Assembly: GCA_039804165.1 (NCBI GenBank)
Contig: JBDRZZ010000015.1
Location: 1 to 45,886, forward strand
Origin: a candidate division WOR-3 bacterium
GTDB taxonomy: Bacteria; Hydrothermota; UBA3072
Direction: 5' to 3'
DNA length: 45,886 nucleotides
Both the position numbers and the translations under genes were made by a program. This document shows, one piece after another, positions 1-45,886 of this stretch (positions are counted from its first letter, which is position 1; each line of letters begins with the position of its first letter). A model generated the notes under the pieces. The model did not search any database. It was not told the DNA's origin and saw only the letters and a program-made list of their open reading frames with translations.

Positions 1-231
1 AAGGAAATGGTCATAGGTGCCTCCATCAGGTATCGAATCTAAATTAAGAGAATCTGTTCTATTATCACCAAATATATAGGTGCCAGCTCCCCATGTTCCC
101 GAATGTGCCCCAAGACCATGAACAAATAATATCGGATATGGCTTGTATGGTTCAGCTTTCGCAATTATCGGAAAAACAAGGAATATCAGTATGATAGTTG
201 ATTTCTTAATCATACTTATAGCTCTACTCAT
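1..231 (-). CDS. Secreted alpha/beta-hydrolase (lipase-like), N-terminal part only
   Basis: The reading frame starts at an ATG at 231 and runs off the left window edge, so only the first 77 residues are present. An AAGGAGG ribosome site (239-245) fixes the start. The N-terminus is Lys-rich, then hydrophobic, and ends in AKA, which suggests a signal peptide of about 25 residues. The following PILFVHGLGAHSGTW is the HG(x)G oxyanion-hole region after strand beta-3 in alpha/beta hydrolases such as bacterial lipases and PGAP1-like esterases. The nucleophile Ser and the catalytic Asp and His would lie outside the window, so the substrate cannot be judged. It precedes no gene in this window and follows the TolB-like lipoprotein gene on the same strand after a 59-nt gap. 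Confidence 0.72.
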   Translation of the reverse strand, partial: MSRAISMIKKSTIILIFLVFPIIAKAEPYKPYPILFVHGLGAHSGTWGAGTYIFGDNRTDSLNLDSIPDGGTYDHFL

Positions 232-290
232 TACATAACCTCCTTAAATTTAAAATATTCGATATCTAATCTTAAATTCTCCATATATAC

Positions 291-1208
291 TTATGGCCTC
301 AAATACCATTTACCCGTCCCATCACGGTTAATTACAAACCAATTGCCATCGTAACAAATAAACCTCTGTCGATCAGGTGACCAAAAAATACCCGCACCAC
401 TACTAAAATCAGTTATAGTATCCGTTTCTTCGGATATAATATCTATAATTATAGGCCCGGATGTGCTAATAACGATAAGACTATCGCTCGAACCCCAATC
501 TGGGAACCCAGTCATTGGATATTCTGAAATGATCCTATCATTTATTAAGTTAACAATTTTTACTCCCCAACCCCCATACGCAATCAGCGTATCATCCGGA
601 CTCCACGCAGGATATTTTGCATCAGGATCCGCAATAATCTGGTGGTCATTACTACCATCCCTATCCATTATCCATATCCCCTCTCCAGGCTTCTCATAAA
701 CTATCTTTGAAGCATCAGGCGAAAAATCAGGATTCTGTCCTATAACACCTGTATTATTAAAATTAGTTCCATCTCTTCTTATCGTACATATTCTATGCAC
801 ACTCTCATCCTCTGTCCTTAAATCAAAGGTAACCCAGTCCCCAACAGAAGATGTTGAATTTATCGCTATTGAAATTGCGTGACGCTCGCTCCTGAAAACT
901 TCTGCTATCTCTTTATATCCCGTGCCATCACTATTTACTTCACAAAGAGTTAAAACCTCATAACTCCCTTCAACATTATCCATTGTCCCAAAAAGTGAAT
1001 GGCTAATCTTAACATAATTGTAGTCTTTTATAAAAACTATCTTACCATCCGATGTCCAGTTCGGAGCTTTTGCTTTCGTGTACTCGGTAACTTCTATACT
1101 ACAACCAGTAAACATCCACAAAACAATTACCAAACTAATCCCTACCCATATCCTCCTACTAAAGATTTGAAATTTTAAATTAGAAATTTTAAATCTTAAA
1201 TTTTTCAT
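291..1208 (-). CDS. TolB/WD40-like beta-propeller lipoprotein
   Basis: This is a 305-residue protein with a hydrophobic N-terminal segment ending in FTGC, a plausible lipobox with the lipidated Cys at about residue 36. The rest contains repeated PD40/TolB-propeller blades, for example NPDFSPDASKIVYE followed by IWIMDRDGSN, and AWSPDDTLIAYG. Such proteins are usually periplasmic or surface binding scaffolds; no catalytic site is visible. A GGAGAGAG site lies before the ATG. The first 15 or so residues (Lys/Phe/Asn/Ile only) are written by an AT-rich repeat that continues into the upstream spacer, so the N-terminus may have been extended by repeat insertion; the useful export signal begins after it. 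No specific partner can be named from context. Confidence 0.7.
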   Translation of the reverse strand: MKNLRFKISNLKFQIFSRRIWVGISLVIVLWMFTGCSIEVTEYTKAKAPNWTSDGKIVFIKDYNYVKISHSLFGTMDNVEGSYEVLTLCEVNSDGTGYKEIAEVFRSERHAISIAINSTSSVGDWVTFDLRTEDESVHRICTIRRDGTNFNNTGVIGQNPDFSPDASKIVYEKPGEGIWIMDRDGSNDHQIIADPDAKYPAWSPDDTLIAYGGWGVKIVNLINDRIISEYPMTGFPDWGSSDSLIVISTSGPIIIDIISEETDTITDFSSGAGIFWSPDRQRFICYDGNWFVINRDGTGKWYLRP

Positions 1209-1346
1209 TTTTCTCTCTCCTATTTTTGTTTTTGCCTTTTCCCCTCAATTTTCATTTTAAAATTTTCACTTTATTTACAATTTTCGTTTTTTGTTTCAAA
1301 TTTGCATTTTGCAATTTTCATTTTTCAATTTCCAATTAGCTATCCC
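1209..1346. repeat. AT-rich low-complexity spacer of ATTTTC / AAATT units
   Basis: This spacer is built from short imperfect units such as ATTTTCATTTT and AATTTTCA. The same style of sequence runs on into the first codons of the lipoprotein gene (about 1160-1208). No ORF, RNA or clear promoter is visible. Confidence 0.55.
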
Positions 1347-1433
1347 CTATACCCTATCAACTATACCCTCTTATCTATACCCTTCAATCTATACCCTCAC
1401 TATCCCCTATACCCTCATAACTATACCCTTTCT
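1347..1433. repeat. 14-bp minisatellite, CTATACCC core x6
   Basis: The core CTATACCC begins at 1347, 1361, 1375, 1389, 1407 and 1421, giving spacings of 14, 14, 14, 18 and 14 bp. Bases between cores vary (TATCAA, TCTTAT, TTCAAT and so on). The array abuts the stop codon of the sorting-domain ORF at 1434. The 18-bp interval carries an extra TATCCC, which also precedes the first core. Confidence 0.8.
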
Positions 1434-1895
1434 TCATCTCACCAACACAACCTTCTCGCTTTCCTTATTCCCCTTAACACCAATAAAATATATCCCTGAT
1501 GAAATTCCTTCTCCACCAAATTCTAAAGATGTCTCAGGTTTTACATCTGGATATTCCTTTATTACTCTCCCTAAAACATCCCGAATAACTAAAGTTGCCA
1601 GTTTATTTCCCTTGTAAGTAAAATTTATTGAATTGGCCGCTATATGTGAAGGGAGAATAATATTACTCACTGGATGTTCTTTTTCTTTCGGTTCCTCAAT
1701 CCCTAAAGGCTGTGGATTTAGGAGAGCCTGAACATATTTCGAGGAACCACCAAAAAGGTAAATCCCATCACAACTATCACCTAACTCCTCTACCCCAACT
1801 CCAGTATATATCTCACATCTCAAAAATAAGGTAATACGAATGCCAAAAATTACTCCCATAATTATGCCACCTACCCATAAGATAAATCCTCTCAA
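1434..1895 (-). pseudogene. Remnant of a type IX secretion cargo: C-terminal sorting domain
   Basis: Only the last ~75 of 153 residues look like a real domain. TLVIRDVLGRVIKEY, then SGIYFIGVKG and a final KVVLVR match the pattern of the type A C-terminal sorting domain of Bacteroidetes-type type IX secretion (strand, DxxGR turn, GxY, last strand with Lys/Val). GIYLFGGSSKY just before resembles the end of a kelch-like repeat. The N-terminal half is unlike any domain I know, begins only with TTG, has no ribosome site and no signal peptide typical of such cargo. I read it as the 3' remnant of a larger secreted kelch-type protein. It could still be a short expressed ORF. Confidence 0.5.
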
Positions 1896-1946
1896 CCATT
1901 ATTTAATTCAATTCAAAAAATAATCCCCTATACTGGTTAAGGAGAC

Positions 1947-2735
1947 TTAATCTTTATAGTAAAACTCAGGCCTTCTATCTTCAAATATATTATTTAATTC
2001 CGTAATGTTTTTATTTCTGGCTAAAATAGGATTAATATTAACCCCAAATAAACCCTCTTCTTTATCACTTATTTCTAATAATACCTTTCCAGAAGGATCA
2101 ACCACTTTGCTTCCCCCAATAAAAACATTTTCTTGCCCAAATCTCTCTTCCCTGCCAATTCTATTTGCAAGAACTATAAAAACTCTATTTTCTATTGCTC
2201 TTGTTAAGATAGCAGTTTGATAATAAGGCAAAACTAAATTTGCAGAATGAAGAACAATATCAGCTCCTTTAAGGGCAAGAGTTCGTATAGATTCAGGAAA
2301 AATCCAATCAAAACAGATAAGTAACCCAACTCTAATATCTCCTATAGAAAAAACAGGGAAACCTTTATTTCCGGGAGTAAAAATATTTTTTTCTTTATAG
2401 AAAAGATGTATTTTTCTGTAAACTCCTATAACACCATTTTTATCTAAAAGAACACTTGAATTATAAAGAGATTTACCCTCTTTTTCGAGAAAACCACTCG
2501 CTATTATAATATCATTTTCTTCTGCGATTTTTATTAACTCCTGAGTAAAATTACCTCCAATTTCCTCACTCAAAGAATAAGCTTCTTCATAATCTTTAAA
2601 AGTATAACCAGTAAGAGCAAGTTCTGGCAAGGTAAGGAGATTTATAGAAGAATTTTTAAGCTTCGTCTTTATAAAATTAAGATTTTCTTTGGGTTCCCCG
2701 AACTTTGGAGAAAATTGAAGAAAACCGACTTTCAT
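1947..2735 (-). CDS. Carbon-nitrogen hydrolase (nitrilase superfamily amidase)
   Basis: The 262-residue length is normal for single-domain nitrilase-family amidases of the omega-amidase/Nit2 or MtnU type. The catalytic triad is visible: Glu38 in LPELALTGY, Lys108 in YRKIHLF and Cys141 in LICFDWIFPE. These enzymes hydrolyse C-N bonds of small amides by a thioester intermediate in the cytosol; the substrate cannot be read from sequence. The gene follows the ComFB-like gene by 42 nt on the same strand, downstream of the 16S rRNA gene, and no terminator or convincing promoter lies between them. No Shine-Dalgarno sequence is obvious before the ATG. Confidence 0.88.
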   Translation of the reverse strand: MKVGFLQFSPKFGEPKENLNFIKTKLKNSSINLLTLPELALTGYTFKDYEEAYSLSEEIGGNFTQELIKIAEENDIIIASGFLEKEGKSLYNSSVLLDKNGVIGVYRKIHLFYKEKNIFTPGNKGFPVFSIGDIRVGLLICFDWIFPESIRTLALKGADIVLHSANLVLPYYQTAILTRAIENRVFIVLANRIGREERFGQENVFIGGSKVVDPSGKVLLEISDKEEGLFGVNINPILARNKNITELNNIFEDRRPEFYYKD

Positions 2736-2777
2736 AAAAATTCTGAAAATAACTCAAAATGCTTTACTAAAAGAATT

Positions 2778-3041
2778 CTATTTTCTCGGATTCTTTTTGA
2801 CTTTTTCTATTGCTTCCAAAACAATAGCAGTAACTTTTGATCGAAAAGAAGAGCTATCCATCCTTGTTTTTATAACTGCATGTCCAATATCACTTGTAGT
2901 ATAATAAGGTTCACATTTACTTAAAGCAAAAGCTATCACATCTTCTTTGTAAGGTTCAATATCTGAATACTCAGGATAATCTTTAATTATTCTTTCTAAA
3001 ACTTCTTCTACTAATTTCTCAGTATAATTTTTTCTTTCCAT
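2778..3041 (-). CDS. ComFB-family protein
   Basis: I place the start at the ATG at 3041 (87 residues). A longer frame back to 3092 would be encoded by the 16S trailer and its processing stem, so it is unlikely. The pattern NYTEKLVEEVLERI followed by EDVIAFALSKCEPYYTTSDIGHA and an all-helical C-terminus matches the late-competence ComFB family, although the Cys pairs of some members are absent. ComFB was named from the Bacillus comF operon; recent work on cyanobacterial members describes cyclic-dinucleotide binding. That is relevant because a diadenylate cyclase is encoded at 19.2-20.0 kb. It lies directly behind the 16S gene with no visible promoter of its own. Confidence 0.7.
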   Translation of the reverse strand: MERKNYTEKLVEEVLERIIKDYPEYSDIEPYKEDVIAFALSKCEPYYTTSDIGHAVIKTRMDSSSFRSKVTAIVLEAIEKVKKNPRK

Positions 3042-3057
3042 CTTAAGAAATAAAAAT

Positions 3058-3081
3058 TTGATAATTGAATAGTTGTCAGGG
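3058..3081 (-). other. 16S precursor processing stem, 3' arm
   Basis: These 24 nt are the perfect reverse complement of 4699-4722 on the other side of the 16S gene. In the transcript the two arms would pair and bring both ends of the pre-16S together, as in RNase III processing stems of bacterial rRNA precursors. A small extra hairpin (CGGAG at 3100-3104 with CTCCG at 3112-3116) lies between this arm and the mature 3' end. Confidence 0.85.
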
Positions 3082-3119
3082 ATCTTTAACACCTTTAATC
3101 GGAGATTTTGACTCCGTAG

Positions 3120-4680
<1,561 letters not shown>

Positions 4681-4698
4681 TAAAAATCTTATAAGGAA

Positions 4699-4722
4699 CC
4701 CTGACAACTATTCAATTATCAA
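4699..4722 (-). other. 16S precursor processing stem, 5' arm
   Basis: This is the upstream partner of 3058-3081, with 24 of 24 bases complementary. It lies between the mature 16S 5' end (about 4680) and the promoter at 4735-4762, as expected for a transcribed leader. Confidence 0.85.
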
Positions 4723-4734
4723 TGAGCTATTCAT

Positions 4735-4762
4735 AAAATAATAGATTTTTTGCTTTTGTCAA
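4735..4762 (-). promoter_or_regulatory. Promoter of the 16S rRNA gene
   Basis: On the minus strand a perfect TTGACA (-35) is followed after 16 nt by TATTTT (-10). Transcription would begin about 4728, just upstream of the 5' processing-stem arm. A TATTAT overlapping the spacer is an alternative -10 at 13 nt. Confidence 0.7.
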
Positions 4763-4796
4763 GACCCTAATTTTAAAAAGCCTTTATTTCAATATA

Positions 4797-5615
4797 CTAT
4801 ATTAAGGAAATTGAAGCTAAAGTACTTAATCCTAAGGGTTCGGAAAATACGCTTCCTATACAAAATCTTATCTTTCCACATTTTATATCCCCAGCAAAGG
4901 AAAAACCGGAAAGAATATAAGAATTTACTTCTTCAAATCTTTTCTTTTCTCCATTATATCCAATAATTAAGCTAAAATCCTTATTAAAATTATAAGAAAT
5001 GGAAGAGCACAAGGTAAAAATAGAACTATACTCAAAAGAAAAATCCATCTCTCCAAACTTTAAAATCCCTCCAAATCTATATTCTCTTAGGAATCTCTCT
5101 CTTTCTACTAAAAATGGGTTAATCTCTCTCCCAAGATTTTTTACACAAAAAGAAAAAATAACTTCTTCTTTAAAAGAATAAATAAGCCCCAGATCCATAG
5201 CCAATCCAAAGCTATTATATTCATCCACATAAGTATATGGAAATAAAACTCTCATTCCAAGATTGGCTCTTTTTATTCTAATTTTACCCCCTAAAAAAGG
5301 AGAGATAAACTGATAATTAAAAATCCCTATTGAATCTCCATCTTCTTCTCTTTTTATCATTTTTCCTGAGTTCATTAATTGGATTCCTAATCCTAAAGAA
5401 AAAGACTCTCTATCCCATAATTTACCCAAAGAACCTAAAATAAGTCCTGAACAATTAAAAGCCGAAACAACATAAGCTTCTCCCTTCATTCCTGCGGGAT
5501 TCCAAAAAAGATTTTCCGGAGCTTCTTTTGCAGAGAAGGAAGTGCCATAAGATAAAACTTTGCCATTATAAGGTAGGTTCAAATTGCTAAAAGCCAAAAA
5601 TAAAAGAACATTCAT
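4797..5615 (-). CDS. PorV/PorQ-like outer-membrane beta-barrel protein
   Basis: The 272-residue protein has a short hydrophobic N-terminus, then ENLFWNPAGM, the NPAG(M/L) signature near the N-terminus of FadL-type PorV/PorQ barrels. The remainder alternates short beta strands rich in aromatic residues and Gly (SFSLGLGIQ, GLAMDLGLIYSF, DFSLIIGYNG), fitting an outer-membrane barrel. PorV and PorQ are accessory proteins of type IX secretion, but in phyla without a proven secreton such barrels may have other roles. The ATG overlaps the glmS stop codon by 4 nt (ATGA), so it is translationally coupled and is the last gene of the long operon. The signal peptide is short, and the true start could lie inside glmS. 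Confidence 0.6.
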   Translation of the reverse strand: MNVLLFLAFSNLNLPYNGKVLSYGTSFSAKEAPENLFWNPAGMKGEAYVVSAFNCSGLILGSLGKLWDRESFSLGLGIQLMNSGKMIKREEDGDSIGIFNYQFISPFLGGKIRIKRANLGMRVLFPYTYVDEYNSFGLAMDLGLIYSFKEEVIFSFCVKNLGREINPFLVERERFLREYRFGGILKFGEMDFSFEYSSIFTLCSSISYNFNKDFSLIIGYNGEKKRFEEVNSYILSGFSFAGDIKCGKIRFCIGSVFSEPLGLSTLASISLI

Positions 5616-7441
5616 TCTACAGTAACAGATTTTGCCAAATTCCTTGGCCTATCAACATCTCTTCCATTTAAAACGGCTATATAATAAGCAAATAGCTGAA
5701 GAGGAACAGCTACAAGAATAGGTGAAAGGCCCTCTTCACAAGGAGGGATATAAACAACTTCTTCTCCCAAATCTTTTATTACCTTATCTCCTTCTGTCCC
5801 TATTATAATAATTCTCGCTTTTCTTGACCTCAGCTCTTCAATATTATTCAACATTTTATCATAAACTGAAGATTTAGGAGCTATTGCAACAACAGGGCTT
5901 CCCTCTGTAATCAAGGCAATTGGTCCATGCTTCATCTCTCCTGCAGGATAACCAGTGGCATGAATATAAGAAATCTCTTTCAATTTTAAAGCTCCCTCTA
6001 AGGCAGAAGGATAATTAATTCCTCTACCAATAAACATAAAATCCCTGGCGTCTCTGAATTTTTCTGCAATTTCTTTTATCTTATCTTTATTTTTAAGGAT
6101 TTTCCTTATCTTCTTAGGAAGCTCCTTAACCTCCTCCAATTTTTTAGCTATTTCAGAGTCAGTAAGAGTCCATTTCAACTTTGAAAGATACAACGAGAGA
6201 AAATATAACTGCAAAAGTTGAGCTGTATAAGCTTTTGTAGAGGCAACTCCTATTTCTGGCCCTGCATTCAAATAAATAGTGCTATCAGATTCTCTTGCAA
6301 TGGTGCTTCCATATACATTAACAATTGACAAAATTCTCAAAAATTTTGCTTTTGCTTCTCTAAGGCCCGCGAGAGTATCTGCTGTTTCTCCAGACTGACT
6401 TATAGCAATAACAAGAGGCTCTCCATCCATTATTGGATTTCTATATCTAAACTCCGAAGAAATATCAATCTCAGTTCTAATCCTGGCAAGTTCCTCAAAC
6501 AAATATTTACCAACATAACCAGCATGCCAGGAAGTCCCACAAGCTTGAATTATTATGTTTGATAAATTTACAAGATCTTTCGGGAGAAACCTGAAACTTT
6601 CTCCAAAACAAATTTCATTATTTCCTTTAATCCTACAATCTATATTTCTCTTAATCACATCTGGCTGTTCATGAATTTCTTTCAACATATAATGTGGAAA
6701 TTCCCCTTTCTCAAGGCTCTCAGCCTTCCACATTATTTTTCTCTTCTCCTTTACAATTTTTTCTCCTTTCTTATTATAAAAATCTACCTCATCTTTTCTA
6801 ACCACAGCCAATTCTCCATCTTCTAAGACTATGATATTTCTCGTATGGTCAAGAAGAGCTGGAATATCAGAAGCAACTAAATTCTCTTTTTTACCTAAAC
6901 CTACTATCATTGGAGCTCCAGATCTATAAACCACTATTTTATCTGGTTCTCTAACTGAGATTACAGCTATTGCATATGAGCCTTCAAGAAAAGAAACTGT
7001 CTTCAAAACACTATCTTTTAAATTTCCTTCATAATTTTCCTCTATTAAATGAGCAATTACCTCTGTATCTGTATTAGAATTAAAAAAATGCCTTCTCTTT
7101 ATAAGTTCCTCTCTAAGATAGTAATAATTTTCAATAATTCCATTATGAACAACAGCTATTGAACTTTTACAATCCACTTGAGGATGTGCATTTTTTTCGG
7201 AAGGCTCTCCATGAGTGGCCCATCTCGTATGCCCAATTCCAAGATTCCCGGTAAGTGGCTTCTCAGAAAGAATCTCTTGAAGGTTCATCAACCTTCCTTT
7301 TATTTTTCTTATTTCCAAATCTCCATTTGAAATAGAGGCTACTCCTGAAGAATCATAACCTCTATATTCAAGCCTCCAAAGCCCAGCCATTAAAACAGAA
7401 TTGATATCTTTATCTCCTATATAACCTATAATCCCACACAT
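5612..7441 (-). CDS. glmS: Glutamine-fructose-6-phosphate aminotransferase
   Basis: This enzyme makes glucosamine-6-phosphate from fructose-6-phosphate and glutamine, the first step to UDP-GlcNAc for peptidoglycan and glycans. The 609-residue length is normal. It begins MCGIIGYIG, so Cys2 becomes the N-terminal nucleophile of the glutaminase domain, with HTRWATHGEPSE and NGIIENY downstream. Two SIS sugar-isomerase domains follow (ISQSGETADT near residue 350, then GRGINYPSALEGALKLKEI), and the C-terminus ends in the conserved RNLAKSVTVE. The start overlaps the end of glmM by 16 nt, so both steps of hexosamine synthesis are coupled. No glmS ribozyme can fit, because the upstream sequence is coding. 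Confidence 0.97.
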   Translation of the reverse strand: MCGIIGYIGDKDINSVLMAGLWRLEYRGYDSSGVASISNGDLEIRKIKGRLMNLQEILSEKPLTGNLGIGHTRWATHGEPSEKNAHPQVDCKSSIAVVHNGIIENYYYLREELIKRRHFFNSNTDTEVIAHLIEENYEGNLKDSVLKTVSFLEGSYAIAVISVREPDKIVVYRSGAPMIVGLGKKENLVASDIPALLDHTRNIIVLEDGELAVVRKDEVDFYNKKGEKIVKEKRKIMWKAESLEKGEFPHYMLKEIHEQPDVIKRNIDCRIKGNNEICFGESFRFLPKDLVNLSNIIIQACGTSWHAGYVGKYLFEELARIRTEIDISSEFRYRNPIMDGEPLVIAISQSGETADTLAGLREAKAKFLRILSIVNVYGSTIARESDSTIYLNAGPEIGVASTKAYTAQLLQLYFLSLYLSKLKWTLTDSEIAKKLEEVKELPKKIRKILKNKDKIKEIAEKFRDARDFMFIGRGINYPSALEGALKLKEISYIHATGYPAGEMKHGPIALITEGSPVVAIAPKSSVYDKMLNNIEELRSRKARIIIIGTEGDKVIKDLGEEVVYIPPCEEGLSPILVAVPLQLFAYYIAVLNGRDVDRPRNLAKSVTVE

Positions 7442-8778
7442 TTTATATTCCCTTTTTCTTTAACAAGTTCTACAATTTCTTTGGCTTTATTTATTGTTGT
7501 AGCTTCAGCTATTATACGCAAAACCGGTTCTGTTCCACTTCTTCTAATATGAACCCAATAATTATCTTCTCCAAATCTAATGCCATCGGTTAAATCAAGA
7601 TTCTTCTCCTTAGTTCTTTCTTTTATTCTCTCAAGCACTCTTCTTGCATCCGCTTCACTCTCCATCTTTATTGCTTCCTTTACCATCTCATATCTCGGGA
7701 GTTCTTCAAAAATGGATGAGATTGGTCTTTCTTCCTCAAAAAGATATCTTAGAATAAGACCCATAGCTACCATCCCATCCCTGGCATAATGAACTTTCGG
7801 ATCAATCACTCCTCCATTTCCTTCTCCACCTATTATAGCTTTTTTTTCTTTCATTACTTTAATTACATTAGCCTCTCCCACAGGAGAACGATAGAAAGGG
7901 ACCCCTGCCCTTGCTGCAACATCCTCTACACTTTTTGTGGTAGACAAATTTACCACAACAGGTCCTTTATTTTTACTCAAAATAGCCTTAACCGCAAGTG
8001 TTATTGTATATTCTTCAGATATAGGCTTTCCGTTTTCTAAAACAATTAAAATCCTATCTCCATCAGGATCGGTTGCAAATCCAATATCCGCACCAATTTC
8101 TTTAACCTTATTTGCCAGTTCTTTTACATTCTCTTTTCTTGGTTCAGGATTCCTTAAAAAAATCCCATTCCCATCACAGAAAAGAGGATAAACTTCCACC
8201 CCTAAGAAATTTAAAAAATCTTGGAAAGCAAAAGAAGCTCCTCCATTCACACAATCCAACACTACTTTAAATTTCCTTTTCTTCATCAAATTAGAGTCCA
8301 TTCTTAAAGCTCTTACAACACCCTCAATATGTCTTTCTACTGCTAATTTATCAATATCTAATTCGCCATAATTCTCTCCAATTTCCCATAGAATTTCTTC
8401 CCCTTCCATTCCAAAAAACTTATTGGCTTCTTCTTCATTTAAAAATTCTCCAGAAGAACTTACAAGTTTTAAAGCATTCCAGGAAGAGGGGTTATGCGAG
8501 GCGGTAACAATAATACCTCCAGAGGCTTTTAACTTTTTCACATTATAAAGTAAAGTGGGGGTAGGAACCAAATCTAAATCAATTACATCCACTCCTACCC
8601 CTAACAAACCAGAAATCACAGCATTTTTAAAGGCCAATCCTGACTTCCTTGAATCTCTACCTACGACTATCTTATTCCCCATAAATTCTCCAAATTTTGC
8701 AGCAAAGTTTAAAACAACAAGAGGGTTAAACTCCTTGTCTACAATGCCTCTAATTCCTGATATGCTTTTTATAATCAT
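7426..8778 (-). CDS. glmM: Phosphoglucosamine mutase
   Basis: It converts glucosamine-6-phosphate to glucosamine-1-phosphate. The four alpha-D-phosphohexomutase signatures are present: phosphoserine loop TASHNP (Ser94), Mg site DPDGDR (237-242), sugar loop GEGNGG (317-322) and phosphate loop RRSGTEP (411-417). The loop SHNPSSWNALKL resembles archaeal-type and ManB-like enzymes more than Escherichia GlmM (SHNPYYDNGIKF), so phosphomannomutase activity cannot be excluded. Adjacency to glmS favours GlmM. It overlaps hflX by 29 nt upstream and glmS by 16 nt downstream. Confidence 0.9.
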   Translation of the reverse strand: MIIKSISGIRGIVDKEFNPLVVLNFAAKFGEFMGNKIVVGRDSRKSGLAFKNAVISGLLGVGVDVIDLDLVPTPTLLYNVKKLKASGGIIVTASHNPSSWNALKLVSSSGEFLNEEEANKFFGMEGEEILWEIGENYGELDIDKLAVERHIEGVVRALRMDSNLMKKRKFKVVLDCVNGGASFAFQDFLNFLGVEVYPLFCDGNGIFLRNPEPRKENVKELANKVKEIGADIGFATDPDGDRILIVLENGKPISEEYTITLAVKAILSKNKGPVVVNLSTTKSVEDVAARAGVPFYRSPVGEANVIKVMKEKKAIIGGEGNGGVIDPKVHYARDGMVAMGLILRYLFEEERPISSIFEELPRYEMVKEAIKMESEADARRVLERIKERTKEKNLDLTDGIRFGEDNYWVHIRRSGTEPVLRIIAEATTINKAKEIVELVKEKGNIKCVGL

Positions 8779-9838
8779 CTATTCTCTCCATTAATTCCCT
8801 AAGACCTTCTTTTTCTTTCGCAGAAATAAAAAGAGCCTCTGGAAATTCTTTCTGGATCACAGAAAGTATTGCAGGATCCACTACCAAATCTATTTTATTA
8901 AATACTAAAATATTGTTTGAATCATCAATTCCTAAAAATTCCATTACTTTCTTAGTCTCTTCAAGCTCCTCTTTGAGCTTATCTGAAGAAGCATCTACCA
9001 CAATAAGTCTAAGATCAGCTATTTTGGCTTCTTCAAGTGTAGACTTAAAAGCCGCCATAATTTCTGAAGGAATACCTTTAATAAAACCAACAGTATCAAC
9101 TAAAAGAAATTTATCTCCATCTGGGTAACTAACACTTCTTGTTAACGGATCAAGAGTAACAAAAGGTTGATCCCCCACCGGAGCAAAGCTCTTTGTTATA
9201 GCATTAAAGAGAGTTGTCTTACCCGCATTTGTATACCCTAATAAAGCTACTGTAAAAATTTCTCTTCTATTGTTTCTCTGCACGTTTCTCATTTTTTCAA
9301 TTTTCTTCAATTCTTTTTCCAAATGGTCTATCCTCTTATATATCTTTCTCCTATCAACCTCTAATTTTTTCTCTCCAGGGCCTCTTGTTCCTATCCCACC
9401 TCCAAGTCTTGAAAGCTCTACTCCACGACCAGTTAATCTACTTAGACGAAATTTTAGTTGAGCAAGTTCCACTTCTATTTTAGCTGTCTTGGTCCTCGCA
9501 TGTTGGGCAAAAATATCCAAAATTATATCCTGTCTATCAAGAACCTTCTTATCTGTTAACTCTTCAAGATTTGAAATCTGAGCCGGCGTGAGAGGTTCAT
9601 TAAAAACGAGGACATCAACATCTATTTCTTTAAGGAATAAAGCTTTCCCCTTCCCTATATAAGTAGCAGGGTCAGGTTTTTCTCTAACCTGAATAATCTT
9701 TTCTAAAGGAATTGCTCCTGCTGCTTTTGTAAGAGCTTCCAATTCTCTCAATTCTTCAATCTTTGCTTTTTTTTCTTTGCTTTTCCTAACCAAACTTATT
9801 ATTAAGGCTTTTTCTCTCTCTTCTTTTACCTCAAACAT
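8750..9838 (-). CDS. hflX: GTPase HflX
   Basis: HflX is a ribosome-associated GTPase that splits or rescues 70S ribosomes, notably after heat stress. The N-terminal nucleotide-binding-like domain contains the family run VDVLVFNEPLTPAQISNLE, followed by the Gly-rich linker LSRLGGGIGTRGPGE (about 143-157). The G domain has G1 GYTNAGKT (201-208), G3 DTVG (248-251) and G4 NKID (314-317). At 362 residues it is a compact member. A 60-nt gap separates it from proS, the widest break in this operon, and a weak promoter-like pair lies in that gap. Confidence 0.95.
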   Translation of the reverse strand: MFEVKEEREKALIISLVRKSKEKKAKIEELRELEALTKAAGAIPLEKIIQVREKPDPATYIGKGKALFLKEIDVDVLVFNEPLTPAQISNLEELTDKKVLDRQDIILDIFAQHARTKTAKIEVELAQLKFRLSRLTGRGVELSRLGGGIGTRGPGEKKLEVDRRKIYKRIDHLEKELKKIEKMRNVQRNNRREIFTVALLGYTNAGKTTLFNAITKSFAPVGDQPFVTLDPLTRSVSYPDGDKFLLVDTVGFIKGIPSEIMAAFKSTLEEAKIADLRLIVVDASSDKLKEELEETKKVMEFLGIDDSNNILVFNKIDLVVDPAILSVIQKEFPEALFISAKEKEGLRELMERIDDYKKHIRN

Positions 9839-9862
9839 CTACTAAAAAATTAAATTTTTAAT

Positions 9863-9890
9863 AAATTAACCTCTATAAGTTAAAAATCAA
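9863..9890 (-). promoter_or_regulatory. Weak candidate promoter before hflX
   Basis: On the minus strand TTGATT is followed after 16 nt by TAATTT, with the hflX ATG 24 nt further on. The -10 match is poor (three of six), but the spacing equals that of the strong promoters in this window. It may give the hflX-glmM-glmS tail partly independent transcription. Confidence 0.25.
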
Positions 9891-9898
9891 GATCATTT

Positions 9899-11422
9899 TT
9901 AATAAGCTTTTGCAGCTATAACTCTCTGCTTTGTAAGTTTTCCGGTAAAAATACATTTCCCCTCTTCCTCATTTTTCTCTTCTTCAAGAGGTATACAGCG
10001 AATCGAAACCCCAAGATCTTCTTTTATTTTACTCTCAATAGCTTCCTCTCCGGAAAAATAAATTAAGGCGAATCCCCCATGGATTTCCGGTCTTTCTGGA
10101 TTACGAGGAGTAAAGAATTTATAAAATTCTTCCTCAGATTCTATTATCTTAGTATTTTCCTGAAGAAGCTTCAAGGCTCTTTCGTAAAGAACTTGTTGAA
10201 TTTCCTCTAACAAATTCACCACATTTTTAGCAAATTCTTCTTTCTTCTGGGAAAAACTTTCGTATGGAGATTTATCTCTTCTTCCAAAACTCACCAACTC
10301 ACCATCCACCTCTCTTATTCCTAATTCAAGACGAATTGGGACACCCTTTTTTACCCATTTCCATTTCTTACTCCCTCCAGAATCTTCACTTTTATCAACC
10401 TCAATCCTAAGCTTCTCATTATTATAAATAAGTCCTGAAAGTTCTGCTTTTATTCTATCACAATATTCAAAAATTCTATCTTTGAATTTACTTTTAGAAA
10501 TTACGGGTAATATTATTATATGCAAAGGGGAAACTTTTGGAGGTAAAACCAACCCATCATCATCTCCGTGAACCATAATTAGACCTCCAATTAGTCTTGT
10601 AGACATTCCCCAAGAGGTTGTAAAAGCATATTTAAGTTTTTTATCTTTATCTAAAAATCTTATATTAGAAGCCTTAGCAAAATTTTGCCCAAGGAAATGA
10701 GAAGTCCCAGCTTGTAGAGCCTTTCTATCCTGCATCATAGCTTCAAGAGTGTATGTAATATCGGCTCCAGGGAACTTCTCACTCTCAGTCTTACGTCCTT
10801 TAATAACTGGTATAGCCATAAATTTTTCCATAAAATCCGAATAAACATTTAACATTCTTAGAGTTTCTTCCATTGCTTCTTCCTTTGTTGCGTGAACCGT
10901 ATGACCTTCTTGCCATAAAAATTCAGTGGTTCTCAAAAACATCCTTGTTCTCATTTCCCACCTAACAATATTTGCCCATTGATTAATGAGTAGAGGAAGG
11001 TCTCTATAAGACTGAACCCATTTTGAAAACATTGCACCAATAATTGTTTCTGAAGTTGGACGAACAACCAAAGGTTCTTCTAGCTTAGAATCAGGAACCA
11101 ACTTTCCATCTTTTGTCTTTTTTAACCGATGATGAGTAACAACAGCACATTCTTTAGCAAAACCTTCTATATGTTCTGCTTCCTTTTCAAGAAAGCTTAT
11201 TGGAATGAATAGAGGAAAATAAGCATTTTGATGACCTGTCTCTTTGAACCTCCTATCAAGTTCAGCTTTTATATTCTCCCATATAGAAAAACCCCAAGGC
11301 TTAATCACCATACAACCTCTAACAGGCGAATTCTCGGCAAGATCAGCCGCTTTTATCACTTCCTGATACCAATCAGGATAATTTTCCTCTCGAGTTGGAG
11401 AAATAGCGTTTACTCTTTTCAT
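9899..11422 (-). CDS. proS: Prolyl-tRNA synthetase, type 3 (archaeal/eukaryotic-like)
   Basis: It charges tRNA-Pro with proline. The sequence is of the ProS type 3 architecture: class II catalytic core without the bacterial insertion editing domain, with VRPTSETII and the FLRTTEFLWQEGHT segment, then an anticodon-binding domain and a C-terminal domain ending in the characteristic terminal Tyr (AAKAY). I choose the ATG at 11422 (507 residues) because AAGGAG lies 5 nt upstream; a GTG two codons earlier overlaps that ribosome site. The form is common in archaea and scattered bacteria, including thermophiles. It follows galE by 9 nt. Confidence 0.95.
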   Translation of the reverse strand: MKRVNAISPTREENYPDWYQEVIKAADLAENSPVRGCMVIKPWGFSIWENIKAELDRRFKETGHQNAYFPLFIPISFLEKEAEHIEGFAKECAVVTHHRLKKTKDGKLVPDSKLEEPLVVRPTSETIIGAMFSKWVQSYRDLPLLINQWANIVRWEMRTRMFLRTTEFLWQEGHTVHATKEEAMEETLRMLNVYSDFMEKFMAIPVIKGRKTESEKFPGADITYTLEAMMQDRKALQAGTSHFLGQNFAKASNIRFLDKDKKLKYAFTTSWGMSTRLIGGLIMVHGDDDGLVLPPKVSPLHIIILPVISKSKFKDRIFEYCDRIKAELSGLIYNNEKLRIEVDKSEDSGGSKKWKWVKKGVPIRLELGIREVDGELVSFGRRDKSPYESFSQKKEEFAKNVVNLLEEIQQVLYERALKLLQENTKIIESEEEFYKFFTPRNPERPEIHGGFALIYFSGEEAIESKIKEDLGVSIRCIPLEEEKNEEEGKCIFTGKLTKQRVIAAKAY

Positions 11423-11431
11423 AAACACTCC

Positions 11432-12358
11432 TTATTTCAGATTTAATAAAAACCAATCAAACGTCTTTTTAAGTCCCTTAGAGAGGTTAACTTTTGCCTC
11501 CCATTTTAATTCATTCTTTGCTTTCTCAGAATTCAAATAAATTTCCTGAATTTCTCCCTTACGCGCTGGAGCAAGTTTAGGCTCTACATCTTTCCCTGAA
11601 ATTTCCTTCAATATTGAAAAAAGTTCTAAAACAGTCGTTGGCTTACCCGTCCCAATGTTATATATTTCCCCATCTCCTTTATCCATAGAAAGAATATTCG
11701 CTTCCACAACATCCCAAACATAAATATAATCTCGCACCATAGAACCATATCCATATAAAACAGGGTTCTCCCCTTTTATTAATTGATTGCAAAATATAGC
11801 CACCACTCCTGCCTCACCATAAGGATCCTGTCTTGGTCCATAAACATTTCCATATCGTAACGATGTAAAAGCCAAACCTTTCCACATATAATAAATCCTA
11901 AGATAATGCTCGCAGGTTAATTTAGCAACTCCATAAGGAGAAAGAGGCTTAGGTGTTAATTGCTCGGAGGCATATTTTGCATCTCCATAAATAGCTCCCC
12001 CAGTAGAAGCAAAGATAAACTTTCTCACCTTTGCTACGATTGAGGCTTCTAACAAATTGAGAGTACCTCTAATATTTATAAATTCATCCCACATTGGATC
12101 CCTTAAAGATTTCCTCACATCTATTTGAGCAGCAAGGTGAAAAATGAAAGAGGGAGAATATTTTTTTATTAACGAATCAATATCAAGATCACAAATATCT
12201 TTCTTAACAAATTCTGCCTCTTTATTTAAGTTTTTCTCTGAACCTGACAGGAGATTATCTATAACAAGAACCTTAAATCCCATTGAAATTAACCTATCCA
12301 CAAGGTGAGAGCCAATAAAACCAGCTCCTCCGGTGACCACCACTCTGTTATCTCGCAT
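11432..12358 (-). CDS. NAD-dependent sugar epimerase, UDP-glucose 4-epimerase-like
   Basis: This 308-residue extended short-chain dehydrogenase has the NAD loop TGGAGFIGSH (Gly residues 10-16), the Ser/Thr of FASTGGAIYGD (about 118-125) and the catalytic pair Tyr142/Lys146 in SPYGVAK. LRYGNVYGPRQDP and the late RDYIYVWDVV are typical of UDP-glucose/UDP-GlcNAc 4-epimerases and their close relatives. The exact sugar cannot be decided. It overlaps the end of prfB by 11 nt and precedes proS in the same operon, so a role in envelope glycan synthesis alongside GlmS/GlmM is reasonable inference. Confidence 0.85.
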   Translation of the reverse strand: MRDNRVVVTGGAGFIGSHLVDRLISMGFKVLVIDNLLSGSEKNLNKEAEFVKKDICDLDIDSLIKKYSPSFIFHLAAQIDVRKSLRDPMWDEFINIRGTLNLLEASIVAKVRKFIFASTGGAIYGDAKYASEQLTPKPLSPYGVAKLTCEHYLRIYYMWKGLAFTSLRYGNVYGPRQDPYGEAGVVAIFCNQLIKGENPVLYGYGSMVRDYIYVWDVVEANILSMDKGDGEIYNIGTGKPTTVLELFSILKEISGKDVEPKLAPARKGEIQEIYLNSEKAKNELKWEAKVNLSKGLKKTFDWFLLNLK

Positions 12359-13422
12359 TCTTATTTGCCTCCGATCGTAAATAAGCTCTTATAAAAATAT
12401 CTATTTCACCATCAAGGACTTTTCTTGCGTCTCCTACCTCAACCCCGGTTCTATGATCCTTTACCTTCTGATAAGGATGAAGAATATAGGACCTTATCTG
12501 ATGTCCCCATTCAATATCTTCTTTACTCTTTTCAATATTTTGTTTTTCTTTTTCCAATTCCTCCTTTTTCAACTGATAAAGCTTAGCCTTCAAAATTCTC
12601 TCTGCGATCAATCTATTCTGCATTTGAGAACGTTCACTTTGACAGGTAACAACAATATTCGTTGGCTTGTGTATTAAACGAACAGCTGTATTAGACTTAT
12701 TCACGTGTTGGCCTCCAGGACCAGAAGACTTAAAAGTCTCAAGTTCTATATCCTCACTTCTTATCTCAATATTAATATCCTCTTCAACAAGAGGATATAC
12801 AAAAACTGCTGCAAAAGAAGTATGTCTTCTCGCTCCTGCGTCAAAAGGAGAAATACGAACAAGCCGATGAACTCCTCTCTCAGCCTTCAAATATCCATAA
12901 GCATAATTACCAAAAACCTCGAGAGTTACATCTTTTAACCCAGCTTCTTCTCCTTTCTGATAATCTACAATTTTATATTTATAACCTTTACTCTCAATCC
13001 ATCTTGTATACATCCTTAAAAGCATTGAAGCCCAATCACAAGACTCTGTTCCACCTGCACCAGGATGAATTGTCAAAACAGCGTCTTTTTTATCATTCTC
13101 TCCAGAAAGAACAATTCTTAATTCAAAATCCTCTAATTTTTCTTTAATTTTCTTGCTTTCCTCTTCAATTAACTCATTTTCTTCTCCCAATTGTTTAAGC
13201 TCCCAAAGATAATCAATATCTTCTTTATAAGCTTTCCACTCTTTTACTAAATCTTCTATTTCCTGAATTTGCCTCATAGTCTTCTTTGCTTCTTCCACAT
13301 CATCCCAGAATTTTTCCTCTCGGGTCTTTCTCTCTAATTGAATTAACAATTCTTCCTTCTTATCAATTTCAAATATACCTCCCAAGTTTATTAACCCAAT
13401 CTTTCAATTCATTAATCGGCAT
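12348..13422 (-). CDS. prfB: Peptide chain release factor 2, made by +1 frameshifting
   Basis: RF2 recognises UGA and UAA and triggers peptide release. Frame 0 opens at the ATG at 13422 with a GGGAGG site 6 nt upstream, encodes 17 codons and hits TGA at 13369-13371. The rest of RF2 continues in the +1 frame from GAA at 13370, giving about 357 residues, the usual length. Signatures are the SPF tripeptide that reads the second and third stop-codon bases (ISPFDAGARRHTS) and the GGQ motif (SSGPGGQHVNKSNTAVR). Reading only the +1 frame would force a TTG start inside the frameshift signal and lose the N-terminus. The start overlaps cca by 11 nt, and the end overlaps galE by 11 nt. Confidence 0.95.
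13369..13386 (-). promoter_or_regulatory. Programmed +1 frameshift site of prfB
   Basis: Reading the minus strand, an internal Shine-Dalgarno-like GGGAGG (13378-13383) is followed by TAT, ATT and the stop TGA (13369-13371), then A. The canonical bacterial site is AGGGGG TAT CTT TGA C. Here the slippery codon is ATT instead of CTT and the base after the stop is A instead of C. The layout is otherwise conserved, including the short distance between the SD-like element and the P-site codon. Confidence 0.88.
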
Positions 13423-14596
13423 CTTTTCCTCCCAAATATTTTTTCACAAATTCAATTTCGCCCTTTTTATCATATATCTTACCCAACCATCTTCCCTCTA
13501 TTATCAACTCCATCAATTTCCCAATTTCAGGACCTTCTTTTATTCCTAAATTCTTAATCTCATCACCTGTTAACTCGGGTTTAAGTTTATCTCTGTTATC
13601 AAAGAAATTTTCAATCACAATAGATGTTTCAGGATATTTTGCAAATAAATACAAAAGAGAATAATCCTTAAGTTGAAATAATCTATGAACAACTTTCACA
13701 TTTCCAAGAACTTTTTTGTTTATTTCTCTTAAATAACCAATTTGCTGAATGAAGCTCCTATCAAAAGGTCTCCTTTTGATTGACCTTCCCTCAAGAAGGG
13801 CAATGATTAAAGCATCAACCGGAGAAATATTAAATTGAACGGCCCCTAAATCAATTCTCTCCAAAAAACTATCTCCGGGATAAGAAAGATCTAAAACTTT
13901 TAAAACACCATATTTTTTTAAATAATTAAGATTTTCCGATCCACTTTCAAGAGACAATCTTATCTCCTTCCATAAACGTTCTGGTGTTAATTCCCTTACA
14001 AATTTTAAATCCCTTTTTAACAATTTCTTTGTTTCTTCTTCTATTTCAAAAGAAAGCTTAACAGAAAATCTTAAAGCTCTAAAGATCCTCGTGGGATCTT
14101 CTCTAAAGCTATTCTCGTGTAAGACTCGCAAAAGATGCTTCTGACAATCAGAAAAACCATTAAAAGGATCTATAAGATTTCCAAACCCATCAGGATTTAA
14201 ATCCACAGCCATTGCATTAACAGTAAAGTCCCTCCTTTCAAGATCAACAATTAAATCTTTCGTTTTTCTGACTTTTGGAAGAGCAACTTTATTCTTAGGG
14301 TATCGCTCACTCCTCGCAGAAACAAAGTCAATCTTGGAAGTAGAGTCTAATTCAACAGTAGCATTTGGAAAAAGAGGACGATGAATTAACTTTCCTCCTA
14401 TTTTCTCGCTAAAAACTTTAGCAAGTTTAACAGCATTACCTATACATACAATATCAACATCTTGGAAAGCCCTTCCAAGAAGGATATCTCGCACTGGCCC
14501 ACCTACAAGATAAACTGAATACCGTAAACTCTTTGCAAGTTTTCCTATCTCTTTAAAAACTTTTCCTAATTCATCAGAAAAATTAATCTGTTTCAT
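13412..14596 (-). CDS. cca: CCA-adding enzyme / tRNA nucleotidyltransferase (poly(A) polymerase family)
   Basis: The class II nucleotidyltransferase head has LVGGPVRDILLGR (residues 31-42) with the metal-binding DVD (46-48), then RRDFTVNAMA and the flexible-loop and ERL-type region DPTRIFRALRF and PERLWKEI. The 394-residue length fits a CCA-adding or CC/A-adding enzyme without an HD domain. The tRNA-Leu gene in this window lacks an encoded CCA, consistent with need for this activity. It overlaps moxR by 14 nt upstream and prfB by 11 nt downstream. Poly(A) polymerase activity cannot be ruled out from sequence. Confidence 0.88.
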   Translation of the reverse strand: MKQINFSDELGKVFKEIGKLAKSLRYSVYLVGGPVRDILLGRAFQDVDIVCIGNAVKLAKVFSEKIGGKLIHRPLFPNATVELDSTSKIDFVSARSERYPKNKVALPKVRKTKDLIVDLERRDFTVNAMAVDLNPDGFGNLIDPFNGFSDCQKHLLRVLHENSFREDPTRIFRALRFSVKLSFEIEEETKKLLKRDLKFVRELTPERLWKEIRLSLESGSENLNYLKKYGVLKVLDLSYPGDSFLERIDLGAVQFNISPVDALIIALLEGRSIKRRPFDRSFIQQIGYLREINKKVLGNVKVVHRLFQLKDYSLLYLFAKYPETSIVIENFFDNRDKLKPELTGDEIKNLGIKEGPEIGKLMELIIEGRWLGKIYDKKGEIEFVKKYLGGKDAD

Positions 14597-15530
14597 TTAA
14601 AATCGCCTCTGTTATGTCTTCAGATTTTATCCCCTCTCCTTCTCCAAGAAAGTTAACAATAATACGATGATCAAAAACAGAGTGAACTAAACTTCTAACA
14701 TCTTCTAAAGAAGGAGTGGGTCTTCCATAGATAAAAGCTCTCGCTTTAGCTCCTGCTAATAAATATTGCCCTCCCCTTGGACTCACGCCCCATTCTACAT
14801 ATTTTTTCACAAGTTCAATCTTAGTGGTATGGGGACGCGAATTCCTAAGGAGAGCTGAAACAAAATCTACAACCTTCTTACTCAAAGGTATGGATCTAAT
14901 TTCCTCCTGTAATTTAAGCAATTCTTCTTTAGTAGTTACAGATTCAATATCAGAAGAAAAGCTTCTTGGTGGGCTTGCAATTATTTTCTTTTCCTCTTCT
15001 TCCTTAGGATAATCTATTTTTAAAGAAAACATAAAACGATCAAGTTGAGCTTCAGGAAGAGGGTAAGTCCCTTCCTGCTCAATTGGATTTTGGGTGGCAA
15101 TAACAAAAAATGGAGATTCAATTGGATATTCCTCTCTCCCATAAGTAACTTTTTTCTCTTGCATAGCCTCCAGCAAGGCAGATTGAGTTCTCGGAGGAGT
15201 TCTATTTACTTCATCTGCAAGAACAAAATTGGCAAAAATAGGACCCTTTACGAACTTGAAAAACCTCTCTCCTTTTTTATTTTCCTCTATAATTTCTGTC
15301 CCGGTGATATCTGTAGGCATAAGATCTGGAGTAAATTGAATCCGAGAAAACTTAAGTCCAAGAACCTTTGCTAAGGAACTTGCTAAAAGTGTCTTAGCAA
15401 GCCCAGGAACACCTACAATTATACAATGCCCTTCCGAAAGAATACACAATAAAAGAAGCTCAATAATTTCATCCTGCCCTACTATTGCCTTATGGACTTT
15501 CTCAATAATTTTGTCTTTAAAGTTATCCAT
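14583..15530 (-). CDS. MoxR-family AAA+ ATPase
   Basis: I set the start at the ATG at 15530, which shares one base with the stop of the preceding gene (TAATG); a longer frame from 15587 lies inside that gene. The 315-residue protein has Walker A GVPGLAKT (about 40-47), Walker B ADEVNR (105 onward), sensor 1 ATQNP and the MoxR-typical EGTYPLPEAQLDRF. MoxR ATPases usually act as chaperones with DUF58 and von Willebrand A-domain partners encoded next door. None is in this operon, so the client is unknown. Confidence 0.93.
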   Translation of the reverse strand: MDNFKDKIIEKVHKAIVGQDEIIELLLLCILSEGHCIIVGVPGLAKTLLASSLAKVLGLKFSRIQFTPDLMPTDITGTEIIEENKKGERFFKFVKGPIFANFVLADEVNRTPPRTQSALLEAMQEKKVTYGREEYPIESPFFVIATQNPIEQEGTYPLPEAQLDRFMFSLKIDYPKEEEEKKIIASPPRSFSSDIESVTTKEELLKLQEEIRSIPLSKKVVDFVSALLRNSRPHTTKIELVKKYVEWGVSPRGGQYLLAGAKARAFIYGRPTPSLEDVRSLVHSVFDHRIIVNFLGEGEGIKSEDITEAILNETD

Positions 15531-16546
15531 TATTCTGCCTCTTGAAATGTATTCAGTATTATATCCACTTCTTCCAAAAAAGGCCATTTTTTCTTGCCTG
15601 GAGCAAAAACATGCCCATCAAGAAAATACCATTTCCCAGATCTCTCAAATATATAACTAACAAAAGGACCTCCCATAGGGCCTCCTTCAATCTTCTCATT
15701 CTTCCAAACCCCTTTAATTCTAATCGCCTTCTTGTTCTTAAAATTAAAAGTATCTAAAGCGGTTAATCTAACTAATCTTTTTTCTCCTCTTTCAGTTGTG
15801 ACATAAAAACTATCCATAACAATTTCATCCCCTTTAAAATACCTCAAAAAAAGACTATCACGAAATCTAATTGGATTCTTTATGGGACTACTTTGGCATA
15901 AAAGAGTAACTAACCTATCAGGATCCCTTCTTATATAAGTCATAAAATTATTTTCAGCTCTAGCTAATCTATACCCTAAAGGAATTTCAAAAGAAGCTCC
16001 TAAGAAAGAATTCATTTTCTCTGTTTCTCTCCTTTGATACCCATTCATATAAACTACCCCTTTGAATCTATTTGTCTCTTCCTCTCTTAAAATTTCATAT
16101 ATTTTCTTTGCAGCATTTTCAACAAGTTTTTGTGTCTTATCCTGAGTGGCTCCTGCAATTACTATTACTGTTTGAAGTCTTACCCATAAATCTTGCCCTA
16201 AAAAAATTTGAGGTTCTTTTTCATTTTTTTCGCTTGCTTCCTCCTTTAATACTTCTCTAATATAAGAACTTCCCAAAGTTCCCACCAAAATCAGATTACG
16301 CCAGAATTTGTAACGTTCAAATTCAGCCCAACTTGCTTTTTTTACATTGTAAACCTCCTCAGCAGTGGGATAATACTCAACTTTTTCTAATACATTAATT
16401 AAAGAATCCAAAACAAACTCTGGAGAAGAAATAACAACAATCTGGTCCCGAGCCCCTATTGAGTGGGGTAGAACGTTTCTTTTGCAACCACTATTTACTA
16501 AGACCACCAGTAAGAGAATTAAGCAAGTTTTCTGCTTTTTTATCAT
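15530..16546 (-). CDS. DUF4837-type lipoprotein
   Basis: The 338-residue protein has a Lys-rich N-terminus, a hydrophobic stretch and LVNSGC, a lipobox with Cys at residue 21, so it should be a membrane-anchored lipoprotein. The body (DQIVVISSPEFVLDSLINVLEKVEYYPTAEEVYNV split over about residues 34-66, and a later GYRLARAENNFMTYIRRDPDR) resembles DUF4837 proteins of the FCB group; function unknown. A GGAGG site 9 nt before the ATG supports the start, which lies 56 nt inside the end of the DUF2723 gene, so its signal peptide is encoded over that gene's C-terminus. Confidence 0.7.
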   Translation of the reverse strand: MIKKQKTCLILLLVVLVNSGCKRNVLPHSIGARDQIVVISSPEFVLDSLINVLEKVEYYPTAEEVYNVKKASWAEFERYKFWRNLILVGTLGSSYIREVLKEEASEKNEKEPQIFLGQDLWVRLQTVIVIAGATQDKTQKLVENAAKKIYEILREEETNRFKGVVYMNGYQRRETEKMNSFLGASFEIPLGYRLARAENNFMTYIRRDPDRLVTLLCQSSPIKNPIRFRDSLFLRYFKGDEIVMDSFYVTTERGEKRLVRLTALDTFNFKNKKAIRIKGVWKNEKIEGGPMGGPFVSYIFERSGKWYFLDGHVFAPGKKKWPFLEEVDIILNTFQEAE

Positions 16547-19217
16547 ATTTATTTACCTCCAACCAGTTTTTTAACAAATAAATTGAAGTTTCTTTGTCTC
16601 TCTTTAAATTGTAGTAATATGCAAAAACCGAATAAAAAAATTCAGGATACAAAACTAACTCCTTCACCAACAATTCCATTTTCTGGGTAGCATTTATTTC
16701 CTTGTATAATTCAAAAAGCCCTATATACCCATTTGCCTTCTCTTTCTCATCCACAACTCTTATTACTTCCTCAAATATTTTTTCTATTTTTTCCTCCAAT
16801 TTGTTTCTTTGCTCTTGGTTTAGATTCTCAGAAATTACCAATTTGTCAAGTAAAACAATCCCTTTGAAAAAAGATACAACAGGGAAATAATCTCTTCTTT
16901 TTAATATCTCTTCAATAAATACCAATAAACTATCAGGCTCCCTCAGAAGGAAATATTCTCCCCTCAATTCATTTAATACAATAGATAATAAAACGCTATC
17001 TTTTGCCAAAATTATAGATGTCTTTAGTAAATTTGCAGAATTTCTCAATTTTTGTTTTTCCTCTTCTTCTAAATTTCTTCTATATTCTCTGATATTCAAA
17101 AGCTTATGGTCTGGCAAAACTTCTCTCCTCAATTCTGCTCCAAAATTATAAAGGACATAAACATAATTATGGAAAACACTCTCATCTGCCTCTCCAACAT
17201 AAACATTTGGATTTTTCGCTGCTTCAAAACGCAGTTTATTTTTAAACAAATCAATAAAATAAGGAATATTCATATTTTTTTCTCTCTTCCCAACCAATTT
17301 AAAAGCGAAACCTTCTAACAGAAGATGGCCTTCTAACCATTTTGTTTCCGAAAAAGCAACGGTAACCGAGTAATAAATATTTATAGATGGATTAAAATCT
17401 TCCTTTATATATCTTTTAACAAAAGAGTCTACTGGAAGTGTAAGAGCCTCGTAGGTAGGCTTAATCCCTTGAGAAGAAAGAATAATGTTACGAATAACGA
17501 TTTCTTTACGAAAAATCAATTTATTATCTTTTGTAGGAAGATAACCAACATTATCTATGACCCAATCTTCAAATTCTAAATTAGTCTTTCCAGATTTTCT
17601 TTCTCTCAAATAAGTTGCCTCAATCCCAGTTCCCCTAAAAGGCGAATCAAAATCCATTGGGATCCCATCTAATTTCATCTGTTTTATATAGGATTCACCA
17701 TTCATAAGAGGTAAACAAGCCACTCTAACTCCTTTTTTTCTTTTAGCATCAAATTTTCTATAGCCTTTAACTTCCTGAAGAAACCAAAGAGGAAAAGTGT
17801 CATTATCTCCATTAGTAAAAAGAATGGAATTCTCTTCTGGGCAGGAAAGAAGATTGTAAGCATATTCATCAGCAATCCAATTTCCTCTCCTATTTACATG
17901 ACTTTTTATATTTGAAACAAAAGGGATAAAGCCAAAGATGAAACTTAAGCCAACCACATAATACCTAAAATTTTTCTTTTTAAAGAATCTTTCATAAAGG
18001 TAGTAAAAAGAAATAAAAACATAAAACATAAATAAGAAAAAACCAGCCCCCCAAAAATAGTCCCTTTCTCTTGGCTCTCTGGGTTGATGAGTTGGATTTG
18101 GATCCGAAGGAGAAAACTCATGATTTAAATAAACAACCAACCCAGCAGTTAAAAGAATATAAAGAATAAATAATAACCAAAAACTCTTTTTATCAAATTT
18201 AAAATGTAAAATAATACCCCAAAGACCCATTAAAACATATAAAGAGGTTCCAATTATAGAAACATACTGAAGTAAATGACCTACGTTTTCTCTTGGATAA
18301 GGGAAAAACTGCCAAGAAAAATATTTAAAAAACACCTTGAATTGTTCAAATAAAGCAGGGAAGAAAGAAAGTCCTGTTGCAAGAGAAGTGTGCCTTGGAT
18401 ATAAATTCATCTTTCCATATTGTTCTCTTCTTATCACCGACCATAATTTAGCGAAAGTTTTTGGCGCATTTTCATTTATAGGAGGATTGGCTCGAGCACG
18501 AATCATCAAGTAGAAATAAGTAGAGACACCTATTAAAATGAGGAAAATAGTCCAAATAATAATTTTAGGATTTTTCAGAACCTTCCAGTTTGAAAGTATA
18601 ATAAATAAAAATACACCTGGCAAAAGAAGCAAAGGCATCATATGAATTCCGAAAGATAAAGCCAAAAGATATAATAAAATTAGTAGCAAATTATCATTGC
18701 CTTTTTCTCCAATATTTTTCTCCCAGCTTAAAATAATCCATAAGCCTAAAACTAAGCAAAAAAGTGAAGGTGCATAAACTTCTGCCTCAACAGCGCTATC
18801 CCAAACACTAAAACAAAAACCAGCTCCTATAGAGGAAAAAATCGCTATTAAATGAACAAAAGAGGATATTTCTTTCCCTTTATTTTCTTTGAATCTCTTT
18901 AAAACCTTAATAATTACAAGATAAAGAAACCCTCCTGCACAAGCAGTTGAAAGAGCAGAAATTATATTTATTCTTTTTGCAACTTCTTTAAAAGGCAGAA
19001 TTATATCAAATATTCTACCGATTAATACATAAAAAGGCGTTCCTGGAGGATGTGGCACTCCTAAGATATGAGCACAAGCAATAAATTCTCCACAGTCCCA
19101 AAAAGAAACGGTTGGAGCAATTGTATATAAATAAACTGAAAATAGAATAAAAAAAACAATAAAAAAACCTAAAATACCATTCTTAAATTTCTCAAAAAGA
19201 AATTCACCTATTTTCAC
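16491..19217 (-). CDS. DUF2723 multi-membrane-span protein (TMEM260-like glycosyltransferase)
   Basis: The 908-residue protein has about ten transmembrane helices in its first 440 residues and a soluble C-terminal half with helical, TPR-like texture. The family signature lies after the first helix: TIAPTVSFWDCGEFIA followed by LGVPHPPGTPFYV (residues 32-63), with Asp41 and Glu44 in the position of the acidic pair of GT-C glycosyltransferases. The human relative TMEM260 is an O-mannosyltransferase, so transfer of a lipid-linked sugar to exported proteins is plausible here but not shown. The start is GTG at 19217, with GAGAGG placed over the last codons of cdaA. Confidence 0.85.
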   Translation of the reverse strand: MKIGEFLFEKFKNGILGFFIVFFILFSVYLYTIAPTVSFWDCGEFIACAHILGVPHPPGTPFYVLIGRIFDIILPFKEVAKRINIISALSTACAGGFLYLVIIKVLKRFKENKGKEISSFVHLIAIFSSIGAGFCFSVWDSAVEAEVYAPSLFCLVLGLWIILSWEKNIGEKGNDNLLLILLYLLALSFGIHMMPLLLLPGVFLFIILSNWKVLKNPKIIIWTIFLILIGVSTYFYLMIRARANPPINENAPKTFAKLWSVIRREQYGKMNLYPRHTSLATGLSFFPALFEQFKVFFKYFSWQFFPYPRENVGHLLQYVSIIGTSLYVLMGLWGIILHFKFDKKSFWLLFILYILLTAGLVVYLNHEFSPSDPNPTHQPREPRERDYFWGAGFFLFMFYVFISFYYLYERFFKKKNFRYYVVGLSFIFGFIPFVSNIKSHVNRRGNWIADEYAYNLLSCPEENSILFTNGDNDTFPLWFLQEVKGYRKFDAKRKKGVRVACLPLMNGESYIKQMKLDGIPMDFDSPFRGTGIEATYLRERKSGKTNLEFEDWVIDNVGYLPTKDNKLIFRKEIVIRNIILSSQGIKPTYEALTLPVDSFVKRYIKEDFNPSINIYYSVTVAFSETKWLEGHLLLEGFAFKLVGKREKNMNIPYFIDLFKNKLRFEAAKNPNVYVGEADESVFHNYVYVLYNFGAELRREVLPDHKLLNIREYRRNLEEEEKQKLRNSANLLKTSIILAKDSVLLSIVLNELRGEYFLLREPDSLLVFIEEILKRRDYFPVVSFFKGIVLLDKLVISENLNQEQRNKLEEKIEKIFEEVIRVVDEKEKANGYIGLFELYKEINATQKMELLVKELVLYPEFFYSVFAYYYNLKRDKETSIYLLKNWLEVNKYDKKAENLLNSLTGGLSK

Positions 19218-19220
19218 TTA

Positions 19221-19961
19221 CTACCTCTCTAACATATCATATATAGTGTTTTTCAGCTCCTTATGATCTAAATCTCCATAATAGTCTCCACCCACAGCCA
19301 TTGAGATTGCTCCTGTCTCCTCCGAAACAACCAAACAAATAGCATCTGTTTCCTCTGTAAGACCAATAGCAGCTCTATGTCTTGTTCCAAGGGTAGGACT
19401 TAAATCGGGATGGTCTGTAAGCGGCAAGATCGTTCTTGCTGCAACTATTTGATCCTCCCTTATTATTACTGCACCATCATGAAGAGGAGAATATATAGAA
19501 AAAATAGAAACAAGAAGATCCGAAGAAACCAAAGCTTCCATCTTAATCCCTGATCTTATATAAGAATCAAGGGGGACTTTCCTTTCTATAGCTATCAAAG
19601 CTCCCATTCTTTTATCAGAAAGTTGGATAAGCGCTTTGCTAACTTCTTCAGCCACATCCTTTACATTCTCCATAATAAAAGTTCCAAGTTTACTCATCTT
19701 ACTAAGTCTAATTAATGCTTTCCTTATCTCGGGTTGAAAAATTATAATGAGAATAATTATCCAAACTCCCCCAACACCCTCCATAATAACCTTCATTGTT
19801 GGTAAGTTTAAAAACTTACTTATAAAAACAACCACAAAAATAATCCCAAGACCTAAAATAAGGGGAAGAGACTTGGTATTTACAAAAAATCTTATTAATA
19901 CAAAAATAAGCAAAGAAACAAAAAAAATGTCCAAAGCATCTACCCAAGAAAAATTAATCAT
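19221..19961 (-). CDS. cdaA: Diadenylate cyclase (CdaA type)
   Basis: It makes the second messenger c-di-AMP from two ATP. Three transmembrane helices (about 10-27, 33-50, 62-76) are followed by a DisA_N domain with both catalytic motifs, DGA (162-164) in SPLHDGAVII and RHR (194-196) in GTRHRAAIG. The 246-residue length is typical. In Firmicutes cdaA is often followed by cdaR and glmM; here no cdaR is present, but glmM and glmS lie further down the same operon. The ATG overlaps the folP stop by 8 nt. Confidence 0.96.
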   Translation of the reverse strand: MINFSWVDALDIFFVSLLIFVLIRFFVNTKSLPLILGLGIIFVVVFISKFLNLPTMKVIMEGVGGVWIIILIIIFQPEIRKALIRLSKMSKLGTFIMENVKDVAEEVSKALIQLSDKRMGALIAIERKVPLDSYIRSGIKMEALVSSDLLVSIFSIYSPLHDGAVIIREDQIVAARTILPLTDHPDLSPTLGTRHRAAIGLTEETDAICLVVSEETGAISMAVGGDYYGDLDHKELKNTIYDMLER

Positions 19962-21123
19962 TTTTTCTATTCTCCTTAATAGCCTTTATAACCGAAAGAG
20001 CATTTTTTGTTTCTTTAACATCGTGAACCCTAAGAATAGAAACTCCTTTTAAATAGGAATAAACAGCCGTAGCTATAGACCCATCCAGTCTATTTTTAGG
20101 AAAATCCTCTCCCGTTATTTTTCCAATAAATGATTTCCGGGAAGCTCCAACAAGAAGAGGAAATCCGTATGAAGTAAATTCTTCCAAATGAGACAAAATC
20201 ATTAGGTTATCTATCAATCTTTTCCCAAAACCAATTCCAGGATCCAGGATTATTTTATCTTCTTTAATACCATGTGATAAACAAAAATCTATCCTTTCTT
20301 TAAAAAATTCTTTTATTTCTTCTATAACATCCTCATAATAAGGGTCTACCTGCATTGTCTCTGGTGTCCCTTTCATATGCATAAGAACAACCTTCGAATC
20401 ATAGCTCCGAACCACATCCACCATTTTCTTATCCATCCTAAGAGCAGAAATATCATTAACGATGCTCGCACCTTTAGATAGAGCTGCCTCAGCAACCTCT
20501 CCTTTATAGGTATCAATAGAAATAGGAACAGGACTTTCCTCAATTAAAGGGAACAGCTTATAAAGCCTATTTAATTCTTCCTCTACTGTTATTCTTTTAG
20601 AACCAGGCCTTGAAGATTCTGCTCCAATATCAATAATATCAGCACCCTCTTTTATCATCTCATAAAATCTCTCCCTTGCTTCCACTTCCCCAAAATAATC
20701 CCCACCATCAGAAAAAGAATCTGGTGTAACATTAAGAACGCCCATAATTAAAAAATCACTTTTAGATATCTCAAATTCTGACAAAACCTTTGAAATCTCT
20801 TCGCTAAGTATTTTTAAACCAAAGGGTTGCTTTTTAAGCTCTTCAGAAATTAGTTTTAGTTCTCTTATTGTTCCTGGTAGCAAAACAGTAGAATTCTCAA
20901 TTTTATTAGAAACGACATCCTTATGAACAATTGCATCTGTTCCTCTTGAGATTGCAATTTGTTTTATAATATTTGCTGCCGGAGAAGGAATCTTCTCTAT
21001 TTCAAGAACACAAAAAATAGTTTTTTCTGCCATAGAATCCTGGACTTCTTTAGAGGTTCCAACTAATTCTACAGCTTTCTTAGCTTCTTTTAAATTACTT
21101 ATTAATCTTTTTCTAACCTTCAT
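19954..21123 (-). CDS. folP: Dihydropteroate synthase with N-terminal extension
   Basis: It joins p-aminobenzoate to the pterin pyrophosphate in folate synthesis. The TIM-barrel signature GVLNVTPDSFSDGG starts near residue 128, and the second, DIGAESSRPGS, follows. IVNDIS, DPGIGFGK and VGASRKSFIG are all present. About 120 residues precede the barrel, an extension also seen in some Firmicutes and thermophile enzymes; its role is unknown. I take the ATG at 21123 (389 residues) instead of the TTG two codons upstream. The start lies inside the end of folE (11-nt overlap), coupling two steps of the pathway. Confidence 0.95.
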   Translation of the reverse strand: MKVRKRLISNLKEAKKAVELVGTSKEVQDSMAEKTIFCVLEIEKIPSPAANIIKQIAISRGTDAIVHKDVVSNKIENSTVLLPGTIRELKLISEELKKQPFGLKILSEEISKVLSEFEISKSDFLIMGVLNVTPDSFSDGGDYFGEVEARERFYEMIKEGADIIDIGAESSRPGSKRITVEEELNRLYKLFPLIEESPVPISIDTYKGEVAEAALSKGASIVNDISALRMDKKMVDVVRSYDSKVVLMHMKGTPETMQVDPYYEDVIEEIKEFFKERIDFCLSHGIKEDKIILDPGIGFGKRLIDNLMILSHLEEFTSYGFPLLVGASRKSFIGKITGEDFPKNRLDGSIATAVYSYLKGVSILRVHDVKETKNALSVIKAIKENRKND

Positions 21124-21673
21124 AACCAATTAGACTAAGAGCCTCAAGGCGTGTAGATTCTTTCTTAAATGCACCTCTAATAGCAGAAGTGACTGTTTTC
21201 TGCCCAATTTTTTTCAGCCCTTGAATTTCCAAACAAAGTTGTCTGGCTTCTATAATTACAAGAACGCCCATAGGATTCAAAACCTTCATTATTGAATCGG
21301 CGATTTCAGAGGTCATTCTCTCTTGAAGTTGGAGACGTCCAGAATAAATCTGAACAATTTCAACGAGATTTGAATAACCTGTTATCTTATCATCCTTTGG
21401 AATATAAGCAATATGAACTTCTCCAAAAAAGGGTAACAAATGATGCTCGCAAAAAGAAAAAAATGGGATGTTTTTCAATATTATAATTTCATCATAATGA
21501 GGTGTTGGGTAAACTCTTATTGCCTTTTCAGGCTTCTCATTTATTCCCTTAAAGAAATCCAAATACATCCTTGCGACTCTCTCTGGAGTTCTTTTTAATC
21601 CTTCCCTTTCAGGGTCTTCCCCTAATGCTTCAATTATTTCTCTTATCGCCTTCTTTATTCTTTCCTCGTCCAT
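21113..21673 (-). CDS. folE: GTP cyclohydrolase I with altered active-site residues
   Basis: The enzyme converts GTP to dihydroneopterin triphosphate. From the ATG at 21673 it has 186 residues, with the zinc motif SFCEHHLLPFFG (Cys75, His78) and the third zinc Cys147, plus Leu/Gln-Glu loop RLQLQERMT and KTVTSA. However the motif usually written H-x-C-x(3)-RG reads QLCLEIQG: the His two residues before the zinc Cys is Gln145 and the Arg is Gln151. In Escherichia coli the corresponding His179 and Arg185 take part in catalysis and GTP binding. Activity is therefore probable but not certain. It overlaps ftsH by 44 nt. Confidence 0.85.
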   Translation of the reverse strand: MDEERIKKAIREIIEALGEDPEREGLKRTPERVARMYLDFFKGINEKPEKAIRVYPTPHYDEIIILKNIPFFSFCEHHLLPFFGEVHIAYIPKDDKITGYSNLVEIVQIYSGRLQLQERMTSEIADSIMKVLNPMGVLVIIEARQLCLEIQGLKKIGQKTVTSAIRGAFKKESTRLEALSLIGYEG

Positions 21674-23477
21674 AAACAATTTCTTTCACTTCATCTCCCG
21701 TAAGAACTTCTTTCTCAAGGAGAGCTTCTGCAACTTTATCTAGTTCTTTTTTATGTTTCTTAATTATTGTCTTTGCTATATTATGAGCCTTTTCCACAAA
21801 ATTTTTTATCTCAAGGTCAACCTGACGAGCTGTTTCTTCAGAATATTCTCTTTCTTTTGCAAGCCTTTTACCAAGAAAAATACTATCTGTATCTCTTTCA
21901 AGTGTAATGGGACCAAGGTTATCACTCATACCCCATTCACAGATCATCTTCCTTGCTATTTCAGTAGCATTTTGAAGGTCATTACCGGCACCAGTTGAAA
22001 CCGTCTTAAATTTTAACTCCTCTGCTGCTCTTCCCCCAAGCAAAACAACCAATCTTGCCTCAAGATATTCCTTAGAATAAGTCCTTTTATCATCAAGAGG
22101 CAATTGCTGAGTAAGCCCAAGAGAGGCACCTCTTGGGATGATTGTAACCTTATGAATGGGATCGCTATGTTTAGTAAAAAGAGAAGCAATTGTATGCCCT
22201 GCCTCATGGTAAGCAACTAGCTTTTTCTCCTCCTCAGAAATAAGCATTGATTTCCTTTCTCTACCCATCAAAATTTTATCTTTCGCCTCATCAAAATCTT
22301 CACTTTCCACCTTATCCTTTCCTCTTGAAGCAGCAATTAAAGCAGCTTCGTTACATAGATTTTGAATGTCAGCTCCACTAAAGCCTGGTGTTGTCTTTGC
22401 AATCACAGACAAATCAACATCGCTTCCCAAAGGAATCTTCTTTGTATGGACTTTTAAAATCGCTTCCCTTCCTTTCATATCAGGCATTGGCACTACGACT
22501 CTTCTATCAAATCTCCCAGGACGAAGAAGAGCTGGGTCAAGAATATCTGGTCTATTTGTAGCCGAAATTACTATAATACCCTCGTTCGTATCAAAACCAT
22601 CCATTTCTACAAGCAAGGCATTCAAAGTCTGCTCTCTCTCATCATGCCCACCCCCAATACCAGCTCCTCTATATCTACCTACAGCGTCAATTTCATCAAT
22701 AAATACAATGCAAGGGGTATTCATCTTAGCTCTTCTAAAAAGATCTCTCACCCTTGCTGCTCCAACTCCCACAAACATCTCAACAAAATCAGATCCACTT
22801 ATTGAATAAAAGGGAACCTTAGCCTCTCCTGCCACAGCTTTTGCAAGAAGAGTCTTTCCCGTTCCAGGAGCACCTACGAGTAAAACTCCTTTAGGGATCT
22901 CTGCCCCCAGCTTTTTAAACTTAGAAGGGTTTTTTAGAAACTCCACAATTTCTTGGAGCTCTTCCTTAGCTTCATCAACACCCGCAACATCGTCAAAAGT
23001 CACATCCACAGAAGTAAAACGAATCTCCTTTGCTCTACTTTGCCCAAAGCTCAAAGCTTCATTCGCACTTCCACGAAGTCTACTCATCAAGAAATAAAAT
23101 AAAAATACCATAAACAAAATAGGAAACAAAAGTTGCCCAATTTTCAAAAAATCTATTTTAATCTGTGTTTTTACTTCTATTCCTCTTTTCACTAACTCTT
23201 TTGGTAATTCTGGGTCTTCAAAAGGAAGACGAGTTTCCACAAGTCCAGCTTTATCCTTTAACTCCCCTATCATATCCACACCCGAAAAAGTCACCTTACT
23301 TACTTTCCCTTCTTCAACCAATTCCCAGAACATAGTAAAGCTCACCTCTTTTGGTCTTTCCATTTTAGTATATTGAAAAATGATGTATAAAGAGCTAAAA
23401 AATACAGCCCATATCAAAAAGGGTTTTAAAATTTGAACTTTATTTTGTGGTTCTTTCTTGTTTTTCTCCTCAGGCAT
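21630..23477 (-). CDS. ftsH: ATP-dependent zinc metalloprotease FtsH
   Basis: FtsH is a membrane-anchored hexameric AAA+ protease for quality control of membrane and regulatory proteins. Two membrane helices (about 19-36 and 113-131) frame a small periplasmic domain. The AAA module has Walker A GAPGTGKT (202-209), Walker [13 protein letters not shown], and the second region of homology with Arg fingers in [10 protein letters not shown]. The protease has HEAGH (424-428) and the third zinc ligand in GAGNDL (Asp500). Its 615 residues are a normal length. It begins 2 nt after tilS, with a GAGGT ribosome site inside the tilS end; the tilS-ftsH order is conserved in many bacteria. Confidence 0.98.
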
Positions 23478-23479
23478 CT

Positions 23480-24781
23480 TTAAACCTCTTCAATTTTAAT
23501 TTTTAAAATCCTTTTCGTTTTATCTTCTACAGGAGCTCTATTACTTCTTTTAATTCCTGGAACAAGAATTATTCCTTTTCTATCATAAATTACAGGATGC
23601 CTATCTCTTAGAACTCTTGGAATCTTATTGTCAATAAACAAGTCTTTCAGTTTCTTTCTTTCCATTGATCTAAATCCAATAATATAATCACCCTTTCTTC
23701 TTCCCCTTACCAGAATAGGCAACTCTAAAGCATCAAGATCAAAAAATTCACAACCATTTTTATTAAACTCTACAGGAGGTGAAACAATCTCTGTCTGAAT
23801 TCTATAATTTCCATACAACAAACTGCCAGAAAGAGGTAATTCTTTATCTTCATCCTCTAAATTTTTTGCCACAATTACTTTTGAAGGAAGAATTTCAATA
23901 CTTGAATTTTTCAATTTTATAATCCCTATTCTGGGAAAATTCTCTAAATGAGCCCTTTTTAACTCCAAATTACATCCAAAAATTGAAAGCATTTTACTTA
24001 AAACCAAAAACTTACAAGCAGAAGGGAGTTCCTCAAAAACCTTTCTATCAATCTCAGCAGAAGTCAAATGAGTGTTTATCTCGACATCATCTATCTGTTT
24101 TCTTAAAGCTTCTTCAATATCCCTAAGATTATCAATACTCCTTTTTATACTCATAATTGCATCTTCTTTTAGATCCTCTAATAAAGGTATTAATTCCTTT
24201 CTTATTCTATTTCTAAGGAAATTCAAACTTTCGTTGGTAGGGTCACTATAAAAAGGAATTTTTTTTCTAAGAAGATAATCCACAATCTCTTTCTTTCTAA
24301 TATCTAAAAGAGGTCTAAAAAGATCTCCATTCCTATAATCCATTTGAGAAAGACCAAAACCCGAACCTCTTAACAATCTAATAAAGAAATTTTCTATCTT
24401 ATCATCAAGAGTATGTCCAAGAGCAATCACATCAGCTCTCTCTTCTTCTTTTACTTCCCTAAGGAAGGCGAACCTAAGCTCTCTTGCCCCCTCTTCTATA
24501 GAGAGAGTGTTTCTCTTGCAAAAACCTCTTACATCGCATTCTTTTATTTTTATTTTATAACCTCCTTTTTCTGCCTCTTTTCTAACAAAATCTTCTTCTT
24601 TTTCAGAATCTTCTCTGAGATTATGATTAAAATACGCAAGAATTATCTCCATTCCTTTAAAGGTAGAAAGAACTTCTCTTAAGAAAGTAGAATCCGGCCC
24701 TCCAGAAAAACCTATCACTACTTTCTTTACATCCTTAAGAAGTTCTTTCTTCTTTATTATTTCTATTAAATATTCAATCAT
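23480..24781 (-). CDS. tilS: tRNA(Ile)-lysidine synthetase
   Basis: TilS converts cytidine-34 of the AUA-reading tRNA-Ile to lysidine. The N-type ATP-pyrophosphatase loop SGGPDS is at residues 26-31, followed by YFNHNLR, LGHTLDDKIENFFIRLLRG and RPLLDIRKKEI, and a C-terminal TilS domain (RGRRKGDYIIGFRS). I prefer the ATG at 24781 (433 residues) over a TTG at 24814, because that TTG is the -35 box of a promoter whose -10 lies 5 nt before this ATG. It is the first gene of the 20-kb operon and probably translated from a leaderless mRNA. Confidence 0.93.
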   Translation of the reverse strand: MIEYLIEIIKKKELLKDVKKVVIGFSGGPDSTFLREVLSTFKGMEIILAYFNHNLREDSEKEEDFVRKEAEKGGYKIKIKECDVRGFCKRNTLSIEEGARELRFAFLREVKEEERADVIALGHTLDDKIENFFIRLLRGSGFGLSQMDYRNGDLFRPLLDIRKKEIVDYLLRKKIPFYSDPTNESLNFLRNRIRKELIPLLEDLKEDAIMSIKRSIDNLRDIEEALRKQIDDVEINTHLTSAEIDRKVFEELPSACKFLVLSKMLSIFGCNLELKRAHLENFPRIGIIKLKNSSIEILPSKVIVAKNLEDEDKELPLSGSLLYGNYRIQTEIVSPPVEFNKNGCEFFDLDALELPILVRGRRKGDYIIGFRSMERKKLKDLFIDNKIPRVLRDRHPVIYDRKGIILVPGIKRSNRAPVEDKTKRILKIKIEEV

Positions 24782-24786
24782 TATTG

Positions 24787-24814
24787 AATATAACAAAATA
24801 AAATCATTTTTCAA
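24787..24814 (-). promoter_or_regulatory. Promoter of the tilS operon, leaderless type
   Basis: Minus-strand TTGAAA (24809-24814), 16-nt spacer, TATATT (24787-24792). Only 5 nt separate the -10 from the ATG, and no Shine-Dalgarno sequence is present, so transcription should begin at or next to the start codon. The insertion sequence begins 29 nt upstream of the -35. Confidence 0.6.
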
Positions 24815-24843
24815 GTCTATCTTAAAAAGTAAATAATAGACCC

Positions 24844-25862
24844 TCCAAGGCAGGTGGTGGACACTTTGAGATATTTTACATTCACAAGGTCTAAATCCGG
24901 ATCAAGAGTCATATCCATTTTCTTCTCCAGGAGTTTATCAAGATCAGGCGCAAACAAGTGGAGAAGTTCAGGAGATTTGTTTCTCTCAATAAGTATCTCT
25001 AAAGTGTTTTATCATTCTTGTTTGAGTTCTTTCTCATCGTATTAAAGAAAAATAGATAATTATTGACTTTATGAAAGAAATGCTATTTTCCTTCAAAGAC
25101 TTCTATATCAAAGAATTCTCTTTCTATTATTTCTATAGATACTTCCTATGAACTCCAGACCATTATCATATTGAAATCTGACTTTATTTAGATGAACCCA
25201 TTTCCCTTTAAAAACTCACATGAAAGCCTGGCAAATATGCACGAATGAGCAATACTGATGTTCTCGGAATAGGCGGTAAAACCACTCGATACACACCTCG
25301 CACTATACTGATATTCTACCTGTTCGAAAGCATTAAAAGCCATCCTTTTCCTTCTCTCTTTTCTCTAGGTAATTCCTCTCGCATGTAAAATCCTTCTGTC
25401 GGTTTCATGGGAAACAGGAACTTAGAAATCTCTAACCAATACCTTTATTGACATTTTACCCTTCCCTTTGCGTTTTTCTATGTGTTTAGGTGTCTTATTA
25501 TGGACTCCCTGATGTGCTCTGGAAGGGTTATATAAGCCTTCTATGCCACATTTATCAAATTTTAAGCCATTTGTAAACGGTAGGTCTTCCTGTAGTAAAA
25601 TTACGGGCTACATCTCTATAGACTCTTCTTTCAGATTTTTACCATCTCAAAACGGATTTTTACCTTATCAAAGGGTTGCATATTTTTATAACCTCGTCCT
25701 ATTGATAATAGAACGTGTTTCCTCCTTTTTTGTTTGTCTTTAAAAGGAGGAGATTTATTATAATTGCAACTCCTTAATTCTTCTAACCAACAATTTTTAG
25801 GTTTATATTTAAATCTACCCTCTTTATCCCCAGAACCTCCAAAAAGTGTCCATCTGCTTTGG
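24844..25862 (-). mobile_element. Decayed insertion sequence copy A (DDE transposase, IS481-like)
   Basis: The element is about 1.02 kb. Its ends form imperfect inverted repeats: CCAAGGCAGGTGGTGGACAC at 24844 and, read from the other end at 25862, CCAAAGCAGATGGACAC with a 3-nt deletion relative to the first. Homology to copy B extends about 8 nt further, to 25870. The interior encodes broken transposase fragments. No clear target duplication is visible. It sits between the divergent promoters of tilS and tRNA-Leu. Relative to copy B it lacks about 80 bp near its head. Confidence 0.8.
24850..25681 (-). pseudogene. Broken transposase of insertion sequence copy A
   Basis: Conceptual translation in several frames gives a helix-turn-helix segment (DVARNFTTGRPTVYKWLK, then GIEGLYNPSRAHQGVHN), a catalytic-core fragment VRFQYDNGLEFIG that matches the second-Asp region (DNG.EF) of DDE integrases, and a C-terminal piece (SPELLHLFAPDLDKLL). 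The pattern resembles IS481-type transposases. Frame changes and stops interrupt it, including a TAA after VLVRDF and a TAG after ARGIT that copy B shares. The possible start MQPFDKVKIRFEMVK begins at 25681. It cannot make an intact enzyme. Confidence 0.75.
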
Positions 25863-25888
25863 ATTTAACAAGAAAGCAAATAAATCTC

Positions 25889-25916
25889 TTGACATCTTAA
25901 GCTTTTCATATAAATT
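25889..25916 (+). promoter_or_regulatory. Promoter of tRNA-Leu
   Basis: Perfect TTGACA (25889-25894), 16-nt spacer and TAAATT (25911-25916), placing the start near 25923, 8 nt before the tRNA. A TATAAT at 25920-25925 is closer to the tRNA but has no -35 at a suitable distance. Confidence 0.5.
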
Positions 25917-25930
25917 TTTTATAATCCCTT

Positions 25931-26014
25931 GCCGGGGTGGCGGAATTGGTAGACGCGCATGGTTGAGGGCCATGTGGGATTATTCCTGTGGGGGTTCGAG
26001 TCCCCCCTCCGGCA
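25931..26014 (+). tRNA. tRNA-Leu (anticodon GAG)
   Basis: The 84-nt class II tRNA has acceptor arm GCCGGGG pairing with CTCCGGC (one G-U), discriminator A, D-arm with GGTAGA, anticodon stem CATGG/CCATG around loop TTGAGGG, a short variable arm and T-arm GGGGGTTCGAGTCCCCC. The anticodon GAG reads CUC and CUU. CCA is not encoded, so the CCA-adding enzyme is required. Confidence 0.97.
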
Positions 26015-26045
26015 TTATAAATATTTTTCTAACCCTATTTTCTTA

Positions 26046-26072
26046 TTGACTTTTAGAGAAATTTTTTATAAT
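26046..26072 (+). promoter_or_regulatory. Promoter of the 123-residue unknown gene
   Basis: TTGACT (26046-26051) and TATAAT (26067-26072) are 15 nt apart (16 if the -10 is read one base later). An AAAGGAGG ribosome site follows before the ATG at 26098, so this transcript has a normal leader. Confidence 0.55.
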
Positions 26073-26097
26073 TTTAAGTAAAAGGAGGTTCTAAAAG

Positions 26098-26469
26098 ATG
26101 AATATAGACTTCCATTCTACAGAAGAAGCTTTTGAAACTCTTGAAAGGGAAGGAATAGCTTATAAACAATCTTGCATTTCTTCCGATACATTTAAAAATA
26201 AAAATCCAAAATCTCTTGGAGAACTAATCGAAGAAACAGGGATTATAATAGAAGAAAGAACAAAGAATATTGAATTTGAAGAATGGGAAGAAAATGGAGA
26301 AAAGACACCATATGATAACCTTCATATTGGAATAGAAAAAGTTAAAGAAATAGGAAAAGCTCTAAAGAAATTAGAAACATTTGAAAGTAATGACCTTGAT
26401 TGGTTATTAATTGGAGAACTTATTAGAATTATAGCTTCCCTTTTAAATCACATCAAGAAAACAAGATAA
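26098..26469 (+). CDS. Unknown small acidic helical protein
   Basis: I do not recognise this 123-residue protein. It is strongly acidic in the middle (a stretch around residues 45-65 rich in Glu) and predicted by eye to be mainly helical, with no signal peptide or membrane segment and a single Cys. Its own promoter and an AAAGGAGGT site 8 nt before the ATG show that it is probably a real gene. It is the only plus-strand protein gene between the tRNA and 42.9 kb. It ends one base before the convergent stop of the degenerate GGDEF gene; no terminator hairpin lies between them. Confidence 0.7.
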   Translation: MNIDFHSTEEAFETLEREGIAYKQSCISSDTFKNKNPKSLGELIEETGIIIEERTKNIEFEEWEENGEKTPYDNLHIGIEKVKEIGKALKKLETFESNDLDWLLIGELIRIIASLLNHIKKTR

Positions 26470-26470
26470 T

Positions 26471-27034
26471 TTATTTCGCAACAAAAAAACTTTCTTCCCG
26501 CTTTTGAGCTTCTTTTAAAGCTTCCTCCCCTTCTTTTAAAAACTCTTGAAGGTCTTTGTATTTTTCAGAAAGTTCAACACCTCCTTGACACAAACTAACA
26601 TTAAAATTTTGCTCTCCTACAACTATTGGAGAACTCCTTACAACTTCCTGAAGTCTTTCAGCAACCTTCTGAATTGCAAATTTATCAGCCTCTGGTAATA
26701 AAAGAACCAATTTATCTTCATCATATCTTCCAAAATAATCAAGTTCTCTTACTTTTTTACTACAACGATTTGCAACTTCTTTCAAAATATTATAAGCAAC
26801 TTCACTACCGTTTTGAGACTTAATTAACTCAAAATCCTTAATAGAAATAAGAATAAGAGATAAAGGTCTTTGGAATCTTAAAGCCCTTAAAAATTCACAC
26901 TCGGCAAGATCTATGAAATACTCTTTGTTACATAAGCCAGTAAGTTTATCAACAGTTTCAGATAATCCCGAAAGTCTTTTCCTTAGCTCTTTTAAATCCT
27001 TTATAAGTTGCCCCTTTTCTTCCTCTCTATTCAT
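26471..27034 (-). CDS. Degenerate GGDEF-domain protein
   Basis: The 187-residue protein has a short N-terminal coiled-coil-like helix (to about residue 27), then DKLTGLCNKEYF, the conserved opening of a GGDEF domain. At the catalytic loop the expected RYGGDEF reads GRYDEDKLVLLLPE, so both Gly residues are lost, and the usual FKxxND motif reads DFELIKSQNG. It should not make c-di-GMP and may be a binding or dimerisation module. It has no membrane segment or receiver domain. The gene has its own promoter with the -10 box 6 nt before the ATG. Confidence 0.8.
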   Translation of the reverse strand: MNREEEKGQLIKDLKELRKRLSGLSETVDKLTGLCNKEYFIDLAECEFLRALRFQRPLSLILISIKDFELIKSQNGSEVAYNILKEVANRCSKKVRELDYFGRYDEDKLVLLLPEADKFAIQKVAERLQEVVRSSPIVVGEQNFNVSLCQGGVELSEKYKDLQEFLKEGEEALKEAQKREESFFVAK

Positions 27035-27040
27035 ATATTT

Positions 27041-27068
27041 ATTATAGAAAATTTTTCTAATTAGTCAA
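27041..27068 (-). promoter_or_regulatory. Promoter of the GGDEF gene, leaderless type
   Basis: Minus-strand TTGACT (27063-27068), 16-nt spacer, perfect TATAAT (27041-27046), then 6 nt to the ATG. The -35 box contains the TGA stop codon (27065-27067) of the upstream NFACT gene. No ribosome site is present. Confidence 0.75.
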
Positions 27069-28513
27069 GGGCTTTCTGGAGAAACATAAATAACTTTTTC
27101 TCTTTCTAAAATTACCGTACCCTTTGGCAGTCCCTTACCTCCTCTTACATACCTCCTTTCAGTATAAGAAACAGGAATCACTTTTGAATGTTTAGCCTTG
27201 CTAAATTTCGCAGCGTAATAAGCTGCATCATAAATGTCCTCCATAGGGGGATATTTATTTTTATCCTTAACCCTCAAAATTGTGTGTGAGCCAGGTGCAT
27301 TTTTTACATGGAGAAAAATATCGTAAGGACGAGCATAAGAAAAAGTAAGTTCATGATTAGATTCAGCGCTTTTCCCAACTAACACTTTAAAACCATTTCT
27401 TGTCATGAATGTTCTAAACTTATCTGGAATGATCTCTTCTTTCTCCTCCTCAGGTTTTTTATAAAATTTCTCAAATTCTTTTAAATCTTCCGCCTCTTTT
27501 AATTTTTCCTTTTTCTTTTTAAGAACCTCTAACTCCTTCTCTAATTCTTTTTTTCTCTTCTCTATAAATTCATCCCTCTTCTTTTCTCTTTTATAAAGAT
27601 CAAAATACCTTTGTGCATTCTCCTTTACAGAAAGAGAAGGGAAAAGGTCTACCTCTAATTTTCTTCCTAAATAATCAAGGAAAACTTTACCATTAGAAAC
27701 CTCTATTTTTTTCTCATAAGTTAAAAGGGCTTCTCCAATAAGAAGATAGTTCTCCTTTTTACTTTTATAATTGCTTAATTTTTCAATAATTCCTTCGGCT
27801 TTTTCTATTTTTTTCTGAATATTAAATTCTATCTCTTCTTTTACTCTTCTTAATTCTTCTTCTTTCTCCTTTTTCTCAAAATAATATAAAATAGCCTCAT
27901 TCATACTTCTGAATCTCTCGCCTTTGGGGAGAACAAAAGGTGAAATAACATCTTCAAAAACAGTTGGACCAAACTCTCTATTTGCAAAAGAATCCACAAA
28001 ATCTATCCCTTTTTCTCTTATTTTATTTATAAATTCCATAGATAATCCAGCTACTTTTTTCTTAGATATTATTGCCTCTATAATATCTTCCTTTTCGGCT
28101 GTTAGAATATTTATTACTTCTGGAAGCAAAGGGTAAACATATTCTCCCTCATAAATTCCCTTAAATGACTTAAATATTTTTTCTCCCTCAAAAAACAAAC
28201 AATCACTTCTCCTTCCAAAGATCTGGAATAGGATTTTAAAATTCTCTTCTAATTCTATAATTAGAATTCTATCTAAACCTACTTGCTCTATTTTCTTTAC
28301 TTTCTTTCCCTTAAAAAATGAAGAAAAGAAGCCTTCTCCTTTTATTTTCTTTAAAGAAATATATGGAGCATTTGGAGATAAATTTGCCGTTATAGATTTC
28401 TTTCCAAAAACGATTGAAATCTCTTTTCCTTTTCTCACAACATCTGTAATCAATAGGTCATTTTCGGGATTAAACTCTTTCAACAGATAATGAAGAACTA
28501 CTCCTGTAAACAT
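27065..28513 (-). CDS. NFACT-family ribosome quality-control protein (RqcH-like)
   Basis: RqcH/Rqc2 proteins bind stalled 50S subunits and add C-terminal Ala tails to nascent chains. The 482-residue protein has an NFACT-N domain with the Asp-Arg pair of GLDRIL (81-82), a helix-hairpin segment, a long Lys/Glu coiled coil (about 210-350) and a C-terminal NFACT-R domain with FRTFMTRNGFKVLVGKSAESN and the run YDIFLHVKNAPGSHTILR. It is somewhat shorter than the usual 550-580 residues. It starts 2 nt after tatC in an operon with translation and RNA genes, fitting a role in ribosome quality control. Confidence 0.88.
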   Translation of the reverse strand: MFTGVVLHYLLKEFNPENDLLITDVVRKGKEISIVFGKKSITANLSPNAPYISLKKIKGEGFFSSFFKGKKVKKIEQVGLDRILIIELEENFKILFQIFGRRSDCLFFEGEKIFKSFKGIYEGEYVYPLLPEVINILTAEKEDIIEAIISKKKVAGLSMEFINKIREKGIDFVDSFANREFGPTVFEDVISPFVLPKGERFRSMNEAILYYFEKKEKEEELRRVKEEIEFNIQKKIEKAEGIIEKLSNYKSKKENYLLIGEALLTYEKKIEVSNGKVFLDYLGRKLEVDLFPSLSVKENAQRYFDLYKREKKRDEFIEKRKKELEKELEVLKKKKEKLKEAEDLKEFEKFYKKPEEEKEEIIPDKFRTFMTRNGFKVLVGKSAESNHELTFSYARPYDIFLHVKNAPGSHTILRVKDKNKYPPMEDIYDAAYYAAKFSKAKHSKVIPVSYTERRYVRGGKGLPKGTVILEREKVIYVSPESP

Positions 28514-28515
28514 CT

Positions 28516-29214
28516 CTATTTATTTTTACTTCTACTTCCTAAAAAAGAAAAAATTATTGAAATAAAATAAAGAAAAAAAAGAGGAAAAGCCACAAAAACC
28601 ATTGTAACCACATCAACGGTTGGAGTTATAATGGCAGCAAAGACCAGGATAAATAATATTCCAAATCTCCAGTTATGGAAAAGCATAAGAGGAGTAATAA
28701 CACCTAATTTACTTAAAACAAAGAAAAAAACTGGCATTTCAAAAGAAATACCAAAACCAGCTAAAACCCAAAAAACAAAACTAAATAACTTCGTAATAGA
28801 AATAAGAGGAACCATAAAATCTGTCTGAAAAGACAAAAGAATTTTTAAAATATAAGGTAAAAATATAAAATAACCTAAGAAAAGCCCTCCATAAAAAAAA
28901 ACAATAAGAAAAAAGAGAAGAGGTCCTGCAAATCTTCTTTCTTCCTTAGTCAAAGCTGGAACCACAAAAAGATAAAGTTGATGGAGGATTAAAGGCAAAG
29001 CGATAACAAAGCCAGCCATAAAACTGAATTTAATTCTAATAAATAAAGCTTCCTGGGGAGCAAAAAAATAGGTCTTACCAACAAGATCTGTAAATAATTT
29101 TATAAACTTTCCAGAAAAAGGATAAAAAAAAACGCTTGAAAAAAGAAAAAAACAAATAGATAGAATAAGTCTCTTCCTTAATTCTTCAAGATGGTTCCAA
29201 AAATCCTCTTCCAT
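28516..29214 (-). CDS. tatC: Twin-arginine translocase subunit TatC
   Basis: TatC is the signal-binding core of the Tat pathway for folded proteins. The 232-residue protein has six membrane helices and the N-terminal HLEELRKRLI, which is the conserved cytosolic Arg/Glu surface that reads Tat signals. ALTKEERR lies before the third helix, and conserved Pro and Glu residues follow (FEMPVFFF). TatA/TatB are not in this window. It starts 29 nt after the pnp stop. Confidence 0.95.
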   Translation of the reverse strand: MEEDFWNHLEELRKRLILSICFFLFSSVFFYPFSGKFIKLFTDLVGKTYFFAPQEALFIRIKFSFMAGFVIALPLILHQLYLFVVPALTKEERRFAGPLLFFLIVFFYGGLFLGYFIFLPYILKILLSFQTDFMVPLISITKLFSFVFWVLAGFGISFEMPVFFFVLSKLGVITPLMLFHNWRFGILFILVFAAIITPTVDVVTMVFVAFPLFFLYFISIIFSFLGSRSKNK

Positions 29215-29243
29215 TTCAGGCGATATAATTTATATTCCCCTTT

Positions 29244-31349
29244 TTATTTATTCTTTCTTTTGGGATCCTTATCCTTATCTTTAGCAATAAGAGCCTTTCT
29301 TGAAAGATCTATTCTTCCGTCTTCTCCCACTCTTTTCACTTTAACTTTGAGTTTATCTCCAACAGAAAGAACATCCTCCACTCTATTAACATGGTAGTGA
29401 GCTATCTCGCTTATATGAATTAAACCATCCCTGCCTTCTCCAATAGAAACAATTGCACCAAAAGGAAGAAGTTTCTTCACCTCACCTTCATAAATTTCTC
29501 CTTCTTCAACATCTTTTATAGTTCTTCTAATCATTGACTCGGCTTTTTGAACAGATTCTTTATTGTCTCCAAAAATAGTGATAGCCCCTGTTTCATCATC
29601 TATTTCGATCTCAGTGTCACTTTCTCTAACAATCTTTTTAATTGTTTTCCCAGCAGGACCTATAATTCTACTTATTTTATCAACAGGAACTTCAAAAGTT
29701 AAAATTCGAGGAGCAAATTCTGATAGAGATTCTCGTGGAGCAGGTATTACTTTTTCCATTATTTCAATAATCTTAATTCTACCCTCTCTTGCTCGATTTA
29801 GACCCTCTTTAATGATATCAAGGGTCAAATCTTGTATCTTTGTATCAAGCTGAATCCCTGTAATACCTTCTCTTGTTCCTGCAACCTTAAAATCCATATC
29901 TCCCATATGATCTTCTTCACCTATAATATCTGTAAGAAGACGATAATTTCCTCCTTCCTTAACAAGCCCAACTGAAACTCCTGCAACATGCTTTTTTACA
30001 GGGACTCCCGCATCCATCAAAGCAAGAGAAGAAGCACAAACAGTAGCCATCGAAGAAGAACCGTTGGATTCAAGAATATCAGAGACGATTCTTATAGTAT
30101 AAGGGAATTTTTCTTCATTAGGAATTACTGGGAGAAGAGAATTCTCAGCAAGAATCCCATGCCCTATTTCCCTTCTTCCAGGTCCTTTTATCGCTTTAAC
30201 TTCTCCTACCGAAAAAGGTGGAAAGTTATAATGGACCATAAATCTCTTATAATCTTCTCCAATAAGATGATCTAATTTTTGTTCGTCTCTCTTTGAACCA
30301 AGAGTCACAGCAGACAAACTAACAGTCTCTCCTCTTCTAAAGATCGCGGAACCATGAGGACGAGGCAAAGCTCTCACCTTACACTCAATGGGTCTAATCT
30401 CATCCAAATTTCTACCGTCTATTCTTTTTCCTTCTTCTAAAATCATTTTCCTCATTAACTCTTTTTGTCTCTCCTCTATTATCATCTCAACATATCTACA
30501 TTCTTCTTCTGAATATCTTTTTTTAACATCCTCAAGAATTTCTTTCTTCAAAATCTTCCTTTCCTCTTTATAAGGAGTTGTATTCAACTTATAAATAAAG
30601 GAACCATATCTTGAAACAACTTCCTCTCTCAATTTATCTGGAATTTTTATAGGTTCAAAAACTTTTTTGGGCTTCCCAATCTTTTCCGCAAATTTCCTCT
30701 GGAACTGTACAATCCTTTCCACTTCTCTATGAGCTATTTCTATTGCTGAATAAACTTTACTATCCTCCACATCATCTAATTTTCCTTCAATCATTGTAAC
30801 TGCAGAAGAAGTCCCAGCAACAACGAGATCCATTTTACTCTGAGCAAGCTGGGAAACCGTAGGATTTATTATAAAACTATCTCCAACTAATCCAATTCTA
30901 ACTGCTCCTATCGGACCATCAAAAGGAATATCTGAAATTGCAAGAGCAAGAGAAGCTGCAAGGATTGCGAGATTAGGTGTATCATTTTCTTGATCGTGCG
31001 AAAGGACCATAATGACTATCTGCGTTTCCTTTGCATATCCTTCTGGAATTAATGGTCTTATGGGTCTATCCACCAATCTTGAAACCAAAATTTCCTTTTC
31101 AGAAGGTTTCCCTTCTCTTTTGAAAAATCCTCCAGGAATCTTACCTGCTGAATATGTCCGTTCAAGATAATCTACGACAAGAGGAGCAAAAGAAACTTCC
31201 TTTTCTTCCTCCTCCTTAGAACAAACAGTGGCAAGAACCACTGTTCCACCAAGGGAAACAAAAACTGAGCCTTCAGCTTGTCTTGCTAAAGAACCAGTTT
31301 CAAAGCATATTTCTTTTCCTCCAACAATCAAACAATCTCTAAACTCCAT
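29244..31349 (-). CDS. pnp: Polyribonucleotide nucleotidyltransferase
   Basis: PNPase degrades RNA 3' to 5' by phosphorolysis. The 701-residue protein has two RNase PH domains; the second carries FPPFSVGEVKAIKGPGRREIGHG and MGDMDFKVAGT. A KH domain with IIGPAGKTIKKI (about 563-574) and a C-terminal S1 domain (EGEIYEGEVKKLLPFGAIV to about 690) follow, then a Lys/Asp-rich tail. It follows rpsO by 20 nt, the widely conserved rpsO-pnp arrangement. Confidence 0.98.
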   Translation of the reverse strand: MEFRDCLIVGGKEICFETGSLARQAEGSVFVSLGGTVVLATVCSKEEEEKEVSFAPLVVDYLERTYSAGKIPGGFFKREGKPSEKEILVSRLVDRPIRPLIPEGYAKETQIVIMVLSHDQENDTPNLAILAASLALAISDIPFDGPIGAVRIGLVGDSFIINPTVSQLAQSKMDLVVAGTSSAVTMIEGKLDDVEDSKVYSAIEIAHREVERIVQFQRKFAEKIGKPKKVFEPIKIPDKLREEVVSRYGSFIYKLNTTPYKEERKILKKEILEDVKKRYSEEECRYVEMIIEERQKELMRKMILEEGKRIDGRNLDEIRPIECKVRALPRPHGSAIFRRGETVSLSAVTLGSKRDEQKLDHLIGEDYKRFMVHYNFPPFSVGEVKAIKGPGRREIGHGILAENSLLPVIPNEEKFPYTIRIVSDILESNGSSSMATVCASSLALMDAGVPVKKHVAGVSVGLVKEGGNYRLLTDIIGEEDHMGDMDFKVAGTREGITGIQLDTKIQDLTLDIIKEGLNRAREGRIKIIEIMEKVIPAPRESLSEFAPRILTFEVPVDKISRIIGPAGKTIKKIVRESDTEIEIDDETGAITIFGDNKESVQKAESMIRRTIKDVEEGEIYEGEVKKLLPFGAIVSIGEGRDGLIHISEIAHYHVNRVEDVLSVGDKLKVKVKRVGEDGRIDLSRKALIAKDKDKDPKRKNK

Positions 31350-31369
31350 TGTTAAACCCCATTTTATTT

Positions 31370-31639
31370 TTAAAATCTTATTTTTAAAGCTTTGATAACT
31401 TCTTCAAATCTTTTATAATCTTTCCTTCTTAGATATTTAAGTAACTTCTTCCTCTTAGATGCTAAATTCACAAGACCTCTTTCGGAATGAAAGTCTTTCT
31501 TGTGTCTATCAAGATGCTCTGTAAGTTCTTTTATTCTTTCTGTAATTATAGCTATTTGAACCTCTGGAGAACCTGTATCGTTTTTATGTCGCTGGAACTT
31601 CTTTATTAATTCTTGTTTTTTCCGAGTGGTAATTCCCAT
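31370..31639 (-). CDS. rpsO: Ribosomal protein S15
   Basis: The 89 residues are the standard length. The family pattern is clear: [42 protein letters not shown] (in two adjoining parts) and the C-terminal [19 protein letters not shown]15 binds 16S rRNA helices 20-22 early in 30S assembly. An AAGGAGG ribosome site lies 7 nt upstream, and the start overlaps the end of ribF by 34 nt. Confidence 0.98.
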
Positions 31640-32574
31640 TTATAAACCTCCTTAAGATTTTTCAATGTTTCTTCTTCAGTTTTTTTTATACTTTCTCTTA
31701 GAGAACCCTCCGAAGAGAAAAACTCCTTCTTTCTTATTAATGAGTAGAGAAAACATCTTATCCTTTCACCATATATATCCTTTGAAAAACCAAAGATGTG
31801 AGCTTCTACTTTCAAACGATTTATCCCAAGAGTAGGAGAAGAACCAATATAAACCATTGCAGGAAAATTTTCTTCTCCAAGTTCAACAATTGAAGAATAT
31901 ACACCTTCTAAGGGTAACAGTTTATACTCTGAGTCTATCTCAAGATTTGCAGTAGGATACCCCAAAGTTCTTCCAACCTCATCTCCTTTGGTAACCTTTC
32001 CTTCTATCAAATAAGGATGTCCAAGCATCTCACAAGCGCTTTTCATTTTTCCCTTTCTCAAAAATTCTCTAATTTTAGAACTTTTCACCACTTTATTCCC
32101 TATTCTAACTGGAGGAACAACAAAGACACGAAGTCCCAAATCCTCTCCTATCTTCTTTAAAAATTCAGAATCTCCTTTTTTCCCTTTTCCAAAGTGATGA
32201 TCAAAACCTATTATAATTCCTTTCGGATTCATTCTTTCTTTTATAATTGATTTTAAGAAATCTTCTGGGCACATTTGCGAAATCTCTGGAGAAAACCTAA
32301 GAATTATCACTTCTTTTACCAAATATTTTTTTAAGAAAAAAATCTTCTCCCTAATTGTAGTGAGTAAGAAAGGTTCTTTTATTTCATTTATCCTAATAAA
32401 GGGATGTGGGTCATAAGTAAGAACAGAAATATCCCCCTCTTCTTTCCCTTTCTTAATTAAAACCTGATGACCAAGATGAACACCATCAAAATTTCCCATT
32501 GCGAGAAAACCAGAAACTTGGGGAAGTTTATTCAAATCTTCAATTACTGAATACTCTAACAGGTTGGACTGCAT
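31606..32574 (-). CDS. ribF: Bifunctional riboflavin kinase/FMN adenylyltransferase
   Basis: RibF makes FMN and then FAD. The N-terminal adenylyltransferase has [12 protein letters not shown] and the later [11 protein letters not shown]. The C-terminal riboflavin kinase has [10 protein letters not shown] and a late [19 protein letters not shown]. At 322 residues the length is normal. The start lies 35 nt inside the end of truB, and its end overlaps rpsO. The truB-ribF-rpsO-pnp order is conserved in many bacteria. Confidence 0.95.
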
Positions 32575-33436
32575 ATATTTCTCCCTTCCCTATTCCCAAA
32601 AGATTTCCTCTAACATCCTTCACTTGATATATCCCTTTTGGATAAAAACCCCTAACTTTATTCCCGTGAATAAAATCCCATACACTTTCTTCTCTTAGGG
32701 TGATTGTTTCTAAGTGAGGCAAGGCTTTACTAAATTTCACCACCTCAAAATTTCCAGATTCAATATCCGAAAGAGTATAAGCATCATCAATAACAAAAGG
32801 GCCTACTCTGAGTCTAACAAGCTTATATAAATGCGCACCACAACCCAAAGCTTCTCCTATATCTCTTGCTAAAGCTCTCATATAAGTTCCACGTTTTGCC
32901 AAACATCTAAATTCTATAAAAGGAGAAGAAAAGTTAATCAATTCAAGTTTCTCTACCCAAACCTCTCTTTCAGGAAGACTTTCTATCTTTTCTCCCTTTC
33001 TTGCTTTATTATATAACCTTTCTCCATCTTTTTTTACAGCACTATAAAGAGGAACAACTTGCTTAAAATTCCCTTTAAATTTAGAAATAACCTTTTCTAT
33101 TTCTTCTACAGTAAAATTAGGAACCTCTCTTTCAAGAATTACTTTCCCATCAGGATCATCGGTGTCTGTAACAACACCTAATTTAATTGTCCCTATATAC
33201 TCTTTCTCGTCTCCTAAAAAATCCATTAACTTTGTGGCTTTCCCATATAGAATCAAAACAAGCCCTTCTGCAAATGGATCCAATGTTCCTGCATGCCCAG
33301 CTTTTTTAAGATGTAATAAAGCCTTCACTCTATTCAAAAGATATGTTGTTCTTATGCCCGAGGGTTTATTAACCAGAATTAAACCATCAGAAGGAAAGTT
33401 GGCATGAAATTCTATAGTTTGACGTTTCAAATGCAT
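32540..33436 (-). CDS. truB: tRNA pseudouridine-55 synthase
   Basis: TruB modifies U55 in the T-loop of tRNAs. The catalytic motif GHAGTLDPFAEGLV contains the Asp nucleophile; GLILVNKPSG precedes it, and YSAVKKDGERLYNKARKGE and KRGTYMRALARDIGE follow. I choose the ATG at 33436 (298 residues), because the longer frame to 33532 adds residues that only read through the preceding barrel gene. Even so, the first 50 nt overlap that gene. A C-terminal PUA-like tail is present. Confidence 0.92.
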   Translation of the reverse strand: MHLKRQTIEFHANFPSDGLILVNKPSGIRTTYLLNRVKALLHLKKAGHAGTLDPFAEGLVLILYGKATKLMDFLGDEKEYIGTIKLGVVTDTDDPDGKVILEREVPNFTVEEIEKVISKFKGNFKQVVPLYSAVKKDGERLYNKARKGEKIESLPEREVWVEKLELINFSSPFIEFRCLAKRGTYMRALARDIGEALGCGAHLYKLVRLRVGPFVIDDAYTLSDIESGNFEVVKFSKALPHLETITLREESVWDFIHGNKVRGFYPKGIYQVKDVRGNLLGIGKGEIYAVQPVRVFSN

Positions 33437-34394
33437 AAATATACTGATCCATAGAAACATCAATAAGAAATCTCTTGTTGAGATTAAATCCTGCTCCAAA
33501 AGTGGGCCCTTCTCTCTTTCCAACCTTATCAATGAAATATCCTATTCTAAAAGAAAAAAGATCTTTAACTGTATATTCTAAACCTCCCGCCTTCCAAGAA
33601 TCCTTCACAATCTCACTAAAGTTCGTATATCTAACACCCACAAGAATTCCTATCAGATCTAAATTTAAATTTAATTTATGAAAACCTCCTCTCAAAATAT
33701 CAAACGATGTTCCTAATCTTAACATCCTTGGAAGGGGGTCACTCTCTCCATTTTCTATATAAGTTATTTCAGGGCCTAAATTCTGAAGGGCAATTCCTAA
33801 ACGAAATGAGTCATATAAACAATATAATAAAGAAAGATCCACTGCCCAAGCCTGCCCACTTCCACCAGAACCACTAATTCCAAGTAACTCTCTTACAACA
33901 TCTTCTGGAGCTAAGAAAGAATAAATATACTTCATTCCTATTCCTAAACCAAGTTTATCTAACAATCTCAAAGAACCTCCAATCTTAACAGCCACATCAT
34001 ATGTTCTCCATTTCCTATTATAAGTAGTATCATCCTCTTTCCTCGCCTCAGTCTCTCCTGTTGTAAGATACGTTACTGCAAAATTCAAATTTAAATCTTT
34101 CCCAAGAGGATATACTAAACTTAAATATTCATAATACATACCAGGCCAAAGGCCACTTAACCAGTTAGCATGTTGGAGCCCTAATTCTATACCATTTTTG
34201 AAAGCCAAGGATCCGTCATTATAATAGGTAGAAAAAATGTCGCCTTTAGAAGCAGTAAAGGCTCCCCCCATTCCTGTGGCTCTTGAACCAGGAAAAATCA
34301 TTAAAAAAACAGCCCCTGCTTGAAGAGAATTACCAAAAGCTATGCTTGGCAAAATTAATATTACGCTTAACAAAAAAGATATAAACTTTTTCAT
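33387..34394 (-). CDS. PorV-like outer-membrane beta-barrel protein
   Basis: The 335-residue protein has a classical signal peptide (cleavage after SIAFG near residue 21) and then FLMIFPGSRATGMGGAFTA, the signature N-terminus of PorV/UPF0164 barrels, with a YYNDGSLAF region where relatives have NPA. Alternating strands run to a C-terminus ending in Phe (CQLSF), as for many outer-membrane barrels. In Bacteroidetes PorV shuttles type IX cargo to the cell surface; a sorting-domain remnant occurs at 1.4-1.9 kb here. It is the first gene of the truB-ribF-rpsO-pnp-tatC-NFACT operon, with its own promoter and an AGGAGG site. Confidence 0.82.
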   Translation of the reverse strand: MKKFISFLLSVILILPSIAFGNSLQAGAVFLMIFPGSRATGMGGAFTASKGDIFSTYYNDGSLAFKNGIELGLQHANWLSGLWPGMYYEYLSLVYPLGKDLNLNFAVTYLTTGETEARKEDDTTYNRKWRTYDVAVKIGGSLRLLDKLGLGIGMKYIYSFLAPEDVVRELLGISGSGGSGQAWAVDLSLLYCLYDSFRLGIALQNLGPEITYIENGESDPLPRMLRLGTSFDILRGGFHKLNLNLDLIGILVGVRYTNFSEIVKDSWKAGGLEYTVKDLFSFRIGYFIDKVGKREGPTFGAGFNLNKRFLIDVSMDQYIYAFETSNYRISCQLSF

Positions 34395-34426
34395 CTTTTA
34401 TCCTCCTAAGAAAAATTTTTATTTTA

Positions 34427-34454
34427 AAGATAACAAAAAACAAATTAATGTCAA
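34427..34454 (-). promoter_or_regulatory. Promoter of the porV-like operon
   Basis: Minus-strand TTGACA (34449-34454), 16-nt spacer and TATCTT (34427-34432). A leader of about 25 nt with AGGAGG then leads to the ATG at 34394. Confidence 0.7.
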
Positions 34455-34523
34455 CCCCTATTTTGCTAAAAGTTCTTAGTGTTTTTAAAAAAGACTTATT
34501 CTAATCCATTTAAGTTCCATTTT

Positions 34524-36575
34524 TTATCCAACATCTAAAAATTCTGCTTTTTTTCTTATCTTATCAATTTCTTCTAAGAACCTATATTCTAAACGGCCTT
34601 CGAGAATCTTATTCACCGCATTTCTAACTTCTCCAATTATATCCCTATCTCCAAATGGATCAAAAAACTTAAAATCTGGGAATCCATGCTGTTTTATCCC
34701 AAAAAACTCTCCGGGTCCTCTTAACTGCAAATCAACCTCCGACAATTTAAAACCTGAAGATACTTTCTCTAAAGTAATAAGCCTCTTTTTAGCTTTATCT
34801 GAAATCCTTTTTTCCTCTGCAACCATTATAAAATAGGATTTCCCTCCACCCCTTCCAATCCTTCCTCTAAGCTGATGGAGTTGTGCAAGTCCAAACCTAT
34901 CTGCGTCTTCCACAACCATAATATTAGCTTCAGGGATATCGATTCCAACCTCAATAACTGTTGTGGCAATTAATACATTATATTTATCCTCCTTAAAACC
35001 TTTAATAATTTCCTCCTTTTCCTCATTTTTCATCTTTCCATGTAAAATAGCAACTTTTAAATCTTCAAAGAAATTCCTTTTTATTCTCTCTGCTTCTTCC
35101 TCTATAGAGTGTAAATCCAAACTTGAAGACTCCTCAATAAGTGGAAATACAATATATGCCTTATTTCCTTCTTTCACTTTCTCTCTTATCCAATTATATA
35201 CTTCTTTTCTTTTTTCCACTTGTCTAATCCATTTAGTCTTTGGAAAAATTCTCCCAGGTGGTAATTCATCTATTGAGGAAAGATCCAATTCTCCATAAAC
35301 TGAAAGAGCCAGGGTCCTGGGAATAGGAGTAGCTGACATAACAAGAACATCAGGGACACCTTCTTTTCTTATCTTTGCTCTCTGATTTACCCCAAAACGA
35401 TGTTGCTCATCAATTACTACAAGGCCAAGGTTTGGAATCTCAACATCCTCTTCAAGAAGGGCATGAGTCCCTAAAATGATCCCTCTTTTTTCCTTTATTT
35501 CCCTTAGAATCTTCTTCCTCTCTGTCTCTTTCATATTACCCACAAGTAACCATAAAGGAATAGAAAAAGAAGACAAAAATTTCTTAAGAACTAAAAAATG
35601 CTGGAAAGCCAAAATTTCTGTTGGAACCATAAAAACAGCATTAAAATCATTGCCAACGGCGATTAACATTGCAACTAATGCAACGATTGTTTTCCCAGAA
35701 CCAACATCTCCTTGAAGAAGTCTATTCATAGGATAAGGTTTCTCCATATCTCTTTTTATCTCGGAAATCACTTTTTTCTGAGAAGAAGTCAACTCAAAGG
35801 GAAGAGAAGATAAAAAATCTTCAATTAAAGCCAAATTTGTCTTAAAAGAAATTCCTTTTTCTTTCTTTATTTCTTCCTTTTTAAGAGCAAGGAATAACTG
35901 TAAATAAAAAAGTTCATCAAAAGCCAATCTTCTTTTTGCCTTTTCCAAAGCTTCTTCACTTTGAGGAAAATGCAAATTAAATAAAGCTTCCTTTAGACTC
36001 ATTAACTTATAAAATTTCTTTATCTCAATTGGTAAAGGATCTTCAATCTTATCCACAACAGCCTGAAGAACATAATTTGCTGTTCTTCTCATAAACCTTT
36101 GCCCAATATTTTTCACAAGAGGATAAACAGGAATAATTCTTCCCGTGTGAATCAGATTTGTTTCTTCTTTGGTTAAAAACTCGTAATCAGGATTTGTGAT
36201 ATATAAACCTCTAAAATATTCAACTTTCCCACTTAAGAAAACTTCCTGCCCTATCTTAAATCTTTCTTTCACCCAAGACTGATTAAACCATCTTCCGATA
36301 ATAACTCCAGTCCCATCATAAACTGCAACATCAGAAAGAAGAGTTCCTTTTATAGATCTTTTTGCATTCACAGAGATAACTTTACCAGTAATAGTAACCT
36401 CTTCATTAACCCTAACATCTTTAATAGACTTAATCTGACTTCTATCAAGATATCTTCTTGGAGCAAGATAAAGAAAATCTTTTATAGTGAAAATTCCTAA
36501 TTGAGAAAGTAATCTTGCCTTCTTAGGGCCAACTCCTTTAACCCACTTTATTGAATCAGTTATTTTTAAAGACAA
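34524..36575 (-). CDS. recG: ATP-dependent DNA helicase RecG
   Basis: RecG remodels stalled forks and recombination intermediates. The 683-residue protein has an N-terminal helix-hairpin segment (KWVKGVGPKKARLL), an OB-fold wedge domain (about 55-140), Walker A GDVGSGKT (289-296), DEQH box (389-392) and the C-terminal helicase half with QLRGRIGRGGGKSYF. It begins 23 nt after the tonB stop and is the last gene of the PATAN/ExbBD operon. Its presence there is probably incidental, as no functional link is known. Confidence 0.97.
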   Translation of the reverse strand: MSLKITDSIKWVKGVGPKKARLLSQLGIFTIKDFLYLAPRRYLDRSQIKSIKDVRVNEEVTITGKVISVNAKRSIKGTLLSDVAVYDGTGVIIGRWFNQSWVKERFKIGQEVFLSGKVEYFRGLYITNPDYEFLTKEETNLIHTGRIIPVYPLVKNIGQRFMRRTANYVLQAVVDKIEDPLPIEIKKFYKLMSLKEALFNLHFPQSEEALEKAKRRLAFDELFYLQLFLALKKEEIKKEKGISFKTNLALIEDFLSSLPFELTSSQKKVISEIKRDMEKPYPMNRLLQGDVGSGKTIVALVAMLIAVGNDFNAVFMVPTEILAFQHFLVLKKFLSSFSIPLWLLVGNMKETERKKILREIKEKRGIILGTHALLEEDVEIPNLGLVVIDEQHRFGVNQRAKIRKEGVPDVLVMSATPIPRTLALSVYGELDLSSIDELPPGRIFPKTKWIRQVEKRKEVYNWIREKVKEGNKAYIVFPLIEESSSLDLHSIEEEAERIKRNFFEDLKVAILHGKMKNEEKEEIIKGFKEDKYNVLIATTVIEVGIDIPEANIMVVEDADRFGLAQLHQLRGRIGRGGGKSYFIMVAEEKRISDKAKKRLITLEKVSSGFKLSEVDLQLRGPGEFFGIKQHGFPDFKFFDPFGDRDIIGEVRNAVNKILEGRLEYRFLEEIDKIRKKAEFLDVG

Positions 36576-36598
36576 ATTTTAAAAAATATAAACTTTCT

Positions 36599-37213
36599 CT
36601 AATCTTCCAATTTAAACGTCACAGGAAAAGAAAGCCAAACATCTACAGGATTATCTCTCTGCATCGCAGGTGTAAATCTTAGCAAATAAGCTCTTTTCTT
36701 TGCTTCCTCATCAATAGCAGGATAAAGAGGTTTTTTTACAATAACTTGCCTAACCTTTCCCTCTTTATCTACCCATAACTCAAGATAAAGAGTTCCTTCT
36801 ATTCCCAATCTTTTAGCCACTTCCGGATAAAAATCCATCACTTTTGGATTTAAAACCTTTGGCGGAACCTCATAGTAAACAAACTTAGGGGGAGGGACTT
36901 CAACATCAGCTTCTTTTTTCTCAAAACCCGAAAAATCAGTCTTTTCAATTGTTTCCGCCTCAACCTCCTTATCACTTTTAGCTGCTACAGGCATCTTAGG
37001 TTTTGGAGGAGGTGGTGGTTTCACAATATTCTGTAACTGAGGGGGAAGTTTGTCGACCTCTATTGGCTTTGGTGTAGGAGGAGTGTAAGGTTTTCTCTCT
37101 ATTTCTGGAATAAAAATAAACCCAAGAATTAATAGGACAAGAGCTGTAAGAAAACCTATCCTCATATTTAGGGGATACCTTCTCTTTATATCAATTGTTT
37201 TTTCTCTATCCAT
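36599..37213 (-). CDS. tonB: TonB-family energy transducer
   Basis: One membrane helix (about 20-36) follows a short basic cytosolic tail. A Pro/Lys-rich periplasmic stretch (KPPPPPKPKMP, about 65-75) and a C-terminal TonB domain (YPEVAKRLGIEGTLYLELWVDKEG, then RYLLRFTPA-type motif AYLLRFTPA) complete it. TonB passes energy from the ExbB/ExbD motor to outer-membrane partners. It is encoded directly behind exbB and two exbD genes. Confidence 0.92.
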   Translation of the reverse strand: MDREKTIDIKRRYPLNMRIGFLTALVLLILGFIFIPEIERKPYTPPTPKPIEVDKLPPQLQNIVKPPPPPKPKMPVAAKSDKEVEAETIEKTDFSGFEKKEADVEVPPPKFVYYEVPPKVLNPKVMDFYPEVAKRLGIEGTLYLELWVDKEGKVRQVIVKKPLYPAIDEEAKKRAYLLRFTPAMQRDNPVDVWLSFPVTFKLED

Positions 37214-37216
37214 TAC

Positions 37217-37621
37217 TTACCCCCTTTTCTTTCTTCCTGCCATATGAATTCTCAAAACGGAAGCATCTATAAATTCATTGAGGACATCTTCCACAAGTTT
37301 GTAAGGAGTCGCCTCATCACATTTTAGAGAAACAATTATATTTGGGTTGAGTTGCCTTTTCCTACTCATTATCTCAGAAACCCTCTCTTTAGTAAGAAGC
37401 GCATCATCAATGGCAATAAGCCCATTTTTTGCAATCCATACGTGTGTCAAATCCTTTGTAGGCATTTTCTCTGCTGCCTCTACTTGAGGAATAATAATCT
37501 TTAGCCCTGTCTCAGCTCTAAAAGTGGTCGTAACCATAAAAAATATTATTAAAAGAAAAGCTATATCAGCCATTGAAGCTGTCGGGATTCTTGCCTCGAA
37601 TCTTTCTCTAAAGAACTTCAT
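37217..37621 (-). CDS. exbD: ExbD/TolR-family motor protein (second copy)
   Basis: The 134-residue protein has one N-terminal helix, SMADIAFLLIIFFMVTT, with the proton-carrying Asp, and a periplasmic TolR-like domain. The first ~65 nt of the helix-coding region are nearly identical to the other exbD gene while the periplasmic domains differ. ExbB/ExbD type motors commonly use an ExbD dimer, so the two copies may form a heterodimer. Confidence 0.92.
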   Translation of the reverse strand: MKFFRERFEARIPTASMADIAFLLIIFFMVTTTFRAETGLKIIIPQVEAAEKMPTKDLTHVWIAKNGLIAIDDALLTKERVSEIMSRKRQLNPNIIVSLKCDEATPYKLVEDVLNEFIDASVLRIHMAGRKKRG

Positions 37622-37630
37622 AGCTCCACC

Positions 37631-38035
37631 TCATTCTTCAGAAGAAGGTGCTAAAGAATATCTTTCAGCATTCGCCAATCTAAGTTTATCAAGAGCATTC
37701 ACCATATATTGATATTGAGCAAGAGGATGTGTCTTTATAGAAAAAATTGCGTTTGGATTCTCTGAAAGAATTCTTTTTACCTCATCAACTAAGCGATCCT
37801 GAGTTATAGGTTCACCATTAAGCCTCATTTCTCCTTTTTCTTCTACATAAATTCGCTGAATATTCTCAGGCTTTACCTTGACTTCTTGCTCTTTTTCTGG
37901 AAGCATAATTTGTAAACCAACTTCATTGGCAAATACTGTTGTAACCATAAAAAATATAAGCAAAAGAAAAGCTATATCAGCCATTGAAGCTGTCGGGATT
38001 TCAGGTGTATTTGCCTTCTTCTTAAAAATTTTCAT
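37631..38035 (-). CDS. exbD: ExbD/TolR-family motor protein (first copy)
   Basis: Also 134 residues, it has the helix SMADIAFLLLIFFMVTT with the conserved Asp, then a divergent periplasmic domain ending in Ser/Glu residues. It starts directly after the stop of exbB (no gap) and is followed after 9 nt by the second exbD. The periplasmic domain of this copy has EKEQEVKVKPENIQRIYVEE, unlike its neighbour, which argues for different contacts. Confidence 0.92.
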   Translation of the reverse strand: MKIFKKKANTPEIPTASMADIAFLLLIFFMVTTVFANEVGLQIMLPEKEQEVKVKPENIQRIYVEEKGEMRLNGEPITQDRLVDEVKRILSENPNAIFSIKTHPLAQYQYMVNALDKLRLANAERYSLAPSSEE

Positions 38036-38665
38036 TTATGCCTCCAACAAGAAATCCATTAAAGAAGCAGAAGCCTCCTCCATAGAATTTGTATATGCGT
38101 TTATCTTTTGAGTAAAGAAGGCGTGAGCCATTGAAAAAGGAATAGCTAAAGATAAACCCGCTGCAGTGGTAATAAGAGCTTCTGAAATACCAGAAGCTAC
38201 AAGAGTTGCTTCTACTGTTCCAGCAAGAGCTATTGCATCAAAAGCATTAATCATTCCGGAAACAGTGCCCAAAAAACCTATCATCGGGGTAATATTTGTA
38301 AGAGCAGCAAGAATTAACATTCCTCTGTCTAGAAAAGCCAATTCTCTCGTTGCATATCTTGTGATTACTTCTTCAAGAACTTCCTTTTCTTTAGTCTTTT
38401 TAGCTAACTCTTTATATTTCTCTATTGTGGGGCCAAAAATACGTGCAGCAGGGGAAGGATTCTGTCGACAAAACTCAACCGCGGTTGACGCTCCATCTTT
38501 CTTAAAAATATCAATAAGCTCTTCTACAAGATCTTGAGGATCAACTCTAAGCCGTGCAAACGTTATCAACCTTTCAATAATATAAGCAACGCCAATAATT
38601 GCACAGAAAAGTAGTGGCCACATCGCCCATCTACCTCTTACAAAGAAATCAATAGCCGCTTGCAT
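38036..38665 (-). CDS. exbB: ExbB/TolQ-family proton channel
   Basis: The 209-residue protein has three membrane helices (about 15-35, 115-140, 160-180) and the family motif NITPMIGFLGTVSGMINAF. With ExbD it forms an inner-membrane proton-driven motor. An AAAGGAGG site precedes the ATG. The gene follows two small membrane-protein genes by 25 nt, so motor and upstream PATAN/roadblock genes appear to be one transcript. Confidence 0.95.
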   Translation of the reverse strand: MQAAIDFFVRGRWAMWPLLFCAIIGVAYIIERLITFARLRVDPQDLVEELIDIFKKDGASTAVEFCRQNPSPAARIFGPTIEKYKELAKKTKEKEVLEEVITRYATRELAFLDRGMLILAALTNITPMIGFLGTVSGMINAFDAIALAGTVEATLVASGISEALITTAAGLSLAIPFSMAHAFFTQKINAYTNSMEEASASLMDFLLEA

Positions 38666-38690
38666 ATAACCTCCTTTTTCAAGCTTTAAT

Positions 38691-39041
38691 TTATTTTGAA
38701 ATCCACCTGTAATATACCGTGATTCCTAAAAGTGTCAAGAGGGCAGAGCTAAGCGTAGAAAAAGATTCCACAGAATTGGCTCTTAACATTCCCTTAATTA
38801 AAGGGAAAAGGTCTGCCGGATCTGCAACTGTAAGAGCCCCCCCAAAATACCATATCCTATAAAAATGTATAACAGCTGATATTACCAAGAAAATAGAGCC
38901 TATCACAGGCAAAATCCATATTCCCTTTTTCTCAATTAAAGGAAGAAGCCTCTTTATAATCAAACCGTAAACAAAAAGAGAAATTGTAAAGATGAAGATG
39001 CTAAAGGCAAATAAAATCTCAAAAGGAATATCAACTCTCAT
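38691..39041 (-). CDS. Unknown small membrane protein, three helices
   Basis: I do not recognise this 116-residue protein. Three hydrophobic helices are visible (about 6-29, 41-63, 97-113) with a short loop PADLFPLIKGMLRANSVES between the last two. No catalytic motif is evident. Its ATG overlaps the stop of the preceding membrane-protein gene (ATGA), which suggests the two are made together and may form a complex. The overall size and helix order resemble its neighbour, so they may be distant paralogs. Confidence 0.75.
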   Translation of the reverse strand: MRVDIPFEILFAFSIFIFTISLFVYGLIIKRLLPLIEKKGIWILPVIGSIFLVISAVIHFYRIWYFGGALTVADPADLFPLIKGMLRANSVESFSTLSSALLTLLGITVYYRWISK

Positions 39042-39409
39042 CTAAAACCTCCCCTTTTTGGGCTAATAACCCTTCTAAAACGAAAAGCTCCAAGCAAAGA
39101 CAAAATCCCAGAAAAACAAAAAAGTAAATACGCAATTCTCCCAAAATTAATAGGCATCTTCAAATTACCCTGTAAAACCGAAATTAGTTGTAACACAGCA
39201 TAAATCAAAATACCAGAAGGAGCAATGATAATAAATTGCCATTCTGTTTTTTTCCTTAAAACAATCTCATATCTTTTGGCAATTATTCCAAAAAGAACAA
39301 AAGTAATCCATAGAAAAAGAGCAGCAATAATCATTATCCAACTACTAATTGAAGCAATTCTTGTAATCTCTTCTGGTAAAGAAGAAAAATTTAACAAAAA
39401 AAGATTCAT
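39038..39409 (-). CDS. Unknown small membrane protein, three helices
   Basis: A 123-residue protein of unknown function with three helices (about 20-44, 58-80, 90-110) and a basic C-terminus (RRVISPKRGGFR). It overlaps both neighbours by 4 nt (ATGA). It lies between the roadblock-like genes and exbB, so a membrane adaptor linking the cytosolic module to the motor is a reasonable but untested idea. Confidence 0.75.
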   Translation of the reverse strand: MNLFLLNFSSLPEEITRIASISSWIMIIAALFLWITFVLFGIIAKRYEIVLRKKTEWQFIIIAPSGILIYAVLQLISVLQGNLKMPINFGRIAYLLFCFSGILSLLGAFRFRRVISPKRGGFR

Positions 39410-40080
39410 TCTACCTCCTCTATTTTTTTCAAAATTTCACCCTTCATTTTTTTCGCTTTAGATGGACCTATTATTAAAGAAGCCGCATCTCTAAGTGCCT
39501 GAGCAATACCTAAAACCTCATCTCTTGTTGGTTTATTCCTATCTATTCCGCTATCTTCAATCACATTAGAAACAATGTCTAAAGAAAAATCCCCAAGGTA
39601 ATTTCTTGCTATCTCTTCTATATATTCTATCACTTTTGGGCTAAAAACTTCTTTCTTAACAATAACTTCTTCTAACTTTTTAGGTTCCAGAACTGGCTTT
39701 ACTATCTCTTCCTCCTCCTTTATCTCTTCAATTTTGACTTTTTCTCTCTTTATCTCAACCTTTGGTTCTCTTGCTTCCGCCTCTCCTATAGACTGATAAA
39801 TATATTTCATAATACTATCAATATTTTTATCTCTCTCTCCAACAATCCCTATGAAATTATTTTTGAAATATATTATAACTACTTTCTTCTCTTTACCTTT
39901 AACAATTAACTGCCTAAAAGGCAACCCCCCAATGGCATCAAAAGTTTGAGTTAAAACAAGATTAATTCTATCTATAACCTCTTTTCCATCTTTAAGATTC
40001 CCTACAAATTCTTTAGGTTCATTTAAACTAAAGACAGCTTCTAAATTAAAATTATCTTTCAATTCCTTCAAATTTATCAT
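39406..40080 (-). CDS. Roadblock-like protein with acidic/basic linker
   Basis: The 224-residue protein starts with a domain (1-95) whose strand pattern RQLIVKGKEKKVVIIYFKNNFIGIVGE resembles the roadblock/LC7 fold of its neighbour. A highly charged Lys/Glu linker (about 103-140) follows, then a helical C-terminal domain (about 145-224) with IGPSKAKKMKGEILKKIEE. This last motif resembles the ends of the two upstream proteins in the operon. No nucleotide-binding motif is present. Overlaps of 4 nt on both sides indicate coupled translation. Confidence 0.65.
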   Translation of the reverse strand: MINLKELKDNFNLEAVFSLNEPKEFVGNLKDGKEVIDRINLVLTQTFDAIGGLPFRQLIVKGKEKKVVIIYFKNNFIGIVGERDKNIDSIMKYIYQSIGEAEAREPKVEIKREKVKIEEIKEEEEIVKPVLEPKKLEEVIVKKEVFSPKVIEYIEEIARNYLGDFSLDIVSNVIEDSGIDRNKPTRDEVLGIAQALRDAASLIIGPSKAKKMKGEILKKIEEVE

Positions 40081-40751
40081 TCTTTCGCCTTTTTGCTAAT
40101 TTCCATTATAACCTTCTGCACAATCATTTTTGTCTGATCTTTACCAAAACTACTTAAAGCTTTTTTAACAATATAATCAAGCAACAATTTCATAAACTTA
40201 TTTATATCTTCTCTACTAAGACCATCCGCACGAACAACCTTCAGTTCCATTCCTTCCAACTTAATAGAATCCTTCAATTTTCCCTCTTTAGAAAGAGCCT
40301 CTAATCCACTTTCTATATATTCTCTCCACATCTTTGGATCAGATTCTTTAACAAATTCTTTAATTAGCATATTTAATTGCCTTGCCCTTTCCACAAAAAC
40401 TCTTTCAATATCCGAAACAGCTTCTTTTTTCAGAGACACTAACTTCTGGGAAACCTTATCCTCTATATTTTCATCCTTAACATCCTCTTCCAATATAATT
40501 CCTAAATAATTCCCATTAAAAGGCAAAATCACAATATTTTCTCTTCCTATCCCTTTAATTGAATCTATCCCTCCTGTTTCACAAGTCTCAGCTATAATTT
40601 CAGCTGCAGAACCTATAAAAGCGACTAAATCGTCTATATTCCCTGGTGTTATCCCTCCTGTCTTTAAAATCGAACCATCTTCTGAAGAAACCAAAGCAAA
40701 TCCTTTTACTTCTCTAAGTTCCATCAATTCATCCAATAAATCAGGATTCAT
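40077..40751 (-). CDS. Roadblock/LC7-domain protein
   Basis: The 224-residue protein begins with a roadblock/LC7-type domain (about 1-92): LMELREVKGFALVSSEDGSILKTGG is its diagnostic beta-hairpin, and IVILPFNGNYLGIILEED its last strand pair. Such domains in bacteria (MglB-like) dimerise and often regulate small Ras-like GTPases, though no such GTPase lies nearby. A helical C-terminal region ends in ALSSFGKDQTKMIVQKVIMEI. It overlaps the PATAN gene by 11 nt and the next gene by 4 nt. Confidence 0.78.
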   Translation of the reverse strand: MNPDLLDELMELREVKGFALVSSEDGSILKTGGITPGNIDDLVAFIGSAAEIIAETCETGGIDSIKGIGRENIVILPFNGNYLGIILEEDVKDENIEDKVSQKLVSLKKEAVSDIERVFVERARQLNMLIKEFVKESDPKMWREYIESGLEALSKEGKLKDSIKLEGMELKVVRADGLSREDINKFMKLLLDYIVKKALSSFGKDQTKMIVQKVIMEISKKAKE

Positions 40752-41571
40752 TCTCTATCTCTTTCATCCTTTTCTTTACAAGTAATTTGCCAAGTGTCTC
40801 AGTGGCTTTCTTTTCTAAAGAAGTTAGAACATCAGAAAAAAATTTCTTCGTCTTTTCAAGATCTAATGAGAATTTCTTTTCATTAACCTGCATACTCTTT
40901 ACATCTAAGGAAACACAATCTTCTATACCATACTGCTTAATTAATTCTCTAACTGCTCCAACCCAAGGCCCTTCTCCAAAAGTCTTCAAAAATAAATTAG
41001 TCTTCTTTATCCCCTCCTCTAAAACTCTTTTCCTTTCTTCTGGATCATATAATAGAGACTCCTTAAACAACCAGGATAAAGCTTTCAAGGTATCAAGTTC
41101 AGATAGAGGACTCATTTTAATAATCTCAGAAAGTTTCCTTTTCCCGTCAACTAAAATCAAAACTTTCCATTCATCTTTCTTTAAAGCAATCTTGTCTCCC
41201 TCTGGAACCTTCGAAGACTTTTCAGGAATTATTGAAAGAGGAGGTAAATCTTTTTTAAACTCTTCTATCTGCGCTTCTCTTGTTTCAATTTGATCTATCA
41301 AATCCGAAAGAGGTTGAAAAATAGTATTTACAGACGGCTTTTCATCAGGCTGAAATACAAATTTCCCTTCTTTTTTTAAACCAAGAGAAAAAAAAGCTTC
41401 TATTCCTTCTTTATTATCCATTTCTGCGTGTAAAACTTTACCATCCGAGATATAAATATTGCCTTCCCCTTTAATAATCAATCTTCCAGATTTCTTAAAT
41501 CTCGAGAAGAGATATAAAATCTCTTTCATTGAGAAATAAGATAAATCTCCTTCTATAGCTATATCCTTCAT
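40741..41571 (-). CDS. DUF4388 (PATAN) domain protein
   Basis: The 276-residue protein opens with a PATAN/DUF4388 domain (1-100): IEGDLSYFSMKEILYLFSR, SGRLIIKGEGNIYISDGKVLHAE split over about 28-50, then GKFVFQPDEKPS. A winged-helix-like region (about 131-190, WKVLILVDGKRKLSEII) and a helical tail ending LGKLLVKKRMKEIE follow. DUF4388 domains are common in regulatory proteins linked to roadblock/GTPase polarity systems and two-component signalling. It is the first gene of the operon and probably leaderless. Function is not established. Confidence 0.8.
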   Translation of the reverse strand: MKDIAIEGDLSYFSMKEILYLFSRFKKSGRLIIKGEGNIYISDGKVLHAEMDNKEGIEAFFSLGLKKEGKFVFQPDEKPSVNTIFQPLSDLIDQIETREAQIEEFKKDLPPLSIIPEKSSKVPEGDKIALKKDEWKVLILVDGKRKLSEIIKMSPLSELDTLKALSWLFKESLLYDPEERKRVLEEGIKKTNLFLKTFGEGPWVGAVRELIKQYGIEDCVSLDVKSMQVNEKKFSLDLEKTKKFFSDVLTSLEKKATETLGKLLVKKRMKEIENES

Positions 41572-41577
41572 ATTAGA

Positions 41578-41605
41578 ATATTACTTAAAATAAAAAGATT
41601 GTCAA
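41578..41605 (-). promoter_or_regulatory. Promoter of the PATAN operon, leaderless type
   Basis: Minus-strand TTGACA (41600-41605), 16-nt spacer, TAATAT (41578-41583) and then 6 nt to the ATG at 41571. No ribosome site fits between them, so the mRNA should begin at or next to the start codon. Confidence 0.7.
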
Positions 41606-41609
41606 GAGT

Positions 41610-42833
41610 TTAGAGCACTATCGTTTCCTTTATAAGTCTCTTATTCCTAATTCTTTGAATGTTTAAAGAATTAACCTCTGGGATGGTTTTCGCCTCTCCT
41701 TCTATTATTATTTCGGCAATTGAAAGACCCGCAGCTGGAGCTTCCATAGCTCCATGTCCACTAAAACCTGTGCATATAAAAAGATTCTCATAATCTGGAT
41801 GTCTCCCAATCAATGCATTATGGTCTTCTATATTAAAAGAATACAGCCCTCCCCACATATTTTTTATTCTACAATACTCGGCTCCAGGGAACCTAACCTG
41901 GAGATAGAGGTTTATGAGTTTCTCATAATAAGCCTTACTTGGAGTCTTATCGAAACCTGGAGGTTGTTTTTCATCCGCTCTACCTGTAATAAGGTTTTCC
42001 CCTTCTGGTCTAAAATAAACTCCATTATCTATTATTGTTAGAGGAACATTACTATAATCCCTTCCGTTTTTTGGCGGAGAAATAACATATAAAACTCTCT
42101 TTAAAGGAACAACAGGAATTGATAGTTCACCAGGAACTTCTGAGTCATCTAAGATCTTTCTTGACCAAGCTCCAGCTGCAAGAAGAACAGCTCCAGAATT
42201 TATTTTCTCTCCACTATTTATAATCACTCCTTTAGCTTTTCCTTTATCAAAAACAATTTTTTTAACTTCTGTATTTAACCTTATTTCTACAAGCTCAGGA
42301 TATTTTCTTCTCGCTAATTCAAAATAAGCTTGAGCCGGAGCTGTTGCATTAAATATCGCACAATCCTTCCCAAAAAGACCACCAACAATAGGATAAACAG
42401 AAATCGTATTTAGGATATCTTTAGAAAGATGTTCTACCCCTGGCCTAAATTCAGGAACAATTTCTCTAATTTCAGAAGGAGAAAGAAGTTCAACATTCAC
42501 TCCTAATCTATCCCAATTGGGTTTAAAATTTACAACGCTCTGCCAATTTTCTTCATAATAAGTAAAAAGGTAACCATTTTGTCTAAAACCAATTGAAATC
42601 CCAAAATTTTTCTTAAAATTCTTGAAATGCTCTATAGAATATGAACACATCTTTATATTTACCTCTGTCGTCCATATATTTCTCATTCCGCCAGCGCAAA
42701 GAGAGGTTGATTCTTGAGCAAGAGCATTAAGTCTCTCAAGAACTAAAATCTTCCCCTTAAATCCTCTTTCAAGAAGATGAAATAGGGAAGAGCCTCCAAT
42801 AATACCACCACCAATAATAATTATATCATACAT
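41610..42833 (-). CDS. FAD-dependent oxidoreductase (amino-acid/sarcosine oxidase family)
   Basis: The 407-residue protein begins with a Rossmann FAD loop IIIGGGIIGGSSLFHL (GxGxxG at 8-13) and continues with LERLNALAQESTSLCAGGMR, the DAO-family segment around the flavin. The late GLYSFNIEDHNALIGRHPDYENLFICTGFSGHG motif (near 350-380) is typical of sarcosine oxidase beta/FOXRED-like enzymes. The substrate is probably a secondary amino acid such as sarcosine or proline. Divergence from formate-THF ligase suggests a one-carbon role, because sarcosine-type oxidation releases methylene-THF. It has an AGGAGG site and its own promoter. Confidence 0.85.
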   Translation of the reverse strand: MYDIIIIGGGIIGGSSLFHLLERGFKGKILVLERLNALAQESTSLCAGGMRNIWTTEVNIKMCSYSIEHFKNFKKNFGISIGFRQNGYLFTYYEENWQSVVNFKPNWDRLGVNVELLSPSEIREIVPEFRPGVEHLSKDILNTISVYPIVGGLFGKDCAIFNATAPAQAYFELARRKYPELVEIRLNTEVKKIVFDKGKAKGVIINSGEKINSGAVLLAAGAWSRKILDDSEVPGELSIPVVPLKRVLYVISPPKNGRDYSNVPLTIIDNGVYFRPEGENLITGRADEKQPPGFDKTPSKAYYEKLINLYLQVRFPGAEYCRIKNMWGGLYSFNIEDHNALIGRHPDYENLFICTGFSGHGAMEAPAAGLSIAEIIIEGEAKTIPEVNSLNIQRIRNKRLIKETIVL

Positions 42834-42855
42834 AATTTTTCCTCCTTTAATAGAC

Positions 42856-42883
42856 TTGCATAATATTCAATTATGCTTAATAT
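42856..42883 (+). promoter_or_regulatory. Candidate promoter of fhs
   Basis: TTGCAT (42856-42861), 16-nt spacer and TAATAT (42878-42883), upstream of an AAAGGAG site and the fhs ATG at 42952. The palindrome at 42858-42876 covers the -35 and most of the spacer. An alternative TTGATT...TAAGAT pair (18 nt) lies at about 42894-42923. Confidence 0.4.
42858..42876. promoter_or_regulatory. Palindromic operator candidate, GCATAAT-N5-ATTATGC
   Basis: Seven-base inverted arms around ATTCA lie in the divergent spacer between the FAD oxidoreductase gene and fhs, inside the candidate fhs promoter. The arms are perfect. A regulator binding here could affect both directions. It is short and AT-rich, so chance is possible. 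Confidence 0.4.
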
Positions 42884-42901
42884 AAGGAAGTTTTTGATTT
42901 T

Positions 42902-42929
42902 AAAATAAAGAAGATTTTAAGATAGTCAA
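42902..42929 (-). promoter_or_regulatory. Promoter of the FAD oxidoreductase gene
   Basis: Minus-strand TTGACT (42924-42929), 16-nt spacer and TATTTT (42902-42907), giving a leader of about 62 nt with an AGGAGG site. It overlaps, head to head, the leader of fhs. Confidence 0.55.
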
Positions 42930-42951
42930 GGGTATACAAAAGGAGTTATTT

Positions 42952-44619
42952 ATGGATAATAGTTTAAAAATAGCTAAGTCTATAAAATTAAAAGAGATAA
43001 CTGAAATTGCTAAGAAATTAGGTTTAACTGAGGAAGAGATTGAATTATATGGAAAATACAAAGCTAAGATTAAAACAGAAGTAATAAAAAAATTAGAAGG
43101 AAAAGAAGAAGGAAATTTAATCTTAGTTTCCACAATGACTCCCACACCTCAAGGAGAAGGAAAAACAACAATTTCAATAGGTCTTTCTCTTGGATTAAAC
43201 AAGTTAGGTAAATCTTCCATTGTAACTTTAAGAGAGCCATCTCTTGGACCTTTATTTGGTAAAAAAGGTGGAGCAACTGGAGGAGGTTACGCTCAGGTTC
43301 TTCCTATGGAGGAAATAAACATGCATTTTACAGGAGATTTACACGCTGTAGGAAGTGCTCACAATCTCATCGCTGCAGTTTTAGATAATCACATTTATTA
43401 CAGAAAAGAACCAAGGCTTGACCCAAGAACAACACAATGGTGTAGAGTAATTGATATGAATGATAGAGCTTTAAGAAGTATTATAATAGGTCTTGGCGGA
43501 AAAACTCATGGTGTTCCAAGAGAGTCTTTCTTCCAAATAACTGCTTCTTCTGAAATAATGGCTATTCTTTGCCTTGCGGAAAATTACTCAGAATTAAAAG
43601 AAATGGTTTCCAACATCTTATTAGGATTTACCTATGAAGAGGAACCTGTTTATTTAAAACACCTAAAAATTGAAGGTGCTGTGACCGCCCTACTTAAAGA
43701 TGCTCTAAAACCTAATTTAGTTCAAACAACAGAAGGAACCCCAGCTTTCATCCATGGGGGGCCTTTTGCAAATATTGCTCAAGGGACCTGCTCGGTCTTA
43801 TCAATGAAATTAGCTCTTAAACTTTCCGAATTTGTAGTAACTGAAACAGGTTTTGGTTTTGACCTTGGAGCAGAAAAATTCTTCGATATTGTTGCAAGAA
43901 AATCAGGGCTATCTCCTAAGGTAGTAGTTCTTGTAGCAACAACAAGAGCTCTAAAAACTCATGGAGGGAAAGACTTAAGAGAAATTAATAAACCCGATCC
44001 CAAAGCAGTGGAAAATGGCTTGCCGAACTTAGAGAAACACTTAGAAAACATAAAGAAATTTAACGTCCCTGCAATAGTAGCAATAAATAAATTCATAGGA
44101 GATACCCAGGAAGAGATTGAAGTCATAAAAAATTTTGTTTCTTCAAAGGGAATAGAGATTTCCACTGTTGAAGCTTATGAAAAAGGCGGAGAAGGTGCTT
44201 TGGAGCTAAGTGAGAAAGTCATTCATATGATTTCGCCCAACACAAAATTTACACCCCTATATCCTCTTGAGGCGTCAATAAAAAGAAAAATAGAAATTGT
44301 ATCTAGAGAAATATATGGGGCTCAGGCTGTAGAGTTTACAAAAGAAGGAGAATCAGATCTCAATCTTGTTAAAAAATTAGGTTTAGAAAATCTTCCAATT
44401 TGTATTGCAAAAACTCACAGTTCCCTTTCTGATAATCCCAAACTTTTATGTAGACCCGAAGATTTTATTGTCACAGTAAGAAAAATTCAGATAGCTAGGG
44501 GGGCAGGTTTCTTAATTCCGATAACAGGTGATATTCTCCTTATGCCTGGACTACCTCAATATCCTGGTGCAGAAAAAATTGATATAGATGAAGAAGGAAA
44601 CATCATAGGATTATCTTAA
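42952..44619 (+). CDS. fhs: Formate-tetrahydrofolate ligase
   Basis: The enzyme makes 10-formyl-THF from formate, THF and ATP. The 555-residue protein has the family nucleotide loop TMTPTPQGEGKTT (about 61-73), then LREPSLGPLFGKKGGATGGGYAQ, NMHFTGDLHA and EGTPAFIHGGPFANIAQG-type motifs, and the C-terminal AKTHSSLSDNP and the final MPGLPQYPGAEKIDID. All are diagnostic, and the length is normal. This gives a formate entry into the folate pool and fits with folE/folP elsewhere in the window. It has an AAAGGAG site and ends before a strong terminator. Confidence 0.98.
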   Translation: MDNSLKIAKSIKLKEITEIAKKLGLTEEEIELYGKYKAKIKTEVIKKLEGKEEGNLILVSTMTPTPQGEGKTTISIGLSLGLNKLGKSSIVTLREPSLGPLFGKKGGATGGGYAQVLPMEEINMHFTGDLHAVGSAHNLIAAVLDNHIYYRKEPRLDPRTTQWCRVIDMNDRALRSIIIGLGGKTHGVPRESFFQITASSEIMAILCLAENYSELKEMVSNILLGFTYEEEPVYLKHLKIEGAVTALLKDALKPNLVQTTEGTPAFIHGGPFANIAQGTCSVLSMKLALKLSEFVVTETGFGFDLGAEKFFDIVARKSGLSPKVVVLVATTRALKTHGGKDLREINKPDPKAVENGLPNLEKHLENIKKFNVPAIVAINKFIGDTQEEIEVIKNFVSSKGIEISTVEAYEKGGEGALELSEKVIHMISPNTKFTPLYPLEASIKRKIEIVSREIYGAQAVEFTKEGESDLNLVKKLGLENLPICIAKTHSSLSDNPKLLCRPEDFIVTVRKIQIARGAGFLIPITGDILLMPGLPQYPGAEKIDIDEEGNIIGLS

Positions 44620-44643
44620 TCCTTTTTCAAAACTTTTTATAAT

Positions 44644-44677
44644 AAAAACTGCAGTTATTTGAATAACTGCAGTTTTT
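44644..44677. terminator. Bidirectional intrinsic terminator between fhs and the DUF2914 gene
   Basis: A perfect 16-bp inverted repeat (44644-44659 with 44662-44677) around a 2-nt centre. The arms begin with A5 and end with T5, so on either strand the hairpin is followed by a U-tract. It lies between the convergent stops at 44619 and 44697. Confidence 0.92.
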
Positions 44678-44696
44678 ATAAAACAAATCTTATTTC

Positions 44697-45203
44697 TTAT
44701 TCTGTGGTAGGCTGAGTAGATTCCTCAATAGGGGCCTCTTGAACTTCTTTAGTTTCCTCTTCTTCCTGAGCTTCACCTAAAGATTCTGATCCCTTCTGAA
44801 CTTCAAATTCTACCTTGGTTAAAAGTTCTCCGGTTTCACTAAGAACCTCTACTCTTCCCTTACCAATCCATCCCCCAAGTGTTTTAGAACTCCAAGTGCG
44901 CCAACTGGAAGATCTTACGGCAAGATTAACCCTTGCAACTTCATTCTCTCCAAAATACCAAACGTGAGTAATAGAGGTAGTGTCTTTGGCTCCAACCACT
45001 TTAGTAAAACAGTAGAGCTTTTCCAAGTTAGAATTGAAAACTACTCCAGCACCCACCGGATTCCTATCCTCAATAGAAGTGCAGATAACCACTTGTTCTA
45101 TAGTTAATACTTCTTGCGCCTCCTGAGTCTCCTCTTGAGCTAAAACCGGTAAAACAACAAAAAACAAGCTAAGCAATACCATAAAAACAAAAAAATTCTT
45201 CAT
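44697..45203 (-). CDS. Secreted DUF2914-type protein
   Basis: I choose the ATG at 45203 (168 residues) because AGGAGG lies 7 nt upstream and a clear signal peptide follows (hydrophobic to VLA, residue about 22, then QEE). A longer frame reads through the promoter. The mature protein has an acidic repeat-rich N-terminus, then a beta-rich domain (IEQVVICTSIEDRNPVGAG, HVWYFGENEVARVNLAV, WRTWSSKTLG) that matches DUF2914, a family of unknown function found in periplasmic and membrane proteins. The C-terminus is Glu/Gln-rich. A single gene with its own promoter. Confidence 0.85.
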   Translation of the reverse strand: MKNFFVFMVLLSLFFVVLPVLAQEETQEAQEVLTIEQVVICTSIEDRNPVGAGVVFNSNLEKLYCFTKVVGAKDTTSITHVWYFGENEVARVNLAVRSSSWRTWSSKTLGGWIGKGRVEVLSETGELLTKVEFEVQKGSESLGEAQEEEETKEVQEAPIEESTQPTTE

Positions 45204-45225
45204 AAATCTGCCTCCTTTTTTGTTC

Positions 45226-45253
45226 ATAATACAAATAAATAGGTCTTTGTCAA
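45226..45253 (-). promoter_or_regulatory. Promoter of the DUF2914 gene
   Basis: Minus-strand TTGACA (45248-45253), 16-nt spacer and TATTAT (45226-45231), then a leader with AGGAGG. The insertion sequence copy B starts about 20 nt upstream of the -35. Confidence 0.75.
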
Positions 45254-45272
45254 GAGCTTTTCTAATCTTATC

Positions 45273-45886
45273 TGTTAAATCCAAAGCAGGTGGACACTTT
45301 GTGGAGGTTTTGGAGATAAAGAGGGTAGATTTAAATATAAACCTAGAAGTTATGAAAGAATATAAGGTATTTTGCACAAAAAGGGATGAGATTTATAGAA
45401 AAATGAGCGAAATTGTTCTCAATTGTTGGTTAGAAGAATTAAGGAGTTGCAATGATTGTTAAAATAAATCTCCTCCTTTTAAAGACAAACAAAAAAGGAG
45501 GATATATGTTTTATTATCAATAGGACGAGGTTATAAAAATATGCAACCCTTTGATAAGGTAAAAATCCGTTTTGAGATGGTAAAAATGCGAAAGAAGACT
45601 CTATAGAGATGTAGCCCGTATTTTTAATACAGGAAGACCTACCGTTTACAAATGGCTTAAAAGATTTGATAAATATGGCATAGAAGGCTTATATAACCCT
45701 TCCAGAGCTCATCAGGGAGTCCATAATAAGACACTCAAACACATAGAACGCAAAGAGACGGGTAAAATGTCAATAAAGGTATTGGTTAGAGATTTCTAAG
45801 TTCCTGTTTCCCATGAAACCGCCAGAAGGATTTTACATGCGAGAGGAATTACCTAGAGAAAAGAGAGAAGGAAAAGGATGGCTTTT
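45273..45886 (+). mobile_element. Decayed insertion sequence copy B, truncated by the window end
   Basis: This sequence is nearly identical to the head part of copy A in opposite orientation. Homology begins at TGTTAAATCC (45273) and continues to the window end. The inverted end CCAAAGCAGGTGGACAC starts at 45281. The helix-turn-helix part of the transposase is readable (DVARIFNTGRPTVYKWLKRF, YGIEGLYNPSRAHQGVHNKT) but is interrupted by the same TAA after VLVRDF and TAG after RGIT as in copy A, with a frame change upstream. It keeps about 80 bp near 45330-45430 that copy A lacks. Confidence 0.8.
45545..45886 (+). pseudogene. Broken transposase of insertion sequence copy B
   Basis: Frame 0 opens near 45541 with MQPFDKVKIRFEMVKMRKKTL and stops at once; the helix-turn-helix resumes in another frame and is cut by the shared stops. 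The catalytic core lies beyond the window edge. It is not expected to be functional. Confidence 0.7.

Follow-up and report, generated by a model that had tools for sequence, protein, structure and literature searches.

The usual view of Ton motors, which are proton-driven and power transport at the outer membrane, is that receptor occupancy engages them from outside the cell, and the locus described here raises the question of whether such a motor might also be governed from the cytoplasm. The window, by which we mean the whole 45,886-nucleotide stretch of DNA that was analysed, corresponds to contig C15 in a draft genome of 1.96 Mb from candidate division WOR-3, a little-known group of bacteria. 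On its minus strand, in 5′ to 3′ order, nine genes encode a DUF4388 (PATAN) protein, a roadblock protein (Rob1), a second, roadblock-like protein (RobL2), two membrane proteins (TMa and TMb), ExbB, two ExbD copies and TonB, and they are followed on the same stretch by recG and a porV-family gene (Table 1). The first five genes overlap, DUF4388/Rob1 by 11 nt and Rob1/RobL2, RobL2/TMa and TMa/TMb by 4 nt each, after which the gaps are 25 nt (TMb/ExbB), 0 nt (ExbB/ExbD), 9 nt (ExbD/ExbD), 3 nt (ExbD/TonB) and 23 nt (TonB/RecG). An initial annotation had read the locus as ten co-directional genes behind one promoter, with overlaps of 4-11 nt among the first five. The gene set, its position, the common direction on the minus strand and the overlaps were all confirmed in the sequence; the single promoter has no statistical support, promoter-like matches numbering 26 against 30.5 in shuffled sequence. 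A candidate ahead of DUF4388 (TTGACA-16-TAATAT, 41605-41578) is equalled by a match immediately before exbB (38738-38711). Within 41571-41605, the upstream candidate leaves about 7 nt between the end of its second hexamer and the DUF4388 start codon, no Shine-Dalgarno sequence precedes that codon, and the transcript would be leaderless if the candidate promoter is real. The tenth gene, recG, is indeed co-directional, but it lies downstream of TonB only in the close families f1, f2 and f4, and we rejected it as a component; PorV, whose linkage is patchy, was left out as well.

Table 1. Features of the nine-gene cluster in the window (all on the minus strand)
Feature	Coordinates	Length	Description	Evidence
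DUF4388 (PATAN) protein	40741..41571 (-)	276 aa	C-terminal helical domain common to Rob1	Pfam DUF4388 5.8e-11
Rob1	40077..40751 (-)	224 aa	N-terminal roadblock/LC7 domain and conserved C-terminal helical domain	PDB profile, AlphaFold2, Foldseek
RobL2	39406..40080 (-)	224 aa	Probable divergent roadblock domain, charged linker, C-terminal helices	hhalign to Rob1
TMa	39038..39409 (-)		Predicted three-helix inner-membrane protein of an unnamed family, strongly conserved basic loop 1	Hydropathy and charges
TMb	38691..39041 (-)		TMa paralogue, probably three helices, invariant His59	Alignment and hhalign
ExbB	38036..38665 (-)		ExbB/TolQ-type proton-channel subunit	MotA_ExbB 1.1e-28
ExbD copy 1	37631..38035 (-)			ExbD 8.9e-25
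ExbD copy 2	37217..37621 (-)		Membrane Asp kept; sequence MADIAFLLIIFFMV	ExbD 7.1e-22
TonB	36599..37213 (-)		Membrane anchor, proline-rich spacer, TonB C-terminal domain	TonB_C 2.9e-14

The motor itself is of a familiar kind. By domain, ExbB, both ExbD copies and TonB are ordinary members of their families, and they are encoded together. ExbB finds TolQ/ExbB structures in the PDB (E down to 5.5e-14) and has both channel motifs, LGTVSG and GISEALITT, intact, with LGTVxG present in all 51 sequences; the membrane Asp of the window's first ExbD copy aligns with the Asp of solved ExbD and is found in 94 of 95 ExbD-like frames, and hydropathy gives TonB one N-terminal helix. The Glu of the second ExbB motif, kept in the window, is replaced by Thr in most genomes of family f11, where the motif reads, for example at L111:7648-8286, GISTALITTKWGL in place of GISEALITT. 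A Tol-Pal identity was rejected, the cluster having neither TolB nor Pal and the tolQ model scoring 106.7 bits against a cut-off of 221. A complete ExbB/ExbD/ExbD/TonB motor with conserved channel motifs is encoded, for which proton-driven uptake is predicted.

The five genes ahead of it are less familiar, and we take the three soluble, adaptor-type proteins first. The DUF4388 protein passes the Pfam cut-off for its family (42.9 bits against 25); its family profile brought up only helical chance matches in the PDB. Its C-terminal 100 residues are homologous to those of Rob1 (hhalign 97.8%, E 1e-12), and a weak match of the Rob1 C-terminus to MJ1481 (E 0.24) was set aside as chance. That Rob1 is a roadblock protein, as had been proposed, is borne out by two lines that agree even though Pfam alone is sub-threshold (Robl_LC7, 0.099, short of Pfam's cut-off): in the PDB its family profile matches roadblock chains best (top E 0.0063), and nearly all of the 50 best Foldseek matches of its AlphaFold2 model (two sequences, mean pLDDT 71.5) have the roadblock fold, dynein light chains, LAMTOR subunits, archaeal roadblocks and M. 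xanthus MglB among them, with only the first match passing E 0.001. The structure models were built from the window and L031 sequences only, with thin alignments, and that of RobL2 is of low confidence (pLDDT 52.6). RobL2 matched no curated family in Pfam or NCBIfam; its N-terminal half, which aligns with the Rob1 N-terminus over 40 columns only (hhalign 76.7%), probably has the roadblock fold, and its C-terminal helices bear a conserved GPS/T motif.

Neither membrane protein reaches the cut-off of any Pfam or NCBIfam family, and the TMa profile found nothing of value in the PDB. Both had been annotated as three-helix proteins, which by hydropathy is right for TMa, while TMb has two clear helices and a weaker third. 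The two are homologous (hhalign 60-81%, with cross-matches of iterated profiles). An alignment of 20 TMa sequences has 18 invariant columns, and 7 of the 16 positions of loop 1 are invariant across the 20; the conserved loop 1 of TMa and that of TMb are predicted from positive-inside charges to be cytoplasmic.

Do these genes belong together outside this one contig? In a survey of 147 genomes of candidate division WOR-3, the DUF4388-Rob1-RobL2 triad occurs in 54 and is adjacent in every one. TMa is present in 53 of the 147, all 53 of which have RobL2, and in the sole RobL2 genome without TMa, G120, the contig breaks off at the triad. RobL2 adjoins TMa in 46 of the 54 genomes and TMb adjoins ExbB in 46 of 54, while TMa and TMb are neighbours in 50 and ExbB and ExbD in 49; where a pair is not adjacent, the contig ends there, a reading frame is at fault, a receptor pair has been inserted (G014, G019, G030) or the genes are truly dispersed. 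The association with ExbBD on which the initial annotation was built therefore extends, in the same order, to dozens of genomes, and the 46 of 54 at either junction show that the first five genes are not usually found elsewhere. The operon is real and conserved, and its shared order, seen in dozens of genomes, is far beyond chance.

Where the cluster has come apart, its pieces are still there. Three separate contigs of G009 carry, respectively, the triad, TMa with TMb, and an ExbB-D-D-TonB-RecG set; G034, G038, G050, G058 and G070 have the blocks in two places and retain all of them; genomes of f18 and f24 carry the triad and the TMa-TMb-motor part at different places, and in G118 the cluster is split between TMa and TMb. 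These cases bear directly on an explanation in which the genes hitchhike in one transcription unit without any functional link. RecG and PorV are examples of just such incidental neighbours here, and vertical inheritance alone can keep an order for a while, but the order is preserved across families at 30-40% identity and in other phyla, and co-retention of unlinked pieces after dispersal largely refutes hitchhiking, which we regard as very improbable. Pairwise-distance correlations among six of the proteins, 0.90-0.96 without a control, reflect joint vertical inheritance only and were not used as evidence of contact.

The motor also occurs alone. G012, G017 and G023 are without RobL2 and TMa and retain a cluster-type motor, which can therefore do without the module; cluster-type ExbB-D-D-TonB without the module is found in these three and in G018 and G088. 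Loss of the module tends to be as a whole. At the G017 locus (L151:2378-3504), where RobL2, TMa and TMb are gone, a DUF4388 gene and a short fragment like the start of Rob1 lie directly before exbB, an apparent remnant of deletion. The five genes are stably associated with each other and, mostly, with the Ton motor.

Other genes recur around the cluster. In f18 (L054, L056, L057, L143) the triad adjoins RuvB, and at L054 also a methyl-accepting chemotaxis protein, with GcvT one gene on; the neighbours at L056, L057 and L143 match those of L054 in size. Directly upstream of DUF4388 in several families stand four membrane genes (DUF6754 and proteins of about 207, 275 and 205 aa), which we call the DUF6754 module (loci L044, L046, L050, L052, L053, L048, L042, L107-L109, L111, L115, L118, L127 and L140; families f11, f13, f19, f35 and f36, with a duplication in f13). 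As a specific partner this module was rejected, being present in 140 of the 147 genomes regardless of TMa and absent from the window's genome and its genus mate.

Among about 243 genomes from outside WOR-3, 6 have TMa, and a follow-up placed it in 10 of 10 genomes of the phylum of G275 and 4 of 4 of that of G176; the block occurs in two small phyla besides WOR-3. In the phylum of G176, TMb and the motor are separated by a receptor gene. The mapped genomes of the phylum of G275 carry the five-gene block without neighbouring ExbBD (Rob1 is uncalled in one), and G275 itself has a single ExbB, located elsewhere in the genome. The main alternative to motor control draws on these genomes: the five genes would form an independent membrane signalling unit (PATAN-roadblock-TMa-TMb) with an output other than the motor, co-expressed with it for a shared need such as nutrient sensing. 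Besides the block without ExbBD, it would account for G210, where a DUF4388 gene, TMa and TMb stand ahead of a response regulator, for G387, where TMa-TMb adjoin solute-binding proteins, and for the chemotaxis protein beside the f18 triad. Yet TMa-TMb still adjoin the motor where the triad has moved off (G034, G038, G050, G070), and the block of G275 still adjoins a TonB receptor, and we consider such a separate unit unlikely, if well worth keeping in view. Control of the motor by the five genes is itself weakened by the block of G275's phylum, by G210, by the f18 triad context and by the motors without the module. The end of the G210 DUF4388 protein (L121:7780-8541) resembles the RobL2 C-terminus by eye, as if fused.

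In the five f13 genomes the cluster ExbB is the only MotA/ExbB protein, beside 2-4 receptors each, so it should serve all f13 TonB receptors as a general Ton energizer. Besides the cluster, the window's genome encodes two more ExbB-type sets; it also has 7 Plug domains (TonB-dependent receptors), and none of these receptors adjoins the cluster. Receptors built of CarboxypepD_reg, Plug and barrel domains do adjoin it in several families, and in G275 the five genes are followed by a T9SS-tailed (Por_Secre_tail) protein and then a receptor. Such neighbours admit another explanation, that the cluster is a machine for export or sorting at the outer membrane, with the Ton motor powering an Oar-like receptor or some process related to T9SS and the module fixing the cell pole at which this takes place. 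The adjoining receptors share the CarboxypepD_reg-Plug-barrel plan of Oar (PMC6434023), PorV-family genes recur downstream, and the T9SS-tailed protein of G275 comes after TMb. The window's own cluster has no receptor beside it, however, and with PorV linked only patchily, we think a machine of this sort improbable.

The initial annotation had also remarked that no Ras-like GTPase, the usual roadblock partner, is in the window. This is true of the window, but other contigs of the genome encode two MglA-like GTPases, for neither of which a link to Rob1 was seen. The gene for one is paired with a roadblock gene; the second stands on contig C24 (L101:1003-7607) in a row of genes for a pilus-type ATPase, biotin carboxylase, the MglA-like GTPase, a DnaA-like ATPase, a PATAN-TPR protein and CheR. 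Across the phylum, MglA is present in 52 of 53 TMa genomes against 44 of 94 without TMa (Fisher 8e-12, kinship uncorrected), a co-occurrence that tracks clades, so that the p-value overstates independence.

In the AglRQS-Glt gliding motor, polarity is under the control of MglA, a Ras-like GTPase, and the roadblock protein MglB. Like the cluster, that machine has one TolQ-type and two TolR-type subunits and TonB-C proteins (PMC3169522, PMC5349195), a subunit set common to other Ton systems and so not specific to Agl-Glt, whereas here the roadblock genes lie within the motor operon, TMa and TMb are present and the TonB is a true one. Ton^Oar of M. xanthus likewise has one ExbB, two ExbD and one TonB, and its receptor Oar is of the CarboxypepD_reg-Plug-barrel kind that neighbours the cluster in many related genomes. 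It is TonB1/ExbB1/ExbD1/ExbD2 that fix the polar localization of Oar, but they are a four-gene Ton set, and the text consulted mentions no PATAN, roadblock or TMa/TMb components (PMC6434023). A PATAN protein thought to control a motor is known in the response regulator PixE, which interacts with the type IV pilus motor PilB1, although that motor is an ATPase and the PATAN domain of PixE is fused to CheY (PMC7690835), whereas here it is fused to another helical domain and encoded beside a proton motor. Rob1 has the roadblock fold of MglB and other roadblock/LC7 proteins, but carries an extra conserved C-terminal domain and has no adjacent GTPase. The domains, membrane Asp and ExbB motifs are those of E. 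coli-type ExbBD-TonB, from which the cluster differs in its two different ExbD proteins and five extra genes.

Control of the motor by the five genes is the most economical reading of these observations. It rests on the conserved order, the co-retention after dispersal, the overlaps typical of translational coupling, the sole ExbB of f13, the neighbouring receptors, the cytoplasmic loops of TMa and TMb, the co-occurrence of MglA with TMa, and the precedents of PixE and Ton^Oar. From sequence, then, we give about an even chance that the nine genes encode a Ton energizer together with a control module of its own in the cytoplasm, and the arrangement suggests that switching or positioning of the motor comes from the cytoplasmic side. 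We infer contact between the proteins and a gating or positioning of the motor, either of which fits the evidence. In the mechanism we propose, the DUF4388 protein, Rob1 and RobL2 would assemble into a single complex by roadblock pairing and by way of C-terminal domains that are related; this complex would dock on the basic loops that a TMa-TMb pair, located beside ExbB, exposes to the cytoplasm, and a cytoplasmic signal, possibly MglA-GTP or a chemosensory output, would set where or when the TonB stroke acts on outer-membrane receptors. More tentatively, and with a little less confidence than an even chance, the cluster may represent a widespread and undescribed class of Ton motor in which ExbB is acted on, by way of TMa and TMb, by a PATAN-roadblock complex that MglA may control.

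The literature searched, few subscription papers among it, contained no paper joining DUF4388 with roadblock proteins, none joining PATAN, roadblock and TonB, and none with both 'candidate division WOR-3' and TonB. Nor did it describe the five-gene companion module with its two unnamed membrane families, or any description of cytoplasmic switching or positioning of Ton systems. The motor is of a known kind and the companion module is, as far as that literature goes, the new part. For TMa and TMb, families with no Pfam or NCBIfam entry, the cluster provides a first functional lead, and the split clusters and natural losses are a concrete test set. If true, the presence of a conserved adaptor module in the gene cluster of the motor would place a Ton system under cytoplasmic control, and one cluster would join polarity of the small-GTPase/roadblock kind with motor control by PATAN proteins and with proton-driven motors of the envelope.
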